From positions 1,302,001 to 1,366,000 of the forward strand of contig NZ_CP018911.1 of assembly GCF_004000605.1 (NCBI RefSeq): 64,000 nt of DNA. Reading direction: 5' to 3'. This document shows positions 1 to 64,000 of this stretch, piece by piece. The stretch is from Glycocaulis alkaliphilus (GTDB taxonomy: Bacteria; Pseudomonadota; Alphaproteobacteria; Caulobacterales; Maricaulaceae). Positions within the stretch are counted from its first letter, which is position 1. Each line of letters begins with the position of its first letter. The translations under genes and the position numbers were made by a program. Below the pieces are notes generated by a model. That model worked only from the letters and a program-made list of their open reading frames with translations. It did no database searches and was not told the origin of the DNA.

Positions 1-702
1 GTGCTGGGCGCGGTGGCGCTGGCCTTCGTGCTCTGCTTTGCCTTTGCCGAGTGGATCTACAACATCCTGCTGGTGCCGTTTGAAGAGGCGGCGCGTCAGG
101 TGCGCGGCGAAGATTTGCAGCTCCAGCTCATCTTTACCGGCCCGCTGGAGTTTTTCTTCGTCAAGCTGAAGCTCGCTCTGTTTGGCGCCATCATCGTGGC
201 CTTTCCGATGATTGCCTATCAGGTCTGGGCCTTTGTCCGCCCCGGCCTCTACAAGAATGAGCGCCTTGCCTTTGCGCCCTTCCTGATTGCCTCGCCGGTC
301 CTGTTCGCGGCCGGCATCGCCTTTGTCTATTATTTCATCCTGCCCTTCGTGATGGGCTTTGCGCTGGGTCAGGAGCAGACCGGGGAAGAGGGCCGCACAG
401 CCATCCAGCTCCTGCCGCGCGTGTCAGAATATCTAAATCTCGTCACCACGCTCATTCTGGCGTTCGGGATATCCTTCCAGCTGCCGGTCCTGCTCTCCCT
501 GCTGGGCAAGGTGGGGATCGTCAATTCGGGGCAGCTGGTGCGCTTCTGGAAGTTTGCGGTGGTCGGCATTGCCGTCTTTGCCGGCTTTGTCACCCCGCCC
601 GACCCGATCAGCCAGATTTTCCTCGCCGCGGCCATGTTCGGCCTTTACGGGCTTTCCATCCTGGCGGTGAAGATGGTCGAGCCGAAGGAATTGGAGGGGT
701 AG
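1..702 (+). CDS. tatC: Sec-independent protein translocase TatC (5'-truncated by window edge)
   Basis: Polytopic inner-membrane core of the twin-arginine translocase, which binds Tat signal peptides and moves folded proteins to the periplasm with TatA/TatB. The visible 233 residues hold five or six hydrophobic segments, the family motif GPLEFFFVKLK (residues 47-57 of the visible part) and the cytoplasmic loop FVRPGLYKNE (78-87), then TPPDPISQ near the last helices. TatC proteins are usually 250-290 residues and begin with a conserved HLxELR-type stretch that is absent here, so the gene starts before the window; the GTG at base 1 is just an in-frame valine. tatA/tatB would be expected immediately upstream. 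It converges on purD. Confidence 0.95.
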   Translation: MLGAVALAFVLCFAFAEWIYNILLVPFEEAARQVRGEDLQLQLIFTGPLEFFFVKLKLALFGAIIVAFPMIAYQVWAFVRPGLYKNERLAFAPFLIASPVLFAAGIAFVYYFILPFVMGFALGQEQTGEEGRTAIQLLPRVSEYLNLVTTLILAFGISFQLPVLLSLLGKVGIVNSGQLVRFWKFAVVGIAVFAGFVTPPDPISQIFLAAAMFGLYGLSILAVKMVEPKELEG

Positions 703-858
703 GGTTTTCCCTGATCCTTCGAGCGCCACTGCGTCCGAAAGGATGAGGGAAAACAGGCTCATTCGCCCCTCATCCTGAGGGTGAGCGAAGCGAACGTCTC
801 GAAGGACGAGGGGCGAGCACGAGGTCCCGGCTCCGCTTCGCGGGCCGGGAGTTCAGGC
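703..858. repeat. intergenic palindromic repeats between convergent tatC and purD
   Basis: This spacer carries two units of a family seen again at 4940-5055 and 38816-38935. The core is CCCTCATCCTGAGG followed by a GTGAGCGAAGCGAACG hairpin-like stretch and CTCGAAGGACGAGGG, so that the ends (CCCTCATCCT / AGGACGAGGG) can pair. Next to purD there is also a piece (CGAGGTCCCGG...CCGGGAGTTCA) resembling the copies at 45160-45210 and 50595-50640. In this convergent position the hairpins may act as a bidirectional transcription end, which is inference. Confidence 0.7.
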
Positions 859-2145
859 TTATGTGAGTGCTCTCCAACCAATATCGCGGCGGTAGACGCC
901 TTCGGGCCAGTCGATCTCACCAATGGCCGCATACGCCCGGTCCACAGCTTCGCGCAAATTCTCGCCGGTCGCGGTGACGTTCAGCACGCGGCCACCGTTT
1001 GCGATGAAATTGCCGTCTGCATCGAGCGCGGTGCCTGCGTGGAAGATCATCACGCCGTCGCCATGGCCCGCATGGTGCAAATTCCTGATTGTGCTGCCCT
1101 TTTCCGGCGTGCCGGGATAGCCGGGCGCGGCCATCACCACCGTAACGGCCGGTTTCGGATTGGCGTCCATGGGAAGAAGCTGCGCGAACTCGCTGGCGCG
1201 CATGCCCCCCGTTGAGGCCGCGAGCAGAAGCGGCACGATATCGGCCTCGATCTGCATCATCAGCACCTGACATTCCGGATCGCCAAAGCGGCAGTTGAAC
1301 TCGACAACCTTGGGGCCGTCCGGCGTCACCATCACGCCGATATACAAGACGCCGCGATAGGGCATGCCGTCACCGGCCATGCCGCGCAGCATCGGCACGG
1401 TGACCTCTTCCTCCACCCGCTTCATCAGTTCGGGCGTCATCACCGGCGCGGGCGCATAGGCGCCCATGCCGCCGGTGTTGGGGCCGGTATCGCCATCGCC
1501 GATGCGCTTGTGGTCCTGAGCGGCGGGGAGGGTCAGGTAATTGATCCCGTCGGTGATGACGAAGATGGAGGCTTCCTCGCCTTCCATGAATTCCTCGATG
1601 ACCAGCTCTGCCGACGCCCCGCCAAACTTGCCAGACAGCATGTCGGCGAGCTCGGCCTCGGCCTCCTCGCGCGTTTCGGCAATGACCACGCCCTTGCCTG
1701 CGGCCAGCCCATCGGCTTTCAGCACGAAGGGTGCGGTCAGCGTGTCGAGGAAGGCTTTGGCAGCGGCCACATCGGTGAAGCGGCCATAGCGCGCGGTCGG
1801 CACGCCATAGGCGGCCATGCGGTCCTTGGCAAAGCCCTTGGAGGCTTCCAGCTGGGCGGCAGCCTGCGACGGCCCGAACACGTCAAATCCGCGTGCGCGC
1901 AGCATGTCGGCAAGGCCCTTGGCGAGCGGAGCCTCAGGCCCGATCACGATCAGATCGGGTTCCAGCTGCAAGGCAAGCTGCTGGATGCCCTCCACATCAT
2001 CGGCAGCGACATCAAAGCACGGGCCGATCAGGTCAATCGCCGGGCTGCCCGGCGCGCACCAGACCGTGTCCACGAGCGGGCTCTGCGCGATCTTCCAGGC
2101 CAGCGCATGCTCGCGCCCGCCAGAGCCGATGATGAGGATGTTCAT
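859..2145 (-). CDS. purD: phosphoribosylamine--glycine ligase (GAR synthetase)
   Basis: Cytosolic ATP-grasp enzyme of de novo purine synthesis that joins glycine to 5-phosphoribosylamine (step 2). The 428 residues match the usual family size. The start is a typical nucleotide-binding beta strand, MNILIIGSGGREHALAW; then come an ATP-grasp region with VLKADGLAAGKGVV near residue 145, the GGMGAYAPAP segment, and the metal-binding FNCRFGDPECQ stretch near residue 290. The ATG at 2145 starts exactly at the conserved N terminus. It is divergent from xseA with about 115 bp between the starts, so both promoters must lie there. No other purine gene is present in the window. Confidence 0.97.
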   Translation of the reverse strand: MNILIIGSGGREHALAWKIAQSPLVDTVWCAPGSPAIDLIGPCFDVAADDVEGIQQLALQLEPDLIVIGPEAPLAKGLADMLRARGFDVFGPSQAAAQLEASKGFAKDRMAAYGVPTARYGRFTDVAAAKAFLDTLTAPFVLKADGLAAGKGVVIAETREEAEAELADMLSGKFGGASAELVIEEFMEGEEASIFVITDGINYLTLPAAQDHKRIGDGDTGPNTGGMGAYAPAPVMTPELMKRVEEEVTVPMLRGMAGDGMPYRGVLYIGVMVTPDGPKVVEFNCRFGDPECQVLMMQIEADIVPLLLAASTGGMRASEFAQLLPMDANPKPAVTVVMAAPGYPGTPEKGSTIRNLHHAGHGDGVMIFHAGTALDADGNFIANGGRVLNVTATGENLREAVDRAYAAIGEIDWPEGVYRRDIGWRALT

Positions 2146-2260
2146 GGCCGCCCCTGCTCTTGTTTATGCGATGGCCGTCTCTTAGCGGGGCTGCACGCCT
2201 CTTGTCGACCGCCGGGCGGCATTACGGCTAGTCTGGCACCGAAACGACTCAAGAGCCGAA

Positions 2261-3688
2261 ATGACCGATCTTACCAACGCACCGGAATATACCGTCTCCG
2301 ATCTCGCCCGCGCGCTCAAACGCACGGTGGAGACCGAGTATGGCCATGTGCGGGTGCGCGGCGAGCTGGGCCGGGTGACTATCCCGAAATCCGGCCATAT
2401 GTATCTCGACCTGAAGGACGCCGAGGCCGTCATTGACGGCGTGATGTGGAAAGGCTCGGTCTCGGCGCTGTCCTTTCGCCCGGAGGAGGGGCTGGAAGTG
2501 ATAGTCGAGGGGCGGCTTTCCACCTTCCCCGGCCGGTCCAAATACCAGATCATCATCGAGCGCATGGAGCCTGCGGGCGCTGGCGCGCTGATGGCTCTGC
2601 TGGAAGAGCGCAAGCGCAAGCTGGCCGCCGAGGGTCTGTTTGCGCCAGAGCGAAAAGCCGCCATCCCCTATCTGCCGCGCGTGGTGGGGGTGGTGACATC
2701 GCCCACGGGCGCGGTGATCCGCGACATTCTGCACCGGCTGGACGACCGGTTTCCGGTGCATGTCCTCATCTGGCCGGTGCTGGTGCAGGGCGAGGGGGCA
2801 GCGGCCCAGATCGCCGCCGGTATCGAGGGGTTCAACGCGATTGCGCCCGGCGGGCCGGTGCCGCGCCCGGATGTGCTGATCGTCGCGCGCGGTGGCGGCT
2901 CGGTGGAGGATTTGTGGGCCTTCAACGAGGAAATCGTAGTCCGCGCGGCGGCCGCCTCGCAGATACCGCTCATCTCCGCTGTCGGCCACGAAACCGATAC
3001 CACGCTGATTGATTTTGCCTCTGACCGCCGTGCGCCGACGCCTACGGGCGCCGCTGAAATGGCCGTGCCGGTGCGCCGCGAGCTGATGGAGCGCATTGAG
3101 GGCGCGCGCGGGCGGCTATCGGCCGCGCTGCTGCGCACGGTGGAGCGTAAAGGATCCGATCTGCGTTCGGCCTCGCGCGGTCTGCCCCGGCCCGAGAGCC
3201 TGCTGGGTGATGCGCGCCAGCGGCTGGATTATGCCCATGAAGCGCTGGTGCGTGGGCTGACGCTCGGCATTGAGCGCAGGCGCGGCACGCTGGAGCGCCT
3301 GGCCGTGCAGCTGCGTCCGCTAGCGCTCAAGCGCGAGATCGCTGAACGCCGCCAGAGGCTGGTTCAGGCGGGCGAGCGCATGCGCGCGGCCAAGCTGAGG
3401 CGGCTTGGCGATGATGGCCGCAGGCTGGCGGCGCTCACCTCCACGCTGGAGGCGCTCTCCTATCACAACGTCCTGAAACGCGGGTACGCGATCATCGAGG
3501 ATGGTAAGGGCGCGCTGGTGCGCTCTGCCGGTGATCTGGCACCGGGCGATGCTGTCACCTTGCGCCTGCATGATGGCGAGCGCGCAGCGGCGATTGCAGG
3601 CGGCGTGGCCCCGCCGCGCAAGGACAAGCCGGCCAGCAAGCCCAAATCCACTAAAACAGCCTCCACGCAGCAAGGCTCGCTTTTTTAA
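2261..3688 (+). CDS. xseA: exodeoxyribonuclease VII large subunit
   Basis: Catalytic subunit of exonuclease VII, which degrades single-stranded DNA from either end in complex with several small XseB subunits. The 475-residue protein has the expected order: an N-terminal OB-fold DNA-binding domain (about 8-105, including GHVRVRGELG and GHMYLDLKD), a catalytic domain with VTSPTGAVIRDI and ARGGGSVEDLWAFNEE, then a long Arg-rich coiled coil (about 270-400) where XseB binds. The last 30 residues are Lys/Pro/Ser-rich and probably disordered. xseB is not in this window, so the two subunit genes are unlinked here or lie outside it. Confidence 0.96.
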   Translation: MTDLTNAPEYTVSDLARALKRTVETEYGHVRVRGELGRVTIPKSGHMYLDLKDAEAVIDGVMWKGSVSALSFRPEEGLEVIVEGRLSTFPGRSKYQIIIERMEPAGAGALMALLEERKRKLAAEGLFAPERKAAIPYLPRVVGVVTSPTGAVIRDILHRLDDRFPVHVLIWPVLVQGEGAAAQIAAGIEGFNAIAPGGPVPRPDVLIVARGGGSVEDLWAFNEEIVVRAAAASQIPLISAVGHETDTTLIDFASDRRAPTPTGAAEMAVPVRRELMERIEGARGRLSAALLRTVERKGSDLRSASRGLPRPESLLGDARQRLDYAHEALVRGLTLGIERRRGTLERLAVQLRPLALKREIAERRQRLVQAGERMRAAKLRRLGDDGRRLAALTSTLEALSYHNVLKRGYAIIEDGKGALVRSAGDLAPGDAVTLRLHDGERAAAIAGGVAPPRKDKPASKPKSTKTASTQQGSLF

Positions 3689-3772
3689 CCCTCACCGCTG
3701 CACGCGCGGCCTCCGGCGTGCTACATCTCTTGATGATGGTCCGCCCCCGGACCCGGTCAGGGAGATGTCTTC

Positions 3773-4738
3773 ATGCGTGTACTTCTCACCAGCGTAGCCA
3801 GTCTTGCCCTTCTGGCCGCCTGCAATGGCGAAGCGCCGGAGAGCGTTGATGAGGCTGTTGAACAGACAGGCGACGCGACGAGTGATGCCGCCGAAGAATC
3901 CGGCGAGCTGTTTGGCGGTGCGGACGGGACCGAATCCGGCTTTGTGGGTGCTATCGAAGAGGCCGTTCAGGCTTCGATGGACCGCCCATCGCTGGAGCAG
4001 GTGCTGGCGCATCCGCGCCGCGAGGCAGACCGGGCCCGCGACCCGTACCGGCATCCGCGCGAGACGCTGGAATTCTTCGAGGTGGAGGCTGATTACACCG
4101 TGGTCGAGGCGCTGCCCGGCGGCGGCTGGTATGGCCGCATCCTCGCCCCCTGGCTGGCGGCGGAAGGCGAATATTACGGCCTCAACTATCCGATGAGCGT
4201 GTTTGAACAGCTCTTCCCCAATATCACCGACGAGCAGCGTGTCCGGCTGGAAGGCTGGGAGGCAGGCTTCCCTGCTGCCGCCGCCGAATGGGGCGGTCCG
4301 GCGCAAGGCGGCTACACCTTCGGCTCGATCCCGCAACGCGCGGCCGGTTCAGCCGATGTGGTGCTCTACATCCGTGCCCTGCACAACATGGCCCGTTTTG
4401 GCTTGCTGGAAACGGCGGTCAATGACGCCTGGACGCTTTTGAAGACGGGCGGCGTTGTCGGCGTGGTCCAGCACCGCGCACCTGCCGGTGAAACCGATGA
4501 ACGCGCCGATGGCTCGCGCGGGTATTTGCGCGAAGCCGATGTCATCGCCGCCTTCGAGGCACGCGGTTTCGTGCTGGAAAGCGCCTCTGGCATCAACGCC
4601 AACCCGAACGATCCTGCCGATCACGAGATGGGCGTGTGGGCGCTGCCGCCATCGCTGGGTGGCCCTGAGGAGACCCGCGAAGCCATGCGCGCCATCGGCG
4701 AAAGCGACCGCATGACCCTGCGGTTCAGAAAGCCGTAG
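3773..4738 (+). CDS. secreted lipoprotein with class I methyltransferase-like domain
   Basis: A 321-residue protein with an unmistakable lipoprotein signal (hydrophobic stretch ending LLAAC, Cys about residue 17), an acidic linker (about 20-55), then a domain resembling predicted methyltransferases of the COG4798 type: HPRREADRARDPYRHPRETLEFF, a beta strand with a Gly-rich turn (VVEALPGGGWYGRIL), and a C-terminal VGVVQHR segment. The similarity assignment is from memory of the family; the substrate is unknown. A SAM-dependent enzyme outside the cytoplasm lacks an obvious SAM supply, so the domain may have another role. Its start is well defined by the signal peptide and the preceding GGGAGATG-like ribosome site. 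Confidence 0.75.
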   Translation: MRVLLTSVASLALLAACNGEAPESVDEAVEQTGDATSDAAEESGELFGGADGTESGFVGAIEEAVQASMDRPSLEQVLAHPRREADRARDPYRHPRETLEFFEVEADYTVVEALPGGGWYGRILAPWLAAEGEYYGLNYPMSVFEQLFPNITDEQRVRLEGWEAGFPAAAAEWGGPAQGGYTFGSIPQRAAGSADVVLYIRALHNMARFGLLETAVNDAWTLLKTGGVVGVVQHRAPAGETDERADGSRGYLREADVIAAFEARGFVLESASGINANPNDPADHEMGVWALPPSLGGPEETREAMRAIGESDRMTLRFRKP

Positions 4739-5061
4739 GGGGTAGCGGTTTCTCCCCCCGCTTGCGGGGGGAGGGCATTACATCTTCTGTCATCCTCCGG
4801 CCGCGTAGCGGTCCGGGGGACCCATGCCTCTTTAGTTCCGCAACGCATCCGCGTTGCGATGTTCCGCGAATACCCGCCTGCGCGGGCACAGGCAGTCGCG
4901 GGCGCGCGTTCGCGCTTTTCAGGCCGCAAAGCGGCCTGGAAGCCCTCGTCCTTCGAGACGGCTTCTGACGAAGCCCCTCAGGATGAGGGCTTTGGGTCTG
5001 CTTTTCCCCTCATGCCTCGGCCACGTGGTGCTCGAAGCACGAGGGAAAAGCAGAGGGACGC
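4739..5061. repeat. composite palindromic intergenic repeats
   Basis: No gene is seen in this 323-bp spacer between convergent genes. From left to right it contains a CCCCCGCTTGCGGGGGG hairpin (4757-4773), a family-A modular unit (about 4790-4938), and a family-D unit (4945-5055, CCCTCATGCC...CACGAGGG). The family-A unit is a chain of short hairpins: GCAACGC-atcc-GCGTTGC, then CCGCGA...TCGCGG whose loop holds an extra hairpin (CCCGC-ctgc-GCGGG), then a GGCCGC-aaa-GCGGCC hairpin. Confidence 0.75.
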
Positions 5062-5910
5062 TTATGGCCCCGCCACCGTCGTGCGGTGCATCAGGCGGGC
5101 ATGGCCGTCATAGCCGCCCGTCGCCATGTGCTGGGTGCAGCGATTGTCCCACATCAGCAGCATGTCGCTCTGCCATTTGTGGCGATAGACGAAGCGCTCG
5201 TCATGGGTGACGCCATAAAGCTCGACCAGCAGGAAGAAGGCTTCCTCGTCGGTCAGGCCCTTGACCGTTTTCACATAGCCCGGATTGATGAAAAGCGTCT
5301 TGCGGCCCGTTTCCGGATGGATGCGCACTATGGGGTGGGACTTCGTGTTGCGCGCCTCCGGTGCGGCACGGATCGTCATGGAGCGGTCCTTGGCGTCATT
5401 CTCGCCATAGACCCCGTCTGGCGCATAGGCCAGGGCGGCAGAGTGGATGGCTTCCAGCCCTTCCAGCCTCGCCTTCATCTCCTCTGACAGCGCCTCATAG
5501 GCCGCATAGCCATTGCAGAAGAGGGTATCCCCGCCCACGGGCGGCGTGATCTTGGAATGCAGGATCGTGCCGGCGGGCGGGGTGTCCTGAAAGCTCCAGT
5601 CAGAGTGCCAGGCAGCAGCAAAGACGGACGCCTTCTCGTCCGCCGCGCGCTTCACCTCGATAATGTGGGGGTGGCCCTCGATGGGCGCGATGAAAGGATC
5701 ATCGCCAAAGGGGCCAAAATACTGCGTGAAGCGCTCCAGATCCTCATGGCTCATGGGTTGGCCGGGAAAGGCCAGCACCAGATGCTCCAGCCACGCTGCG
5801 CGGATGGCGGCTACCTCGTCCGCGTTTAGCGGCTTTGACAGATCAACGCCCGTTACCGATGCGCCAAGGCTTGCGCCGCTGGGCGTTACCTTGATGTGTG
5901 AAGCGGCCAT
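5062..5910 (-). CDS. TauD/TfdA-family 2-oxoglutarate-dependent dioxygenase (taurine dioxygenase-like)
   Basis: A cytosolic Fe(II)/2-oxoglutarate oxygenase of 282 residues. The iron-binding triad is visible as WHSD (His and Asp, about residue 100) and TQHMA near the C terminus, followed by RLMHRTT, which supplies the 2-oxoglutarate-binding Arg. The layout and spacing closely follow E. coli TauD (TPPAGTIL, GGDTLFCNGYAAYEAL, WDNRCTQH). The ATG at 5910 was chosen over an upstream in-frame start because it has a strong GGGAGGAGA ribosome site 6-8 bases ahead. It lies 70 bp downstream of a BCCT transporter gene on the same strand, which suggests the transporter brings in the substrate. Taurine is the best guess; other sulfonates or small quaternary amines are possible. 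Confidence 0.85.
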   Translation of the reverse strand: MAASHIKVTPSGASLGASVTGVDLSKPLNADEVAAIRAAWLEHLVLAFPGQPMSHEDLERFTQYFGPFGDDPFIAPIEGHPHIIEVKRAADEKASVFAAAWHSDWSFQDTPPAGTILHSKITPPVGGDTLFCNGYAAYEALSEEMKARLEGLEAIHSAALAYAPDGVYGENDAKDRSMTIRAAPEARNTKSHPIVRIHPETGRKTLFINPGYVKTVKGLTDEEAFFLLVELYGVTHDERFVYRHKWQSDMLLMWDNRCTQHMATGGYDGHARLMHRTTVAGP

Positions 5911-5980
5911 GGCCGGTCTCCTCCCGTTTTTTTGCAGCAAGGCTGCAGGCGGCAGGAGCTCCGGTCAAGCAGGCCTTTGC

Positions 5981-7936
5981 CTAACCCACATGCTGCATAT
6001 GGTGGAGCCATTGCAGATGGTGCTCGTAATGGCGCAGCACATCGCGGATGAGCTGGTTCTTTGAATAGCCAAACACGTCGTAATGCTGGCCGCCTGCGCG
6101 CAGGAAGACCTCGGCCCGCGCGTAGGAATTATCATCCGTGTCGGTGCGGTTGATCTCGGCATCCGAGCTCGCCTCATAGGCCTTCAGCGCCACGCCGTAG
6201 ATGAAGTCCGGGTCATCACCATGTCCGATCCGCAAAGACAGCCGGTCATCCTCCCGCTCGATTGTCGCGCTGTGCCCCAGCCTCTCCATTTCGGGCGCCA
6301 GCTCGCCAAAGGCCGGTTCAGCGGTGGCATTGATCCAGCTTTCCACCTCCGCCGGGGCAGGGCGGGAGAACATCAGGCGCAGGCGCACTTTCCATGGCAC
6401 CGCAACGCCCTCCACGGGCATTTGTGCGGCGCTCCGCTGACCGGCTTTGCGCGCGGTCTCCATGGACCAGGCACGCACCAGGCCGATAAAGGCCAGGCCA
6501 ATGACCAGCGTGAACGGGAGGGCGGCGGCTATGGTTGCCGATCGCAGGGCGGCGAGCCCCCCTCCGATCAGCAGGACGGCTGCCACAACGCCCTCCAGCA
6601 GCGCCCAGAACAGGCGCTGCCAGACTGGCGGCGTCAGCGTGCCGCCGGAGGCCAGGGTCGATTTCACCAGAGACCCGGAATCCGACGAGGTGACGAAAAA
6701 AGTGGTGATGAGGACGATGGCTATCACCGAGGTGATCGAGGCCAGCGGCAGCGTGTCCAGCAACGCAAACAGAGCCAGCTCGGACTGTTCGGTGCGAACC
6801 GCCTCGATGATCGGACTGGCGGTATTGGCCATGACCTCCAGAAGGGCTGAATTGCCGTAAATCGTCATCCACAGGAAGGTGAACAGGGTCGGGCCGAACA
6901 GCGCGCCGATAATGAACTCGCGAATGGTGCGCCCGCGCGAAATGCGCGCAATGAACATCCCCACGAAGGGCGACCAGGATATCCACCAGCCCCAGTAGAA
7001 CAGTGTCCACGTGCTGACCCATTCACCGTCGCCATAGGCATCGACGTTAAACGTCAGTGTCGCCAGCTGGTCTACATAATGGCCGATATTCTGGACGTAG
7101 GCGCCAATCAGGAAGAGCGTCGGCCCCATGACCAGAACGAAGACCAGAAGCCCGATGGCCAGATAGAGATTGATCTGCGAAAGCCGCCTGATCCCCTTGT
7201 CCAGCCCGGCGAGAACCGACGCTGTTGCGATCAACGTGATGATCGCGATGAGTACGACCTGCACTTCCTCGCTGATGGTCAGGCCGAAGACCACGTTCAG
7301 GCCGGCATTGATCTGGGTGACGCCATAGCCGAGCGATGTGGCCACGCCAAACAGCGTGCCCAGAATGGCGATCACGTCCACGATATGCCCGATAGGGCCG
7401 TAAATACGGTCACCAATCAGCGGATAGAGCGCGGAGCGTATGGTCAGCGGCAGGCCGTGGCGGAAGGCAAAATAGGCAAGGCTTAGCCCCACGATCACAT
7501 AGACCGCCCAGGCGTGTATTCCCCAGTGGAAGAAGGTTAGCACCATGGATTGCTGGGCCGCGGCCTGGGTCTCAGGGCTGGCGTCTGGCGGGCTTAGATA
7601 ATGGGTGATGGGTTCGGCGACGGCGAAGAACATGAGGCCGATGCCCATGCCGGCGGAGAACAGCATCGCAAACCAGGCCATGAAGCCGAACTCTGGCACG
7701 CTGTCGTCAGGACCCAGCTTGATGCGTCCCCAGTCAGACAGCGCGACGATAAGCGCAGCGATCAGGAATATCCCGATACCCACCGAATAGACCCAGCCAG
7801 CCGTGTCGGTGATGAAATCGCGTGCGGTGTTTAAAATCGTTTCGGCCTGATCGCCGGCGATCAGCACAGCGGCCACCCCGCCAATGGCCAGAATGGCGGC
7901 GGGGATGAAGACGGCCGGTTCGATCTGCTTGGTCAT
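5981..7936 (-). CDS. BCCT-family (betaine/choline/carnitine-type) transporter
   Basis: A 651-residue inner-membrane secondary transporter with about 12 hydrophobic segments. Family signatures seen are SAGMGIGLMFFAVAEP (glycine-rich TM region) and GWWISWSPFVGMFIARIS (the Trp-rich substrate-site helix of BCCT carriers), followed by RGRTIREF. The roughly 130-residue soluble C terminus (RLMFSRPAPAEVESW onward) resembles the long tail of BetT-type choline carriers, where it senses osmotic state; that role is inferred here. The gene is immediately upstream of the TauD-like dioxygenase, so the substrate may be a compound that the dioxygenase attacks rather than only an osmolyte. Substrate specificity cannot be read from sequence. 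Confidence 0.92.
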   Translation of the reverse strand: MTKQIEPAVFIPAAILAIGGVAAVLIAGDQAETILNTARDFITDTAGWVYSVGIGIFLIAALIVALSDWGRIKLGPDDSVPEFGFMAWFAMLFSAGMGIGLMFFAVAEPITHYLSPPDASPETQAAAQQSMVLTFFHWGIHAWAVYVIVGLSLAYFAFRHGLPLTIRSALYPLIGDRIYGPIGHIVDVIAILGTLFGVATSLGYGVTQINAGLNVVFGLTISEEVQVVLIAIITLIATASVLAGLDKGIRRLSQINLYLAIGLLVFVLVMGPTLFLIGAYVQNIGHYVDQLATLTFNVDAYGDGEWVSTWTLFYWGWWISWSPFVGMFIARISRGRTIREFIIGALFGPTLFTFLWMTIYGNSALLEVMANTASPIIEAVRTEQSELALFALLDTLPLASITSVIAIVLITTFFVTSSDSGSLVKSTLASGGTLTPPVWQRLFWALLEGVVAAVLLIGGGLAALRSATIAAALPFTLVIGLAFIGLVRAWSMETARKAGQRSAAQMPVEGVAVPWKVRLRLMFSRPAPAEVESWINATAEPAFGELAPEMERLGHSATIEREDDRLSLRIGHGDDPDFIYGVALKAYEASSDAEINRTDTDDNSYARAEVFLRAGGQHYDVFGYSKNQLIRDVLRHYEHHLQWLHHMQHVG

Positions 7937-7959
7937 GGCGGGGCCTTTTCTTACAGCGG

Positions 7960-9978
7960 TCAGGCGGCGTTGGATTGTGTGTGGTCGCGGCGCCAGTCAG
8001 TGAGGGCCGGGCCGAGCGCGCTTTTCAGCGGGTCAAGGAAGGGTTCAAACGCTTTCCATTGCTCCAGGCCGGAACGGTAGAGGGGCTGGCGCACCTGTTC
8101 GGAGCTGGCGGTGCGCACTTCGCGCCGGGTCTTGTGGAAATCGACACAAGCCTGCTCGAACGGCAGGCCGCAGAAATCGAGAATGCGGCGCACCTGAGCT
8201 TCAATATCGTCGACCACATCTTCATGGATGACGCGCAGGATTTCGCCGGGCAGCACCGCGTCCCAATGGTCCATCAGCTCCGCATAGGCGCGGTAATAGC
8301 GCCCGATCTCTTCAAGCCCGTAGGTGAATTCCTGGCCCTCGGCAAAGAGCTGCTTGAACCCGGAGAAGCAGCACGCCATCGGGTGGCGGCGCGCATCAAT
8401 GATCTTCGCGTTCGGCAGGATCAGCTTGATCAGCGCAATGTGCCGGAAATTGTTTGGCATCTTGTCGGTGAAGAAGGGCGCACCCTTGCGGTGGATCGCC
8501 GTCTCCTCGATATAGCGCCGCCCCATCGCGGCGAGTTCGTCTCCGTCCATCTCATGGAGGACACGCGGATAGCGTGTGCGGTCTGAACGGTCGCGGCCGC
8601 GAAGTGAATGGGCGGCGGAGAGGATATTGGGCAGTTCCAGCGTGCCATCCACCTGGCTGTGCGAGGCCAGGATCTGTTCGAGCAGGGTGGAGCCGGCGCG
8701 CGGCAGACCCACGATGAAGATGGGGGCCGGATCGTCATGCCCCTTGCCGGACTGTGCGGCGAACAGCTCCGGCGTACACAGCGCTTTCTGGGCTTCCAGC
8801 TCTTCTTCCATCTGGTCAGAGGTGTAGCGGGTCTGGCGGCGTTTGAGATCATTGCCGCGCGCATAGGCGGCAAAGGCGCTCTCGAAGTCCTCGCGGTCTT
8901 CATGCGCCTTGCCGAGCGCGAAGCTCAGATGGATGCGCTGGGTGTGGGAGAGGGCTGCGTTCTCTGCCTGCGCCAGCATCGCGGCCAGCTCGCCATCGTC
9001 AAAGCGGTAGGTTTTCAGGTTTGCCAGCGCGTACCAGGCGTCGGTGTGCTCCGGCTGGCTGGCCAGAGCCGCCTTGTAGGAAGCGACAGCCTTTTCGCTT
9101 TCACCAGCGGTCTTCAGTGCATGACCGCGCGAGGTGAGGGTGGCCGGGTCGCCCGGAATTTTTTCAAGCACGCGGTCAAAGGCCGACAACGCGGTTTCGT
9201 AATCGCCCGTCTGCATCGCCTCGATGGCGTAATGCGACAGGAAGACCGGACTGTCCGGATCGCGCTCCAGAAGGGCGCGCGCCTGCTCCAGCGCGGCGGC
9301 AAATTTCTGGCGCTTGCGCAGGACCTGAATGTAGTCGAGGCGCACCTGGATATTGTCCGGCTCGAAGGCCTGCGCGTTCTCCAGAAGAATCTCGGCATCG
9401 TCGGTGACGTTGAAGCGAACGCCTATTTCCGCCAGCAGGCGCATCGCCTCGACATGCCTTGGATTGGCTTTGAGGAAATTGCGGCACAGCGTCTCCGCGC
9501 GGATCAGCCGGCCCTCATAAAGATGGTGCATCACCGCCACGACAGGCTTTGGCAGGCCCGCTACGCGTTCACCTTGCGCGCGCGCCTGTCCGGCTTCGCC
9601 GGTCCGCCCCAGAGCCATGAGAATATCGCTCTGCGCAGCCCAGCTGGCGGTTAGGGCGGGGTTGTGCTGACAGGCGCGGGCATAGGCTTGCAGGGCATTC
9701 TCGTTGCGGCCCTTTGCGCGCTGGAGATGGCCTTCCTCCTGCCAGGCCCGGCCAAATTCGGGCTGGGCGGTCTTCAGCCGGTCCAGCGCGTCTTGCGCGT
9801 CATCCAGCCGCCCCAGATAGCGCTGGCAGACAGCCGTCATGTAGAGCGCCTCGCCATGCTCCGGCTCGGCGTCCAGAAAAGGGCCAGCAATATCCAGCGC
9901 CTCGGCGAAGGCGCCGGTCATGATCTTTTCCTGCGCCGCCTTCAACGCCGCATCGTGTGAATTGGAAGTCTCTGTCAA
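7960..9978 (-). CDS. TPR-repeat sulfotransferase family protein
   Basis: A 672-residue two-part protein. The N-terminal 390 residues are tandem tetratricopeptide repeats (typical A-Y-F pattern blocks such as ALYMTAVCQRYLGRLDDAQ and PGDPATLTSRGHALKTAGE). The remainder is a sulfotransferase fold whose 5'-phosphosulfate-binding loop is FIVGLPRAGSTLLEQIL (about residues 432-448), with a later DARRHPMACCFSGFKQLF motif. It would transfer a sulfuryl group from PAPS to a protein, glycan or small molecule docked by the TPR part. The fold is clear; the acceptor is unknown. It ends 24 bp before the BCCT gene start, so the three minus-strand genes may be cotranscribed. Confidence 0.88.
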   Translation of the reverse strand: MTETSNSHDAALKAAQEKIMTGAFAEALDIAGPFLDAEPEHGEALYMTAVCQRYLGRLDDAQDALDRLKTAQPEFGRAWQEEGHLQRAKGRNENALQAYARACQHNPALTASWAAQSDILMALGRTGEAGQARAQGERVAGLPKPVVAVMHHLYEGRLIRAETLCRNFLKANPRHVEAMRLLAEIGVRFNVTDDAEILLENAQAFEPDNIQVRLDYIQVLRKRQKFAAALEQARALLERDPDSPVFLSHYAIEAMQTGDYETALSAFDRVLEKIPGDPATLTSRGHALKTAGESEKAVASYKAALASQPEHTDAWYALANLKTYRFDDGELAAMLAQAENAALSHTQRIHLSFALGKAHEDREDFESAFAAYARGNDLKRRQTRYTSDQMEEELEAQKALCTPELFAAQSGKGHDDPAPIFIVGLPRAGSTLLEQILASHSQVDGTLELPNILSAAHSLRGRDRSDRTRYPRVLHEMDGDELAAMGRRYIEETAIHRKGAPFFTDKMPNNFRHIALIKLILPNAKIIDARRHPMACCFSGFKQLFAEGQEFTYGLEEIGRYYRAYAELMDHWDAVLPGEILRVIHEDVVDDIEAQVRRILDFCGLPFEQACVDFHKTRREVRTASSEQVRQPLYRSGLEQWKAFEPFLDPLKSALGPALTDWRRDHTQSNAA

Positions 9979-10001
9979 ATCATGCCCCGCCAGGGAAAAG
10001 A

Positions 10002-10030
10002 GAAAGCGCCCCGCATCGCGGGACGCTTTC
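10002..10030 (-). terminator. Rho-independent terminator of the TonB receptor gene
   Basis: Read on the minus strand this is GGAAAGCG...CGCTTTC: an outer 7-bp stem GAAAGCG/CGCTTTC and an inner CCGC-atc-GCGG stem, followed by TCTCTTTT. It lies between the receptor gene stop and the sulfotransferase gene start and should separate their transcripts. Confidence 0.75.
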
Positions 10031-10078
10031 CATTATCGGTCATGCAGCCGGTGAGACAACACCGGAAGATGTTCCAAA

Positions 10079-12697
10079 TCAGTACTGGACACCGACACGT
10101 ATACCGACCGTACGCGGACGCATGATCGTTACACGTTCGCGGTCGAACACGAAGTTGTTGCTGAGCTCTGCACGCTCATTGGTGATGTTGTCAGCAAACA
10201 CTTCTACCCGCCATTGCTCGGCGGCCAGGCCCGCAGAGAAGGCCAGCACGGTATAGCTGTCCAGATCGGCAGAATTGATGTCGATCACATCGCTGCGCGA
10301 ACGGTCCGAATAGATGAGCTGCGGCATGACGTGCGCCGTCCAGCCATTATCGGTGTTCCACTCATAACGCGCCCGCAGATTGCCCTGGAAGTTCGGGGCA
10401 AAGGCGAGCTCGGCGCCGGCCGTCACATCATCGGTCGGCGTGATGACGCGCGTGATTTCGGTGTCGAGGATCGAGAATGCACCCGACACGGTCAGGCCCG
10501 GAATGCCCATAGGTGCCCAGGTGAGATCACCTTCCACACCACGGATTTCCGCGTCTGCTGCGTTGTCGGAGAAGAACAGGTTCACGATGCTCGGATCGAA
10601 GATCGTGGTCTGCAACCGGTCAATCTCGACATAGAAGGCGCTGCCGTTGAACCGCAGCTGGCGGTCAAACAGCTCGGTCTTCCAGCCGAACTCGTAATTG
10701 CGCACATCATCGGTATCGAGCGCGAAGGGCACGGTGTAGCTGCCCGGCCCGGGCGCGCCGCCCGGACGGTTCAGCAGGCCCGGACGGAAGCCTTCCGAAT
10801 AGGTCGCGTAGAACAAGAGATTGTCCGCAGGCGTCCATGTGCCCGTCACCTTGGTGATGACACCGCTGGTGTGGGCCGACGACGGCGCACGCACCGAGTT
10901 GAAGATCTGCTGGGCCTGGGCAGGCGAGTATCCCATCGCCTCGATGTCGGCGAGCGAGTCGGCCAGCGTGAAGGTCTGGCGCATGGCCGGATCACACGAA
11001 CCGATGAAGGTGAAGGTGCCAGAGCCGTCATACAGATCGGAAATATTGGTTCCGAACGCATTCTGGTCAGTCCCGCCGGAATTGCAGAAGGACGAGTTGG
11101 CCGTGCCCTGCAGGCCGACATCAATATCGTACCAGCGTGCGCCCAGCGTGATGGCGAACGTGTCCGGCACAAGGTCGAACGTCACTTCGCCGAACACGCC
11201 CAGCTGTTCGTCGGTGCGGCGCACATCATTGCGGAAGATCACGCCCGCCGGAAACGGCCCGGCATCAGACTGGAAGGCGCCCGGGAAGGGGAAGTTCGGG
11301 GCAAACGGCCCGAACGGTTCCGCCGCGATCATGCCCGGATAGTGGAAGTCATTACGCTCATCCAGCGTCAGATCGCTGTAGAACGCGCCAAACGTGGCCC
11401 GCAGGCGGTGTTCCTGCGGCGTGGTGGCGCGCAGCTCATGCGTCCACACCTCGGTCTGCGAGGTGGAGTTCACGAACAGGTTCGGCGCCTGGCAGGTGCC
11501 GGCCGGGTCAGCCGCGCCCGGATACGTCACCGACCCGTCGCAGATATAATAGGGCAGGTACTGGCCGACGAAGAGATAGTCTGAATAGTCAACGCGCTGA
11601 TCGGTCGAGCGGTCCGTATAGGCACCGGCATAGACCACATCGAGCATGCCGATGCGCCCTTCGGCGGTCCAGCTCACATTGCGGAACTCGTCTTCGATCC
11701 GGTCCTGTTCAAAACGCTGGATCTGCAGGTCGTCGAGCTCCGGATCAACGAAGAACACGCCGTCGGCTTCGACGCGCTGCTGCGCGTAACCAACCGTCAG
11801 GCGCCAGTCATTATTGAACTCATAGCGTCCCGAGATGCGGAAACCGGCATAAGTGGTGTCGTTGAAATTGTCCTGCACCAGCCCGGCATTGTCGGCTTCG
11901 ATGAAGTTGACGCCAGAGAAGTCCTGGCCGGCCTGGAAGCCAGCGCGCTGGGCCGAGACCGGCACGCCATTGGCGCGCATCGTGCCTTCAGGCCGGAAGC
12001 GGGCTGATTCCGACGCGTCGCGCGTACCCGCCACATTGTCGATATAGCCGCCCTGATTGTCGACATAGGCAACCGCGCGGATGGCGAAATTATCGCCGAA
12101 CGGCAGGTTCACCACCGCTTCCAGCTGATTGCTCATATCGCCGTCCTGCGTGAACGACACGCCGGCCTGAGAGGAGGCGGAGAACTCGCCGAGAACCGGC
12201 TTGTTGGTGATCAGGCGCACCGTACCGGCTTGCGAGCTGGCGCCGTAAAGCGTGCCTTGCGGTCCGGGCAGAACCTCGACGCGTTCCATGTCGGCAGCGT
12301 AGACATCCAGATTGCGGCCGGGCTGGGCGAGCGGCTGCTCGTCCAGATAGAAGGCGACGTTGGGCGAAAGGCCCGCGACGCCCGCCACCGTCAGGTTCGG
12401 CGTCGTCGAGGCAATGCCGCGGATATAGATGGTGCTCTGGCCCGGCCCGCTGCCACCAGCGGTGATGCCGGGCAGCTGGGTCAGATAGTCGGTGAACGTG
12501 TCCACGCGCAGCTCGTCGAGCGCACTGGAATCGAGCGCATTCACCGCCACCGGAATCGATTGTGCGTCGGCCTCGGTCTTGGTGGCCGTCACGGTGATGA
12601 CTTCAACCTGCGCGCTGGCCGCGCCCGCCGCGCCTGCGGCCATCATGGTTGCAGATAGAATAGTGCTTGTGAGCACCCGTTGCTTGAACGATCTCAA
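10079..12697 (-). CDS. TonB-dependent outer-membrane receptor
   Basis: An 872-residue outer-membrane beta-barrel transporter energised by TonB. It has a signal peptide (MRSFKQRVLTSTILSATMMA... ending ASA), a Ton-box-like stretch EVITVTATKTE directly after cleavage, a plug domain (about 45-160; DYLTQLPGITAGG, IYIRGIAS, VEVLPGPQGTLYGASSQAG), and a barrel ending in aromatic residue Tyr (RVGVQY). The many aromatic, Asp/Asn-rich loops and lack of a siderophore-receptor signature resemble the iron-complex/polyphenol-type receptors abundant in Caulobacterales and sphingomonads; the ligand is unknown. A MarR regulator gene diverges from it across 241 bp and may control it. Confidence 0.93.
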   Translation of the reverse strand: MRSFKQRVLTSTILSATMMAAGAAGAASAQVEVITVTATKTEADAQSIPVAVNALDSSALDELRVDTFTDYLTQLPGITAGGSGPGQSTIYIRGIASTTPNLTVAGVAGLSPNVAFYLDEQPLAQPGRNLDVYAADMERVEVLPGPQGTLYGASSQAGTVRLITNKPVLGEFSASSQAGVSFTQDGDMSNQLEAVVNLPFGDNFAIRAVAYVDNQGGYIDNVAGTRDASESARFRPEGTMRANGVPVSAQRAGFQAGQDFSGVNFIEADNAGLVQDNFNDTTYAGFRISGRYEFNNDWRLTVGYAQQRVEADGVFFVDPELDDLQIQRFEQDRIEDEFRNVSWTAEGRIGMLDVVYAGAYTDRSTDQRVDYSDYLFVGQYLPYYICDGSVTYPGAADPAGTCQAPNLFVNSTSQTEVWTHELRATTPQEHRLRATFGAFYSDLTLDERNDFHYPGMIAAEPFGPFAPNFPFPGAFQSDAGPFPAGVIFRNDVRRTDEQLGVFGEVTFDLVPDTFAITLGARWYDIDVGLQGTANSSFCNSGGTDQNAFGTNISDLYDGSGTFTFIGSCDPAMRQTFTLADSLADIEAMGYSPAQAQQIFNSVRAPSSAHTSGVITKVTGTWTPADNLLFYATYSEGFRPGLLNRPGGAPGPGSYTVPFALDTDDVRNYEFGWKTELFDRQLRFNGSAFYVEIDRLQTTIFDPSIVNLFFSDNAADAEIRGVEGDLTWAPMGIPGLTVSGAFSILDTEITRVITPTDDVTAGAELAFAPNFQGNLRARYEWNTDNGWTAHVMPQLIYSDRSRSDVIDINSADLDSYTVLAFSAGLAAEQWRVEVFADNITNERAELSNNFVFDRERVTIMRPRTVGIRVGVQY

Positions 12698-12938
12698 AGG
12701 TCCGCCCCTTTTTTTGCTGAATGGTTCGTGGCGGAGTTATAGGGATCGCGACCCGTCTGGCCAGAATTGCTTCCTGCAAAAAGGAGTTTTCAGACCGATT
12801 CCGCCGCACCCCTTGTTCAGCGGCGCGCATAAATACATGAAAAAACGCTATAAAAGCCGGTTGTGATAGTAATGCAACGCTATTTCATACATTCTTCACA
12901 CAGCAATTCCGGCGAGGCGCTTGGCGTAAAAATGCATC
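12698..12938. promoter_or_regulatory. divergent intergenic region between TonB receptor and marR genes
   Basis: This 241-bp gap must hold both promoters. It is distinctly A/T-rich for this genome around 12825-12900 (runs such as CATAAATACATGAAAAAACGC and CTATTTCATACATTC). No confident operator palindrome or -35/-10 pair was picked out. Confidence 0.45.
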
Positions 12939-13529
12939 GTGAGCGAAGCAATTATGCGAGTCGCTGGCGCGTCGGCGCGGCCTGCTCTACAACGCGATAC
13001 TCCCACAGACAGGGTGAGCCCCGTGAAGGATCATGACGAGATACTGATCGCGCTGCGCCGGATAATCCGGGCGGTGCATCTGCGGTCCAAGAAGCTGGAA
13101 AAGGAAACCGGGCTGACAGCGCCGCAATTCATCGTGCTGCAGGCGCTAAGCCGTCATGGCGCGATGAAGCCGAGCGCCCTGTCACGCGAAATATCGCTGG
13201 GTCAGCCGACCGTGACGGCAATTCTGGACCGGCTCAAGCGCGCCGGACTGATAGAGCGCACTGCCAGCGCCAGTGACCGCAGAACGTGCCCCGCGCAGAT
13301 AACGCCCGCCGGTCTTGCCGTGATCGAAACCTCGCCGGAACTTTTGCAGACCGGCTTTCTCAAAGCTTTCCGCAAACTTCCCGACTGGGAGCGGCACATG
13401 CTGATCGGGGCGCTCCAGCGCGTCGCCGAACTCATGGATGCCAGCGATGTCGATGCCTCGCCCATCCTGACCGGGTGTTCTGAAATGGTGAAGCCTGCGT
13501 CAGACAACAACGAGCCGCCGAAGGCCTGA
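12939..13529 (+). CDS. MarR-family transcriptional regulator
   Basis: A winged-helix DNA-binding protein of up to 196 residues. The recognisable MarR core runs from LIALRRIIRAVHLRSKKLEKETGLTAPQ through the recognition helix (SLGQPTVTAILDRLKRAGLIERTA) and wing (SDRRTCPAQITPAGLAVI). The GTG at 12939 gives about 28 residues not expected in the family; starts at the ATG 12954 or GTG 13023 are also possible. It diverges from the TonB receptor gene and precedes pccA by 82 bp, so either could be a target. The ligand is unknown. Confidence 0.88.
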   Translation: MSEAIMRVAGASARPALQRDTPTDRVSPVKDHDEILIALRRIIRAVHLRSKKLEKETGLTAPQFIVLQALSRHGAMKPSALSREISLGQPTVTAILDRLKRAGLIERTASASDRRTCPAQITPAGLAVIETSPELLQTGFLKAFRKLPDWERHMLIGALQRVAELMDASDVDASPILTGCSEMVKPASDNNEPPKA

Positions 13530-13611
13530 CTTGCGGTGGCGTGACGCTGCGGGCTAAACCGGGCGCACCAAATCGCTTTTTCCTGTTCCTTCAGTCCGGC
13601 TGGCACGCTTC

Positions 13612-15636
13612 ATGTTCAAGAAAATCCTCATTGCCAATCGCGGCGAGATTGCCGTTCGCGTCATCAAGACCTGCAAGCGCATGGGGATAAAGACCGTCGC
13701 CGTTTACTCAGAGGCCGATGCCGACAGCCTGGCGGTGGAAATGGCCGATGAGCGCGTGTTCCTGGGCGGATCGCTGCCCGCCCAGTCCTATCTCGACATG
13801 GACAAGATCATCGCGGCGGTAAAGGAAACCGGCGCAGAGGCCGTCCATCCGGGCTTCGGCTTCCTGTCGGAGAACGCGAAGTTTGCCGAACGCCTGAAAA
13901 AAGAGGGCATTGGCTGGATCGGTCCGAACCCGCATGCCATCTCGGCCATGGGTGACAAGCTGGAGAGCAAGAAGCTCGCAGCCGCTGCCGGTGTCAGCAC
14001 CGTGCCGGGATTCAAGGGCGAGATCGTCGATGACCAGCAGGCCGTCGAGGTGGCCGGTGATATTGGCTATCCGGTGATGATCAAGGCGTCGGCTGGCGGT
14101 GGCGGCAAGGGCATGCGCATCGCGTGGGACGAGAGCGAGGTGCGCGAGGGCTTCCGCGCCGCGCGCTCCGAAGCCAAATCCTCCTTCGGCGATGAGCGCA
14201 TACTGATCGAGAAATTCGTCGAGAAGCCGCGCCATATCGAGATACAGGTGCTCGGCGACAAGCACGGACACGTTATCCATCTCAATGAGCGTGAATGCTC
14301 GGTCCAGCGGCGCAATCAGAAGGTTCTCGAGGAGGCGCCATCTCCCTTCCTCGACAAGAAGACGCGCGAGAAGATGGGCGAGCAGGCCGTCGCGCTGGCA
14401 AAAGCGGTCGATTATGACAGCGCAGGCACGGTGGAGTTCATCGTCGACCCGAACAAGAACTTCTACTTCCTTGAAATGAATACGCGTCTGCAGGTGGAGC
14501 ACCCGGTTACCGAACTGACCCACGGGCTTGATCTCGTTGAGCAGATGATCCGCGTCGCCGCTGGCGAGAAGCTGGAGCTGGCGCAAAAGGATGTGACCAT
14601 CACCGGCTGGGCGGTCGAGGCGCGGCTCTATGCCGAAGACCCGTATCGCGGCTTCCTGCCCTCCATCGGGCGTCTGGTGCGCTATGTGGAGCCGGCTGAA
14701 GGCCCCAGCGGACCGGGCACGCTGCGCATCGATTCCGGTGTGCGCGAGGGCGATGAAATCTCCATGTTCTATGACCCGATGATCGCCAAGGTGATCGGGC
14801 AGGGCGATACGCGCGAGAAGGCCATCGACGCGCTTTCCGCCGCGCTGGACCGGCTGGATGTGGCAGGCCTGCAGTCCAACGCGCCTTTCCTGGCCGCCGT
14901 GCTGGACGAGCCTGATTTCCGCAAAGGCGCGATCCATACCGGCTATATCGAGGAGCATTTCCCCGATGGCTTTCACGGCACCGCGCCCAAGGAAAGCCAG
15001 TGGCGCGCCTTCGTGGCTGCATCGGCCCTGATCCATACCGTTTTCGTGGAGCGCGCGGCGCGCATTGCCGGGCGCATCACGCCGGGCGTGGGCGATGGCA
15101 AGCCGCATAACTGGACGGTTCTCATTGATGACCAGCAGTTTGCGGTCGAGATAACGCTGGAGCGCAGTCTTGATGGCGGCTTTGCCGCCACCGTCTACAT
15201 GCCGGGCCTCGGCGCCGAGCCGGTCAATCTGGAGACGGGCTGGAAGCCGGGCGATCATCTGTTCGAGGCAAAGCTCGGCAAGGAAAGCTTTAGCCTGTCG
15301 GTGGAAGACCGCACGCAGGGCTACTGGCTGCGCCACCGGGGCTTTTCCGCGCTGGTGCGGGTCTATTCCCCGCGCATTGCAGAGCTGGCTGCGCGCCTGC
15401 CCGAACGCCCCGAACCCGATACCAGCAAGCAGATCATCAGCCCGATGCCGGGCCTCATCGTTTCGGTCGCGGTGGAGCCGGGCCGTGAGGTGAAGGCGGG
15501 CGAGGTATTGCTCACCGTTGAAGCCATGAAGATGGAAAACGTGCTGCGCGCCGAGCGCGACGGCACGGTGAAAACCGTCAGCGTGAAAGCAGGTGACAGC
15601 GTGGCCGCAGACGAGCTGCTGGTAGAGCTGGAGTAA
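13612..15636 (+). CDS. pccA: propionyl-CoA carboxylase alpha subunit (biotin carboxylase + BCCP)
   Basis: Biotin-dependent carboxylase subunit that charges biotin with CO2 at ATP cost; with PccB it turns propionyl-CoA into methylmalonyl-CoA. The 674 residues show the biotin carboxylase domain (FKKILIANRGEIAVRVIK at the start, ATP-binding KASAGGGGKGMR near 160, NERECSVQRRNQK, EMNTRLQVEHPVTE), a BT linker domain (about 500-600), and a C-terminal biotinyl domain with the acceptor lysine in EAMKME (about 639-644). The linker and the RRNQKV signature favour PccA over the methylcrotonyl-CoA paralogue found at 36366. No pccB or methylmalonyl-CoA mutase gene is in the window. Confidence 0.92.
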   Translation: MFKKILIANRGEIAVRVIKTCKRMGIKTVAVYSEADADSLAVEMADERVFLGGSLPAQSYLDMDKIIAAVKETGAEAVHPGFGFLSENAKFAERLKKEGIGWIGPNPHAISAMGDKLESKKLAAAAGVSTVPGFKGEIVDDQQAVEVAGDIGYPVMIKASAGGGGKGMRIAWDESEVREGFRAARSEAKSSFGDERILIEKFVEKPRHIEIQVLGDKHGHVIHLNERECSVQRRNQKVLEEAPSPFLDKKTREKMGEQAVALAKAVDYDSAGTVEFIVDPNKNFYFLEMNTRLQVEHPVTELTHGLDLVEQMIRVAAGEKLELAQKDVTITGWAVEARLYAEDPYRGFLPSIGRLVRYVEPAEGPSGPGTLRIDSGVREGDEISMFYDPMIAKVIGQGDTREKAIDALSAALDRLDVAGLQSNAPFLAAVLDEPDFRKGAIHTGYIEEHFPDGFHGTAPKESQWRAFVAASALIHTVFVERAARIAGRITPGVGDGKPHNWTVLIDDQQFAVEITLERSLDGGFAATVYMPGLGAEPVNLETGWKPGDHLFEAKLGKESFSLSVEDRTQGYWLRHRGFSALVRVYSPRIAELAARLPERPEPDTSKQIISPMPGLIVSVAVEPGREVKAGEVLLTVEAMKMENVLRAERDGTVKTVSVKAGDSVAADELLVELE

Positions 15637-15773
15637 CTTTTTTCAGGTTTCTTGTTGACCGCCCCTGCCTTAGGGGCCGACCTTGGGCCAAGGATTGAAT
15701 CGCGTACCTGGCCCCCTCGAGCCTCTGCGTGCCGATCCGGCTTGTTTTGACCACTTCCCGGAGGGACTAAGAC

Positions 15774-16163
15774 ATGAATTTCATGGACGCCGTAAAATCG
15801 GTCTATTCCAACTATGTTGGCTTTCAAGGGCGCGCCCGCCGCAGTGAGTATTGGTGGTTTTTCCTCTTTTACCTCATTGCCTATAGCGTGCTTTACGCCA
15901 TCGATCTGAGCGTTATCGGCTTCCCGGCGCTGTCGGGCATTTTTGCCCTCGCCAGCTTCCTGCCCTCACTCGCGGTGGCTGTGCGCCGTCTGCACGACAC
16001 CGGACGTTCGGGCTGGTGGATTCTGATCAGCCTGGTGCCGCTGGTCGGCTTCATCGTGCTGATCATCTTCTACGTCTCGGACAGCCAGCCGGGTGTGAAC
16101 CAGCACGGCCCTAATCCGAAAGGCGTTGTGGCGGCTGCTGCCGATGCCGTGACCGGCGGCTAG
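15774..16163 (+). CDS. DUF805 membrane protein
   Basis: A 129-residue inner-membrane protein with three or four hydrophobic segments. The family signatures are clear: GFQGRARRSEYWWFFLF near the N terminus and RRLHDTGRSGWW in the middle, then a final helix and a hydrophilic tail with GVNQHGPNPKG. Function of DUF805 proteins is not established. A probable terminator hairpin follows (16191-16216). A second, divergent protein with an RLRDAGRQG motif is at 16758. Confidence 0.9.
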   Translation: MNFMDAVKSVYSNYVGFQGRARRSEYWWFFLFYLIAYSVLYAIDLSVIGFPALSGIFALASFLPSLAVAVRRLHDTGRSGWWILISLVPLVGFIVLIIFYVSDSQPGVNQHGPNPKGVVAAAADAVTGG

Positions 16164-16190
16164 CCAATACCTCTGCTGAGGTGAATTTTG

Positions 16191-16216
16191 CGGGCGCGGG
16201 GTGATCCTCGCGCCCG
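16191..16216 (+). terminator. hairpin after the DUF805 gene
   Basis: CGGGCGCG pairs with CGCGCCCG (8 bp, 10-nt loop), 28 bases past the DUF805 stop and followed by TTCTCGTG. It resembles the terminator after the next gene, which uses the same GGGCGCG stem. Confidence 0.55.
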
Positions 16217-16318
16217 TTCTCGTGTGGAATAACGAAGTGACGGAAATTCCGGGACTTTTCAGAAGAATCGCTGGAGCGTTTTGGCGATTGTATTTCAGCA
16301 GGCATTGGGAGGCTAGAA

Positions 16319-16621
16319 ATGCCGGAATTTATCAAGCGGTTCGTTAGTTTCGACAAGCTTATCGCCACGACGCTCATCAAGATACTTTACTGGATCGGCA
16401 TGGTGGGCATCGCGATTTATGTTCTGGTGGGCATGGTAAGCGGGCTCGCCATGATTACCCAGAACTTCATGGTCGGAATCGGCATGTTCCTGCTTGCCCC
16501 GATCGGTGGTGCGATCGGCGTTCTGTTCTGGCGTTTCCTGATGGAACTCTACATCGTGATCTTCTCCATCCATGACCGCCTCGGTGAAATCCGCGACAAA
16601 ACCGGCTCATCCGCATCGTGA
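16319..16621 (+). CDS. DUF4282 membrane protein
   Basis: A 100-residue protein with two long hydrophobic segments (about 20-45 and 52-78) and a charged C terminus (DRLGEIRDKTG). The FVSFDKLI start and LFWRFLMELYIVIFSIHDRL second half match the DUF4282 family of small bacterial membrane proteins; function unknown. It is followed at once by two hairpins that close the transcription unit. Confidence 0.82.
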   Translation: MPEFIKRFVSFDKLIATTLIKILYWIGMVGIAIYVLVGMVSGLAMITQNFMVGIGMFLLAPIGGAIGVLFWRFLMELYIVIFSIHDRLGEIRDKTGSSAS

Positions 16622-16639
16622 ACCGGCCATCGGCCGGTT
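16621..16639 (+). terminator. perfect hairpin abutting the DUF4282 stop codon
   Basis: AACCGGCC-ATC-GGCCGGTT is an 8-bp perfect stem with a 3-nt loop, beginning at the last base of the TGA stop and followed by TCATC. It is probably a terminator, backed up by the stronger hairpin 19 bp on. Confidence 0.65.
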
Positions 16640-16657
16640 TCATCACGTGATCGCAGC

Positions 16658-16682
16658 GGGCGCGGGTGCCAAACCCGCGCCC
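16658..16682 (+). terminator. strong hairpin terminator
   Basis: GGGCGCGGGT pairs with ACCCGCGCCC (10 bp, 5-nt loop) and is followed by GTTTCTCTT. It lies between the DUF4282 gene and the next GTG-started membrane protein gene. Confidence 0.75.
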
Positions 16683-16757
16683 GTTTCTCTTCCGCCCGTT
16701 CCCGGCTTGGGCTAGAAGCGGCCCGAAACACGCTTTCCCCCGTCCCGGAGCCCCCTT

Positions 16758-17279
16758 GTGCCGATCAACTTCCGTGCATTTTTCCTGCCCGATACGCGCG
16801 CTGACGCGGACACGTTCTGGCTGGGGCTGGGATTTATCGCTTTTGCCGACGCGCTGCGCCTGACCCTGCTCGATGCGGGGCTGGCCATGTTTGCCTGGCT
16901 GCTGATCCTGTTCTGCCTTGCCGCGCTTCATATCAACCGGCTGCGCGATGCCGGACGCCAGGGCCCGCTGGTGATCGTGCCGCTGGCCGCGGGTGTGGCG
17001 GTCAAGGCGATTGTCGCCATCATCGCGGTGACGGTCGCCATCCTGCCGGGCTTCATGGACTATCTCGAAGCGCAGGGCGTGGACATCAACGACCCCGCGC
17101 AGGTGCAGGCCGCCGGTCAGGACGATGAGCTCATCGCCGGTTTCCAGCAGCTGATGATCGAGAACGAGGCCGATACGCTCGCGGCGTTTTCCGCTGGCGA
17201 CTGGCCGTCCGCCATCGCCTTCTGGCTGACCGTGTTTGCCATCGGCTTCTGGTTTGCGCGCATGCCCCGCAAGGGGTGA
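16758..17279 (+). CDS. hypothetical DUF805-like membrane protein
   Basis: A 173-residue membrane protein starting with GTG. It has about four hydrophobic segments, a motif HINRLRDAGRQGPL that looks like a diverged form of the DUF805 RLHDTGRSG signature, and an acidic extracytoplasmic or cytoplasmic loop (about 112-150: QGVDINDPAQ, DDELIAGFQQ) before the last helix. It is likely a remote paralogue of the gene at 15774; function unknown. The ribosome site (GGAGCCCCCTT) is weak. Confidence 0.7.
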   Translation: MPINFRAFFLPDTRADADTFWLGLGFIAFADALRLTLLDAGLAMFAWLLILFCLAALHINRLRDAGRQGPLVIVPLAAGVAVKAIVAIIAVTVAILPGFMDYLEAQGVDINDPAQVQAAGQDDELIAGFQQLMIENEADTLAAFSAGDWPSAIAFWLTVFAIGFWFARMPRKG

Positions 17280-17441
17280 GGGTGGTTTTCCAGAGGCTGC
17301 GAACGGGTTTCCTCCCCCGTTTACGGGGGAGGTGTCAGCGCAGCTGACGGAGGGGGGAACCTTTTCTGTTTTAAATCCCCCCTCGGTCCTTCGGACCACT
17401 CCCCCCGTGAACGGGGGGAGAAAACGTTATCGTTGCCCCCC
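17280..17441. repeat. family-C palindromic repeat pair
   Basis: The spacer between two convergent genes holds CCTCCCCCGTTTACGGGGGAGG, GTCAGCGCAGCTGACGGAGGGGGG, then the mirror-like CCCCCCTCGGTCC...GAACGGGGGGAG. The same family recurs at about 26230, 38758-38805, 45140 and 45230-45360. The stems are G/C-only, so it probably stops transcription from both sides. Confidence 0.7.
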
Positions 17442-18122
17442 TCAAACCGGCGGTGCTTCGTCCTCCACCCCGCCGAAAATCTCCACGAACGCTGATTTCA
17501 GCGCAAAGTCTGCATCGTCCATGGTCACGGGCAGGCCCAGATCGGTCAGGCTGGTGACGCCAAAGGATGGATTGGTGATGCCGCACGGGACTATTCCACC
17601 AAAATGGGAAAGGTCCGGCTCGACATTCAGCGCGATGCCGTGAAACGAGATCCAGCGGCGCAGGCGGATGCCGATCGCGGCAATCTTGTCCTCGCGCGGC
17701 GGGCCACCCATGGCTGTGCGGTCCACCCACACGCCAATTCGGTCGCAGCGCTTTTCGCCCTTCACATTGAATCGATCCAGCGCGCCGATAATCCAGTCTT
17801 CGAGATTGTTGACGAACTGGCGCGCATCGCGGCCGCGTTCCCGCAAATCCATCATCACATAGGCCACGCGCTGGCCCGGCCCGTGATAGGTGTATTCACC
17901 GCCCCGGCCGGAACGGTAGACCGGAAATTTCTCCGGCTCGCGCAGGTCTGACGCGTCCGCGCTGGTGCCCGCAGTGTAGAGGGCAGGGTGCTCCAATAGC
18001 CAGATCAGCTCGCCCGCCTCGCCGCGATGAATGGCGGCCACGCGCGCCTCCATCGCCGCAACGGCGGCGTCATAATCGACCGGGGCTGCAGAAACTGCCC
18101 ATCCGGCTGGTTTTTGTTGCAT
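17442..18122 (-). CDS. lipB: octanoyl-[acyl carrier protein]:protein octanoyltransferase
   Basis: Lipoate biosynthesis enzyme that moves the octanoyl group from ACP to the lipoyl domains of 2-oxoacid dehydrogenases. The 226 residues contain [37 protein letters not shown] (substrate-site Gly/His cluster), [21 protein letters not shown] with the catalytic Lys, and IVPCGI with the catalytic Cys. Length and order match the family. lipA is not in the window. It diverges from the fliN-like gene. Confidence 0.95.
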
Positions 18123-18224
18123 TGCTTAACGCCTCGGAAACCGGCCCGGAACATCGTGTGTAAACGCGCCGCTTTCAAGTGAGGGTGTGCGGCGGGAAAA
18201 CGCGGGACAAGGTATCATCATCTT

Positions 18225-18470
18225 ATGAGTCAGCTCGGCGCTGTGCAGATTGAAATTGCGGTTCTTCTGGGCCGCTCGCGCCTGCCCATCCAGCAATTCT
18301 TGCGGATGGGACGCGGCGCGGTGATTCCCCTTGATGCCGCCGAGCATGAAGAAGTGTGGATTCTGGCCAATAACCATCCCATCGCGCGCGGCGAGATCGT
18401 CATACAGGGCGATCATATCGCCGTGTCGATCACCGAAGCGGCTGACGTTCACGACTATTTCGCCGCCTGA
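18225..18470 (+). CDS. FliN/SpoA-domain flagellar switch protein (short, orphan)
   Basis: An 81-residue protein that is almost entirely a SpoA (FliM/FliN C-terminal) domain: VQIEIAVLLGRSRLPIQQFLRMGRGAVIPLD, NNHPIARGEIVI, and a closing ITEA segment. In the flagellar C-ring FliN binds FliM and CheY-P. Standard FliN proteins are longer by 20-40 N-terminal residues and sit in flagellar operons; this one stands alone between lipB and a tRNA gene. It may be the genuine FliN of the organism or an accessory SpoA protein. A fair ribosome site (GGACAAGG) precedes the ATG. Confidence 0.82.
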   Translation: MSQLGAVQIEIAVLLGRSRLPIQQFLRMGRGAVIPLDAAEHEEVWILANNHPIARGEIVIQGDHIAVSITEAADVHDYFAA

Positions 18471-18567
18471 TAGGAGCTTTCGGCGTGCGCGCGAAAATAG
18501 AGCGCGCTCGCGCAGTGAAGGGCTTTCCTTTCCTCTTGGGTCTTGCTAAACGCCCGTCTCCCAGTTT

Positions 18568-18652
18568 GCGGCCGTGGCGGAACTGGTAGACGCGCAGCGT
18601 TGAGGTCGCTGTGGGGCAACCCGTGGAAGTTCGAGTCTTCTCGGCCGCACCA
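18568..18652 (+). tRNA. tRNA-Leu (anticodon GAG)
   Basis: An 85-nt cloverleaf with encoded CCA. The acceptor arms GCGGCCG and CGGCCGC pair; the D-loop has GGTAGAC; the anticodon stem CAGCG/CGCTG encloses TTGAGGT with GAG at 18602-18604; there is a long class II variable arm (TGGGGCAACCCGT) and a T-arm GAAGTTCGAGTCTTC. It decodes CUC/CUU leucine codons. Confidence 0.96.
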
Positions 18653-18848
18653 TTTTCTCTCCTGCGGGAGAGATATGAAAAACCACCCGGTTCGCATGTC
18701 GCGGGCCGGGTGTTTTCATTTTTGCGCTGCTGACATCACCTCAAGCCTCGCCTTGCCGGGCTGCACACAGTAGGCTTGCCGCCATAATCCTGCCTTCCGG
18801 CGAGGGGAGGCTTAAGGTCTGGTTGTTCGCTGTGCTGGAGGGTGCTTC

Positions 18849-19847
18849 TTGCGCCGTATTGTCTGCCTTTCCACGCTTGTGATTGCGGGCGCGCTTGCTG
18901 TCACAGGCCCGTCTGCCCTGATGTCCGCTGCAAACGCACAGGACGGTGCCAGCAGCGGGCTTTCCCTGCATGCGGGCTGGCAGAGCGGGCCGGAGCTGGA
19001 AAGCGCCCGCGCCGGTCTGGCTGCCGTCACGCTGGATGATCAGATCTATGCCGCAGGCGGGGCAGGGCGCGTCACTCCGCGCGACAATTTCGAGGTCTAT
19101 GACAGCGAGATCAATCGCTGGCGGCCTCTCTCCCCCCTGCCTGAAGGGCTGGAGCGCTTTGGCCTTGCTGCCGCTGACGGGCGCATCTGGGCGGCCGGCG
19201 GATACGGTTCGGAATCGGGCCGCGAGCCGATTGCGGAGATGTGGTCCTATGACCCGGAAACCGATGTCTGGCAGAGCGAGACGCCCATGCCCGCGCCGCG
19301 CGCGGCCTTTGCCATGGTGGCCCATGAGGGCCGGCTGTATGCCGTAGGCGGCACTGAAGAGCCGGGCGGCATTTTCGTCTTCGACATCGAGACAAGCGAA
19401 TGGGCCGCCCTGGAAGCACCATCAGACCTGCGCCGCCGCGATGCCGGCATCACGCTGGTCAATGGCGAAATCTGGGTGACTGGCGGGATTGTGAACCGTC
19501 GCGCGGTTGCCCGCGTGGACATATACAATATCGATGCGCGCCAGTGGCGGCGCGGCCCGGACCTGCCGCAGGCGCGGGCCGGTCATGCCCTGGTCTTTGA
19601 CGGATCGCGCGTACTGGCGCTGGGCGGACGCGGGGACGATCTGCGCTCCACCCATGACACCGTGTTCACCGCCGCGCCGGACGCGCGCAGCTGGCAGGCT
19701 GGAGGCGCGCTGACAGCCGCGCGCACCGAGGCGGCGGCTGCGGTGCTGGACGGCGCCGTGTTTCTGATCGGGGGCGGCGTCGGCGGCGGCGTGTTCGCGC
19801 CCTTCACCGCGCTCGCCACTGTGGACGTTCTGGGACGCAGCCAGTAG
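18849..19847 (+). CDS. secreted Kelch-repeat protein
   Basis: A 332-residue protein with a signal peptide (hydrophobic run VCLSTLVIAGALAV, cleavage near NAQ, residue 30) and five or six Kelch blades, each with a GG pair and spaced Tyr/Trp (IYAAGGAG...YDSEINRWRPL; IWAAGGYG...YDPETDVWQ; LYAVGGTE; IWVTGG; VLALGGRG; VFLIGGG). It should fold as a periplasmic or extracellular beta-propeller, like NanM-type proteins, but no catalytic residues could be assigned. The start is TTG at 18849, supported by GGAGG eight bases ahead and by the signal peptide beginning there. Confidence 0.88.
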   Translation: MRRIVCLSTLVIAGALAVTGPSALMSAANAQDGASSGLSLHAGWQSGPELESARAGLAAVTLDDQIYAAGGAGRVTPRDNFEVYDSEINRWRPLSPLPEGLERFGLAAADGRIWAAGGYGSESGREPIAEMWSYDPETDVWQSETPMPAPRAAFAMVAHEGRLYAVGGTEEPGGIFVFDIETSEWAALEAPSDLRRRDAGITLVNGEIWVTGGIVNRRAVARVDIYNIDARQWRRGPDLPQARAGHALVFDGSRVLALGGRGDDLRSTHDTVFTAAPDARSWQAGGALTAARTEAAAAVLDGAVFLIGGGVGGGVFAPFTALATVDVLGRSQ

Positions 19848-19849
19848 CG

Positions 19850-19865
19850 CGGCAACCAATTTGCA
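19850..19865 (+). promoter_or_regulatory. candidate sigma-54 promoter of spmX
   Basis: CGGCAACCAATTTGCA contains GG and GC separated by exactly 10 bases with the -12 element TTGCA, matching the sigma-54 consensus (TGGCAC-N5-TTGCA). A start near 19876 would leave a leader of about 36 bases before the ATG at 19912. In Caulobacter crescentus spmX is activated by the sigma-54 regulator TacA, so the element fits known control of this gene. Confidence 0.6.
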
Positions 19866-19911
19866 ACGATACCGCAAAGGCCCCTGACGGGCGTTTCGGA
19901 ACGGGACACTT

Positions 19912-21444
19912 ATGAAGCCGCGCTTGAAATCCAGCCGCGCCGCGCGCGAACTCATCAAGACCCATGAACCCTTCCTGGGCGACGCGCTGCGCCGTGGACG
20001 GCGCTGGGCGCTGGGCTACGGCCACACGGCAGCGGCCAGGGAAGGCGCGCGCATCAGCCGTGAAGATGCCGAACTGCTGCTTCTCTATGATGTGATCCAG
20101 GCCGAACAGGCCATCGGCAAGGCGGTGGGCGAGGACCTGCCCGGCGCTGTCCGCGACGCGCTGGTCTCCTTTGCCTGCTCCATCGGTGCGGGTGCATTCA
20201 AGGTGTCGGACGTGGCGCGCCTCGCCCGTGACGGCCGTCATCTGGAAGCCGCGGCCGCGCTGGAAACCTGGGTGCGCGCCGAGGAAGATGGCCGTCTGGT
20301 CGTCTCCGAGCGCCTGGTGCGCCGCCGCGCTGCCGAGAAGGCGCTCTATCTGCGCGGTGTGCAGGAGCAGGCCGAACCGGCCCCGGCCGCCGAGCCTGCG
20401 CCCGAACCCGCGCCGGAGCCTGCAGAGGCCGCGCCGCGCATCGGCCCGCTTGTCGATCTGGAGCTCGAATTTGTCGATCCGCCAGAGCCGGGCGGCATGG
20501 TGTTGGAAGATGAAGCGCAAGCGGAGCCGGAAGCTGAAGTTCAGCCCGTAGCTGAACCTGAGCCGGAACCCGAGCCCGAGCCTGAGCCTGAAGCGGCCGC
20601 CGAACCGGCTGAAGAGGAATCGCCCGCTCCGGCACCGGCGCTTGCGCCCGGCGGGATGGATGATCCGACCGGCAGCGTCATTGCGCGCATGAATGCGCAA
20701 ATGGCCGAGACGCTGGCTGTTCCGGCGCACCCTGCTGACCAGCCGGAAGCGGAGTCTGAGCCCGTGCGCGGCGATGCCCGTCTGGGTTTCAGCTTCATGA
20801 GCCGCGCCGAGCCGGAAAGCCCGGCGGCAGCCGAAGTGCAGCCCGCAGCGCAAACCGAACCGGAGCAGCCCCGTTACAAGGTTGGCCCGGTCCCGGTCTA
20901 TGCGGCCATATCGTCAGTAACGATCACCCGTACCGATATTGCGGTGCCGGTCACGCCGGCTGTGCCCCAGGCCGCTCAGCCCGGCACTATCAGCGCTGAT
21001 GCGCCTGCCCCCAGCGCAGGCTTTTCCGGCGAGGTGCAGGCCGTAGGCCGCCCGGCCGACATGCCTGAGGAAGACGAGACCGCTGACGCGGATGAAATCC
21101 ATCCCGGCGTGCTCATGGGCAGTGCGGCTCCGGCACCCGAACTGCCGCAGGCCGGACCCGGTCCGGCACTGCCCTCAAAACAGGCCGGCAGCGGCACATG
21201 GCTGTTCGCCGCGAACCTGGCTGTCGGTGTGGCGATGACGGGCTTTGGCCTGTGGACGATTATCGAGCGGGGCTCTGATCCGGAGATCGTCGATTTTGGC
21301 CTTCTGGGGCCGGTGGCAGCGGCCATGGGCATTGCGCTGACCATCACCTCTGGCTGGATACTCCTCACCCGCAAGAGCGAGCCCAAAGCCTCAGCTGAAA
21401 GCGCTGATACGGCGAACCAACTCACCCCGCCAACAGCGGAATAA
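19912..21444 (+). CDS. spmX: stalked-pole muramidase-like protein SpmX
   Basis: Membrane-anchored GH24 lysozyme-like polarity protein; in Caulobacter it localises to the stalked pole and recruits the kinase DivJ. The domain order is diagnostic: a muramidase domain (1-150, with MKPR start, LGYGHT at 34-39 and VRRRAAEKALYLRG), a long Pro/Glu/Ala-rich disordered segment (about 155-425, with runs of EPEP), and two C-terminal membrane helices (about 428-451 and 462-486). Of the lysozyme catalytic triad only Glu19 is kept; the Asp position is Arg and the Thr of the usual WTIGYGHT is Ala33, so hydrolase activity is unlikely. At 510 residues it is longer than the Caulobacter protein because of the linker. 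Confidence 0.93.
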   Translation: MKPRLKSSRAARELIKTHEPFLGDALRRGRRWALGYGHTAAAREGARISREDAELLLLYDVIQAEQAIGKAVGEDLPGAVRDALVSFACSIGAGAFKVSDVARLARDGRHLEAAAALETWVRAEEDGRLVVSERLVRRRAAEKALYLRGVQEQAEPAPAAEPAPEPAPEPAEAAPRIGPLVDLELEFVDPPEPGGMVLEDEAQAEPEAEVQPVAEPEPEPEPEPEPEAAAEPAEEESPAPAPALAPGGMDDPTGSVIARMNAQMAETLAVPAHPADQPEAESEPVRGDARLGFSFMSRAEPESPAAAEVQPAAQTEPEQPRYKVGPVPVYAAISSVTITRTDIAVPVTPAVPQAAQPGTISADAPAPSAGFSGEVQAVGRPADMPEEDETADADEIHPGVLMGSAAPAPELPQAGPGPALPSKQAGSGTWLFAANLAVGVAMTGFGLWTIIERGSDPEIVDFGLLGPVAAAMGIALTITSGWILLTRKSEPKASAESADTANQLTPPTAE

Positions 21445-21492
21445 AGACAGCCGGAGCTTGACCGTAATGGCGGGCGTGGTATCTCGCCTGCC

Positions 21493-22665
21493 ATGATATC
21501 GAACCAATACCCGACGCTGGAATTCCCCCTGGGGGAGACCGCAGAGATGCTGCGCGACACCGTGCGCAGCTTTGCTTCCGACAATATCGCGCCTTTGGCG
21601 GCCGAGATCGATGTGAAGGACGAGTTCCCGCATCATCTCTGGCGCGGGATGGGCGAGCTGGGCCTTCTGGGCATTACCGTCGGCGAGGAATATGGCGGTT
21701 CGGGCCTTGGCTATCTCGAGCATGTGATCGCGATGGAGGAAATCTCCCGCGCGTCTGCTTCGGTGGGCCTTTCCTACGGCGCGCACTCAAACCTGTGCGT
21801 CAACCAGATCAAGCTCAATGGCAGTGACGCGCAGCGGGAGAAATACCTGCCCAAACTCGTCTCCGGCGAGCATGTCGGCGCGCTCGCCATGAGCGAGCCG
21901 GGCGCAGGCTCTGACGTCGTTTCCATGCGCCTGAAAGCTGAAAAGAAGGGCGATCGCTACGTCCTCAATGGCTCGAAAATGTGGATCACCAACGGGCCGA
22001 GCGCCGACGTGCTGGTGGTCTATGCCAAGACCGATCCCAATGGCGGCTCCAAAGGCATCACCGCCTTCCTGATCGAGAAGGACATGAAGGGTTTCTCCGT
22101 CGCCCAGAAGCTCGACAAGCTGGGCATGCGCGGCTCTGAAACCGGCGAGCTGGTGTTTGAAGACTGCGAAGTACCCGAAGAGAACGTGCTCGGCGGCATC
22201 GGCCAGGGCGTGCGCGTGCTGATGAGCGGGCTCGATTATGAGCGCGCCGTGCTCTCTGCCGGGCCGGTCGGCATCATGCAGGCCTGCATGGATGTGGTCA
22301 TGCCCTACATCCACGAGCGCAAGCAGTTCGGCAAATCCATTGGCGAGTTCCAGCTGGTACAGGGCAAGATTGCCGACATGTACACCCGCATGAACGCGTC
22401 GCGCGCCTATGTGTATGCCGTGGCGCAAGCCTGTGATGCGGGCAAGACGACCCGCAAGGACGCCGCTGGCGCGATCCTCTTTGCTGCTGAGGCCGCCACG
22501 CAGTGCGCGCTGGACGCCATCCAGATTCTCGGCGGGAATGGCTATATCAACGAATACCCGACCGGGCGCCTCTTGCGCGATGCCAAGCTCTACGAGATCG
22601 GCGCTGGCACCAGCGAAATCCGCCGCTGGCTGATCGGCCGGGAATTGTTTGGCGAGAGCGCTTAG
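21493..22665 (+). CDS. ivd: isovaleryl-CoA dehydrogenase
   Basis: FAD flavoenzyme of leucine degradation that oxidises isovaleryl-CoA to 3-methylcrotonyl-CoA. The 390-residue protein has the acyl-CoA dehydrogenase order: helical N domain, beta domain with [14 protein letters not shown] and [15 protein letters not shown], helical C domain with [21 protein letters not shown] and [31 protein letters not shown]. The catalytic Glu lies in [13 protein letters not shown] (about 249), the position characteristic of isovaleryl-CoA dehydrogenases rather than the later position used by most relatives. Partner genes mccB, liuC and mccA lie 8-17 kb downstream on the same strand. Confidence 0.92.
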
Positions 22666-22680
22666 AGCCTTCCTATACTT

Positions 22681-22721
22681 CGTCATTCCGGGCGAGCTTT
22701 TGGCGAGACCCGGAACCCAGC
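22681..22721. repeat. family-B palindromic unit (CCGGG subtype)
   Basis: CGTCATTCCGGGCGAGC...GAGACCCGGAACCCAGC, one unit of the CGTCATTCC...GGAACCCAG family, immediately after ivd. It probably forms a hairpin through CCGGG/CCCGG. Confidence 0.75.
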
Positions 22722-23702
22722 TTTTGTTTTGATGCTCAGCCCATCCCCCGCCTCCGTGTTGTGTTCCGTGAGATTGTTGAGGATTTCGAGCGGGCTTTGA
22801 TAGCCGAGGCATCGCAGGCGTGTGCGGTTATAGTTTTGGACGAAGTTTCGGATATAGGCGTTGCGCTGCTCGTGCGTGTCGAAGCAGTTGCGGCCCTGAT
22901 TGCGTCCGTTTGGCGGGTGGGCGTCGAGATGTTCCTGCAGGCGGCGGTTGAAGCGTTCTGCCATACCGTTGGTCTGCGGACGGAAGGGGCGTGTGAGCCG
23001 GTGTTTGACACCGTGGGCGGCGCAGACCCGGTCGAAGGCATGGGTACCGCTGGGACGGTCTTCGGGCTTGCCCTTCTTGTCGACGGCGAACCGGTCTGTG
23101 AACTCTGATCCGTTATCGGACAGGACGGTGTGGACCTTCAGCGGGAAGCTTTCCAGGAAGCGCTCGAAGAAGGCGGCGGCGTTGGCTGCGCTGCGCGTGT
23201 TGAAGATGTCCAGATGGACGAAGCGCGTGGCCCGGTCGATGGCGATGAAGGCATAGGCGGGCTGCCGGTTCAGGCGTGTCAGGTGCTTCACATCGACATG
23301 GATGAACCCGGCGGGCTGGCCGGTCTCGAACACGCCGGTGCGCGCACGCGCCTGCACGGGCCGGGCCGAGATGCCATGACGGCGCCAGCAGCGGTGCAGG
23401 GCCGCGCGTGACAGGTCCGGCTTCACACAGCGCCGCATCACCTCCAGCGCATCATCCAGCGACAGGCCCACATGACAGCGCAGCTCGACAGCCAGCGCTT
23501 CCTCCACGCCGCTCATAGAGGTCTTCAGCGTATGGGGCACATGCGGGCGGTCAGCCACTTCGCTGCGCGCCCGCCAGCGTCTTATCGTAGTCTCTGACAC
23601 CCCCAGCTCGGCCGACAGCACAGCAACCGGCTTGCCACAGGTCTGGATGTAACGCCGTGTCGCCGGCGTCGTGCGGGCATTGGCATGAAGACGCAACTCC
23701 AT
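22683..23702 (-). CDS. IS481-family transposase, copy 1
   Basis: DDE-type transposase of about 339 residues. It has an N-terminal helix-turn-helix (SVSETTIRRWRARS-type, residues about 20-50), then an integrase core with Asp in FIHVDVKH, Asp in LSDNGSEF and Glu in NGMAERFNRRL, and a C-terminal NYNRTRLRCLGYQSPLEIL motif. The ATG at 23702 was chosen because GGGAGG precedes it; a TTG 22 codons upstream stays in frame. The reading frame has no stop inside the IS: the last residues (after LTEHN) are encoded by flanking DNA and differ from those of copy 2. It looks functional. Confidence 0.93.
   Translation of the reverse strand: MELRLHANARTTPATRRYIQTCGKPVAVLSAELGVSETTIRRWRARSEVADRPHVPHTLKTSMSGVEEALAVELRCHVGLSLDDALEVMRRCVKPDLSRAALHRCWRRHGISARPVQARARTGVFETGQPAGFIHVDVKHLTRLNRQPAYAFIAIDRATRFVHLDIFNTRSAANAAAFFERFLESFPLKVHTVLSDNGSEFTDRFAVDKKGKPEDRPSGTHAFDRVCAAHGVKHRLTRPFRPQTNGMAERFNRRLQEHLDAHPPNGRNQGRNCFDTHEQRNAYIRNFVQNYNRTRLRCLGYQSPLEILNNLTEHNTEAGDGLSIKTKAGFRVSPKARPE
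22751..22756. repeat. target-site duplication of IS481 copy 1 (left)
   Basis: CCTCCG, repeated directly at 23786-23791 on the other side of the IS. It equals the CTCC loop plus closing C-G pair of a CCCCCGC-ctcc-GCGGGGG palindrome, seen uninterrupted at 31776-31793. Confidence 0.9.
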
Positions 23703-23785
23703 CACCGGCCTCCCAGTCTGGACCGCACATACTCTACACCCGCAGACACCGAAGCGGTATCCAAACAATCAAACGAGATGAAACA
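22757..23785 (-). mobile_element. IS481-family insertion sequence, copy 1 (1029 bp)
   Basis: The ends were set by comparison with the second copy at 59889-60917: homology stops abruptly at both sides. The element runs TGTTGTGTTCCGTG...GATGAAACA on the plus strand, with imperfect terminal inverted repeats (15 of the first 22 positions match, including TGTT at the tip and GATTGTT at 16-22). It is flanked by a 6-bp direct repeat CCTCCG. Typical IS481 features are the TG...CA ends, the single transposase gene and the size near 1 kb. Confidence 0.95.
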
Positions 23786-24202
23786 CCTCCGCGGGGGCAG
23801 GCCGGGCTTCGCGCCATTTACTGCCCCGCTGGTCCAACCGGGGTCCCCGCCCCGACGGGGGACCCATGGACAAGCCCGGTGGCTGAAAAATGGACCCCGG
23901 CTCTGGGGCCGGGGACCCGGTGGAGAGGCAAGCGGGATATAAGACAGATCACGAAGCGGCCTGAAAAGCGCGATCCCCGATCAGGCCGGGGACGGGCCTT
24001 CGCGCCCGCGACTGCCTGTCCCCGCGCAGGCGGGTATTCGCGGAACATCGCAACGCGGATGCGTTCCGGAACTAAAACACTTTGGGTTCCAGATAAGCGC
24101 TAAAGCGCTTTCTGGAATGACGAGGGAAATGGGCATTTCCCTTTTCGTCGTTCCCGCCTGCGCGGGGATGACGATTGGTGTGGGGAGTCTGGCCCTTACC
24201 CC
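23786..24202. repeat. composite palindromic intergenic repeats
   Basis: No gene is seen. From left to right: target duplication and the right half of the interrupted palindrome (23786-23800), a family-E block of G/C palindromes (GGGTCCCCGCCCCGACGGGG at 23850, GGACCCCGGCTCTGGGGCCG at 23891), a family-A unit (about 23990-24076, with the extra hairpin inside the CGCG loop), and a family-B unit (24083-24122, GGGTTCCAGATAAGCGC...GGAATGACG). The first 140 bp match 31789-31925 closely. Confidence 0.75.
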
Positions 24203-25936
24203 CTACTCCCCCGGTTTCAGCCGCGCCATAAGCCGGTGATCAGCGCTGTTGAGCATGGCAATCGTGCTGTCGTACCCGGCGACGATGGCGTCGTCGTATC
24301 GGCGCCATTCGCGCAAATCCATCTCTATGTCGGGCAGGACGAGCATGTCGGCTGCCTCGCGCGTTTCGGCGTGTTCATCCAGCGTGGCGGCGGTGGCCGC
24401 GCGCATCAATAGCGAGGCGATGGGCGGCGGATCAGACAGGCCATGGCGCATCGCCCAGCCGAAAAAGCCCGGCGGATTGATGAAATCCTTCGGGTTGATG
24501 GCGCGGTTGCGCGTCACATCCACACCGATATTCGCGCCGCGATGGCTCGATTTGAGTTCCTTGATGGGGAAGTTGTTGAACACCGCCCCGTCCACCAGCA
24601 CGTTCTCGCCATCGATCACGGGCGGCAAAAGCCCAGGAATCGCCAGAGAAGCGCGCAAGGCATCACGCAGGCGGCCTGTCCGGTGGATGCGCACCGCGCC
24701 ATCGGTCAGGTTTGAGGACACGCAGAAGAAGGGCCGGTGCAGATCGGCAATGTCGACATCGCCGAAATGCTCGGCGAGGCGCTTTTCCACCTCCTTGCCG
24801 CGCACCAGGCTAACCACCGGCAGGGTCCAGTCGTTCAGGGGGCTGGATTCCACAAACGCCTTGCGGATGCGGGTATCGATCTCGTCATTGCTCCACCCCA
24901 TGGCGACACCGGCGGCGATGATCGCGCCCATGGAGGTGCCGGCCACAAAGTCGAACTCGATACCGTGATCGCGGAAGGCCTGGATCGCGCCGATATGGGC
25001 ATAGGCGCGGCTGCCGCCGCCAGACAGGACCAGCCCCACCGAGCATCCCGCCATGGTGCGCGCCAGATGGGCCACGTCGCGCTCCTCGAACTGGCGCCAG
25101 TGGAAGCAGCGCGCGGCCTCGGCGGCGTCCATCCATTCCTGCGGTGTGGCGACGCTACGGCTGCCGCCATGATGCAGCAGCACGACATCGATCAGGCGCA
25201 GCTTGGCAGCCGGTGAGGGGTCTTCAGGCAGGATGGGCAAAGAGGGTCTGGCGTCGCCGCGCGCCAGCAGCCAGACGCGGTCAGCCCGGCCAACCGCCTG
25301 ACGCGCCCAGGACACGTCATTCAGGCGGGCGGTGAGGATGACAATGTCGCCGGTGCGTTCGGCCTCATCTAGCTGTGAGGGCGGTATCACATCGCCTTCC
25401 TCGCCGATGATCGTGCAGCTGCGCCCCAGCGCCGCGAGCGCGTCTTTCAGCTGGCGTGAGCGCAAGGCGAGATCAATGGTCGGCGAGGTGGAAACCAGCG
25501 CAAATACGCGCGGCTCGGCCTTGGAACGCAGCGTGCCGCCGCGCAGGCGGAACAGCATCATGCGCGCCAGCTCGCGCATCAGGCTGGCATGGCGCCGGGT
25601 CAGCTTCTCGAACGCGGCCTTGGGCAGGCGGATCAGCTCGCTATCGCGCAGCGCATAGATATTGGCCGAATGGGGCCGGTCCTCGACCAGCGCCATTTCG
25701 CCAATCGGCTCGCCAGCGCGGATATGGCCGACGAGTTCGGGGCGTCCGTCCGCGCCGGTGCGGAAGGCCGCCAGCGCGCCGGAGCGCACCAGATAGAAGG
25801 CATCAGCCGGATCGCCGGCTTCAAACAGGGTCTGACCGGCGGGCAGGCAGAACCATTCCACCTCGGCCTCGACAGCCTTCAGCGCGGCTTTCTCAAGCCG
25901 GTTCAGGAAGGGAAGAAAGCCAAGCTTCATATCCAT
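24203..25936 (-). CDS. patatin-like phospholipase with cyclic-nucleotide-binding domain (NTE/RssA type)
   Basis: A 577-residue predicted lysophospholipase. Residues about 10-125 form a cyclic nucleotide-binding fold (LFEAGDPADAFYLVRSGALAAFR, GEPIGEMALVEDRPHSANIYA). Residues about 300-500 form a patatin domain with the oxyanion loop VLSGGGSRAYAHIG, the nucleophile in GTSMG and the dyad Asp in DGAVFNNFP. This order is that of neuropathy-target-esterase-like bacterial proteins. The middle section (about 150-290) is less conserved. It is transcribed alone. Whether the regulatory domain binds a nucleotide cannot be told; the PRHSANIYA-type Arg-Ser/Thr phosphate cassette appears as RPHSAN. Confidence 0.92.
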   Translation of the reverse strand: MDMKLGFLPFLNRLEKAALKAVEAEVEWFCLPAGQTLFEAGDPADAFYLVRSGALAAFRTGADGRPELVGHIRAGEPIGEMALVEDRPHSANIYALRDSELIRLPKAAFEKLTRRHASLMRELARMMLFRLRGGTLRSKAEPRVFALVSTSPTIDLALRSRQLKDALAALGRSCTIIGEEGDVIPPSQLDEAERTGDIVILTARLNDVSWARQAVGRADRVWLLARGDARPSLPILPEDPSPAAKLRLIDVVLLHHGGSRSVATPQEWMDAAEAARCFHWRQFEERDVAHLARTMAGCSVGLVLSGGGSRAYAHIGAIQAFRDHGIEFDFVAGTSMGAIIAAGVAMGWSNDEIDTRIRKAFVESSPLNDWTLPVVSLVRGKEVEKRLAEHFGDVDIADLHRPFFCVSSNLTDGAVRIHRTGRLRDALRASLAIPGLLPPVIDGENVLVDGAVFNNFPIKELKSSHRGANIGVDVTRNRAINPKDFINPPGFFGWAMRHGLSDPPPIASLLMRAATAATLDEHAETREAADMLVLPDIEMDLREWRRYDDAIVAGYDSTIAMLNSADHRLMARLKPGE

Positions 25937-26306
25937 AATGGTTGCGCCCCTGCCGGGTTGCGTAGCGCGCTACCCGGTTATCGTCCAGATACCGCCCAAG
26001 ATAGGCTCATGAGTCCGCACGAACGAACACCCGTGTTTGCGGATGGCGTTCTCCGGCCCCATGCCTTCGGCGTTCGTCATTCCAGAAGCCTTAAGGGCTT
26101 GCCGCTATAGCGCTGGCCTTCAACACTTCGTCGTTCCCGCGCAGGCGGGAACCCAGAGCCGTTTGCGCAGGGCCATTGCTGGTCAAACTCTGGATGCCCG
26201 CCTGTGCGGGCATGACGAGAGTGGGTGTCTCCCCCCGTAAACGGGGGAGGACATCGGAGTGGGCCGGGCTCCCGTTCATCCCGGACTGACGAGGAGCGCG
26301 TGGCCC
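25937..26306. repeat. intergenic region with degenerate repeats
   Basis: 370 bp without a convincing gene. It contains a partial family-B unit (26076-26105, CGTCATTCCAGAAGCC), CGTCGTTCCCGCGCAGGCGG with its mirror GGATGCCCGCCTGTGCGGGC (26130-26215), and a family-C fragment (CCCCCGTAAACGGGGGAGG, about 26231). The left part (25937-26040) probably carries the promoter of the patatin gene. Confidence 0.6.
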
Positions 26307-28154
26307 CTAGCCCGCCTGAACCTCGGCGATCCATTCATCGATCAGCTCTTCAAGGATGGCCAGCGGCACGGCGCCATCGCGCAAGACCACCTCGTGGAAC
26401 ATGCGGATGTCAAAATCATCGCCAAGCGCTGTCTCGGCCCGCTCGCGCAATGCGAGGATTTCCAGCATGCCGATCATGTAGGCGGTCGCCTGGCCCGGCA
26501 TGACGATATAGCGCTCGATGGCGTTGATGGCGTCCCCGCGCGAGTTGGGCGTGTTCTCGACGAGATACTCGATGGCCTGTTCGCGGGACCATTGCTTGTA
26601 GTGCAGCCCGGTATCGACGACGAGGCGGGCGGCGCGCCACAGCTCCATCGCGAGGCGGCCAAAGTTGGAATACGGGTCTTCATAGAAGCCCATTTCCAGC
26701 GGCAGATACTCGGTATAGAGGCCCCAGCCTTCGGTATAGGCGGTATAGCCGCCAAACCGGCGGAAGGCGGGTACGTCCTCCAGATCGGTCATGATGGCGA
26801 GCTGCATATGGTGGCCGGGATTGCCCTCGTGATAGGCCAGCGCCTCCATCTGGTAGATCGGCATGTCGGCCATATCGCGCAGGTTTGCGTAGTAGATGCC
26901 GGGGCGCGAACCGTCGGCTGCCGGGCGCGAATAGAAGGCCTTGCCGGCGGACGCCTCGCGGAAGGGCTCCACCCGGCGCACTTCCAGCGCGTGTTCGGGC
27001 AGGGTGATGAAGTATTCGGGCAGGCGCTCATTCATGCGCTCGATGATGGCGGTGGCCTCATCAAGATAGGCCTGACGGCCTTCATCGGTGTTGGGATAGT
27101 AGAATTGCGGATCCTCGCGCATGAACACGAAGAACTCCTGCAGGCTGCCGTCAAATTCCACTTCCGCCATGATGGCTTCCATCTCGCGATGGATGCGCTC
27201 CACATTCTCCACGCCCAGATCGTGGATGTCCTGCGCGCTCAGGTCTGTGGTGGTGAAATTGGCCAGGCGCGCATTGTAGAAGGCGTCGCCCTCGGGCAGG
27301 CGCCATACGCCGTCACCGGCGGCTGCGCTTTCGCGCTGGGCGGTCATCACCGAGATCAGGCGCTCATAAGGGGCTACCCAGCTTTCAAGTGCCGTGCGGC
27401 CTTCATTGAGCAGGCGCAGGCGGTCTTCGGCGCTGATATCTATCTGGTTGATATTCCGCTCATAGCTTTCCCAGACGATATTATCGCCTTCACCCTCGAA
27501 CGGCGCGCCGGAAATGACGTTCTGCGCGGTCTCGATGATGTAGTCATACATCCAGCGCGGCGGCTGGATGCCCATCTCGAAACGGGCCTCGGCCTCGTCG
27601 ATCAGCGTGTTCATCACCTCGTCCACGCTGCCTGCACGGGAGACCCAGGCCTCGGCGGTTTCCAGCGAGTTGATGCGGTGAATGGTGGTCAGGAATACCG
27701 GGATATTGGCATGCATGCCGCTCATCTGGTGGAAGACATAGCCGTGGCGGCGGAAGGGATGGTTGGCCCTTGCATTCTCCTGACCGTATTCAAACAGGCG
27801 CCAGCTGAGCTGGGCTGACGGGTCCAGCGCGTCGAAGTCGAAATTCCCGCGCATATGGGCCAGCCGGTCTTCGCTGATCTGGAAGCTCTCTTCGGCAAAT
27901 TCATTGCTGAAATCGCCCCACTGGCCGTAATCCTCATCGATAATGCCGCGATAGGCCTTCATCAGCGGGCTGCGGTCGAGGTCTTCCTGCTCGATCTGTT
28001 CAAACCAGGCGTTCAGGCGCTCGGTTTCGCTCTGCTCGGCGGCGGCGTCCTGCGCGGCGATGCTGGCAAAGGCAGGAGCCGCCACCATCGGAGCCGACAG
28101 AAGAATAGCCGTCATGGCGGCGCCGGACAGGCGCTGGCGAAGTGTGCTGGTCAT
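26307..28154 (-). CDS. DUF885 family secreted protein (putative metallopeptidase)
   Basis: A 615-residue exported protein. The start at 28154 was chosen because it begins a clear signal peptide (MTSTLRQRLSGAAMTAILLSAPMV..., cleavage near AFA) and is preceded by GGGGAG; an upstream in-frame ATG adds 41 unlikely residues. The domain is DUF885, with HEGNPGHHMQ near residue 440 as a likely zinc-binding HExxH-like site, EGWGLYTEYLPLEMG further on, and PGQATAYMIG toward the end. DUF885 proteins are thought to be glutamate-zincin-like peptidases, but no substrate is known. The dienoyl-CoA isomerase gene ends 28 bp upstream, so the two are probably cotranscribed. Confidence 0.88.
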   Translation of the reverse strand: MTSTLRQRLSGAAMTAILLSAPMVAAPAFASIAAQDAAAEQSETERLNAWFEQIEQEDLDRSPLMKAYRGIIDEDYGQWGDFSNEFAEESFQISEDRLAHMRGNFDFDALDPSAQLSWRLFEYGQENARANHPFRRHGYVFHQMSGMHANIPVFLTTIHRINSLETAEAWVSRAGSVDEVMNTLIDEAEARFEMGIQPPRWMYDYIIETAQNVISGAPFEGEGDNIVWESYERNINQIDISAEDRLRLLNEGRTALESWVAPYERLISVMTAQRESAAAGDGVWRLPEGDAFYNARLANFTTTDLSAQDIHDLGVENVERIHREMEAIMAEVEFDGSLQEFFVFMREDPQFYYPNTDEGRQAYLDEATAIIERMNERLPEYFITLPEHALEVRRVEPFREASAGKAFYSRPAADGSRPGIYYANLRDMADMPIYQMEALAYHEGNPGHHMQLAIMTDLEDVPAFRRFGGYTAYTEGWGLYTEYLPLEMGFYEDPYSNFGRLAMELWRAARLVVDTGLHYKQWSREQAIEYLVENTPNSRGDAINAIERYIVMPGQATAYMIGMLEILALRERAETALGDDFDIRMFHEVVLRDGAVPLAILEELIDEWIAEVQAG

Positions 28155-28182
28155 GAGTTTTGAACTCCCCGGTTCTTGTCTT

Positions 28183-29022
28183 TCAGGTGTCGCGGCCCAG
28201 CCTTTTGACCGGCGCGAGCGGCGTGAAATTGCCCTCGCGCTTTTCAGACCGGGCGGCCATCGCCTCGACAATATCATGGGGATTCCAGATGGAAGCCTGC
28301 AGTGTCATCACATGTTCGAGACTGTCTGCCACCGTGTGATCGCGCGAATAGAGATGGGATTTCTTGATGCCCGCAATCGTCAAAGGCGGGCGGCTGGCGA
28401 TGCGGGCTGCCACTGCGTCCACCTGCGCCTTGAGGGCCGCTTCGTCGGGCAGCACGCCATTGAGAAGGCCCAGCGCATAGGCGCGCTCAGGGGCAAGTGT
28501 TTCGCCCGTATAGGCCAGCTCCAGTGCGATACCGGGGGGGATCAGGCGCGGCAGGCGCTGCAGCGTGCCGACATCGGCCATCATGCCGATATTGGTCTCC
28601 TCGATGCGCAGCCAGGCGTCTTTCGTGGCGTAACGCAGATCACACGCCGTCACCATGTCCACCCCGCCGCCGACGCACGGCCCCTGCATGGCGGCGATGA
28701 CCGGAAAGCGGGCGCGCTCGAACGCCGTGAATGCATCCTGCAAGGACATGGCGGCGCACATGAAGGCTTCGCGCGTGGCGGCGGTATCGGTGGTCAGCGC
28801 GTTCGGGTCAGAGAACACCGAAATGTCCATCCCGGCGGTAAAGACCGGGCCTTCAGCATCGAGAATCAGCACCCGTGTCTCACCTGCGTCCGACAGCGCA
28901 TTCACCGCATCGGGCAGCTCGCGCCAGAAGGCGGGCGTCATCGTGTTGCGCTTGTCAGGACGGTTCAGCGTCAGGCGGGCAATCGGCCCGTCTGACGACA
29001 GGGCGAAGCTGGAATAACTCAT
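28183..29022 (-). CDS. crotonase-family delta3,5-delta2,4-dienoyl-CoA isomerase-like protein
   Basis: A 279-residue crotonase-fold protein. The oxyanion segments are FTAGMDISVF and QGPCVGGGVDMVTACDLRYA. The stretch NIGMMADVGTLQRLPRLI matches the eukaryotic ECH1 dienoyl-CoA isomerase motif, including the catalytic Asp, and the late SHLYSRDHTVADSL also follows ECH1. It is therefore probably an isomerase for unsaturated fatty acyl-CoA degradation rather than a hydratase. The ATG at 29022 has GGGAGCG ahead of it; the ORF extends six codons further upstream. It precedes the DUF885 gene. Confidence 0.87.
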   Translation of the reverse strand: MSYSSFALSSDGPIARLTLNRPDKRNTMTPAFWRELPDAVNALSDAGETRVLILDAEGPVFTAGMDISVFSDPNALTTDTAATREAFMCAAMSLQDAFTAFERARFPVIAAMQGPCVGGGVDMVTACDLRYATKDAWLRIEETNIGMMADVGTLQRLPRLIPPGIALELAYTGETLAPERAYALGLLNGVLPDEAALKAQVDAVAARIASRPPLTIAGIKKSHLYSRDHTVADSLEHVMTLQASIWNPHDIVEAMAARSEKREGNFTPLAPVKRLGRDT

Positions 29023-29113
29023 GGGCGCGCTCCCGGTCACAAGGTGAGGGCGTCACTCTAGACCGGGAGGCCGGGCATGCCAGTGTGTTATCAGCTGCGT
29101 TCGGGCTGGACAG

Positions 29114-29920
29114 CTATTGCAGATAGTCCAGCGGATCGATCACGGTGAAGCCGGGCGCTTCCTCCAGATACTGGTCGAGCAGGTATTTGTGGCCCGCGCC
29201 GTAAATGACCAGCACCCGCTCGCCGGGCTGGGCGATCTGCGCGATGCGGGCGAAAATGATCATGTTGCGCCCCCACCATGCGGCCATCTGGTGCGCGCCC
29301 ACCGGATCCTCGACCGTTCCGGCCTGCGCCAGCCAGAGATACATGCGGTGGAAACCCAGCATCTCGGCGGAGTTGGCGTCGATCAGCCGTTCGCGGATAG
29401 TGCCATCGGCATTACGCGAGAAGAACGCTTCCACCTCGCCAACCGTCTGCTGGAAGGCTTCGAGCAGATCTGTCTGTCCGGCCTCCTGCGCGGCCCCCAG
29501 CATGGCCTGGAAGTCCATCCCGTTCTGATAGTCCACCGCCCAGACCTGTTCATGGCCCATACGCGCTGCCAGACGCAGGCCGATCTGGTCGCGCTCATTG
29601 ACCGTCAGCTCGGCTTCGCCAGCGCGCCAGGCCCGGTAGCGGTCATTGATCCAGTCTTCATGCTCGGGTTCCAGCTCGACGATGATCCGGTCCGGCTGGA
29701 AGGCTTCGATCCGGTCCAGAATGTCGGCGATTTCCTGCTGGCGCTGAGGGGAGAGGAAGTCGTCCACCTCCGGATTGACGTAGTCACTTCCTCCGCTGAA
29801 ATGGATGGTGCCCAGTACCATGACCTGCGTATCGCCGGCCGGACGCGTATCATCGTTTTGAGCATAGGCACTGCTTGCGCAGATAAGTGCGCCCAGGAGG
29901 CCCGCGAACTGTTTCAGCAT
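29114..29920 (-). CDS. secreted DUF5694 (TraB-like) protein
   Basis: A 268-residue exported protein. The start at 29920 opens a standard signal peptide (MLKQFAGLLGALICASSAYA), making the longer upstream ORF unlikely. Motifs are VLGTIHF near the start of the mature protein, RIIVELEPEH, YRAWRAGEAEL, and VLVIYGAGHKYLLDQYL near the end; the GTIHF...E...GAGH pattern is that of DUF5694 and the wider TraB/TIKI putative metalloprotease group. Function is unproven. It is transcribed away from mccB with about 170 bp between the starts. Confidence 0.85.
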   Translation of the reverse strand: MLKQFAGLLGALICASSAYAQNDDTRPAGDTQVMVLGTIHFSGGSDYVNPEVDDFLSPQRQQEIADILDRIEAFQPDRIIVELEPEHEDWINDRYRAWRAGEAELTVNERDQIGLRLAARMGHEQVWAVDYQNGMDFQAMLGAAQEAGQTDLLEAFQQTVGEVEAFFSRNADGTIRERLIDANSAEMLGFHRMYLWLAQAGTVEDPVGAHQMAAWWGRNMIIFARIAQIAQPGERVLVIYGAGHKYLLDQYLEEAPGFTVIDPLDYLQ

Positions 29921-30090
29921 GAAAACTTTCCTTCGACGAAATGGAGTGGCTTTACCACCATGATGCAGGCAAGAGGCTGTCTGGATGCAATGACCGGACA
30001 AACAAGCCAACGCACTGCTTACATTGCACTTGCGCCATGTTACCGGCTAAGAGCAGCGCTTGCTGCCATCTCGACATCAGGAAGCCGCTC

Positions 30091-31698
30091 ATGACCCAGC
30101 TTACCTCCAGGCTCGACCCCGCCTCCGACAGTTTCAAGGCCAATGCCGCGCGCATGGACGAGCTGGTAGCCGAGCTGAAAGCGCGCACCGCTGAAGCCGC
30201 GCTGGGCGGGCCGGAGCGCGCACGCGAGAAGCATCTGGCGCGCGGCAAGCTGCTCCCCCGCGAGCGCGTGGAGCGCCTGCTGGACCCCGGCACGCCGTTT
30301 CTGGAGATCGGCGCGCTGGCGGCCAATGGCATGTATGAGGGCGATGTCCACGGCGCGGGCATGATTGCCGGCATTGGCCGCGTATCGGGCCGCGAGGTGA
30401 TGATCGTCTGCAATGACGCCACGGTGAAGGGCGGGACATATTATCCGCTGACCGTGAAGAAGCATTTGCGCGCGCAGGAGATTGCCCGCGAGAACCGGCT
30501 GCCGTGCGTGTATCTGGTCGATTCGGGCGGCGCGAACCTGCCCTTCCAGGCCGATGTCTTCCCCGACCGGGAGCATTTCGGCCGCATCTTCTTCAATCAG
30601 GCAAACCTCTCATCCGAAGGCATTGCGCAGGTGGCCGTGGTCATGGGCTCATGCACCGCGGGCGGTGCCTACGTGCCTGCCATGAGTGACGAGACCGTGA
30701 TCGTGAGGAAGCAGGGCACGATCTTTCTGGGCGGTCCGCCGCTGGTGAAGGCCGCGACCGGGGAGGTGATCTCGGCAGAGGATCTCGGCGGCGCGGACGT
30801 TCACGCCCGCCGCTCCGGCGTGGTCGATCACTACGCTGCCAATGACGACCATGCCCTGCAGACCGCGCGGCGCATCGTGGCCGGGCTCAACACGGTAAAA
30901 CGCGTGGATATGGATCTGGCCGAACCGGAAGCCCCGGCCATCGATCCGGAAACGCTGAATGGCGTGATCCCGTCAGACGTGCGCACGCCCTATGATGTGC
31001 GTGAGGTGATCGCGCGGCTGGTGGACGGTTCGCGCTTTGACGAGTTCAAGGCGCTCTACGGGGACACGCTGGTGTGCGGCTTTGCGCGCGTACACGGCAT
31101 GCCCGTCGGCATCATCGCCAATAATGGCGTCATCTTCTCTGAAAGCGCGCTCAAAGGCGCGCACTTCATCGAGCTGTGCTGCCAGCGCGGCATACCGCTC
31201 CTCTTCCTGCAGAACATTACCGGCTTCATGGTCGGCTCCAAATATGAGGCGGGCGGCATTGCCAAGGACGGGGCCAAGCTGGTCACGGCGGTATCCTGTG
31301 CGCGCGTGCCGAAAATCACCATCATCATTGGCGGCTCTTATGGAGCGGGCAATTACGGCATGTGCGGGCGCGCCTATGGCCCCCGCTTCCTCTTCATGTG
31401 GCCGAACGCCCGCATTTCCGTCATGGGCGGGGAGCAGGCCGCCAGCGTGCTCGCCACCGTCAAGCGCGATGGCATGGAGCTGCGCGGGGAGGAATGGAGC
31501 GCCGAGGCCGAAGACGCCTTCAAGGCCCCGATCCGCGAGAAATACGAGGCAGAGGGCTCGCCCTATTATTCCACTGCGCGGCTGTGGGATGATGGCGTGA
31601 TCGCGCCGTCCCAGACCCGCGACGTGGTGGGCCTTGCGCTCTCTGCCTGCCTCAACGCCCCGATCGAAAAGACGCGGTTTGGCGTGTTCAGGATGTAG
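30091..31698 (+). CDS. mccB: methylcrotonoyl-CoA carboxylase carboxyltransferase (beta) subunit
   Basis: Carboxyltransferase of leucine catabolism that moves CO2 from biotin on MccA to 3-methylcrotonyl-CoA, giving 3-methylglutaconyl-CoA. The 535-residue protein (start ATG 30091, after a GGAAG ribosome site) has two crotonase-like halves: the N-terminal half with [44 protein letters not shown] and [15 protein letters not shown]; the C-terminal half with [46 protein letters not shown] and [16 protein letters not shown]. The GANLPFQ motif separates MccB from PccB and AccD. Its partner mccA is 4.7 kb downstream. Confidence 0.95.
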
Positions 31699-32194
31699 TC
31701 ATTCTTGCATTTCACTGGCTCCCGCGTTTCACCGGCGTAAGCCGGTGCCCAGTCTTTTTCCTAATGCTCAGCCCATCCCCCGCCTCCGCGGGGGCAGGCC
31801 GGGCTTCGCGCCGTTTACTGCCCCGCTGGTCCAACCGGGGGCCCCCGCCCCGACGGGGGACCCATGGACAGGCCCGGCGGCTGGAAAAATGGACCCCGGC
31901 TCGGTGGCCGGGGACCCGGTTTTAGAACGGCTCATACCCGTCCGGCCCCGTCAGGGGCCGCAAGGCCGACCGGCCGCCCGCGACTTTTCGCGGAACATCG
32001 CAACGCGGATGCGTTGCGGAACCAGAAGAGGCATGGCTTCCCCGGACCTCGCTGCCGCTCGGCCGGAGAATGACACGCGTAGAGGTTTTCCGTTCTCCCC
32101 CGCGTTTCCTCTCTCACCCCTCCGCCCCATTAAATCTTGGTAGGAAAGCAAAAACCCGCTTTCGCGCCGCGCGCGCCGGGATAATCATGCGGCC
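31699..32194. repeat. composite palindromic repeats containing the empty IS481 site
   Basis: 496 bp without a gene. From 31764 it matches the DNA around IS481 copy 1 but without the IS: ATGCTCAGCCCATCCCCCG, CCTCCG once (31783-31788), then the G/C block to about 31925. A complete family-A unit follows (about 31942-32072), running through CGCGACTTTTCGCG, GCAACGCGGATGCGTTGC and GCATGGCTTCCCCGGACC. The last 100 bp should carry the promoter of the next gene. Confidence 0.78.
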
Positions 32195-32890
32195 ATGAAA
32201 AACATCCTGCGCTGCTCCGTGATTCTTCCCGCCCTGCTGCTGTCTGCCAGTCCTGCGCTGGGCGATGAGCCGCCCGCAGACCTGTTCCAGCGGGCGGTGG
32301 CCACCGCCCAGCTTCATAATGACCGCGCCGGCGAGGTGTGCGGCTTTGCCTATGCCCCGCACTGGAACGAGGATGGCGGTTTCATCGTGGAGCAGGGCGA
32401 GGGCGCTGCCCGCTGGCTGGACGCCCGCTCACAGCCGCTGGATGAGGAACTGGCGGCAAACTTTCCCGAAGACCCGCGCCAGATGATCCGCCAGTCGCCT
32501 GACCGCCTTCTGGAGAGCGCAGACACGCCGCGCTTTGTGCGCTGGGAGGACGGGCTGGCCATCTACCAGTTCCAGCCGGTGAGCCTTCCGCTCGCGGGTG
32601 GCGGATTCAGCTTTGACGTCGCCGAAAACGTGGTGGCCGAAGTCGGCATAGACCCGGACACGGCCATGGTGGCATTCCGGGAAGTGAAGGCTCCGTCGAG
32701 CTTCCGGCCCAACGCGGTCGTGCGCATTCGCGATTATGAAACACGGGTCAATTTCCGCCCCGCCTGGCCCGACGGCCCCGTTGTGGTGGCAGACCAGCGC
32801 TATGCGATTGTCGCCGTTGCCATGCTGCAGACCCATAATCTGACCGGCTCCAGCACCTATTCAGGCTTTACGCGCTGCGAGGCAGGCTGA
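32195..32890 (+). CDS. hypothetical secreted protein
   Basis: A 231-residue protein with a signal peptide (MKNILRCSVILPALLLSASPALG, cleavage about residue 23) and a mature domain rich in beta-type segments (RFVRWEDGLAIYQFQPV, FSFDVAENVVAEVGID, VRIRDYETRVNFRPAWP). Two Cys (about 49 and 228) could form a disulfide. No family was recognised. It stands alone between a repeat block and a flavodoxin-fold gene; periplasmic location is the only inference offered. Confidence 0.75.
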   Translation: MKNILRCSVILPALLLSASPALGDEPPADLFQRAVATAQLHNDRAGEVCGFAYAPHWNEDGGFIVEQGEGAARWLDARSQPLDEELAANFPEDPRQMIRQSPDRLLESADTPRFVRWEDGLAIYQFQPVSLPLAGGGFSFDVAENVVAEVGIDPDTAMVAFREVKAPSSFRPNAVVRIRDYETRVNFRPAWPDGPVVVADQRYAIVAVAMLQTHNLTGSSTYSGFTRCEAG

Positions 32891-32965
32891 GCCGCCCAAT
32901 CTGCCGCATGGCGTTTGGCTGCAACGCACGCTAATGTCCCCACTTCAACTGGGGAGATTTGAGAC

Positions 32966-33547
32966 ATGGCGCGTTCCATCCTTCTGGTAAACGGACACCC
33001 CGATCCCTCGAAGGAGCGGTTCTGCCATGCCTTGTGCAATGCCTATCAGGAGGGCGCGCACGAGGGGGGCAACGCGGTGGCGCGGGTGGATATAGGCGCG
33101 CTGGAATTTGCCTTTCTGGAGAATGCGCAAGCCTTCGTCACGCCGCCGCCGGTCGATATTGCCGCCGTTCAGGCCATGCTGGAGCGGGCCGATCACATGG
33201 TGCTCGTTCACCCGCTATGGCTTGGCACCCTGCCTGCGCGCACCAAGGCATTTCTGGAGCATCTCGCCCGCAATGATTTCCTTGTGAAGACCGAGGTGAA
33301 GGGCATGTGGCCGGCCAAGCGTATGCGCGGCAAGTCAGCGCGTATCGTGATGACCATGGGCATGCCGGGCTTTGCCTACAACATTTTCTACCGCGCCCAT
33401 TCCCTGAAAGCGCTGGAGGCCGGTATCTTCCAGATGGCGGGGTTCAAACCCGTCCAGCACACGATTTTCGGTGCCATTGATTTCAGCGCTGAGAGCCGCC
33501 AGCGCATGCTGGCGAAAATGCGCGCGCTCGGCCGCGCCGGGAAATAG
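32966..33547 (+). CDS. flavodoxin-fold NAD(P)H:quinone oxidoreductase-like protein
   Basis: A 193-residue cytosolic flavoprotein of the NAD(P)H dehydrogenase (quinone)/KefF type. The phosphate-binding N terminus SILLVNGHPDPSKERFCHAL, the HMVLVHPLWLGTLPARTKAFLEHL stretch that holds the flavin, and the later MTMGMPGF loop support this. The likely job is two-electron reduction of quinones or electrophiles; the true acceptor is unknown. Good GGGGAG ribosome site. Confidence 0.85.
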   Translation: MARSILLVNGHPDPSKERFCHALCNAYQEGAHEGGNAVARVDIGALEFAFLENAQAFVTPPPVDIAAVQAMLERADHMVLVHPLWLGTLPARTKAFLEHLARNDFLVKTEVKGMWPAKRMRGKSARIVMTMGMPGFAYNIFYRAHSLKALEAGIFQMAGFKPVQHTIFGAIDFSAESRQRMLAKMRALGRAGK

Positions 33548-33643
33548 CGCCTGCTGCACGCTGGCCAGCTTTCCCTTGCCAATCGCGCCTGTCCCCGGTT
33601 TTATGGATTAACCATATCCAAACTGAGCCGGGGGGCGAATTTC

Positions 33644-33961
33644 ATGGATGCACTTCAACCTGTGCTGGACTTTTTCCGGCAGGGATTCAGCACCGTAAAC
33701 GGTGTTCAGGGGCTGATCATCGCGCTGGTCGCGGCCTTTCTTCTGCCTGCCTGGAGCCGTCTGATCGTTTTCGTGTTTGGCGCGACACTGGTTCATCTGG
33801 TGGTCGATGCGCTGCTGCCGGTGCTGGCCAATAACGCCGCATTGCGCCTGCCCGACGTGCTCTCCATGCCGTTCTGGCGCTACGTCGCGGCCCTGCTCGC
33901 GGGCTATCTGATCGTCATCAGCCTGCTCGCATTGCTCAAGCGATTGCTCCTTAGACGGTAG
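33644..33961 (+). CDS. small hypothetical membrane protein, paralogue 1
   Basis: A 105-residue protein with three hydrophobic segments and an Arg-rich end (KRLLLRR). It shares with the next gene an H-LVVD-LLP core (GATLVHLVVDALLPVLANNAAL), a LPDVLSMPFWRYVAAL stretch and the final K/R cluster, so the two are tandem duplicates. Family not recognised; positive-inside residues suggest a cytoplasmic C terminus. Confidence 0.75.
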   Translation: MDALQPVLDFFRQGFSTVNGVQGLIIALVAAFLLPAWSRLIVFVFGATLVHLVVDALLPVLANNAALRLPDVLSMPFWRYVAALLAGYLIVISLLALLKRLLLRR

Positions 33962-34097
33962 AATTGCTGCGTCTGCACTATGCCGCCGGGCGCTCAACCC
34001 GCCCGTGCAAGGTGCGTTTTTGTTTGCTTTTTGGTAAGAATTTGGCACGGTTCGGGGCGGGAATGCCCGTCCGGGCAGGCGAATGAGGGGAAACATA

Positions 34098-34457
34098 ATG
34101 GAAATTCTCGATACGGTATGGGGTTATCTTGAGCCGGTATGGGCGTGGTTGCGCGCCGGGCTGGACATTCACGGGCCGGGCAACTGGACCGAGTTGGGCA
34201 TCCAGATGGGCGTGATTGCCGTCGTGATGGCGCTGATGATGCAGAGCTTTGGCGCAATCCTGATCTTCACCGTGGTGGGTGTCATCATCCACGTCGTGGT
34301 CGACCAGGTATTGCCGATGGTGCGCGACAGCGCGGCCTTCTCGATGCCGCCGGTATCGGACATGAGCTACTGGCAGTATATCGCCTTCCTGGCGCTGGCC
34401 TACTTCGTGGGCCTGATCGTGCTCTTCCTGATCAAGAGCATCATCTTCCGCCGCTAG
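34098..34457 (+). CDS. small hypothetical membrane protein, paralogue 2
   Basis: A 119-residue protein with three hydrophobic segments (about 38-58, 60-78, 96-115) and the same features as its upstream neighbour: IIHVVVDQVLP, DSAAFSMPPVSDMSYWQYIAF, and a terminal KSIIFRR. The ATG at 34098 was chosen over one five codons upstream because GAGGGGAAA lies correctly ahead of it. Two terminator-like hairpins follow. Function unknown. Confidence 0.78.
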   Translation: MEILDTVWGYLEPVWAWLRAGLDIHGPGNWTELGIQMGVIAVVMALMMQSFGAILIFTVVGVIIHVVVDQVLPMVRDSAAFSMPPVSDMSYWQYIAFLALAYFVGLIVLFLIKSIIFRR

Positions 34458-34480
34458 GCATCTGCAAGTTGACGGGCAGG

Positions 34481-34510
34481 GGCGCTGATCGGGGGATTGG
34501 CGCCTTTTTC
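34481..34510 (+). terminator. probable terminator of the small membrane protein pair
   Basis: GGCGC (34481-34485) can pair with GCGCC (34500-34504) across a G-rich loop, followed by TTTTTC. It is weaker than the hairpin 20 bp on. Confidence 0.45.
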
Positions 34511-34524
34511 CCGTGCTGACATGA

Positions 34525-34556
34525 AAAGCGCCCCGGTCATCTGGCCGGGGCGCTTT
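34525..34556 (+). terminator. strong Rho-independent terminator
   Basis: AAAGCGCCCCGG pairs perfectly with CCGGGGCGCTTT (12 bp, 8-nt loop), followed by GCTTTGG. It ends transcription of the paired small membrane genes before liuC and may work in both directions because of its A/T flanks. Confidence 0.85.
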
Positions 34557-34631
34557 GCTTTGGGCGCCTCACTGGCCTAATGATGGCGCAAAGCACGCGA
34601 TTTGCGCGCGCACCGATGAGGAGCCTCCCCC

Positions 34632-35426
34632 ATGAGCCAGAACGATGTCCTTCTGTCCGTCACGCCGGGCGGCACCGCGATCATCACGCTGAACCGCCCC
34701 GACAAGCACAACGCCTTCAACGCCGACGTGATCGCCACCCTGTCGGATATGTTCGAGACGCTGCGCGCCAATACTGACGAGGTGCGTATGGTGGTCCTGC
34801 GCGGGGCTGGCCCCAGCTTCTCTGCCGGGGCGGATCTGGAATGGATGAAGGCGGCCGCCGACTGGACCCATGACGATAATGAGGAAGACGCGCTGGGCCT
34901 GGCGCGCATGCTGCGCCGCCTGCACGACCTGCCGCAGCTGACTGTGGCGCTGGTGCAGGGCGCGGCCATGGGCGGCGGGGCCGGGCTGGTGGCCGCCTGC
35001 GATGTCGCCATCGCGGTGAAAGACACCAAATTCCGCTTCTCCGAAGTGCGCCTCGGCCTGACGCCCGCCACCATCTCGCCCTTCGTGGTCCGGGCCATCG
35101 GCCCGCGCTGGGCCAAGGCCCTGTTCGCCACCGCCGAAGGCTTTGACGGCGAGTTCGCCCATAAAATCGGCCTCGCCCAGTATGTGGTGGACAGCGCGGA
35201 CGATCTCGATGACGCGCTGGAAATGGTCGCAAAGCTGGTCTTTGCCGCTGCGCCGGGCGCGGTCGCGGCCTCCAAGGCGCTGGTGGACGAGGTGACGGGG
35301 CAGGAGATTGATGACCGGCTTGGCAAGCACACGGCCAAGCTGATCGCTGACCGGCGGGTTTCCAAGGAGGGCCGGGAGGGCCTTGCCGCCTTCCTTGAAA
35401 AGCGCAAGCCGGGCTGGGTGAAGTAA
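34632..35426 (+). CDS. liuC: enoyl-CoA hydratase family, probable methylglutaconyl-CoA hydratase
   Basis: A 264-residue crotonase. Seen are TLNRPDKHNAFNADVIATL, the oxyanion GPSFSAGADLEWMK and QGAAMGGGAGLVAACDVAIA, and FSEVRLGLTPATISPFVVRAIG, which is characteristic of methylglutaconyl-CoA hydratases (LiuC/AUH type) with the catalytic Glu in SEVRLG. It would convert 3-methylglutaconyl-CoA to HMG-CoA, between the MccAB reaction and HMG-CoA lyase. mccA lies 0.9 kb downstream beyond a DUF817 gene. No HMG-CoA lyase gene is in the window. Confidence 0.88.
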   Translation: MSQNDVLLSVTPGGTAIITLNRPDKHNAFNADVIATLSDMFETLRANTDEVRMVVLRGAGPSFSAGADLEWMKAAADWTHDDNEEDALGLARMLRRLHDLPQLTVALVQGAAMGGGAGLVAACDVAIAVKDTKFRFSEVRLGLTPATISPFVVRAIGPRWAKALFATAEGFDGEFAHKIGLAQYVVDSADDLDDALEMVAKLVFAAAPGAVAASKALVDEVTGQEIDDRLGKHTAKLIADRRVSKEGREGLAAFLEKRKPGWVK

Positions 35427-35446
35427 CGCGCCGCGCCGCGCCGGCC

Positions 35447-36316
35447 ATGCTCTCCCTGCGCCAGCTTGAGGCTGCGTTTCACGCGCGCCGCGAAGCCTTG
35501 CGAGCCCGGCTCGTGCGCGGGCGATGGAGCGGCTATGCGTTCGAGTTTCTGGCCTTCGGCATCAAGCAGGGCTGGGCCTGCCTGTTCGGCGCGCTCATGC
35601 TCGCCCTGCTGCTGGCGACTTTCCTCTACTATCCTGCCGATGCGCCGCTCGCCCGTTATGATTTCCTGACCCTTGCCGCCATTGCCATCCAGATTGGCAT
35701 GCTCGCTTTCGGGCTGGAAAACTGGGAGGAGGCGCGCGTCATTGCCGTCTTCCATCTGGTCGGCACGGTCATGGAAATCTTCAAGGTGACGATGGGGTCG
35801 TGGATCTATCCCGAAGCGGGCGGGGCAATTCTGGTCATCGCGGGCGTGCCGCTCTTTTCCGGCTTCATGTATGCGGCCGTGGGCAGCTATATCGCGCGGG
35901 TCTGGCGGCTTTTCGATTTCCGCTATGACCGCTTCCCGCCTTTGTGGCTGCAGGGCCTGTTGGGACTTGCGATTTACGTGAACTTCTTCACTCACCACTT
36001 CACCATCGACATCCGCCTTGGTCTCTTCGCAGCTAGCGCGCTCATCTACGGGCCGTGTGTGATCTGGTTCCGGCCAGACAGGGTGCATCGCTGCATGCCG
36101 TTACTGCTGGCTGCGATTCTGACCGCGCTCTTCATCTGGTTTGCCGAGAATATCGGCACCTTCGCCAGAGCCTGGGCCTATCCGGGGCAGGAATCTGGCT
36201 GGCACATGGTCTCGCTCGCCAAGCTCGGCTCCTGGTATCTGCTGATGATTATCAGCTTCGTGCTGGTGGCGGCGGTCCACCGCGCCTCCGTTGCGCGCTT
36301 GCGTCTGCGCGCCTGA
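35447..36316 (+). CDS. DUF817 integral membrane protein
   Basis: A 289-residue protein with eight or nine hydrophobic segments. FLAFGIKQGWACLFGALMLALLL near the start, MEIFKVTMGSWIYPE (about 105-120) and FSGFMYAAVGSYIARVWRLFDF match the DUF817 family. Function is unknown; the buried Glu/Lys/Tyr motifs could form a binding site. It sits between liuC (21 bp upstream) and mccA (49 bp downstream) and so is probably in the liu operon, as an insertion rather than an obvious pathway member. Confidence 0.85.
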   Translation: MLSLRQLEAAFHARREALRARLVRGRWSGYAFEFLAFGIKQGWACLFGALMLALLLATFLYYPADAPLARYDFLTLAAIAIQIGMLAFGLENWEEARVIAVFHLVGTVMEIFKVTMGSWIYPEAGGAILVIAGVPLFSGFMYAAVGSYIARVWRLFDFRYDRFPPLWLQGLLGLAIYVNFFTHHFTIDIRLGLFAASALIYGPCVIWFRPDRVHRCMPLLLAAILTALFIWFAENIGTFARAWAYPGQESGWHMVSLAKLGSWYLLMIISFVLVAAVHRASVARLRLRA

Positions 36317-36365
36317 TCGCCCACAACGCCGCAACAGACCTGATCAGAGAATTGAGGGCGCGCCC

Positions 36366-38339
36366 ATGATAACCAAACTCCTCATTGCCAATCGCGGGGA
36401 AATCGCCTGCCGTGTCATCCGTTCGGCGCGCCAGATGGGCATTGCCAGTGTCGCGGTCTATTCGGACGCCGACGCGAACGCCCCGCATGTGAAAATGGCT
36501 GATGAGGCGGTGCATATCGGCCCGTCACCGGCACGCGAGAGCTATCTGATCGCCGAGCGCATCATCCAGGCGGCCAAGGACACTGGCGCGGACGCGATCC
36601 ATCCCGGCTATGGTTTCCTGTCGGAGAATGCCGCCTTCGCCCGTACCTGCGCGAAGAACGGAATCATTTTTGTCGGCCCGAGCCCGGAAGCTATCGAGGC
36701 GATGGGCCTGAAAGACCGCGCCAAGGCGCTGATGGAAGAGGCAGGCGTGCCGGTTACGCCCGGCTATCACGGCGATAATCAGGACGCGGACTTCCTAAAA
36801 GAGCAGGCCGACAAGATCGGTTATCCGGTGCTCATCAAGGCGGTCGCCGGCGGCGGCGGCAAGGGCATGCGCAAGGTGGAGAAATCGGCCGATTTCGCCG
36901 CCGCGCTGGAAAGCTGCCGGCGCGAGGCGGCCTCCAGCTTTGGCGATGAGAACGTCCTGATCGAGAAATACATCACCAGCCCGCGCCATATCGAGGTGCA
37001 GGTGTTCGGCGATAGCCATGGACAGGTGGTCCATCTGTTCGAGCGTGACTGCTCGCTGCAGCGCCGCCACCAGAAAGTGCTGGAAGAAGCGCCAGCCCCC
37101 GGCATGAGCGAAGAGGTGCGCGAGGCCATGTGCTCGGCGGCTGTGCGCGCCGCGCAGGCGGTCAATTACGCGGGCGCTGGCACGGTGGAGTTCATCGTCG
37201 ATGGCTCCGGCGAGCTGCGCGCGGACGGTTTCTACTTCATGGAAATGAATACCCGCCTGCAGGTGGAGCATCCCGTCACCGAGATGGTGACAGGGCTAGA
37301 TCTGGTGCGCCTGCAGCTGGAGGTCGCCTCTGGCGGGCATGTCCCGGCGCAGGACGAGATCACGCTTTCCGGTCATGCCATCGAGGCGCGCCTCTATGCC
37401 GAAGACCCGGTGACGGGCTTCCTGCCCTCCACCGGCGTGCTGGAGCGCCTCGATCTGCCCGAGGGCCGTGAGGGCGTGCGCGTGGATTCCGGCGTGGAGC
37501 AGGGCGGCGAAGTCACCATGTTCTACGATCCGATGATCGCCAAGATCATCGCCCACGGCGGCGACCGCGAGGAAGCCATTGAGCGCCTCATCGACGCCAT
37601 TGACAGCGATGTCGGCGTCTGGCCGGTGCGCACCAATGCAGGCTTTTTGCGCCGCGCGCTGGCCCATCCGGACTTCGGCGCAGGCGATGTCTATACCGGC
37701 TTTATCGAGGCGCATCTGGATGAACTCGTGCCGCCGGGCCTGCCTGCGCTGCACTATGGCGTGGCGGCGCTGGTCCTCTCCGGGGCCGGGCGCGGCAGCG
37801 ATCCGTGGGATTCGCTTGCCGGTTTCCGTCTGAACGCCGCGCCGCGCGTGGAGTACGGGTTTGATGCGGGCGGGGAGCGCCTGTCCGTGCGTCTCGCGCA
37901 AGGCGGCGTCAGCGTGAACGGTGAACCGCTCCAGCTCAGCGACGTGCAGGGCTATCTGGGTGAGCAGGGCGGGGTGGTCGAGTTCGTTCACGAAGACGAC
38001 ACGCTGCTCGCCGCTGTCGAGCATCATCGCGACGGGCTTCTCATCACCCTGCAGGGCCAGGCCGTGCTGGTGCGCGATCATGATGCTGCCGTCGATGCCG
38101 ATGCGCTGGCGGGCGGCGATGCGGTCAAGGCGCCCATGCCCGGCAAGGTGCTCTCTCTGGCCGTGAAGCCGGGCGACACCGTCGCCAAGGGCCAGACGCT
38201 CGCCGTGATGGAGGCGATGAAGATGGAAATGGCGCTCACCGCCCCGCGCGACGGCGTGGTGGATGCGGTCAATGCCGCCGAAGGCCAGCAGGTCAATGAA
38301 GGCGATGTGCTGGTCGCGCTGGCGGAAGAGGGGGAGTAG
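36366..38339 (+). CDS. mccA: methylcrotonoyl-CoA carboxylase biotin-carboxylase (alpha) subunit
   Basis: The biotin-carrying subunit paired with MccB. 657 residues from ATG 36366 (GGGCGCGCCC precedes; the longer ORF lacks a good site). Biotin carboxylase domain: TKLLIANRGEIACRVIR, IKAVAGGGGKGMRKV (about 157-171), FERDCSLQRRHQKV, EMNTRLQVEHPVTEMVTGLDL. A short BT region follows, then the biotinyl domain with the acceptor Lys in EAMKME (about 620-625). The RRHQKV variant and the neighbourhood support MccA rather than PccA (see 13612). Confidence 0.93.
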   Translation: MITKLLIANRGEIACRVIRSARQMGIASVAVYSDADANAPHVKMADEAVHIGPSPARESYLIAERIIQAAKDTGADAIHPGYGFLSENAAFARTCAKNGIIFVGPSPEAIEAMGLKDRAKALMEEAGVPVTPGYHGDNQDADFLKEQADKIGYPVLIKAVAGGGGKGMRKVEKSADFAAALESCRREAASSFGDENVLIEKYITSPRHIEVQVFGDSHGQVVHLFERDCSLQRRHQKVLEEAPAPGMSEEVREAMCSAAVRAAQAVNYAGAGTVEFIVDGSGELRADGFYFMEMNTRLQVEHPVTEMVTGLDLVRLQLEVASGGHVPAQDEITLSGHAIEARLYAEDPVTGFLPSTGVLERLDLPEGREGVRVDSGVEQGGEVTMFYDPMIAKIIAHGGDREEAIERLIDAIDSDVGVWPVRTNAGFLRRALAHPDFGAGDVYTGFIEAHLDELVPPGLPALHYGVAALVLSGAGRGSDPWDSLAGFRLNAAPRVEYGFDAGGERLSVRLAQGGVSVNGEPLQLSDVQGYLGEQGGVVEFVHEDDTLLAAVEHHRDGLLITLQGQAVLVRDHDAAVDADALAGGDAVKAPMPGKVLSLAVKPGDTVAKGQTLAVMEAMKMEMALTAPRDGVVDAVNAAEGQQVNEGDVLVALAEEGE

Positions 38340-39007
38340 TCCCCTTACTCCCCACCTGTCATCCTCCGGCCGCGTAGCGGTCCGGGGGACCCATGCCTCT
38401 TTTAATTCCGCAGCCCTTTCGGGCTGCGATGTTCCGCGAAAAGTCGCGGGCGCGCAGTCGCGCTTTTCAGGCCGCAAAGCGGCCTGCAACGATACCGCTA
38501 GCTCTCACCTCTCAGGCATGGGTGGCCCGGATAAACCGGGCCATGACAGTGATTGGGAAATCGCGCCGGGAAATTGGCTCCTTTACGTACTCCCATCGTC
38601 ATTCCAGAAAGCGCGTCAGCGCTTATCTGGAACTCAGTTCTTTTAAAAAGGCTGGGTTCCGGCTTGCGCCGGAATGACGAGGTTGGGGGGTATCTGAACA
38701 TTCTGCAGGTACGCCGCCGAGCTTCTCAACCGGGGGATGATCCCGGACTGGTGATGTCCTCCCCCGTTTACGGGGGAGGTGTCTGGCTTGCCAGACGGAG
38801 GGGGGTAGGTGCTTTTCCCTGATCCTTCGAGACGTTCGCTTCGCTCACCCTCAGGATGAGGGGAAAAGCACACCAAAGCCCTCATCCTGAGGAGGCCGAA
38901 GGCCGTCTCGAAGGACGAGGGCCGCTACTGGCACGTCCTTCGCATGATGCATGCCCGATCCCCTCACGCTGTCCCTGATCCGGACAGAAGCGACAAAGGT
39001 TTCGGCC
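38340..39007. repeat. composite palindromic intergenic repeats
   Basis: Nearly 670 bp carry four repeat families in a row: family A (38357-38489), here with hairpin arms GCAGCCC-ttt-GGGCTGC instead of GCAACGC/GCGTTGC; a family-B inverted doublet (38597-38679); family C (CCTCCCCCGTTTACGGGGGAGG, 38759, with CCAGACGGAGGGGGG); and family D (38816-38935). The last 70 bp precede the cupin-like gene; a longer ORF start at 38951 is possible but less likely. Confidence 0.78.
38597..38679. repeat. family-B inverted doublet (83 bp)
   Basis: CGTCATTCCAGA...TCTGGAACTCAG, a short A/T-rich spacer (TTCTTTTAAAAAGG), then CTGGGTTCCGGC...GCCGGAATGACG. The outer ends are inverted copies of each other, giving a REPIN-like structure. 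Confidence 0.85.
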
Positions 39008-39925
39008 ATGCACGTTCTGGCAGACTGGACTGATCAGACCCGCAGCGATTTTCGTGAGCGCATTACCCGCACCACGCACAATCTGCACACCTCGCCCCTG
39101 TTCAGCGAGGCGGCGATCGAGCGCCTGATCGAGATTCATCCGCGCGAATACGCCGATTTTGCCACCATGGACGAGACCGGCAGCCGCAACTCCTGGAAGA
39201 CGGGCGATCCGGGCCAGCTGTCCGGCAAGGAGCTGATCCGGGCAGTGAAATCCGGCCGGCTCTGGATAAATTTGCGCAATCTGTTCGGCATTCACGACGA
39301 ATACCGCGCCCTGCTGGACCAGATGTTCGAGGAGCTTCAGGACGAAAATCCGGGCTTTCATCCGGTGCGCATTCTGGGCGGGCTTCTGGTCTCTTCGCCG
39401 CAGGCCAAAGTGCCGTTCCACATGGACCGCACTGACACCATGCTGTGGCATATCAGCGGGAAGAAGCGCGTCTTCGTCTATCCCCACCATGATGATGTCG
39501 CCACGGATGCCGAGCGCGAGGAAGTGCTGCTGCACGCCTTCAATGACGAGCTGAACTACCGCCCCGAAGCGGAAAAGCACGCAAAATATTTCGATCTGGA
39601 ACCGGGCGAGATGATCTGCTGGCCGCTGCACACGCCCCACCGTGTGGAGAATATGGGCACGCTCAATATCTCGCTGGCGACCGAGTACACGACGCCGGAA
39701 GCGCGCAAGCAGAATAATGCGATGTATTTCAACGGCGTGATGCGCCGCCGCTTTGGCTGGCAGCCGCCGCGCATTGCCGAAACCCATGGCCTGAACCGCA
39801 CGGCGCGCTTTGTCGCCGGGGCGCTGATGCGCAAGGCGGGGATCAGCGTGCCGGTGGAGACGCCGCACGAGGGTGGCTACCGCTTCGAGATCGATCCCGA
39901 TGCGCCGCTGGGCGTGCGCGCCTGA
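39008..39925 (+). CDS. cupin/JmjC-like protein, tandem paralogue 1
   Basis: A 305-residue protein, probably a cupin-fold (JmjC-like) Fe(II)/2-oxoglutarate oxygenase or binding protein. The candidate metal site is HMDRTDTMLWHI (HxD, about 138-149) with a late His in CWPLHTPHRVEN (about 213-224); KKRVFVYP follows the first motif as in JmjC proteins. The start at 39008 fits a GGTTTCGGCC context; an ATG 19 codons upstream is possible. Its stop TGA shares its A with the ATG of the next gene (TGATG), so the pair is translationally coupled. Substrate unknown. Confidence 0.75.
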   Translation: MHVLADWTDQTRSDFRERITRTTHNLHTSPLFSEAAIERLIEIHPREYADFATMDETGSRNSWKTGDPGQLSGKELIRAVKSGRLWINLRNLFGIHDEYRALLDQMFEELQDENPGFHPVRILGGLLVSSPQAKVPFHMDRTDTMLWHISGKKRVFVYPHHDDVATDAEREEVLLHAFNDELNYRPEAEKHAKYFDLEPGEMICWPLHTPHRVENMGTLNISLATEYTTPEARKQNNAMYFNGVMRRRFGWQPPRIAETHGLNRTARFVAGALMRKAGISVPVETPHEGGYRFEIDPDAPLGVRA

Positions 39926-40857
39926 TGGCTGCTGCGACGCGTAAGCGCGTAGCCCCGCCACTGCTCGACTGGAGCGAGGATCACCGCGGCGAATTTGCCA
40001 GAGGCGTGGTCAGCGCCCGCCACCAGCTTGCCCGCCTGCCGCTCTTCACTGACGAGGCGCTGGCCGCCATGCTGGACCAGCATGACCGGGCCAATCTGGA
40101 TGTCTGCACGATGGGCCGCGATCCGGCGGAGCGCTCCAGCTGGCGCGATGTGCCGGTCTGCCGCCATCTGCCCGGTCATCATCTGATCGAGGCCGTGCAT
40201 CAGACCCGGCTGTGGGTACATGCCCGCCACGCGCTGGATACCGATAGCGAGCTGAAACCCGTCTTTGCCGCCATGATGGACCAGCTGCGCCATCTCAATC
40301 CCGGCTGGGCGCCCTTGCGTGCCTATGGCGGCGTTGTCATCGCCTCGCCGGGCGCGCAGGTCTTCCTGCATTCGGACATTTCCGAGACGATGATGTTCCA
40401 GGTGCGCGGTTCGCAGCAGGTTTTCGTCTACCCGCCGCGCGATCCCTGGGTCAGTGACCGGGCGCTGGAAGGCGTGCTGCTGGGCGAGGCGGGCGAGGAT
40501 CTGCCCTATGACCCCTCATGGGATGCAGAGGCCGCGCGCATCGATATGGAGCGCGGCAGCTTTGCCGCCTGGCCGCTGCATGCGCCCCACCGCATCCGCT
40601 TTGGCAATGAGCTGTCGGTGACGCTGGTGCTGGAAGTGGTGACGCAAGGATCGCTGGTGAAGAACGGCGTGCTGCACGCCAATGGCCTGATGCGCCGGGC
40701 CGGGTTCAACCCGAAAAGCGCTGATACGGCCGGCCTCGGCGCGGCGGTGAAGCTCGCCATTTCGCGCGCCGCGAAGGCGGCTGGCGCCGTGCGCAGGCGG
40801 CGCGGCGAGGCGGACATCTCCGATGTCTCGCTTGCCCGCGCGCTGGAACAGGCCTGA
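39925..40857 (+). CDS. cupin/JmjC-like protein, tandem paralogue 2
   Basis: A 310-residue diverged copy of the preceding protein: both have an R-x-LPLF/SPLF...EA helix, a WVHARHALD/WINLRNLFG stretch, the metal-site region HSDISETMMFQV (HxD kept), QQVFVYPPRD, and AAWPLHAPHRIRFGN. The conserved HxD...H layout suggests both bind iron. The C terminus is Arg-rich (AGAVRRRRGEAD). Coupled translation suggests the two act together, perhaps as a heterodimer, which is inference. Confidence 0.75.
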   Translation: MAAATRKRVAPPLLDWSEDHRGEFARGVVSARHQLARLPLFTDEALAAMLDQHDRANLDVCTMGRDPAERSSWRDVPVCRHLPGHHLIEAVHQTRLWVHARHALDTDSELKPVFAAMMDQLRHLNPGWAPLRAYGGVVIASPGAQVFLHSDISETMMFQVRGSQQVFVYPPRDPWVSDRALEGVLLGEAGEDLPYDPSWDAEAARIDMERGSFAAWPLHAPHRIRFGNELSVTLVLEVVTQGSLVKNGVLHANGLMRRAGFNPKSADTAGLGAAVKLAISRAAKAAGAVRRRRGEADISDVSLARALEQA

Positions 40858-40920
40858 CCACTGCAAAACGACCGGTCAGGGACTTTGACCACGCCCCGGT
40901 TTCGTCCTAGCTCATGAGGC

Positions 40921-41340
40921 ATGGGCCTCAATCTTATCAAGCTGTGCGTCGGCACCGACACGATCGAAGACCTGGAAGCCTGGCGCGCCAAAATCGCGCC
41001 CGGCGACAAGCCGATGTATCACGTCACGCGGATGAGCCCGAAGCGGGCCGATGAGCTGCTTGATGGCGGCTCGCTCTACTGGGTCATCAAGCGCGTCATC
41101 CAGGTCCGCCAGCGCATTATCGGCCTCGAGGAAGTCACCGGCAGTGACGGTATTTCGCGCTGCTGCATCTGGCTCGACCGCGAACTTGTCCGCACCGCCC
41201 CGCGTCCGAAAAAGCCGTTTCAGGGCTGGCGTTATCTGACAACCGCCGACGCCCCGCCAGACCTGTCCTCGCCTGCCGCCGGCGGCGAGGAGCTGCCCGA
41301 TGAGCTGCGCGCCACGCTCATCGAAATGGGGGCTTGGTAG
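40921..41340 (+). CDS. DUF1489 family protein
   Basis: A 139-residue cytosolic protein. GLNLIKLCVGTDTIEDLEAW, MYHVTRMSPKRADELLDGGSLYWVIK, RQRIIGLEEV and FQGWRYLTTADAPPDL are the hallmark segments of DUF1489, a family confined mainly to Alphaproteobacteria. Function unknown; basic and aromatic patches hint at nucleic-acid binding (inference). Confidence 0.9.
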   Translation: MGLNLIKLCVGTDTIEDLEAWRAKIAPGDKPMYHVTRMSPKRADELLDGGSLYWVIKRVIQVRQRIIGLEEVTGSDGISRCCIWLDRELVRTAPRPKKPFQGWRYLTTADAPPDLSSPAAGGEELPDELRATLIEMGAW

Positions 41341-41437
41341 GGATTGTTTTTTCTGTTGCTCGGCCCATCCCGGCTTCGCTCGGGAAGCCGATCAATTTCG
41401 AGTGGCGGCTTCAAGCCCCTCTCGCTAACCTGTTTGC

Positions 41438-41938
41438 ATGCAGATCAATCTCACCCGCGAGCAAATCCTCGAGTATGAAGCACGCTACGTTTATGACGCG
41501 GACGATGTGCTGGGCGCGCGGATGGAGGCTGCTGCTCGACGCGGTCACATGACGCGTGACGATCTTATCGAGGTCGCGAGGTGGAAATGGCGGGGTGGTG
41601 CCACGCGCAAGCTTTGTTCTCAAAACTCGGAAGCCGAGGTTGAAGAGATCACCGGCATTTCCTTCGCAGCCAAGACCGAGAGACTTCGAATTGGCGCGTT
41701 GCTCGCACTGCACGGCGTCCAATGGCCGATGGCCAGCGTCATATTGCATTTCGCGTTTCCTGACCGGTATCCCATCCTGGACGTAAGGGCCATGAATACA
41801 GTCGGGACTTCGACACACTACACTTTCGAGAAGTGGCTGGAATATACCAAGCTCTGCCGCGAGTTTGCTGCTAAGCACGATGTCAACATGCGGACCCTCG
41901 ACAAGGCGCTGTGGGCCTACGACAAGGGCTCGCCCTGA
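41438..41938 (+). CDS. hypothetical protein, possibly HhH-GPD-like
   Basis: A 166-residue protein of unrecognised family. The segment LRIGALLALHGVQWPMASVILHFAFPDRYPILDVRAM resembles the helix-hairpin-helix plus Pro/Asp loop of DNA glycosylases (VG-x-KTA...PVDTH), but the match is weak. The C terminus NMRTLDKALWAYDK is typical of helical DNA-binding ends. Codon choice and base composition look less G/C-biased than neighbours (for example CTCGCGAGG, AAGACCGAGAGACTTCG), so it may be a recent acquisition. It is bordered by repeat-derived DNA on both sides. Confidence 0.65.
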   Translation: MQINLTREQILEYEARYVYDADDVLGARMEAAARRGHMTRDDLIEVARWKWRGGATRKLCSQNSEAEVEEITGISFAAKTERLRIGALLALHGVQWPMASVILHFAFPDRYPILDVRAMNTVGTSTHYTFEKWLEYTKLCREFAAKHDVNMRTLDKALWAYDKGSP

Positions 41939-42148
41939 CGCTCGCCCAGATGAGTTGTGGCGCCGGCCCGGATCGGTCAGCGCGACATGGATTCAGCCCA
42001 GGCCTGAACCCTTCCCGCAGGCGTTTCGCTGCACCCGCCAACTGCTCACAATTTCCCGCTTTCCGGCACGCAGCGCCGCAAGCGCGACCGCGCGCCCGCG
42101 ACTTTTCGCGGAACATCGCAACGTGCATGCGTTGCGGAGCTAAAGAGC
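41939..42148. repeat. family-A palindromic unit
   Basis: Contains GCAAGCGCGACCGCGCGCCCGCGACTTTTCGCGG-type chain (split here into its hairpins), GGAACATCGCAACG, a TGCATG-altered GCAACG...CGTTGC hairpin and GGAGCTAAAGAGCC, ending beside the panC stop codon. Confidence 0.7.
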
Positions 42149-43024
42149 CTACCCCCTTCTCGCCGGGTTTGCCGGCACATTGTCGATCAGGCGTGTCTTG
42201 CCGACGCGCACCGCCGCCAGCACGCGGGCCGGGCGGGCCAGCGGGCCTTCGCCGACAATCTCCAGCCGGTCGGCGTCGCGCACCTCGATATAGTCCACCG
42301 CGTCAAACACGGATGCGGCCAGAATGCGCGCATGCTCCAGCGCCCTGGCCGCCGGTTCCCCGTCTTCCAGCGCATGGGCGAGATCGCGCAATATCACGTT
42401 GAGGCGGCCCGCGCGCATGCGCTCGGCGGGCGAGAGATAGACATTGCGCGAGGAGAGCGCGAGGCCGTCCGCCTCGCGCTTGGTCTCCACGCCCAGCACT
42501 GTCACCGGCAAAGCGAGATCGCTGACCATGCGGCGGACCACCATGAGCTGCTGATAATCCTTCTCGCCGAACACGGCGATGTCGGGGCGGACCTGTCCGA
42601 ACAGGCGCGCCACCACGCTCGCCACGCCGGCAAAGAAGTGCGGGCGCGCATCGCTTTCAAGCCCGATGGCCGGGCCTTCTACAGATACGGTAGTGGCAAA
42701 TCCGTCCGGATAGACCTCCTCCACCGAGGGCGCATAGAGCAGATGGCAACCGGCCGCGGCCAGCAGGGCAGAGTCCGCCTCCAGCGTGCGCGGATAAGTG
42801 CCAAGGTCTTCATGCGCGGCAAACTGGGTGGGATTGACGAAAATACTCACCACCACGCGGTCGCACACCTCCATGGCTTTGAGCACCAGCGCGATATGGC
42901 CCTCATGCAGCGCGCCCATGGTCGGCACAAAACCGATAGTGTGGCCGTCCGCGCGCCACTGGCTGATCTCGCGGGCGAGACTCTCGGCAGTGTGGACGGC
43001 GGGGCAGTGCAGGGCAGGCAGCAT
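42149..43024 (-). CDS. panC: pantothenate synthetase
   Basis: Joins pantoate and beta-alanine with ATP to make pantothenate, the coenzyme A precursor. 291 residues, normal for the family. Nucleotidyltransferase signatures: PTMGALHEGH (34-43, HIGH-type), VNPTQFAAHEDLGTYPRT, RPHFFAGVASVVARLF, FGEKDYQQL and LSSRNVYLSPAER (KMSKS-like). It is transcribed divergently from the SPOR lipoprotein gene; panB is not in the window. Confidence 0.96.
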   Translation of the reverse strand: MLPALHCPAVHTAESLAREISQWRADGHTIGFVPTMGALHEGHIALVLKAMEVCDRVVVSIFVNPTQFAAHEDLGTYPRTLEADSALLAAAGCHLLYAPSVEEVYPDGFATTVSVEGPAIGLESDARPHFFAGVASVVARLFGQVRPDIAVFGEKDYQQLMVVRRMVSDLALPVTVLGVETKREADGLALSSRNVYLSPAERMRAGRLNVILRDLAHALEDGEPAARALEHARILAASVFDAVDYIEVRDADRLEIVGEGPLARPARVLAAVRVGKTRLIDNVPANPARRG

Positions 43025-43109
43025 GGAGGAACTCCGCAGGGCAGGGCCGGGAAGCTAGACGGAGCAATATGCTGGAGGCAAGGCACCGACTCGGCGCACA
43101 TTACTGATA

Positions 43110-43682
43110 ATGATCAGACTGGCTCTTCCCATCTTGAGCGCTTTGGCGCTGGGCGCGTGCAGCGTCACCGGCGGCCAAGCCGGGCGTGATGCCTCGCCCG
43201 GTGCGCAGCAGGCGCTGCGCCTTGCCGCCAGCTTGAGCGAGGCGGCGCGCGTCGATGATCCTGTGCTGGCGCACGTCACAGACGAGATGGATGCGCTGGA
43301 AGCCGCGCTCGCGCGCGGTGTGCCGCTGGCCGAAGCCCCGCCCGTGGAGGAGGAGCCATCACTGGCGCTGGTGCCGGCTCCTGACGCCCGCCAGCAATCC
43401 CTGCTCAGCCTGATGCATGGCATACATCTGGCTTCCTATCGCGAAGAGCGTCATGTGGCCGAGGGCTGGCGCGCCCTGCAGGGCCAGCACGCCTCGCTTT
43501 CCGGGCTGCAGGCGCGCCATGTGCCAGCCGATCTGGGTGAACGCGGCGTCTATCTGCGTCTTGTGGCCGGACCGTTCGACAATGCGCAGGACGCAGCCAC
43601 CGCCTGCCGGGTGATACAGGCCGCGCAGAACTGGTGTGCGGTGACGGCATTTGATGGCACGCCGGTTCACTCCCCACAGTGA
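43110..43682 (+). CDS. SPOR-domain lipoprotein
   Basis: A 190-residue probable lipoprotein (signal ending ALALGAC, Cys about 17) with a helical middle section and a C-terminal SPOR-type domain (GVYLRLVAGPFDNAQDAATACRVIQAAQNWCAVTAFDG). SPOR domains bind denuded glycan strands at the division site. It sits directly ahead of mipZ and 1.8 kb from a SPOR-tailed carboxypeptidase, so a cell-division role is likely (inference). Its stop codon overlaps a GATTC methylation site. Confidence 0.8.
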   Translation: MIRLALPILSALALGACSVTGGQAGRDASPGAQQALRLAASLSEAARVDDPVLAHVTDEMDALEAALARGVPLAEAPPVEEEPSLALVPAPDARQQSLLSLMHGIHLASYREERHVAEGWRALQGQHASLSGLQARHVPADLGERGVYLRLVAGPFDNAQDAATACRVIQAAQNWCAVTAFDGTPVHSPQ

Positions 43683-43685
43683 TTC
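43681..43685. promoter_or_regulatory. GANTC (CcrM) site upstream of mipZ
   Basis: GATTC, overlapping the stop codon of the SPOR lipoprotein gene and 60-130 bases ahead of the candidate mipZ starts. In Caulobacter crescentus the mipZ promoter is activated through CcrM methylation of a GANTC site, so this one is a plausible equivalent. Confidence 0.45.
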
Positions 43686-43811
43686 ACTGACTGTGTGTAT
43701 CATCTGTTTGCGCCGCGCGCGGGCAGGGTTATCTCTTGAGTGAAGACGCGTCGTTTCGGAACCGCTCCGCCCATGAACTCACCGGCCAGCCTCCAGGTAT
43801 CACGCAACACC

Positions 43812-44663
43812 ATGCCGCAACCGCTCCGCGCGGGCGTGCGCGAGGCGCATGTGATTGTGGTGGGAAACGAGAAGGGCGGGGCGGGCAAGTCCACCGTCGC
43901 CATTCACCTGGCCATTGCCTTGATGCGCATGGGCCATATGGTGACGGCGATTGATCTCGATCTGCGTCAGGCCTCTTTCACCCGCCATCTGGAAAACCGC
44001 ACGCGCTGGGCCAATACGCGCGGCGTGGACCTGCCTATTCCCGATCAGGCCGTGATGCGCCCCAGCCTGTCGCGCGACATGGATGTGGCCGAGGCCGAAG
44101 AGCGCGCCGCCTGGGAACGCGAACTGGCAAGCCTGAAAGCGCGCAGCGACTTCATCGTCATCGATGCGCCGGGCCATGACACGCATTATTCGCGCCTCGC
44201 GCACGCTAGCGCCGACACCATCATCACCCCGGTCAATGACAGCTTTGTCGATTTCGACCTGCTGGCCGATGTCGACCCGGAAACTTTCGAGGTGGGCCGG
44301 CCCAGCGTCTATTCCGAGATGGTGTGGAATTGCCGCAAGCAACGCGTGGCGCGCGATAAAAAGCCTATCGACTGGGTGGTGATGCGCAACCGCGTCTCCA
44401 CGCTGGATGCGCGCAATACGCGCCGCGTGGCCGATGGGCTGCGCAAGTTGTCGGAGCGCATCGGTTTTCGCATTGCGCCCGGCTTTTCAGAGCGCGTCAT
44501 CTATCGCGAGCTGTTCCCGGTCGGCCTCACCTTGCTGGACCTGACCGAGAGCGGGTCTGCCATTCCCTTCACCATGAGCCATGTCGCCGCGCGCCAGGAA
44601 TTGCGTGATCTGCTGATCGTACTGAAACTGCCAGCTCTGGCCGGAAAGCCTTTCCCCTTCTGA
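43812..44663 (+). CDS. mipZ: division-plane positioning ATPase MipZ
   Basis: ParA/MinD-type P-loop ATPase that forms a bipolar gradient through ParB and inhibits FtsZ assembly away from midcell. 283 residues from the ATG at 43812, where similarity to Caulobacter MipZ begins (VIVVGNEKGGAGKST, deviant Walker A at 21-28; IDLDLRQASF; PGHDTHYSRLAH Walker A' region; VTPVNDSFVDFDLL-type stretch; YRELFPVGLTLLDL). The reading frame is open back to GTG 43740, and ATG 43773 is another option; no start has a strong ribosome site. MipZ is restricted to Alphaproteobacteria. Confidence 0.93.
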   Translation: MPQPLRAGVREAHVIVVGNEKGGAGKSTVAIHLAIALMRMGHMVTAIDLDLRQASFTRHLENRTRWANTRGVDLPIPDQAVMRPSLSRDMDVAEAEERAAWERELASLKARSDFIVIDAPGHDTHYSRLAHASADTIITPVNDSFVDFDLLADVDPETFEVGRPSVYSEMVWNCRKQRVARDKKPIDWVVMRNRVSTLDARNTRRVADGLRKLSERIGFRIAPGFSERVIYRELFPVGLTLLDLTESGSAIPFTMSHVAARQELRDLLIVLKLPALAGKPFPF

Positions 44664-44673
44664 TGGTGGCGGG

Positions 44674-45129
44674 ATGAATATTCTGTTCGCAGTTCTGATC
44701 GCGCTGGGTGCGATGGTGATGCTGGCCTGGCTGTTTGCCAGAGCCAAGCCCTCATCCGTAGTGAAGACCGGGCGCAGCGTGGCGGCTGTCGTGGTGATTG
44801 CGCTCGGCGTGCTGATGACGATGCGCGGCATGGGTATTCTGGGCGTGCCGATGGTGCTGGCCGGGATCGGCTTCCTGCTCACCGGCACATGGCGCGGGCG
44901 TGGCGCCCAAGGCAGCGCGCGCGGTGACCGCCCGCACCCCCGGCCGCAAGGGGAAAGCATGAGCCTGGCCGAGGCACGCGCCACGCTGGGTGTGGAGCCC
45001 GGTGCCAGCCATGACGAGATCCAGCGCGCCTATCGCGAGATGATGAAGAAGGTCCACCCCGATACCGGCGGCAGCGGCGCGCTCGCCCGCCGCGTGCAGA
45101 TGGCGCGTGATCTGCTGATCGGGGATTAG
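44674..45129 (+). CDS. membrane-anchored J-domain protein
   Basis: A 151-residue protein: two N-terminal hydrophobic segments (about 2-22 and 33-72), a basic linker (RGRGAQGSARGDRPHPRP), and a C-terminal J-like domain (about 95-150) with the HPD motif in MMKKVHPDTGG. This resembles the TIM14/Pam18-type DnaJ proteins that stimulate DnaK at a membrane. It begins 11 bases after mipZ and is probably in the same transcript. Confidence 0.88.
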   Translation: MNILFAVLIALGAMVMLAWLFARAKPSSVVKTGRSVAAVVVIALGVLMTMRGMGILGVPMVLAGIGFLLTGTWRGRGAQGSARGDRPHPRPQGESMSLAEARATLGVEPGASHDEIQRAYREMMKKVHPDTGGSGALARRVQMARDLLIGD

Positions 45130-45402
45130 GTTATCGCCTGTCCTCCCCCGTTTACGACTGGGTGAACTCCCGGACGCGCGAAGCGCGAGCCGGGACCTCG
45201 TGCAGGAGAAGTGGAGGCAGGCCCCTGTCTGTCCTCCCCCGCCTGCGGGGGAGGTGTCAGCGAAGCTGACGGAGGGGGGAGCTTGTTTCGATTACCCCCC
45301 TCGCCCCTTCGGGCGTTCGACGCTTCGCGTCTCACCCCACCCGTAAACGGGGGGAGACATCGAAGCCGGGAGATCATTTGAGCAGGAAGGTGCAGATGCG
45401 CT
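45130..45402. repeat. family-C palindromic repeats
   Basis: No gene. Contains CCTCCCCCGTTTACG (45142), CCCGGACGCGCGAAGCGCGAGCCGGG-type hairpin (given here in parts: CCCGGACGCGCG / CGCGAGCCGGG), GGACCTCGTGCAGGAGA, and a long family-C pair CCTCCCCCGCCTGCGGGGGA...GTAAACGGGGGGAG. Sits between convergent genes. Confidence 0.7.
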
Positions 45403-46749
45403 TTAAGCGCCCTGATTGACCGCGAAGCAGGCTTCATTAAGCCGGGCCAGCTCGGCGCAGACCTGACGGGCCGTGGCCGGGTCGATCGCTTCAAAGCGCG
45501 CCCGCCAGAGCGAGCGGCCATCGCGCGTCACCTCCTCGGTCACTTGCGTGGCTCCTGACAGGGCAGGGGCAAGGCCCAGAACCGTCTCCAGCCGCGCCTG
45601 TGCGACCGCGCGCGAGCCAAACGCGCCCACCTGTACCGCCCATCCACCGCTGGCGGCTCTGGCGGCTGGCTGGCTGGCGGATGCTACGGGTAGCGTTGCC
45701 GGGGCGGTTGAGTCAAAGCGTACCCGGTCACTGCCTGTATCGCGGCCCGGACGGACGAGGTCTGGAATATCCTCCACGACGATGCGCACCGGCGGCGCGG
45801 CCTCGCCGCTCTCCCCGGCTGCCGAACCCATCGCGGTGGGGCCGGGCAGGCCGGAGAGTTCAGCGGTGAGGATTTCCTGCTCGCGGATCGGACTGATGCG
45901 CGGCGAGCTCAGATTGGCCAGGATCATGCCATCGCGCCGGGCATCAAATGTGGAGAAGGCCGCTTCCACCAGCTCGGTCGCGTGCGCATCGCGTACCGGA
46001 CCCGTCGCGCCGCCCATGACCACGGTGACGAGGCGGCGGCCATCGCGCTCTGCGGTGACGGCGATATTGAAGCCGGAGGCGCGGATATAGCCGGTTTTCA
46101 TCCCGTCCACGCCGCGCACCCGGCCGACCAGCGTGTTGTGCGTGGTATAGGTGCGCCCGGCATGGGTGAAGCTGCGCTCGTTGAAATAGTGGAAATACTG
46201 GGGGAAATCGCGGTGCAGGGCGTGCGCCAGCCGGGCCATGTCGCGTGCCGTGGTGCGTTGTGAGGCATCGGGCAGGCCGGAGGCATTGCGGAACACCGTG
46301 GCCGTCAGGCCCAGCTCCACGCCCCGGTCCGTCATCTGGGAGGCAAAAGCCGTCTCGCTGCCGCCCAGCCGCTCGGCGACCATCACGGCGACATCGTTGG
46401 CACTGCGGATAACCAGCGCGCGAATGGCGGTCTCCACGCTGATCGTGCCGCCAGCGGGCACACCAAGCTTTGAGGGCGGGCGCGAGGCCGCTTCTGCCGA
46501 CATGGTAAGCTGGCTGGCAAGCGTCAGCTCGCCGCGCTCCAGCGCATCAAACAGCATGTAGAGCGTCATCATCTTGGTCAGCGATGCCGGGTAGCGCGTG
46601 GCATCAGGCCGGCGCGCATGCAGCACCTCGCCTGTGTCCATGTCGGCGACGAACGCCGCGTAACGATCCTGCGCAAAGGCAGGCGCGCCCGGCACCAGAA
46701 GCGCAAGCGCAAACACCAGGAAGCAGGCGGCGAGATGACGATGTTTCAT
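45403..46749 (-). CDS. D-alanyl-D-alanine carboxypeptidase with SPOR domain
   Basis: A 448-residue exported low-molecular-mass penicillin-binding protein that trims the terminal D-Ala from peptidoglycan stems. Signal peptide ends AFA (about residue 26). The serine-peptidase motifs are intact: SLTK (56-59), SAN (in IRSANDVAVMVAE) and KTG (in GMKTGYIRASG). The C-terminal 75 residues (GWAVQVGAFGSRAVAQARLE...) are a SPOR domain, an arrangement common in Alphaproteobacteria that targets the enzyme to the division septum. It diverges from the phasin gene. Confidence 0.94.
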   Translation of the reverse strand: MKHRHLAACFLVFALALLVPGAPAFAQDRYAAFVADMDTGEVLHARRPDATRYPASLTKMMTLYMLFDALERGELTLASQLTMSAEAASRPPSKLGVPAGGTISVETAIRALVIRSANDVAVMVAERLGGSETAFASQMTDRGVELGLTATVFRNASGLPDASQRTTARDMARLAHALHRDFPQYFHYFNERSFTHAGRTYTTHNTLVGRVRGVDGMKTGYIRASGFNIAVTAERDGRRLVTVVMGGATGPVRDAHATELVEAAFSTFDARRDGMILANLSSPRISPIREQEILTAELSGLPGPTAMGSAAGESGEAAPPVRIVVEDIPDLVRPGRDTGSDRVRFDSTAPATLPVASASQPAARAASGGWAVQVGAFGSRAVAQARLETVLGLAPALSGATQVTEEVTRDGRSLWRARFEAIDPATARQVCAELARLNEACFAVNQGA

Positions 46750-46810
46750 AGGCCCGCAAGATCACAGCAATGCGTTGACGGGCCGTTAACCGCCTTTCGC
46801 AACGGGGAAA

Positions 46811-46861
46811 TTGTGCGCTGCACAAAATATCCTTGACTTCGCCGGGGCGATTCCACATATT
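46811..46861 (+). promoter_or_regulatory. phasin promoter with adjacent inverted-repeat operator
   Basis: A promoter TTGACT (46833-46838), 17-bp spacer, CATATT (46856-46861) sits 37 bases before the upstream start codon. Immediately ahead lies the perfect inverted repeat TTGTGC-GCT-GCACAA (46811-46825). Its TGC/GCA pattern resembles sites of PhaR, the polyhydroxyalkanoate-responsive repressor that controls phasin genes in related bacteria; binding is inferred. Confidence 0.55.
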
Positions 46862-46898
46862 TGCTGCAGTTGCGAACTAGCAAGCAGGACCCAGTCCC

Positions 46899-47579
46899 AT
46901 GCCGGCCGATGCTTTGAATACCAACGCCGATACCGCCACGACGGAAGAAAAACCCGTTGTGACACAAGCGGCGGCGAGCACGGCGCCCAAGGCAAAGGCA
47001 CCTGCTGCCAAAGCTGAACCTAAATCTGAGGCGGCTGCCGCGCCTGCGAAGAAAGCGGCGGCGTCCTCGAAGAAACCTGCGTCCCGTAAGCCCTCCGCCC
47101 CCCGCAAATATACGGGCGCACCCAAAGGAGACACTATCATGGCTGCTGCCAAGAAAGACCTCGCCAAGGAAACGTTTGAAACCTTCACCGCCGCGTCGAA
47201 CGACGCCGTGAAGGACAGCATCGAGAAGTCGATGGCCGCCGTGAACGATCTCAGCGCCTTCCACAAGAATTCGGTCGAAGCCGTGATCGCCTCTGCGACC
47301 ACCGCCTCGAAAGGCTTTGAAGAGCTGAACGCTCTGGCCGCCGGCTATGCCAAGAAGTCGATGGAAGACGGCATGGTCGCCGCCAAGTCGCTGGCCTCTG
47401 CCAAGTCGGTCCAGGAAGTGATCGAGATCCAGTCCGAATACACCAAAACCTCGCTCGAAGCCTATCTCGCCGAGATGAACAAGGTCTCCGACCATGTGTC
47501 CTCGATGATGAAAGACTCCCTGAAGCCGCTCAATGAGCGCTTCGCGGCAGCTGTCGAGCTGATGCAATCCCAGCGCTAG
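46899..47579 (+). CDS. phasin family protein (granule-associated)
   Basis: A 226-residue protein: an Ala/Lys/Pro-rich N-terminal segment (1-80, PKAKAPAAKAEP, KKAAASSKKPASRKP) and a helical phasin domain (about 85-225; ETFETFTAASNDAVKDSIEKS, ALAAGYAKKSMEDG, VQEVIEIQSEYTKTS, LKPLNERF). Phasins coat polyhydroxyalkanoate granules. The ATG at 47139 (residue 81) has a much better ribosome site (AAAGGAG, nine bases ahead) than the first ATG at 46899, so a 146-residue form consisting of the phasin domain alone is probably made, and may be the only one. Confidence 0.88.
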   Translation: MPADALNTNADTATTEEKPVVTQAAASTAPKAKAPAAKAEPKSEAAAAPAKKAAASSKKPASRKPSAPRKYTGAPKGDTIMAAAKKDLAKETFETFTAASNDAVKDSIEKSMAAVNDLSAFHKNSVEAVIASATTASKGFEELNALAAGYAKKSMEDGMVAAKSLASAKSVQEVIEIQSEYTKTSLEAYLAEMNKVSDHVSSMMKDSLKPLNERFAAAVELMQSQR

Positions 47580-47714
47580 TCTTCCAGCATTTTCAGCAAA
47601 AGTGGGAACCGGTTTTGCGGTTCGAAAATGCGACCACTTGGAAGTAAGAGCGCGTACAGATTTCCGGCAGGCGAGGGGCCAATCCCTCGCCGCTGGTGAC
47701 AAGTCCTCCCTGAC

Positions 47715-47743
47715 TGGCCCGGCTCTGCCGGGCCATTTTTTTT
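47715..47743 (+). terminator. tandem terminator 1 downstream of phasin
   Basis: TGGCCCGGC-TCT-GCCGGGCCA followed by eight T. A textbook Rho-independent terminator for the phasin transcript. Confidence 0.9.
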
Positions 47744-47755
47744 ACTGGAGACGTC

Positions 47756-47782
47756 TGGCCCGGCTCTGCCGGGCCATTTTTT
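47756..47782 (+). terminator. tandem terminator 2, duplicate of the first
   Basis: The same TGGCCCGGC-TCT-GCCGGGCCA stem followed by six T, 41 bases after the first, as if the terminator had been tandemly duplicated. Confidence 0.9.
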
Positions 47783-47844
47783 GGCTTTTGCCTCGTCCCC
47801 GCTTGCGGGGCTGGGGCGGACATAACCCACCCAGCCTCCCACTT

Positions 47845-47935
47845 CGTCATTCCAGAAGCCCGAAGGGCTATCTGGAACCCAGTTGCTTGAAAAAACTGGG
47901 TTCCGGCTCTTCGCTTCGCTGCGGCCGGAATGACG
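47845..47935. repeat. family-B inverted doublet (91 bp)
   Basis: CGTCATTCCAGA...TCTGGAACCCAG, spacer TTGCTTGAAAAAA, then CTGGGTTCCGGC...GCCGGAATGACG. Same architecture as 38597, 56109 and 58226. Confidence 0.87.
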
Positions 47936-48203
47936 AAGGAATTAGCAAAAGGCGCTCTGGGTCCCCCGTCGGGGCGGGGGACCCCGGTGGATAGGTCGTT
48001 AGCCATTCGGGCCGCGTAGCGGCCCGCAAGCGCGAATGCGCGCTATTTTAGTTCCGCAACGCATCCGCGTTGCGATCTTCCGCGAAAAGTCGCGGGCGCG
48101 CGTTCGCGCTCTTCGGACGGCGCTTCGCCGTCCGCAAGGCCGACCGGCCGCCGGGCACTTTTGCCCGCACCGACCGAGCGGAGGCGAGGGAGGACAAGAA
48201 ATA

Positions 48204-48278
48204 TGGTGCCGGCGGAGAGGATCGAACTCCCGACCTTCGGTTTACAAAACCGCTGCACTACCGCTGTGCTACGCCGGC
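48204..48278 (-). tRNA. tRNA-Thr (anticodon TGT)
   Basis: A 75-nt cloverleaf with encoded CCA. Acceptor arms GCCGGCG/CGCCGGC; D-stem GCAC/GTGC; anticodon loop TTTGTAA with TGT; T-arm GGGAGTTCGATCCTC. The outermost pair of the anticodon stem is a G-A mismatch. It decodes ACA threonine codons. Confidence 0.94.
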
Positions 48279-48359
48279 CAATGCGCTTTGCGCGCTGCGT
48301 CATAAAACGAAAGCGGCGCGCCGGGCAAGCGCGCCGCTGCCGCACACAGTGTCAAAGCC

Positions 48360-48767
48360 TCACTTGCGCCAGACCAGAATGGCCGATGCCGCGAGTATCC
48401 CCAGCAGGAGATGCACCGCGTCCAGCGCCAGCGCGCCGGGCGTCATGGTGATGGCGTAGGCAAAGCCGTAAAGCAGCGTGCTGAGCGAGAAGCCCGCCCA
48501 GACGATGACGCCGATGCGCAAATGCGCCTTCAATCCGCTGGCGCCCGCCGTCTCGAACAGGGCAGCCAGCCCCAGCACAGTCAGGATGGGCATGACCGGC
48601 CCCAGGAAGATTTTCCATTCATGGCCGGCAAAGCTGTCTGCCGTGTAGCCGTACTGCTCCATCCAGAAGGCGGAGAAGACAAGGCCGTATATGAGATAAC
48701 CGATGATGTAGATGGCGACCGCAGCGGCGATGACCGCTAGAAGGTCGTGACCGAAAATTCTGGGCAT
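48360..48767 (-). CDS. DUF1761 family membrane protein
   Basis: A 135-residue protein with four hydrophobic segments (about 8-30, 52-72, 84-104, 112-132). The start VAIYIIGYLIYGLVFSAFWM and FLGPVMPILTVLGLAAL match the general pattern of DUF1761 small membrane proteins; function unknown. It is divergent from metG with a 107-bp gap. Confidence 0.78.
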   Translation of the reverse strand: MPRIFGHDLLAVIAAAVAIYIIGYLIYGLVFSAFWMEQYGYTADSFAGHEWKIFLGPVMPILTVLGLAALFETAGASGLKAHLRIGVIVWAGFSLSTLLYGFAYAITMTPGALALDAVHLLLGILAASAILVWRK

Positions 48768-48874
48768 GAGTGTTTCCCTCCCCGTCCGGGGCGGCTATTG
48801 CTCCGCCCTCGAACTGTCATTGATGGCGCGGCTTGCGCCTGCCTTAACCATACGCCCACCGGGGATTTGCCGCC

Positions 48875-50581
48875 ATGGCCCGCATACTGATCACCTCCGC
48901 CCTGCCTTACATCAATGGAATCAAGCATCTGGGCAATCTGGCCGGCTCCATGCTGCCCGCCGATGTCTATGCGCGTTTCCAGCGTATGCGGGGCCATGAG
49001 GTGCTCTATATCTGCGCCACGGACGAGCACGGCACCCCGGCAGAGCTGGCCGCCGCTGCGGCCGGGCAGGACGTGCGCACCTATTGCGATGAACAGCACG
49101 AGATCCAGAAAGAGATCGGTGAGCGCTTTGCCCTGTCATGGGATTATTTCGGCCGCACCTCGTCGCCGGAGAATGCGCAGCTGACCCAGCACTTTGCCGA
49201 AGTGCTGGAAAGCCGCGGCCTGATCGCGGAGATCGTCGAAAAGCAGATCTATTCCAAGGCCGACAAGCGCTTCCTGCCGGACCGCTATGTGGAGGGCACC
49301 TGCCCGAACTGCGGCTATGAGAAAGCGCGCGGCGACCAGTGCGATAATTGCGGCAAGCTGCTTGAACCGACCGATCTGAAAGACCCGTATTCCACCATTT
49401 CCGGCTCGCGTGATCTGGAAGTGCGCGATACCCGCCATCTGCAGCTTCGCCAGAGCCAGATGGAGCCGCGCCTGCGCCAATGGGTCGATGAAGCCACGAA
49501 CTGGCCGCAGCTCGCCCGTTCCATCGCCTATAAATGGCTCGATGAAGGCTTGCGCGACCGCACCATCACCCGCGACCTTTCATGGGGCGTGAAGGTGACC
49601 AAGGATGGCGCGCCGCGAGACGGCTTTGAGGACAAGGTCTTCTATGTCTGGTTCGACGCGCCGATAGGCTATATCGCGGCGACCGCCGAATGGGCGAAGG
49701 CCACCGGCAATGACTGGGAGCGCTGGTGGCGCACCGACAAGGGCGCGGGCGATGTCTCCTACGTCCAGTTCATGGGCAAGGATAATGTCGCCTTCCACAC
49801 GGTCAGCTTCCCGGCGACCATTCTCGGCTCTGAAGAACCATGGAAGCTCGTTGACCGCCTGAAAGCCTTCAACTGGCTGAACTGGTATGGCGGCAAGTTC
49901 TCGACCAGTAGCAAACGCGGCGTGTTCATGGACGCGGCGCTGGATCTGCTGCCGTCCGACTACTGGCGCTGGTATCTCACCTCGAATGCGCCGGAAGGCT
50001 CTGACACCCAGTTCACCTGGGAGAGTTTTCAGGGCGTGATCAATTCAGACCTCGCCAATGTGCTGGGCAATTTCGTCAACCGGATCACCAAGTATTGCGC
50101 GGCGAAGTTCGACGGGCAGGTGCCAGCCACCGGCACACCCGGCGAGGCCGAAGCCTGGATCGCGGCCGAGCTGTCTGAACGGCTAAAAGCGCTCAGCGCC
50201 CATTACGAGGCGATGGAATACCGCAAGGCGGCGGCAGAGACCCGCGCTATCTGGGCGGCGGGCAATGAGTATCTCACGAAGGCCGAGCCGTGGGTGAAGT
50301 ACAAGAGCGATGTGGATGGGGCCGCCGTGGGCGTGCGCACCGGCCTTAATCTCGCGGTGCTGTTTGCCATTATCGCCCAGCCGGTCATTCCCGATACGGC
50401 CAAGAAGGTTCTCGATGCACTCGGCGTTCCTGATGACAGGCGCAGCTGGCCGGACTGGCAGGACAAGACCCTGCTCGACGCCCTGCCGCATGGCCACGCC
50501 ATCACCCCGCCGGACGTGCTGTTTGCCAAGATCGAGGATGCGTCGGTGGAGGAATGGCGCGAAAGGTTCGGCGGGGAGTAG
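48875..50581 (+). CDS. metG: methionyl-tRNA synthetase
   Basis: Class I aminoacyl-tRNA synthetase charging tRNA-Met. 568 residues. The signature HIGH motif appears as KHLGN (about 17-21); the zinc knuckle is [18 protein letters not shown] (four Cys); KMSKS appears as KFSTSSKRG, a variant known in one branch of MetRS that keeps the loop shape; anticodon-binding helical domain follows (about 380-550), with no EMAP/C-terminal dimerisation domain. The start GCCATGGCC fits the conserved [14 protein letters not shown] beginning. Confidence 0.95.
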
Positions 50582-50692
50582 GAAAAATCTGAAATCCCGG
50601 AAGCGCGCAGCGCTATCCGGGACCTCGTGCAGGAGACGCGGAGAGAGGCCCCGGGTCTCGCTCACGCTCGCCCGGGGTTTCAGAGCTGGCAG
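50582..50692. repeat. family-E/D-like repeat fragment
   Basis: Contains AATCCCGGAAGCGCGCAGCG, GGACCTCGTGCAGGAGAC and CCCCGGGTCTCGC...CGCCCGGGG, resembling the sequence at 45160-45240. Lies between convergent genes. Confidence 0.6.
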
Positions 50693-51382
50693 TCAGCGCA
50701 AACTCCTGCGCCCCGCCTTTACCAGCTCGGCGGTGCGGGTCTCGATGGCCGTTTCCAGCGCGGCGATGAAGGCTTTGGGATCATCGCCGGGGTGGATCGG
50801 GTCCAGCAGCTCGATAATGGCAAGGCCGGGCCGGAACTCCCATTTCTGCTGCGGCCAGAACACGCCCAGATTGGTGGCGACCGGAATGACAGGGCGGTTC
50901 AGCACTCTGGCCAGCTGGTAAACGCCGAGCCGGTAGCGCTTCTTCGAGCCGACCTCGCTCAAGCCCCCTTCGGGGTAGATCAGCACATCGCGGCCAGAGC
51001 GTTGGAGCGCCTGCAGGCCGGTATCAAGGCCGCCATTGGCGCGCTTGCCGCCTGCATTATCGACCACCACGGCCTCGGCGCGTTTGAGTATCCAGCCCAC
51101 GAGCGGGTATTTGAGCATGTGATCGCCGATCACATAGGTCAGCTCGCGATGGCGCGAGACAAGGCAGATGCCGTCGCCCCAGGACTGGTGTTTCGACGCG
51201 ATCACCGCAGGCTCGGTATCGGGCAGTACGTGCAGGCGGCGCACAAGAAGATTGAGCCCGCAAAGCCCCATCCAGCCTGTCATGGCGCGGCAATAAAGCC
51301 AGATCGCGCCCATCGTCGCCCAGCGGCCGGGTACAAGCGTGGCCGGGGCCACCAGCAATACGCCGATAGCCACCGTGATCAC
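50693..51382 (-). CDS. lysophospholipid acyltransferase family protein (PlsC-like)
   Basis: A 229-residue membrane-associated acyltransferase, likely a 1-acyl-glycerol-3-phosphate acyltransferase. The catalytic H-x4-D is in SKHQSWGDG (about 64-72), the phosphate-binding motif is YPEGGLSE, with VIPVATNLG later; one N-terminal hydrophobic helix. The start is uncertain: GTG 51382 lacks a good ribosome site, whereas an in-frame CTG 10 codons upstream follows GGGAG at the right distance, so an unusual CTG start is possible. Confidence 0.87.
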   Translation of the reverse strand: MITVAIGVLLVAPATLVPGRWATMGAIWLYCRAMTGWMGLCGLNLLVRRLHVLPDTEPAVIASKHQSWGDGICLVSRHRELTYVIGDHMLKYPLVGWILKRAEAVVVDNAGGKRANGGLDTGLQALQRSGRDVLIYPEGGLSEVGSKKRYRLGVYQLARVLNRPVIPVATNLGVFWPQQKWEFRPGLAIIELLDPIHPGDDPKAFIAALETAIETRTAELVKAGRRSLR

Positions 51383-51484
51383 CCAGTAGCCGGAATGGAA
51401 GATATGCGTTCGCAGGGCGCTCTCCCTTGCCGCGTGAGCGGGCTATGATGGAACGCGCAGCGATTCCGTAAAAGGGGAGGGCGC

Positions 51485-52688
51485 ATGCCGCCAAAGAACA
51501 TCGCCATTGCGGGCTGTGGCCCGGCCGGGCTTGCTGCCGCGCTGCTGCTGCACCGTGATGGCCATCGCGTGCGGCTTTATGAGCGGTTTGAGACGCCGCG
51601 CCCGATTGGTTCAGGGCTGCTGATCCAGCCGACCGGGCTGGCGGTGCTGGAAAGGCTGGGCCTCGACACGGCGTTAAAGGCCCATGCAAGCGTCGTAGAG
51701 CGCCTCCTCGGCAAGGCGGTGCGGGTCGGGTGCGACGGTGCTCGACGTGCGCTATAGCGCGCTTGGCGAGCCCTTGCGCGTGGGTCTGGGCATCCACCGC
51801 GCGGCGCTGTTTTCGATCCTTTATGACGCGGTGCTGGCTGAGGCCATTCCCGTCCATACCTCCGCCGAGATTACCGCCAGCGAGCTGGGTCCAAACGGCC
51901 AGCGCGCGCTTGTCATGGCCGATGGGGCCCGCGAGGGGCCGTTTGACCTGATTGTCGATGCGCTAGGCACGCGCACCCCGCTCGCCGCGCCGACGGGAAA
52001 GGAACTCGCCTATGGCGCGCTCTGGGCGAGCCTGGACTGGCCGGAAGGCTCCGCGTTGAACCCCCATGCGCTGGAGCAGAGATACCGCGCCGCCTCCATC
52101 ATGGCGGGCGTGCTGCCTATCGGCACCGCGCCGCATGACGCACGCGCCAAGGCCGCGCTCTTCTGGTCCATCAAGGGGGCGGATGTGCCTAAGTGGCGCG
52201 CGGCAGGGCTGGATGCGTGGAAAAGCGATGTTCGCGCCGTCTGGCCAGCTGTCCAGCCGCTGCTGGACCAGATCAGCGACGCAGAACAGCTCGTCTTTGC
52301 CCGCTATGCGCACCGCACGCTGAAAAAACCCGGTGAAACGGGCCTCATCCATATTGGCGATGCCTGGCACTCAGCCAGCCCGCAGCTTGGGCAGGGGGCC
52401 AATATGGCGCTGCTCGATGCCTGGGCGCTGGCGCTGGGGCTGCGTGAGGGATCGGATGTGCCAGACGCCATTGCCCGCGCGATTGCCTGTCGCCGCTTCC
52501 ATGTCTGGCTCTATCAGGTGCTGACGGCGTTCTTCACGCCGGTCTACCAGTCCGATAGCCGCCTCATCCCCTTCCTGCGCGACCGTCTGGTCGGCCCGGT
52601 CTCCAAAGTCTGGCCGGCACCACTCGTACAGGCGGCGCTGGTCAGCGGGCTGGTGGGAGGGCCTTTGGGAAGGTTGGGGTTACGCTGA
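51485..52688 (+). pseudogene. FAD-dependent monooxygenase, interrupted by a frameshift
   Basis: Two overlapping frames together make one aromatic-hydroxylase-like flavoprotein. The first (51485-51757) has the FAD-binding start IAIAGCGPAGLAAALLLHRDG and ERFETPRPIGSGLLIQPTGL; the second (51738-52688) continues with LDVRYSALGEPLRVGLGIHRAALF, the LIVDALGTRT strand and the second flavin motif HIGDAWHSASPQLGQGANMALLDA. The break is at about 51730-51738 (GTGCGGGTCGGGTGCGACGG); removal of one T would join them as GKAVRVGATVLDVR. It is either a recent mutation or a sequencing error, since the rest of the frame is intact. Confidence 0.82.
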
Positions 52689-53318
52689 AAATTCGTCGGG
52701 TTTTCCGGCCGCGTACCAGTCTTGCATGGCCCTGATGACATTTATGGGGGCGTATAGCTCAATGTCGCGCTCGGACGCGCCGTTGGTTATTTCACGCTCA
52801 TAGTGCCATCCCCGGAACGTTGCGTAATCGCCCAGTACCCGTTCGGTCCCGATGCTGTCGGCGCCTGCATGATGGACCAGCCAGTCGCGAACATGCCGAA
52901 CCGCTTCGACATAGTCCATTCCGTGGGAATGGATGTCCCAGCCCGCGATGTCTGACAGACCCTTTTGATAGTCGAACTTGTTGCTTTCCAATATCAGGAT
53001 CGATTTCTCCGCCAGCTCGTGACCGCCGAATTTCCGGCATCCATGGTCAATGCCAAGCTCGAACGGCATGTTCATGCGGTAGTATTCGTCCGCTTCGCTG
53101 GATTTGCAGCGGCTGAGATCGTGAATTCCGAATTTCGACGATCTGACCAGCTCCAGAATCCGGTCCAGACGCGCGGCTGCGCCGTCTGCATTCTCCGGAG
53201 CGATCCGGACATGGAAGCCGAGATCAATTACACAGAACGCGATAGACTGGAGTATCGGCGCGTAATCGCCATCGAACGGGCAATTAAGGAAAACCGACCG
53301 CTCGAACGGGACCGGCAA
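52680..53318 (-). CDS. TIR/nucleoside-deoxyribosyltransferase-like hypothetical protein
   Basis: A 212-residue cytosolic protein. Key segments are VFLNCPFDGDY (9-19), a helix after GFHVRIAPEN, FGIHDLSR (63-70), NMPFELG (83-89), ILILESNKFDY (107-117) and SDIAGWDIHSHG (122-133). The order of a CPFD strand, an HDLSR strand end and a Glu-bearing helix is that of nucleoside 2-deoxyribosyltransferase/TIR-like folds, in which the Glu is catalytic; that assignment is inference. It begins with TTG 3 bases after the stop of a DUF2188 gene and so is coupled to it. Local base composition is less G/C-rich than the genome. It overlaps the last nine bases of the convergent frameshifted monooxygenase. Confidence 0.72.
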   Translation of the reverse strand: MPVPFERSVFLNCPFDGDYAPILQSIAFCVIDLGFHVRIAPENADGAAARLDRILELVRSSKFGIHDLSRCKSSEADEYYRMNMPFELGIDHGCRKFGGHELAEKSILILESNKFDYQKGLSDIAGWDIHSHGMDYVEAVRHVRDWLVHHAGADSIGTERVLGDYATFRGWHYEREITNGASERDIELYAPINVIRAMQDWYAAGKPDEFSA

Positions 53319-53321
53319 GCC

Positions 53322-53561
53322 TTAGGCCTTCGGAGGACGCGGTTCGTTGCGGAAGGAATTCCGCTCCCGGATCAGTCCATTACGACCGTGGATATAAAGC
53401 TCGGTGCCCTGGTTTTTGGCAATCTTGGTGGCCGCCGCGATGGCGGCTTCCTGTGTCGCGTGAACACTTGAGGCTCGTGCTGCGCCAGCTTTCCGTACGC
53501 TCCAGCCCGACTGGCTCGGAACAACATGCTGGCCTTTGCGGCTGATGGTTCTGTTCGACAT
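53322..53561 (-). CDS. DUF2188 protein
   Basis: A 79-residue protein with the DUF2188 pattern: RKGQHVVPSQSGWSVRKAG, ATQEAAIAAATKIAKNQGTELYIHGRNG and a PRPPK end. Such proteins are small alpha/beta folds of unknown function that are common in integrative and defence-type neighbourhoods. It is the first gene of a two-gene unit with the TIR/NDT-like gene. Confidence 0.85.
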   Translation of the reverse strand: MSNRTISRKGQHVVPSQSGWSVRKAGAARASSVHATQEAAIAAATKIAKNQGTELYIHGRNGLIRERNSFRNEPRPPKA

Positions 53562-53805
53562 GTCTGAACGTTCCGACTCTCAATACGATTTCTGCACCAA
53601 AGATAATACGCCAGCAGGCATTGATCCAGCTTTTCCCGGCCAAAGTTTGGCGTCCACCCGGGATTACGAATGTGTCTGGCCGCGCACAACCCCGCAAACC
53701 GCGTCCCCGCCTTGACATTGGCGGCGTGGCGATGCCTTTTCCGCGCTGATTTTCAAGGCGGGTCCCATCACCCGTTTCCACCCCGTTTTCAAAGAGCCCT
53801 GACCC
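53562..53805. promoter_or_regulatory. divergent spacer between DUF2188 gene and aspS
   Basis: 244 bp carrying the promoters of both units. It is A/T-richer near 53570-53620 (CTCAATACGATTTCTGC, AAAGATAATACG). No repeats and no confident promoter elements were assigned. Confidence 0.4.
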
Positions 53806-55632
53806 ATGTCCGTTACCAAGACCCACTGGCGCACCCATACCTGCGGCGAGCTGCGCAAGACCGACGTGGGCAATGATGTCACCATCTCCGGCTGGGTACA
53901 CAGAAAGCGCGATCATGGCGGCCTCCTGTTCATCGATCTGCGCGATCATTACGGCCTGACCCAGTGCGTGCTGGAGCCAGACTCAGAGCATTTTGCGCGC
54001 CTTGAGCGCCTGCGCGTGGAGAGCGTTGTCACGCTGACCGGCAAGGTGGTTGCCCGCAGCGAGGACACGGTGAACAAGAATCTGCCGACCGGCGAGGTGG
54101 AGCTGCGCGTGGAAGGACTGACCGTCCAGTCCGAGGCCGAAGAGCTGCCGCTGGCCGTGTTCGGCGAGCCGGACTGGGCCGAGGAAGTGCGCCTGAAACA
54201 CCGCTATATCGATCTGCGCCGCGAGAGCCTGCACAAGCGCATCGTGCTGCGCTCCAAAATCATCGACTCCATCCGCCGGCGCATGATCGAGCAGAATTTC
54301 GTCGAGTACCAGACGCCGATCCTCACCGCGTCCAGCCCGGAAGGCGCGCGCGACTATCTGGTCCCCTCGCGCATCCATCCGGGCAAGTTCTACGCCCTGC
54401 CGCAGGCCCCGCAGCAGTTCAAACAGCTCATCATGGTCTCCGGCTTTGACCGCTATTTCCAGATCGCGCCCTGCTTCCGCGATGAGGATGCACGCGCCGA
54501 CCGCGCGCCGGGCGAATTCTACCAGCTCGACATGGAAATGAGCTTTGTCGACCAGGAAGACGTGTTCGGCGTGATCGAGCCGGTGCTGGCGGGCCTCTTC
54601 CGTGAGTTCGCCGACGGACGCGAAGTGAGCGATGATGCCTTCGCGCGCATTCCTTATGCCGAAGCCATCCGCACCTATGGCTCTGACAAGCCGGACCTGC
54701 GCAACCCCTTAAAAATACAGGCCGTCACCGAGCATTTCGCCGGTTCCGGCTTCAAGGTCTTCGCCGGGATGATCGAGAAGAACGCAGGCGTAGAAGTGTG
54801 GGCGATCCCTGCGCCTACGGGCGGCTCACGCGCCTTCTGCGACCGGATGAATAGCTGGGCGCAAAAGGAAGGCCAGCCCGGCCTTGGCTATATCTTCTGG
54901 CGTGAAGAGGGCGGTCAGCTCGAAGGCGCTGGCCCCATCGCCAAGAATATCGGCGAGGCGCGCACTGACGCCATCCGCAACCAGCTGGGTCTCAAAGCGG
55001 GCGATGCCGTCTTCTTCGTCGCAGGAGTCCCGAAGGATATGTACGCCTTTGCCGGCCGCGCGCGCGATATTGTCGGGCGCGAGCTCGATCTGTGCGAGAA
55101 GAACGTCTTCAAGTTCTGCTGGATCGTCGATTTCCCCATGTATGAGTGGAATGAGGACGAGAAGAAAATCGATTTCTCCCACAACCCGTTCTCCATGCCG
55201 CAAATGGAGGCCGAGGCCTTCATGGCGCTGGACAAGGCCGACCATGACACGCTGCTGGGCCTGAAAGCCTGGCAGTATGACATTGTGTGCAACGGGGTGG
55301 AGCTGTCCTCTGGCGCGATCCGTAACCACCGCCCCGATGTGATGCTCAAAGCCTTTGAATTTGCCGGTTATGGCCCCGAAGTGGTCGAGGAAGCGTTCGG
55401 CGGCATGCTCAACGCCTTCCGCTATGGCGCGCCGCCTCACGGGGGCATCGCGCCGGGCGTGGACCGGATCGTCATGCTGCTGGCGGGCGTCGAAAACCTG
55501 CGCGAGATCGTGATGTTCCCGAAAGACCAGCAGGCCCGCGATCTGATGATGAACGCGCCGGCCTACCCGGAAGCGCGCCAGCTGCGCGAGCTGCACCTGC
55601 GCACCGTGCTGCCTGAGGCGAAGAAGGGGTAG
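53806..55632 (+). CDS. aspS: aspartyl-tRNA synthetase
   Basis: Class II synthetase charging tRNA-Asp (and possibly tRNA-Asn, as in bacteria lacking AsnRS). 608 residues in the bacterial arrangement: OB-fold anticodon domain (about 1-105, [21 protein letters not shown]), catalytic domain with motif 1 helix and [13 protein letters not shown], motif 2 [21 protein letters not shown], an inserted GAD domain (about 295-420), and motif 3 [15 protein letters not shown] near 545. The ATG at 53806 begins the usual N terminus. Confidence 0.96.
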
Positions 55633-55659
55633 GAGGGGAAGCCTCCTGCTTCTACCTCT

Positions 55660-55700
55660 CGTCATTCCAGAAGCGGCGTGAGCCGCTATCTGGAACCCAG
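55660..55700. repeat. family-B unit, left arm of the GIY-YIG cassette
   Basis: CGTCATTCCAGAAGCGGCG...GCCGCTATCTGGAACCCAG, ending one base before the stop codon of the GIY-YIG gene. It is inverted relative to the unit at 56042-56082. Confidence 0.88.
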
Positions 55701-56000
55701 CTAGAGCAGCGTCTCGTACAGATCGCGCCAATCAGGGTTGGCCGCTTCGATCAGTTCCAGCTTCCATGCGCGTTTCCAGCCTTTGATCCGCGTTTCGCGG
55801 ACAATGGCGTGCTCCATGGTGGCATGCATCTCGAACCAGACGAGCAGCGTCACGCCATACTTGCGTGTGAAACCGGGCACCATTCCTTCGCGATGTTCGT
55901 AAATCCGCCGTACCAGATCACTGGTCACGCCGGTGTAGAGCGTGCCGTTGCGCTGGCTCGCCAGAATGTAGACGGCAGGCTGAAAGAGGCGCTCTCGCAT
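55701..56000 (-). CDS. small GIY-YIG nuclease family protein
   Basis: A 99-residue single-domain GIY-YIG protein of the YhbQ/COG2827 type. The paired motifs appear as VYILASQRNGTLYTGVT (GIY becomes VYI, YIG becomes YTG), followed by the catalytic Arg in DLVRRIYEHREG and a Glu in HAIVRETRIKGWKRAWKLELIE; it ends NPDWRDLYETLL. The start at 56000 is where homology begins; the frame extends 45 codons further upstream but those codons are the neighbouring repeat (SPGMT...VIPAAAKLQSRNP-type translation). The gene lies inside a pair of inverted family-B repeats, the basis of the main finding. Confidence 0.9.
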   Translation of the reverse strand: MRERLFQPAVYILASQRNGTLYTGVTSDLVRRIYEHREGMVPGFTRKYGVTLLVWFEMHATMEHAIVRETRIKGWKRAWKLELIEAANPDWRDLYETLL

Positions 56001-56041
56001 CCCGGTATTCTGACGGCTGATTGCGCGAAAGAAACAGTTTT

Positions 56042-56082
56042 CTGGGTTCCGGCTCTGCAGCTTCGCTGCGGCCGGAATGACG
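56042..56082. repeat. family-B unit, right arm of the GIY-YIG cassette
   Basis: CTGGGTTCCGGC...GCCGGAATGACG, inverted relative to the left arm at 55660-55700. Outer ends of the two arms (CGTCATTCC and GGAATGACG) match like terminal inverted repeats. Confidence 0.88.
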
Positions 56083-56108
56083 ATTGGAGTGGTAACGTAC
56101 CGATCCCT

Positions 56109-56200
56109 CGTCATTCCGGGGGAGCGTAGCGACACCCGGAACCCAGCTTTTTATAAGCGACTGGGTTCCAGATAGCGGCTGCGCCGCTTCTGGAATGACG
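56109..56200. repeat. family-B inverted doublet (92 bp)
   Basis: CGTCATTCCGGG...CCCGGAACCCAG, spacer CTTTTTATAAGCGA, then CTGGGTTCCAGA...TCTGGAATGACG. Order of CCGG- and CCAGA-type arms is the reverse of that at 38597 and 47845. Confidence 0.87.
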
Positions 56201-56308
56201 AAGGTTGGGAGCTGTGAGAGTGTGGCGCATAGTGCCTAAAAGCGCGACCGCGCGCCCGCGACTGCCTGTACCCCGGCTACGGCCAGGGCACGCACTGGAA
56301 AACCAATC

Positions 56309-57493
56309 CTACCGCCGGTCGGACCGTTCCGCGCGGGCAGGGGGCGCAGGCGGTGTGGACGGGCGCTGCGCGTCCTCCAGCCAGAGCTGCACCGGCTCGC
56401 CCAGTTCAGAGCGGCGCATTTCAAACTGCCAGCCCGTATACGCCCGCGCCCGGGCGAGCTCGGCCTGCGCACGCGCGGCTTCGCGCAAGGATGCGCGGGC
56501 GCTTTCCATCGCCTCGCGCTCCAGCCCGCCAGAGGCCATGGCGCGCGATTGCACGCTGGCCAGCGCATCGGCGAAGGCTTCCTGGGCGGCTTCCAGCTGC
56601 GCCAGGCGGCGCGCCTCGGCCTCGGCGATGAAGGCGCGCTCATCCACCGGACGGGCGCCGGGGACTTCGTCCTCGCAGACAGCCAGCGTGATATTCATGT
56701 CTTCAGGCAGACGCGTTGATGCGTCGCCGCATGCCCGTTCCAGCAGGGATGGCGTCAGGCCGCGTGCCTCGCTCAGGTCCGCGCCGGTGAGGTTTACCGC
56801 GCGAAAGCGCGCCCCGGTCAAATTGGCCTCGCGCAGGCTCGCGCCGGTCAGGTCCACATGATCAAGGAAGGCGCCCTCCATCGCGGCATCGCGCAGATTG
56901 GCGTGGTGCATGATGATGTGCTGCATGACCACATTGGTCAGGCGCGCATCGCTGAGGTCGGCCGCGCGCATGTCGCCAGAGCGTATCGTCGCCGTGCTGA
57001 AATCGGCCTCGCGCAGATTGGCCCCCTGCAGGCTTACCTGCACAAGGCTGGCCCCGGTCATGCGCACATTGCGCGCATCGGCGCCCTGCAGCATCACCTG
57101 ATGGGCGCGCATGTCGGTCATGTTGGCGTCTGTCAGGCTGGCGCCGCTCATTGTCACGTTCGACAGGCGCACCTCGCGCATGGAGGCATCGGCGAAGTTC
57201 GCGCCATCAAGGCGCATATTGGCAAAGCGCGCGCCGAGCAGCTGGGCGCCGGAAAAATCGGCATTGGCAAAATCGCCGCGATAGAGATGGGCGCCGGCCA
57301 GGTTGGAGCCGCTGAAATCGCATGATGCGCATTCCCCGCCAATAACGAGGCGGCGCTGCGGGTCGCTGTCGCGCGGGGCTCTGATGGCTTGCCCGGCATC
57401 ATTGGCATCGCCAAAAGCGGACGCGGCCAGCGCTGGCGGCGTTAACGCCGTCAGGGGGAAAAGCGCAGCAATGACAACATGGCGCAGCTTCAT
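56309..57493 (-). CDS. secreted pentapeptide-repeat protein
   Basis: A 394-residue exported protein: signal peptide (MKLRHVVIAALFPLTALTPPALA), about 35 tandem A(D/N)LXX-type pentapeptides (about 55-265; for example GSNLAGAHLYRGDFANADFS, NLREADFST), then ARGLTPSLLERACGDASTRLP, and a C-terminal coiled coil (about 305-380, Ala/Glu/Arg-rich). Repeats of this type form a right-handed quadrilateral beta-helix. The GLT...CGD-STRLP motif is shared with the next gene. The ATG at 57493 follows AAAAGGG and starts the signal peptide. Function unknown. Confidence 0.88.
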   Translation of the reverse strand: MKLRHVVIAALFPLTALTPPALAASAFGDANDAGQAIRAPRDSDPQRRLVIGGECASCDFSGSNLAGAHLYRGDFANADFSGAQLLGARFANMRLDGANFADASMREVRLSNVTMSGASLTDANMTDMRAHQVMLQGADARNVRMTGASLVQVSLQGANLREADFSTATIRSGDMRAADLSDARLTNVVMQHIIMHHANLRDAAMEGAFLDHVDLTGASLREANLTGARFRAVNLTGADLSEARGLTPSLLERACGDASTRLPEDMNITLAVCEDEVPGARPVDERAFIAEAEARRLAQLEAAQEAFADALASVQSRAMASGGLEREAMESARASLREAARAQAELARARAYTGWQFEMRRSELGEPVQLWLEDAQRPSTPPAPPARAERSDRR

Positions 57494-57554
57494 GCCCTTT
57501 TCCCTACTCCCCGGCGCAGGCAAGAGCGACTTAAATTGCAGTAATGGGAAAAGT

Positions 57555-58052
57555 CTAGCGGCCCGGCGCGCAAGGCGGAACGCGAAGCCCGCCCGGCAGG
57601 CGGGTGGAGTCATCGCCGCAGGCGGCGTTGAGCTGGGCCTGCGTCAAACCGTGCGCGCCCTGCATTTCCGCGCCGGAAATATTCGCGCCGGCAAGGTTCG
57701 CCCCGGAAAAGTCCGCACCGCCAAAATACCCGCCGACCAGAATGGCCCGCTCCAGATTGGCTCCGGCAAAGCTGACCCCGGTAAACCGGCCGCCAAACAG
57801 ATTGGCGATGGAAAGATCAGCTTGCGCCAGCCGTGCATTGTTCATCGTGGAGAGCGAGAGATCGGCCTGGCGCAGGCGCGAGCCGGAAAGATCGACGCCC
57901 GGCAGATTGCGATAGGCAAGGTCGGCCTGGAACAGATTGCACCCCGTACACGATGCGCCCGCCTGTACCCGCGCGATCTCGCCGGCATTTTGCGCCAGTG
58001 CGGGCGCGCCAGCGGCGATTGCCAATGCCAGAGCGGCCAGAACCTGTTTCAT
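57555..58052 (-). CDS. secreted pentapeptide-repeat protein, small paralogue
   Basis: A 165-residue exported protein: signal peptide (MKQVLAALALAIAAGAPALA), a CTGC pair, about 17 pentapeptides (FQADLAYRNLPGVDLSGSRL, SFAGANLERAILVGG), and the same tail motif as its neighbour (AHGLTQAQLNAACGDDSTRLP). It is 61 bp upstream of the larger paralogue on the same strand, so both are likely in one transcript and arose by duplication. Confidence 0.87.
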   Translation of the reverse strand: MKQVLAALALAIAAGAPALAQNAGEIARVQAGASCTGCNLFQADLAYRNLPGVDLSGSRLRQADLSLSTMNNARLAQADLSIANLFGGRFTGVSFAGANLERAILVGGYFGGADFSGANLAGANISGAEMQGAHGLTQAQLNAACGDDSTRLPGGLRVPPCAPGR

Positions 58053-58225
58053 CACGGCACATCCTCATCCTGCCCATGCGGGCTTTGGGGAAGGAGCAAG
58101 CAAGAGCCGGGCCGGGGGAGGGTGCTGGGGGCAGGCCCAGCTGAAGATGCCTGATGCTCTGGGTTCCGGCTCTGCAGCTTCGCTGCGGCCGGAATGACGA
58201 TGTAGAAAGATGCGCTCTCTCTTCT

Positions 58226-58318
58226 CGTCATTCCGGGCGAGCGTAGCGAGACCCGGAACCCAGATTTTCATGAGCGGCTGGGTTCCAGATAAGCGCTGAC
58301 GCGCTTTCTGGAATGACG
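58226..58318. repeat. family-B inverted doublet (93 bp)
   Basis: CGTCATTCCGGG...CCCGGAACCCAG, spacer ATTTTCATGAGCGG, then CTGGGTTCCAGA...TCTGGAATGACG. Arm order matches 56109. Confidence 0.87.
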
Positions 58319-58650
58319 AAGGGAAGGCTTCGACCGTTATCGCATCGCACTGACGCCTGCGCCGCCGCCCGCCGTCTCCACCTCCGACCGGCCCTCCATG
58401 ACAACGTGCCAATGTATTAACACGATGAACTGAGTGGGCTGGCCAAGGCAGGGGAAGAGGGAATGCGTGGGTGGAGCCGCGCGGCGGGAAGAGGGAAGGT
58501 GCGGGCAGGGCGGTGCGTCTGGAAGGTGCGGGGTGCGGAGCGCCACACGGGTATCTGGGTTCCAGATAGCGGCTCACGCCGCTTCTGGAATGACGATGTA
58601 GAAGAACACGCCCTCTCTTCTCGTCATTCCGGGCGAGCGTAGCGAGACCC

Positions 58651-58758
58651 GGCCTTGCGTGTGTTGGCGATGCGCCGGACGCGGCCCTCCCGGGGATCAT
58701 AAAGATCAAGCCAGAGCTTGGAGATGTCGCATCCGATATAGCGATAGGGTAAAGTCAA
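58651..58758 (-). pseudogene. IS110-family transposase fragment (N terminus only)
   Basis: About 36 codons from TTG 58758: LTLPYRYIGCDISKLWLDLYD-like start (first half LTLPYRYIGC, then DISKLWLDLYD) and GRVRRIANT, which match the RuvC-like N terminus of IS110 transposases (Y-I/V-G-x-D-x-S-K, first catalytic Asp present). The frame runs straight into a family-B unit that is itself cut at its CCCGG, so the IS was truncated by or at the repeat. Dead remnant. Confidence 0.65.
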
Positions 58759-59882
58759 GATGCCTGTTCCTGTGATGCGAGGTCCGATGCAACCGGCCTC
58801 GTGCAACTGTTCAGGTTGAACCACGGTGTGCGGGACGGGGTCCGGGCCGGGTCACGGTCTTCAAAAACCTGGAACCCAACGGCCTCCGTCCCGCAAACAT
58901 CCTGACACATCAACCACACACAGGAACCCAGCCGGCGCGCAGCGCCGCAAGGGCGACCGCCCGCCCGCGACTTTTCGCGGAACATCGCAACGCGGATGCG
59001 TTGCGGAACTAAAATAAAGACTGGGTTCCAGACAAGCGCTGACGCGCTTTCTGGAATGACGAAGGGAAGGGTTCGGACAGTCTGGTGCATCGCGCAGCAA
59101 GCACGCGGACCGGCGAGCCACTTCACCCACTCAACTCCACCTTCACCCCGCAACCATCTCCCGCAGTCTCTGATCCGCCTCGCTCCACCTCGAGTGGCCC
59201 AACAGAGCGTGCCAATGTGGTAACGCAATGTGCTGGGTGAGCAAGTCATGGCGGGGCGGTGCGTCTGGGAACTGGTGGGGAGTTATGGCAGGGCGGTGCG
59301 TGTGGAAGGGGCGGAGCGCAGCGGCACCCGGCCGGGTTTCTGTACTGCGCCAGCTCCCCCGGTCATGGCCGTGCGCCGTGCTCTCACGTCTCGCGAGCTC
59401 AACTCACCGGGTCCCCGGCCGCAGAGCCGGGGTCCAGCGTCCAGCCCCTGCGCTATTCCATGGAGCTCGCGTTCCCCGTTGTCACGGGGACAGGCGGGGC
59501 GGGGGAACCCGGCGTGTAGGGATTCTTGTTCAATGCGGCGCAGCCATTTTTGTATCTCGAACCTCTCCACCGGGGTCCCCGCCCCCGAGCGGGGACCCAG
59601 CTTGTCGAGCATAATGTGACACTTGCCATGCATGCCACCTTCATGGGACAGGCGCAGGCTCGCCAGCGGGCGCCTGTACGTCCCCAGACGGACAATCGGG
59701 TCCATGACAACGCCCCGTGGCCAAAAACATGGATCCCGGCTCTGCGGCCGGGAACCCGGTGGAGAGGTCCACGGCCAAACCGGCAGAAGCTTTGAAAATG
59801 CATCAATATCGGGGTCTCCCGCGCTGACGGGAGACCCAGCTTGTTCTTCAGGAACAGCTCGCCATGGATACCGGCGCCCCCG

Positions 59883-59888
59883 TTTTCA
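59883..59888. repeat. target-site duplication of IS481 copy 2 (left)
   Basis: TTTTCA, repeated at 60918-60923. It is the TTTC loop plus closing T-A pair of the palindrome CCCCGT-tttc-ACGGGG; a related palindrome with a GTC variant loop is uninterrupted at 59474-59490. Confidence 0.9.
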
Positions 59889-60917
59889 TGTTTCATCTCG
59901 TTTGATTGTTTGGATACCGCTTCGGTGTCTGCGGGTGTAGAGTATGTGCGGTCCAGACTGGGAGGCCGGTGATGGAGTTGCGTCTTCATGCCAATGCCCG
60001 CACGACGCCGGCGACACGGCGTTACATCCAGACCTGTGGCAAGCCGGTTGCTGTGCTGTCGGCCGAGCTGGGGGTGTCAGAGACTACGATAAGACGCTGG
60101 CGGGCGCGCAGCGAAGTGGCTGACCGCCCGCATGTGCCCCATACGCTGAAGACCTCTATGAGCGGCGTGGAGGAAGCGCTGGCTGTCGAGCTGCGCTGTC
60201 ATGTGGGCCTGTCGCTGGATGATGCGCTGGAGGTGATGCGGCGCTGTGTGAAGCCGGACCTGTCACGCGCGGCCCTGCACCGCTGCTGGCGCCGTCATGG
60301 CATCTCGGCCCGGCCCGTGCAGGCGCGTGCGCGCACCGGCGTGTTCGAGACCGGCCAGCCCGCCGGGTTCATCCATGTCGATGTGAAGCACCTGACACGC
60401 CTGAACCGGCAGCCCGCCTATGCCTTCATCGCCATCGACCGGGCCACGCGCTTCGTCCATCTGGACATCTTCAACACGCGCAGCGCAGCCAACGCCGCCG
60501 CCTTCTTCGAGCGCTTCCTGGAAAGCTTCCCGCTGAAGGTCCACACCGTCCTGTCCGATAACGGATCAGAGTTCACAGACCGGTTCGCCGTCGACAAGAA
60601 GGGCAAGCCCGAAGACCGTCCCAGCGGTACCCATGCCTTCGACCGGGTCTGCGCCGCCCACGGTGTCAAACACCGGCTCACACGCCCCTTCCGTCCGCAG
60701 ACCAACGGTATGGCAGAACGCTTCAACCGCCGCCTGCAGGAACATCTCGACGCCCACCCGCCAAACGGACGCAATCAGGGCCGCAACTGCTTCGACACGC
60801 ACGAGCAGCGCAACGCCTATATCCGAAACTTCGTCCAAAACTATAACCGCACACGCCTGCGATGCCTCGGCTATCAAAGCCCGCTCGAAATCCTCAACAA
60901 TCTCACGGAACACAACA
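59889..60917 (+). mobile_element. IS481-family insertion sequence, copy 2 (1029 bp)
   Basis: Same length as copy 1 and apparently identical throughout; inverted in orientation relative to it. Ends TGTTTCATCTCG...GGAACACAACA, flanked by TTTTCA duplications. Left flank ends GCGCCCCCG and right flank starts CGGGGACAGGCGGGGC, which join into a G/C palindrome. Confidence 0.95.
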
Positions 60918-60982
60918 TTTTCACGGGGACAGGCGGGGCGGGGAAGAGTGCCAGGAATCGGGAATCCATAACAATGCCCTGA
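59972..60982 (+). CDS. IS481-family transposase, copy 2
   Basis: DDE transposase of 336 residues, identical to copy 1 through LTEHN (the first 315 residues are encoded by the IS). Catalytic residues as in copy 1: Asp in FIHVDVKH, Asp in LSDNGSEF, Glu in NGMAERFNRRL. After the IS end the frame continues through 65 bases of flanking DNA (IFTGTGGAGKSARNRESITMP, then stop), so its C-terminal 21 residues are set by the insertion site. Start ATG 59972 is preceded by GGGAGG. Confidence 0.93.
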   Translation: MELRLHANARTTPATRRYIQTCGKPVAVLSAELGVSETTIRRWRARSEVADRPHVPHTLKTSMSGVEEALAVELRCHVGLSLDDALEVMRRCVKPDLSRAALHRCWRRHGISARPVQARARTGVFETGQPAGFIHVDVKHLTRLNRQPAYAFIAIDRATRFVHLDIFNTRSAANAAAFFERFLESFPLKVHTVLSDNGSEFTDRFAVDKKGKPEDRPSGTHAFDRVCAAHGVKHRLTRPFRPQTNGMAERFNRRLQEHLDAHPPNGRNQGRNCFDTHEQRNAYIRNFVQNYNRTRLRCLGYQSPLEILNNLTEHNIFTGTGGAGKSARNRESITMP

Positions 60983-61327
60983 CGTTTGAAATCTGGGTCC
61001 CCCGTCGGGGCGGGGGACCCCGGTAGAGGGCGTTGCAAAGTCCCCATCCCCGCCTCCGCCCACACCCCCACACCCTCGCATCCCTCATTTCACGCCCACT
61101 GCTCTCGACCCATTGTGTTATCGCGCTAATACGATATAGGGGTGTCACAACGGTGTATGGTTCGGCGCGATGGGGTGTCCGGGCCAGTGGCATCGGGTTC
61201 CGTGTGGGCCAGCTCTCTGAGGTCCGTACCAGTGACGCCTGGGCCAGCGCATCCGGCCTTGCGGTATCCGGCCCTGTGTCACCCGGCGGCGCAGCGGGCG
61301 GGCAAAAGAATGAAAGGGAGGGCGGTG
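60918..61327. other. spacer between IS481 copy 2 and the his genes
   Basis: Contains the right target duplication, a family-E block (60993-61025, GGGTCCCCCGTCGGGGCGGG), a C-rich stretch, and the pseudo-palindrome TTATCGCGCTAA (61119-61130) in CATTGTGTTATCGCGCTAATACG, a reasonable operator or -10 region. The rest (61140-61327) is unique DNA that probably carries the his promoter and leader. No gene is supported. Confidence 0.5.
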
Positions 61328-61633
61328 ATGCGCCTCGACAGGGAAACGAAGGAACGTGATTTCAACGCGCTGTGCGAGGCGCTGCTGGCCGCAAAGGATG
61401 CGGGCGAGATGGCGCGCTTTCTCACCGATCTGACGACGCCGGGCGAGCGCGATGCGCTGGCCGAGCGCTGGCGTGTGGCGCAATTGCTGGAGGCGGGCCG
61501 GTCCTATCGCGAGATCAGCGCGGAGACCGGCGTCTCCACCACCACGGTCACGCGCGTGGCGCGCTTTCTCGCGCAGGAACCGCACCAGGGCTACCGCCTG
61601 ATCCTTGACCGCATGAAGGAGAAAGTCCGATGA
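61328..61633 (+). CDS. YerC/YecD family TrpR-related protein
   Basis: A 101-residue helix-turn-helix protein of the TrpR superfamily: DFNALCEALLAAKDAGEMARFL, TTPGERDALAERWRVAQLLEAGRSYREISAETGVSTTTVTRVARFL. Start ATG 61328 with GGGAGG eight bases ahead; the upstream extension is unlikely. Its stop overlaps the hisG start by four bases (ATGA). Genes of this family commonly sit with hisG in Alphaproteobacteria and may regulate it. Confidence 0.92.
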   Translation: MRLDRETKERDFNALCEALLAAKDAGEMARFLTDLTTPGERDALAERWRVAQLLEAGRSYREISAETGVSTTTVTRVARFLAQEPHQGYRLILDRMKEKVR

Positions 61634-62514
61634 GCGCCGGACGCCTCACCTTGGCCGTACAAAAAAGCGGCCGGCTCGCCGAGGGCGGGTTTGACCTTTT
61701 AAAACAGTCGGGCGTGAAGCTCGCCTATGCGCGCGACGCGCTGATGCGCCGGGCGGAGAATGTGCCGCTCGATCTGATGCTGATCCGCGATGATGACATC
61801 CCGAGCTTCGTCGCCTCTGGCGCGTGCGGGTGCGGCATTGTCGGTGAGAATGTGCTGGCCGAGGCGGCGGCGCGTTCAGCCAGAGTGGCAGGCTTGCAAA
61901 TCGTCCAGCGGCTGGGCTTTGCCAGATGCACGCTGAAACTCGCCGCGCCTCTGGAGGGACCGGTCCAGTCGGTGGCAGATCTTGAGGGCCGCGCCATCGC
62001 CACCTCCTATCCCGCCCTGACGGCGGCTTATCTGAAAGAACGTGGCATCACGGCAGAAATCGTGGAGATGGGCGGCTCTGTCGAGGTCGCCCCGCGCATG
62101 AAAATCGCCGACGCGATCTGCGATCTGGTCTCCACCGGCGCGACGCTGGAAGCCAATGGCCTCGCCGCGTTCGAGACCGTGCTGGAGAGCGAGGCGGTGC
62201 TGATCGCCAACCGCGAAGCGCTCAATGGCGCGGCGGCGACGCTGGACCTGCTGGTGGAGCGCTTCAAGGGCGTGATCGCCTCGCGCCAGACCAAATACAT
62301 CCTCCTGAACGCCCCCAAGGACCGGCTGGACGAGATACGCGCCGTGCTGCCGGGCGCCGATGCGCCAACGGTAGCCCCCGTGGTGGGCCGCGATGATGTG
62401 GTCGCCATCCATGCGGTGTGTACGGAGGAAGTGTTCTGGTCGACGCTGGAGCAGATCAAGGCCGCGGGCGGGCGCTCCATCCTCGTCCTGCCGATCGAAA
62501 AGATGATGGCCTGA
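61630..62514 (+). CDS. hisG: ATP phosphoribosyltransferase
   Basis: First enzyme of histidine synthesis, joining ATP and PRPP; normally inhibited by histidine. 294 residues, the long form with a C-terminal ACT-like regulatory domain (about 215-294: KYILLNAPKDRLDEI, SILVLPIEKMM). Catalytic part: TLAVQKSGRLAEGGFDLL and DLVSTGATLEANGL (PRPP loop), LMLIRDDDIPSFVASGACGCGIVGENVL. Overlaps yerC (ATGA) and hisD (TGATG), so translation is coupled. Confidence 0.96.
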   Translation: MSAGRLTLAVQKSGRLAEGGFDLLKQSGVKLAYARDALMRRAENVPLDLMLIRDDDIPSFVASGACGCGIVGENVLAEAAARSARVAGLQIVQRLGFARCTLKLAAPLEGPVQSVADLEGRAIATSYPALTAAYLKERGITAEIVEMGGSVEVAPRMKIADAICDLVSTGATLEANGLAAFETVLESEAVLIANREALNGAAATLDLLVERFKGVIASRQTKYILLNAPKDRLDEIRAVLPGADAPTVAPVVGRDDVVAIHAVCTEEVFWSTLEQIKAAGGRSILVLPIEKMMA

Positions 62515-63827
62515 TGACCCTTCTCAGCCGATATGTCTGGGCGGAGTTGTCGCCTGAGGAACGCGCGGCCCTGATGGCCCGGCCGAGCGATAGCTCGGAT
62601 GCGTTTGCGGTGGCCGCGAAAATCCTCTCCGAGGTGCGCGCCGAGGGCGAAACCGCCGTGCGCCGCTATGCGCAAGAACTCGATGGCCATGCGCCTGCAG
62701 ACTTCCGTGTGCCGGTGAGCGATCTCAAAGCCGCGGCGGACGCGCTGGACCCGGAGGACGCAAAAGCCATCCTCGCCGCTGCCGATGCCGTGCGCCGTTA
62801 TCACGAGTGCCAAGGATATAAATCCTATTGCCTCGAAACATGGCCCGGCGGCGTGGCGGAGCGGCGCGTCACGCCGCTGGAGGTGGCAGGCCTCTACGTG
62901 CCTGCGGGCACCGCGCCTCTGGTCTCAACGCTGCTCATGCTCGCCATCCCGGCGCAGATCGCTCGCGTCAGCCGCATCGCTGTCCTCACCCCGCCCGTCG
63001 GGAAGGCCGGGCCGGACCGCACCATTCTGGGCGCGGCGGGCCTGCTTGGCCTTGATGAGGTGTACGCGCTTGGGGGCGCGCACGGGGTTGCCGCGCTGGG
63101 CCTCGGCGTTGCGGGACTTCCCCGCGCTGACCGCATTTTCGGGCCCGGCAATGCCTATGTCGCGGCCGCCAAGGCGCTGCTCGCGCAGACGCCCGGCGGC
63201 GCGGCGGCGGACCTTCCCGCTGGCCCTTCCGAGGTCATCATCATCGCCGATGACAGCGCGGACCCGGACTTTGTCGCCCTCGATCTGCTCGCCCAGGCAG
63301 AGCATGACCGCCTCGCTCAAGTTCTGCTCATCGCTTTCTCCGAAGGATTCATCGACCTGGTGGAAAGCGCTCTCAAAGCCCGCCTTGAGGGACTTCCCAG
63401 GCGTGACATCGCGCTTGCGGCGCTTTCCGCGTCCAAGGCATTCCTCGTAAGGAACGAAGCGGAAGCGGTGGCTGCGGCGAATGCCTATGCGGGCGAGCAC
63501 CTCATCATCCAGACAGCCGATCCGGAAGCGCTCTGCGGTGAGATCCGCCATGCCGGGTCCATATTCCTTGGTCCATGGACGCCCGAAGCCGCTGGCGACT
63601 ACGCCGCGGGCCCCAACCATTCGCTGCCCACTGCCGGGGCCGCCCGCGCCTATGGCGGGGTCAGTGTCGAGATGTTCCAGAAGACGACCAGCGTTCTGCG
63701 TTTCGAGGCCAGAGGCGCAGCCGCCATCGCGCCCACGGTCGAGCGGCTCGCCGCCCTTGAAGGGCTCGATGCGCACCGGCTCGCCATGGCCGTGCGCCGG
63801 GAAAAGGCGCAAGAGGAGATGATCTGA
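62514..63827 (+). CDS. hisD: histidinol dehydrogenase
   Basis: Last step of histidine synthesis: zinc- and NAD-dependent four-electron oxidation of L-histidinol to L-histidine. 437 residues from ATG 62514, which shares its A with the hisG stop. Signatures: VAGLYVPAGTAPLVSTLLMLAIPAQ, FGPGNAYVAAAKALL, DLPAGPSEVIIIADD, DLLAQAEHDRLAQ, and GAYSP-like GPNHSLPTAGAARAYGGVSVEMFQK with the metal His. Confidence 0.96.
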   Translation: MTLLSRYVWAELSPEERAALMARPSDSSDAFAVAAKILSEVRAEGETAVRRYAQELDGHAPADFRVPVSDLKAAADALDPEDAKAILAAADAVRRYHECQGYKSYCLETWPGGVAERRVTPLEVAGLYVPAGTAPLVSTLLMLAIPAQIARVSRIAVLTPPVGKAGPDRTILGAAGLLGLDEVYALGGAHGVAALGLGVAGLPRADRIFGPGNAYVAAAKALLAQTPGGAAADLPAGPSEVIIIADDSADPDFVALDLLAQAEHDRLAQVLLIAFSEGFIDLVESALKARLEGLPRRDIALAALSASKAFLVRNEAEAVAAANAYAGEHLIIQTADPEALCGEIRHAGSIFLGPWTPEAAGDYAAGPNHSLPTAGAARAYGGVSVEMFQKTTSVLRFEARGAAAIAPTVERLAALEGLDAHRLAMAVRREKAQEEMI

Positions 63828-63828
63828 C

Positions 63829-64000
63829 ATGAGCGCCATTATAGACCTCTCCCGAGGGGCGGGGATAAGGGCAGAACTATCCCGCAAGGCGCTGCTCGCC
63901 CGGCTGTCGGATATTCTGGGGTGCGACCCTGAAGCGCTCGTCCTCGCTGCGAACGCCGAGGCGGCGCAGCAAGCGCTCGAAGGTGTGGATACATCCTTCG
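63829..64000 (+). CDS. hisC: histidinol-phosphate aminotransferase-like protein (3'-truncated by window edge)
   Basis: Only 57 codons are visible, from ATG 63829, one base after the hisD stop. The stretch LARLSDILGCDPEALVLAAN with a following A-rich helix fits the N-terminal region of type I PLP aminotransferases such as HisC (LGV-x-x-x-x-V-x-x-x-N-G). Position right after hisGD favours hisC, but the lysine and substrate-site motifs are outside the window. Confidence 0.55.
   Translation, partial: MSAIIDLSRGAGIRAELSRKALLARLSDILGCDPEALVLAANAEAAQQALEGVDTSF

Follow-up and report, generated by a model that had tools for sequence, protein, structure and literature searches.

A small GIY-YIG nuclease gene lies within CGTC-tagged REPs and is a candidate partner for their spread

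In the 64,000-nucleotide stretch of the Glycocaulis alkaliphilus genome analyzed here (the window), a gene for a 99-residue GIY-YIG nuclease is enclosed by two inverted arms of a palindromic repeat that recurs throughout the genome, including in doublets that contain no gene. We propose, with a probability of roughly 0.6, that gene and arms together make up a mobile element with REPs at its boundaries, that the nuclease is a dedicated partner of CGTC-tagged REPs, and that the gene-less doublets are non-autonomous derivatives of the gene-bearing unit, a reading built on sequence comparison.

The gene occupies 55701-56000 on the minus strand, has an ATG start (MRERLF...), and was identified as an open reading frame and by its match to Pfam PF01541 (GIY-YIG; 58.2 bits, cut-off 22.6). 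A 144-residue, GTG-started reading frame runs on through the right arm, but homologues align from the ATG start of the 99-residue frame instead. On the 3′ side of the gene stands a CGTC-REP arm of X type (AGAA...TATCT; 55660-55700, plus strand; hairpin z −6.2) and on its 5′ side an arm of Y type (GGCC...GAGCC; 56042-56082, minus strand; hairpin z −4.4). Both arms read CGTCATTCC...GGAACCCAG, are inverted to each other and are each predicted to form a strong hairpin in DNA; the CGTC end of the left arm faces outward, and its CCCAG end meets the GIY-YIG stop codon directly. This is the arrangement that the original prediction had described at these positions, and the four gene-less doublets that it had listed are likewise all in place: a Y arm and an X arm with a 14-bp spacer at 56109-56200, 26 bp from the gene unit; an X arm and a Y arm at 47845-47935; a Y arm and an X arm at 58226-58318; and, at 38597-38679, a doublet in which one arm is one base off (GGAACTCAG). 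Single arms are found at 58159-58199 (minus strand; identical to the right arm of the gene unit, with a doublet 26 bp on), 58555-58595 and 59021-59061 (both X type, minus strand), and 22681-22720 (Y type, plus strand). The window contains 17 copies of the head core, CGTCATTCC, compared with a mean of 0.75 and a maximum of 3 in 100 dinucleotide shuffles. At both 56042-56200 and 58159-58318 the same Y arm is followed by 26 bases of linker and then by a doublet, a larger composite that the second time has no GIY-YIG gene on its left side. Next to this repeat cluster, at 56309-57613 and 57555-58055 on the minus strand, are two reading frames resembling pentapeptide-repeat genes.

Across the host genome, a single contig of 3.02 Mb, exact arms number 66 (33 per strand), whereas the reversed pattern used as a control has no match. 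Fifty-four of the 66 make up 27 inverted pairs, whose spacers measure 12-18 bp in 22 cases, 110-158 bp in three and 341-347 bp in two. X/Y heterodimers account for 25 of the 27 pairs, versus 13.4 expected (p 2.7e-6, with arm classes that we defined after inspecting the arms); the two ends of the element are therefore distinct. Both of the 341-347 bp pairs contain a GIY-YIG gene: that of the window, and a second copy at 366.6 kb (L002) that is 80% identical to it. The host genome has two further family genes, each flanked by a repeat in direct orientation: for one (L003) this is an 88-bp element that has 27 genomic matches, itself included, and for the other (L004) a 140-bp element that has 18, mostly partial. 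All four family genes therefore lie between copies of multi-copy repeats, of three kinds, and two of the four lie inside inverted CGTC arms. The three pairs with 110-158 bp spacers (G000:C1:952893-953084, 1300873-1301096 and 2114800-2114995) are outside the window. Two of these long spacers, as read, have GCTCCGCACATCCGTGCGTCGC in common, a sequence unrelated to the GIY-YIG gene and found inverted in L103. We also considered the 112- and 158-bp spacers as gene remnants and rejected the idea, their alignment scores being about those of shuffled sequence (highest 15, shuffle maximum 14-16).

By its sequence, the window repeat belongs to the CGTC-tagged REPs, which were defined by Di Nocera, De Gregorio and Rocco (2013; PMC3733652) and include Neisseria dRS3 and Rickettsia RPE-4/6. 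Like the published members, it has a CGTC head or tag, a hairpin with a stem that begins A-T, a CCA-type tail and a preference for inverted dimers, and the minimal form CGTCATTCCGGCGAAAGCCGGAACCCAG is present; the inner stems of many host-genome arms are longer than the published 8-9 bp. That paper describes these REPs as a superfamily that "apparently lack[s] a dedicated transposase" and reports, with no explanation given, that heterodimers predominate in some families. Unlike that account, the main text of which makes no mention of GIY, ours attaches an enzyme family to CGTC REPs.

The protein itself is a small member of the GIY-YIG superfamily. Seven residues (Y11, G19, Y22, R32, H36, E69 and N88), among them those of a GIY-YIG active site, do not vary across the 35 family members that we aligned; the Pfam match together with the invariance of Y11, Y22, R32, E69 and N88 places the family in the superfamily. 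Pfam finds no domain beyond PF01541 at E values up to 0.001, and no DNA-binding domain of NUMOD type; NCBIfam yields no match above cut-off and PHROGs none. The AlphaFold2 model of the window protein has a mean pLDDT of 93.9, and the solved structures that it most resembles are UPF0213 proteins (1zg2, Foldseek E 8e-5, and 1ywl), so that in size and predicted fold it is like the standalone YhbQ/UPF0213 proteins. Slx1 and UvrC domains come next in the model comparison, at E values of 0.03 and above, which is below usual significance.

Matching repeats on both sides are common across the gene family. To score flanks, we aligned the 300 bases to the left of a gene locally with the reverse-complemented 300 bases to its right, kept the best score, and took as controls open reading frames of at least 90 codons called mechanically from the same stretches, as opposed to curated genes. 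Among 61 genomes, the host's and those of relatives up to the same order, 49 carry the family gene, copy numbers ranging from 0 to 7. At a threshold score of at least 16, inverted flanks are found at 49 of 70 genes in these genomes, our own four included, compared with 9 of 474 control frames; inverted or direct flanks are found at 55, and the other 15 have no matching flanks. Left out of the 70 are L053 and L060, at contig edges, and L103, which is the gene of L035; 40 of the stretches from relatives comprise about half, taken alternately, of some 100 matches beyond those already covered, together with the remaining copies from the congener G001 and one duplicate.

Named genomes were scanned by protein sequence. 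The query was a 9-row alignment of closer sequences, so the loci retained, the best 80 of at least 585 confirmed relatives, lean towards the close subfamily. They come mostly from Pseudomonadota, with others from Elusimicrobia, Hydrogenedentota, Planctomycetota and elsewhere. With L127 skipped at a contig end (and L163 retaining an N in its flank), 65 of 79 genes from this best 80 have inverted flanks versus 8 of 914 control frames, and 72 of 79 have inverted or direct flanks versus 18 of 914, a count of matching flanks alone, irrespective of repeat copy number in those genomes; seven of the 79 lack matching flanks. Measured against small frames only (no longer than 200 codons and with at least 80 bases of spacer on both sides), the same 72 of 79 compare with 4 of 59. 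In a third sample, drawn evenly across Pseudomonadota, we counted matching flanks at 21 of 28 new loci and none at the other seven, and a further sample consisted of 20 weak matches, a selection of our own from a larger set. The expectation that GIY-YIG homologues would be flanked by repeats more often than other genes is thus borne out in the best 80 of at least 585 relatives, and the association of gene and repeat is both solid and specific.

Plasmids and phages add a few cases. Four of six loci from the plasmid collection are flanked. The two others, L262 and L263, occupy the same place on Rhizobium plasmids of R. tumorigenes type, between a gene for a GlxA-family regulator and htpG, and are perhaps settled or domesticated copies. 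For Rhizobium CIAT894, among the matches listed (30 of 145 records), no record but its own covers 80% of the query. A Neisseria gonorrhoeae record (L266; NZ_CP119140.1), chromosome-sized and labelled a plasmid, has a family gene of 68% identity that is flanked by dRS3-like CCGTCATTCCCGCGCAGGCGGGAATCYAG arms, one lying 183 and the other 246 bases away from the matched domain. Phages gave one weak match to the family.

The repeat type follows the protein. Outward-facing CGTC heads stand on both sides of 49 of the 80 named loci (the best 80 of at least 585) versus 5 of 896 control frames, and on at least one side of 72 of the 80 versus 118 of 896; eight of the 80, whose outward strand shows no head of either type, carry no label. 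Thirty-six of the 49 outward pairs are of GTCATNCC type and 13 of GTCATTGCGAG type, and no locus combines the two. Arms like CGTCATTCC(C/G)...(C/G)GGAATCCAG are found again from Alpha- to Gammaproteobacteria. On an IQ-TREE phylogeny of 81 family proteins, computed in quick mode from 96 columns and leaving many forks unresolved, a single change of arm type accounts for 73 labelled genes, versus a mean of 17.1 in 500 shuffles, none of which fell below 12. One change likewise suffices within Alphaproteobacteria (16 A, 16 B; shuffle minimum 6, 0 of 500 as low) and within Sphingomonadales (9 A, 6 B; 1 of 500 as low). Host order, by contrast, changes 19 times on the same tree, where 14 orders (55 rows) need at least 13, which indicates that repeat type goes with the enzyme and not with the host. 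The GTCATTGCGAG clade (SH-aLRT 94) holds both Alpha- and Betaproteobacteria. Protein and repeat thus appear to co-diverge, with an A/B split that depends on a quick 96-column tree (SH-aLRT 94); this supports the specificity of the link between enzyme and repeat, and repeat type likewise tracks enzyme clade in RAYT/REPIN systems.

Other GIY-YIG types behave according to their subfamily, as assigned by eye from motifs. Genes with a GKGAKYT-like motif, a group that we take to be YhbQ, are flanked by repeats in 0 of 6 cases. In a second subfamily (C-x-DGS-x-Y, often CADGSYYTG), we counted flanks at 13 of 14 genes, mostly of another palindromic family, CCTGAG...CGAAGG. These two counts, to which we applied a Fisher test, treat L214 and L261 as the one gene that they are. 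Loci with CCTGAG...CGAAGG flanks are L212, L213, L242, L243, L248, L250, L251 and L257-L260; three odd members without flanks (L253, L254 and L256) are in neither group, and L249 is a broken, flanked copy of the first subfamily. The second subfamily and its repeat, which came up while we were examining exceptions, are an independent enzyme-repeat pairing.

We also compared the distribution of gene and repeat across genomes, with tests that ignore kinship and a REP pattern that misses other arm types. Among the 61 genomes comprising our own and its relatives, at least 5 REPs occur in 27 of 49 gene-bearing versus 1 of 12 gene-less genomes (p 0.004), so that 11 of the 12 gene-less relatives have at most 4. 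Among 200 Pseudomonadota, at least 20 REPs occur in 20 of 46 gene-bearing versus 11 of 154 gene-less genomes (p 5.5e-8); the 26 gene-bearing genomes with fewer than 20 pattern matches include some that use other arms. The refuting case of doublets in genomes that have no such gene gave a mixed outcome. Most gene-less genomes are REP-poor, but at E 1e-8 no family gene is seen in 8 of 23 genomes with at least 30 REPs. Of these eight, seven are drafts in at least 100 contigs, from which repeat-bounded genes may have been lost; G161, with its 20 contigs, is clearly not of this kind. When 13 gene-less, REP-rich genomes were searched more sensitively, with a 35-row alignment as query, five places emerged, all of which we examined; they represent relatives in only four of the genomes and none of the first subfamily. 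Two of the four have the second subfamily (G050, with 85 REPs, and G087) and two the YhbQ type (G181 and G197).

Gene units come and go between relatives. At the aspS site of the window gene, the unit is present in two of six genomes and absent from four: the host genome and G001 carry arm, gene, arm and doublet, while in G003 and G005 the aspS stop meets that of the following gene, only a short spacer is present in G004, and G002 has other repeats and another neighbouring gene. No CGTC doublet is found at this site in the gene-less congeners. The G001 ortholog (L100; G001:C7, gene at 8001-8293) is frameshifted, which indicates that family copies decay. The L002 unit is present in the host genome and absent from all four congeners searched; no CGTC doublet remains at the site in these four, one of which (G003) has a repeat of the other family there. 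A third unit, at G001:C12, is missing from four congeners; in three of these, G000, G003 and G005, the spacer holds a CGTC-type doublet. Junctions at the L002 and aspS sites are not cleanly arm-bounded, having extra bases outside the arms, and neither site has a convincing target-site duplication; a possible 9-bp repeat, TAAACCCGC, is seen at the L002 site only.

Plasmids of Sphingobium show similar variation. Eleven records cover most of one locus, seven with the gene and four without, and we read two of the former and three of the latter. Two of the three gene-less plasmids read (L268 and L269, near 2303-2510) retain one hairpin with CGTC at both ends, in which the outer halves of the two arms are joined within an 8-base stretch common to both arms, and which is degenerate in one of the two plasmids; the third has no such hairpin. 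The single hairpin may be a scar left by deletion, the footprint of an excision event or a precursor. Shinella plasmids were considered as a clean empty site and set aside, the surroundings of the unit being too divergent to place a junction. Presence and absence between relatives is therefore unit-wise, in comparisons of congeneric species, as opposed to near-identical strains, and of plasmid records; at that level the variation that had been anticipated is seen.

These features suggest how the unit might move. The gene-less doublets would be REPIN-like, with the same two ends as the gene unit. In single-stranded or supercoiled DNA, both arms would extrude as hairpins, and their constant tags could then pair, CGTCA with TGACG on the outside and CCCAG with CTGGG on the inside, to form a four-armed junction. 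The minimum-energy DNA fold of both doublets tried (56109-56200 and 47845-47935) is a four-armed cross of this kind, with a CGTCA/TGACG outer stem, a CCCAG/CTGGG inner stem and two lateral hairpins. Its ensemble frequency is about 0.07 and one of the two centroids has another shape; moreover, any inverted pair gives tag pairing, so the cross fold alone proves nothing. The GIY-YIG nuclease would cut the junction, and cutting would lead to spread as host repair or replication copied the unit elsewhere or deleted it, with host enzymes doing the joining. GIY-YIG enzymes hydrolyse DNA and are not known to carry out strand transfer, so spread would need host help.

The same observations could be read as the work of a homing gene, the nuclease targeting CGTC-REP doublets and copying itself in during break repair, in which case the repeats would be older and would have spread by other means. 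Free-standing GIY-YIG homing endonucleases exist, and co-divergence of arm and protein is equally compatible with target specificity. Heads face inward on both sides of 23 of the 80 named loci (best 80 of at least 585) versus 6 of 896 control frames, and the full doublets that flank many genes, like the direct copies that flank others, have the look of insertion at repeats. The G001:C12 site, with its doublet in three of four gene-less congeners, is what homing predicts, but the L002 and aspS sites offer no CGTC doublet as a possible target in gene-less congeners. Older repeats would also make REP-rich, gene-less genomes common, and they are in fact a minority (8 of 23, and 1 of 12 gene-less relatives with at least 5 REPs); nor does Pfam show any DNA-binding domain added to the GIY-YIG domain. 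We consider homing unlikely, though it is the main rival.

Repair by a domesticated enzyme is, in our estimate, very unlikely. Here the nuclease would remove or resolve replication-blocking REP cruciforms and be kept beside its substrate, any spread being a side effect or unrelated. Its closest predicted fold is UPF0213 and, more weakly (Foldseek E 0.03), the branched-DNA nuclease Slx1; the half-arm hairpin of two of three gene-less Sphingobium plasmids is what cutting and rejoining, or slippage, would leave; and some copies, such as the Rhizobium pair L262 and L263, are syntenic and unflanked. A housekeeping repair gene should be mostly syntenic, however, whereas this one ranges from 0 to 7 copies among relatives, sits at different places in different congeners and includes copies with frameshifts or stops. 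Passive linkage, in which REPs acting as 3′-end hairpins or terminators would collect around any small, weakly constrained intergenic gene, is strongly disfavoured, and we give it hardly any weight. CGTC REPs do lie mostly downstream of genes, according to PMC3733652, and an outward-facing head stands on one or both sides of 118 of 896 control frames. Matched two-sided pairs are nevertheless rare elsewhere (4 of 59 small, spacer-flanked frames versus 72 of 79 genes from the best 80 of at least 585), YhbQ-type GIY-YIG genes have none in six, and linkage of this sort leaves the tracking of protein clade by arm type unexplained.

The mobile unit that we favour recalls several known systems. The arrangement of RAYT transposases and REPINs is established in enterobacteria and pseudomonads. 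Like REPIN/RAYT systems with their GTAG REPs, the present one has an enzyme gene within inverted copies of a genome-wide, multi-copy repeat, gene-less repeat dimers, a repeat type that tracks enzyme clade and a patchy distribution; unlike them, it has the tag CGTC and a GIY-YIG nuclease, the only domain that Pfam finds, in place of an HUH/Y1 transposase. The RAYT-like layout that the original prediction had drawn is supported. Free-standing GIY-YIG homing genes of the I-TevI/Seg kind are similarly selfish-looking and patchy, but here the bounding repeats are multi-copy without the gene, and no added DNA-binding domain was found by Pfam. Standalone YhbQ-type genes differ in lacking flanking repeats in all six sampled. 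Slx1, the next fold after UPF0213, cuts branched DNA, but it is a larger eukaryotic repair enzyme that has a partner, Slx4. The doublets are like the MITEs of classical transposons in being short, non-autonomous copies with the ends of the gene-bearing unit, and unlike them in having self-complementary hairpin ends, no transposase gene inside the unit and no clear target duplication. Among the matches listed in the open full-text literature, a body that leaves subscription journals and preprints outside, no paper links GIY-YIG with REP-type repeats. In the parts available to us, a 2006 GIY-YIG survey (PMC1564403) does not mention palindromes, and a 2025 REP survey (PMC12306157), a 2018 HUH survey (PMC6006769) and a paper on Bradyrhizobium repeats (PMC5082802) do not mention GIY.

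A broader reading, to which we give slightly less than even odds, is that stand-alone GIY-YIG nucleases drive a class of transposase-free elements, each subfamily with a palindromic superfamily of its own (GTCATNCC and GTCATTGCGAG CGTC REPs for the first, CCTGAG...CGAAGG for the second); the repeats would then exist because of the nucleases, through junction cutting followed by host copying and joining. The small GIY-YIG nuclease is the best candidate so far for the spreader of CGTC REPs, and the question of their enzyme, left open in PMC3733652, now has a concrete, testable candidate family, whose matched enzyme and repeat types make swap experiments possible. If the enzyme does mobilise the repeats, DNA would be spread by a plain nuclease instead of a transposase, and this would explain why the number of small GIY-YIG genes varies, from 0 to 7, among related genomes.
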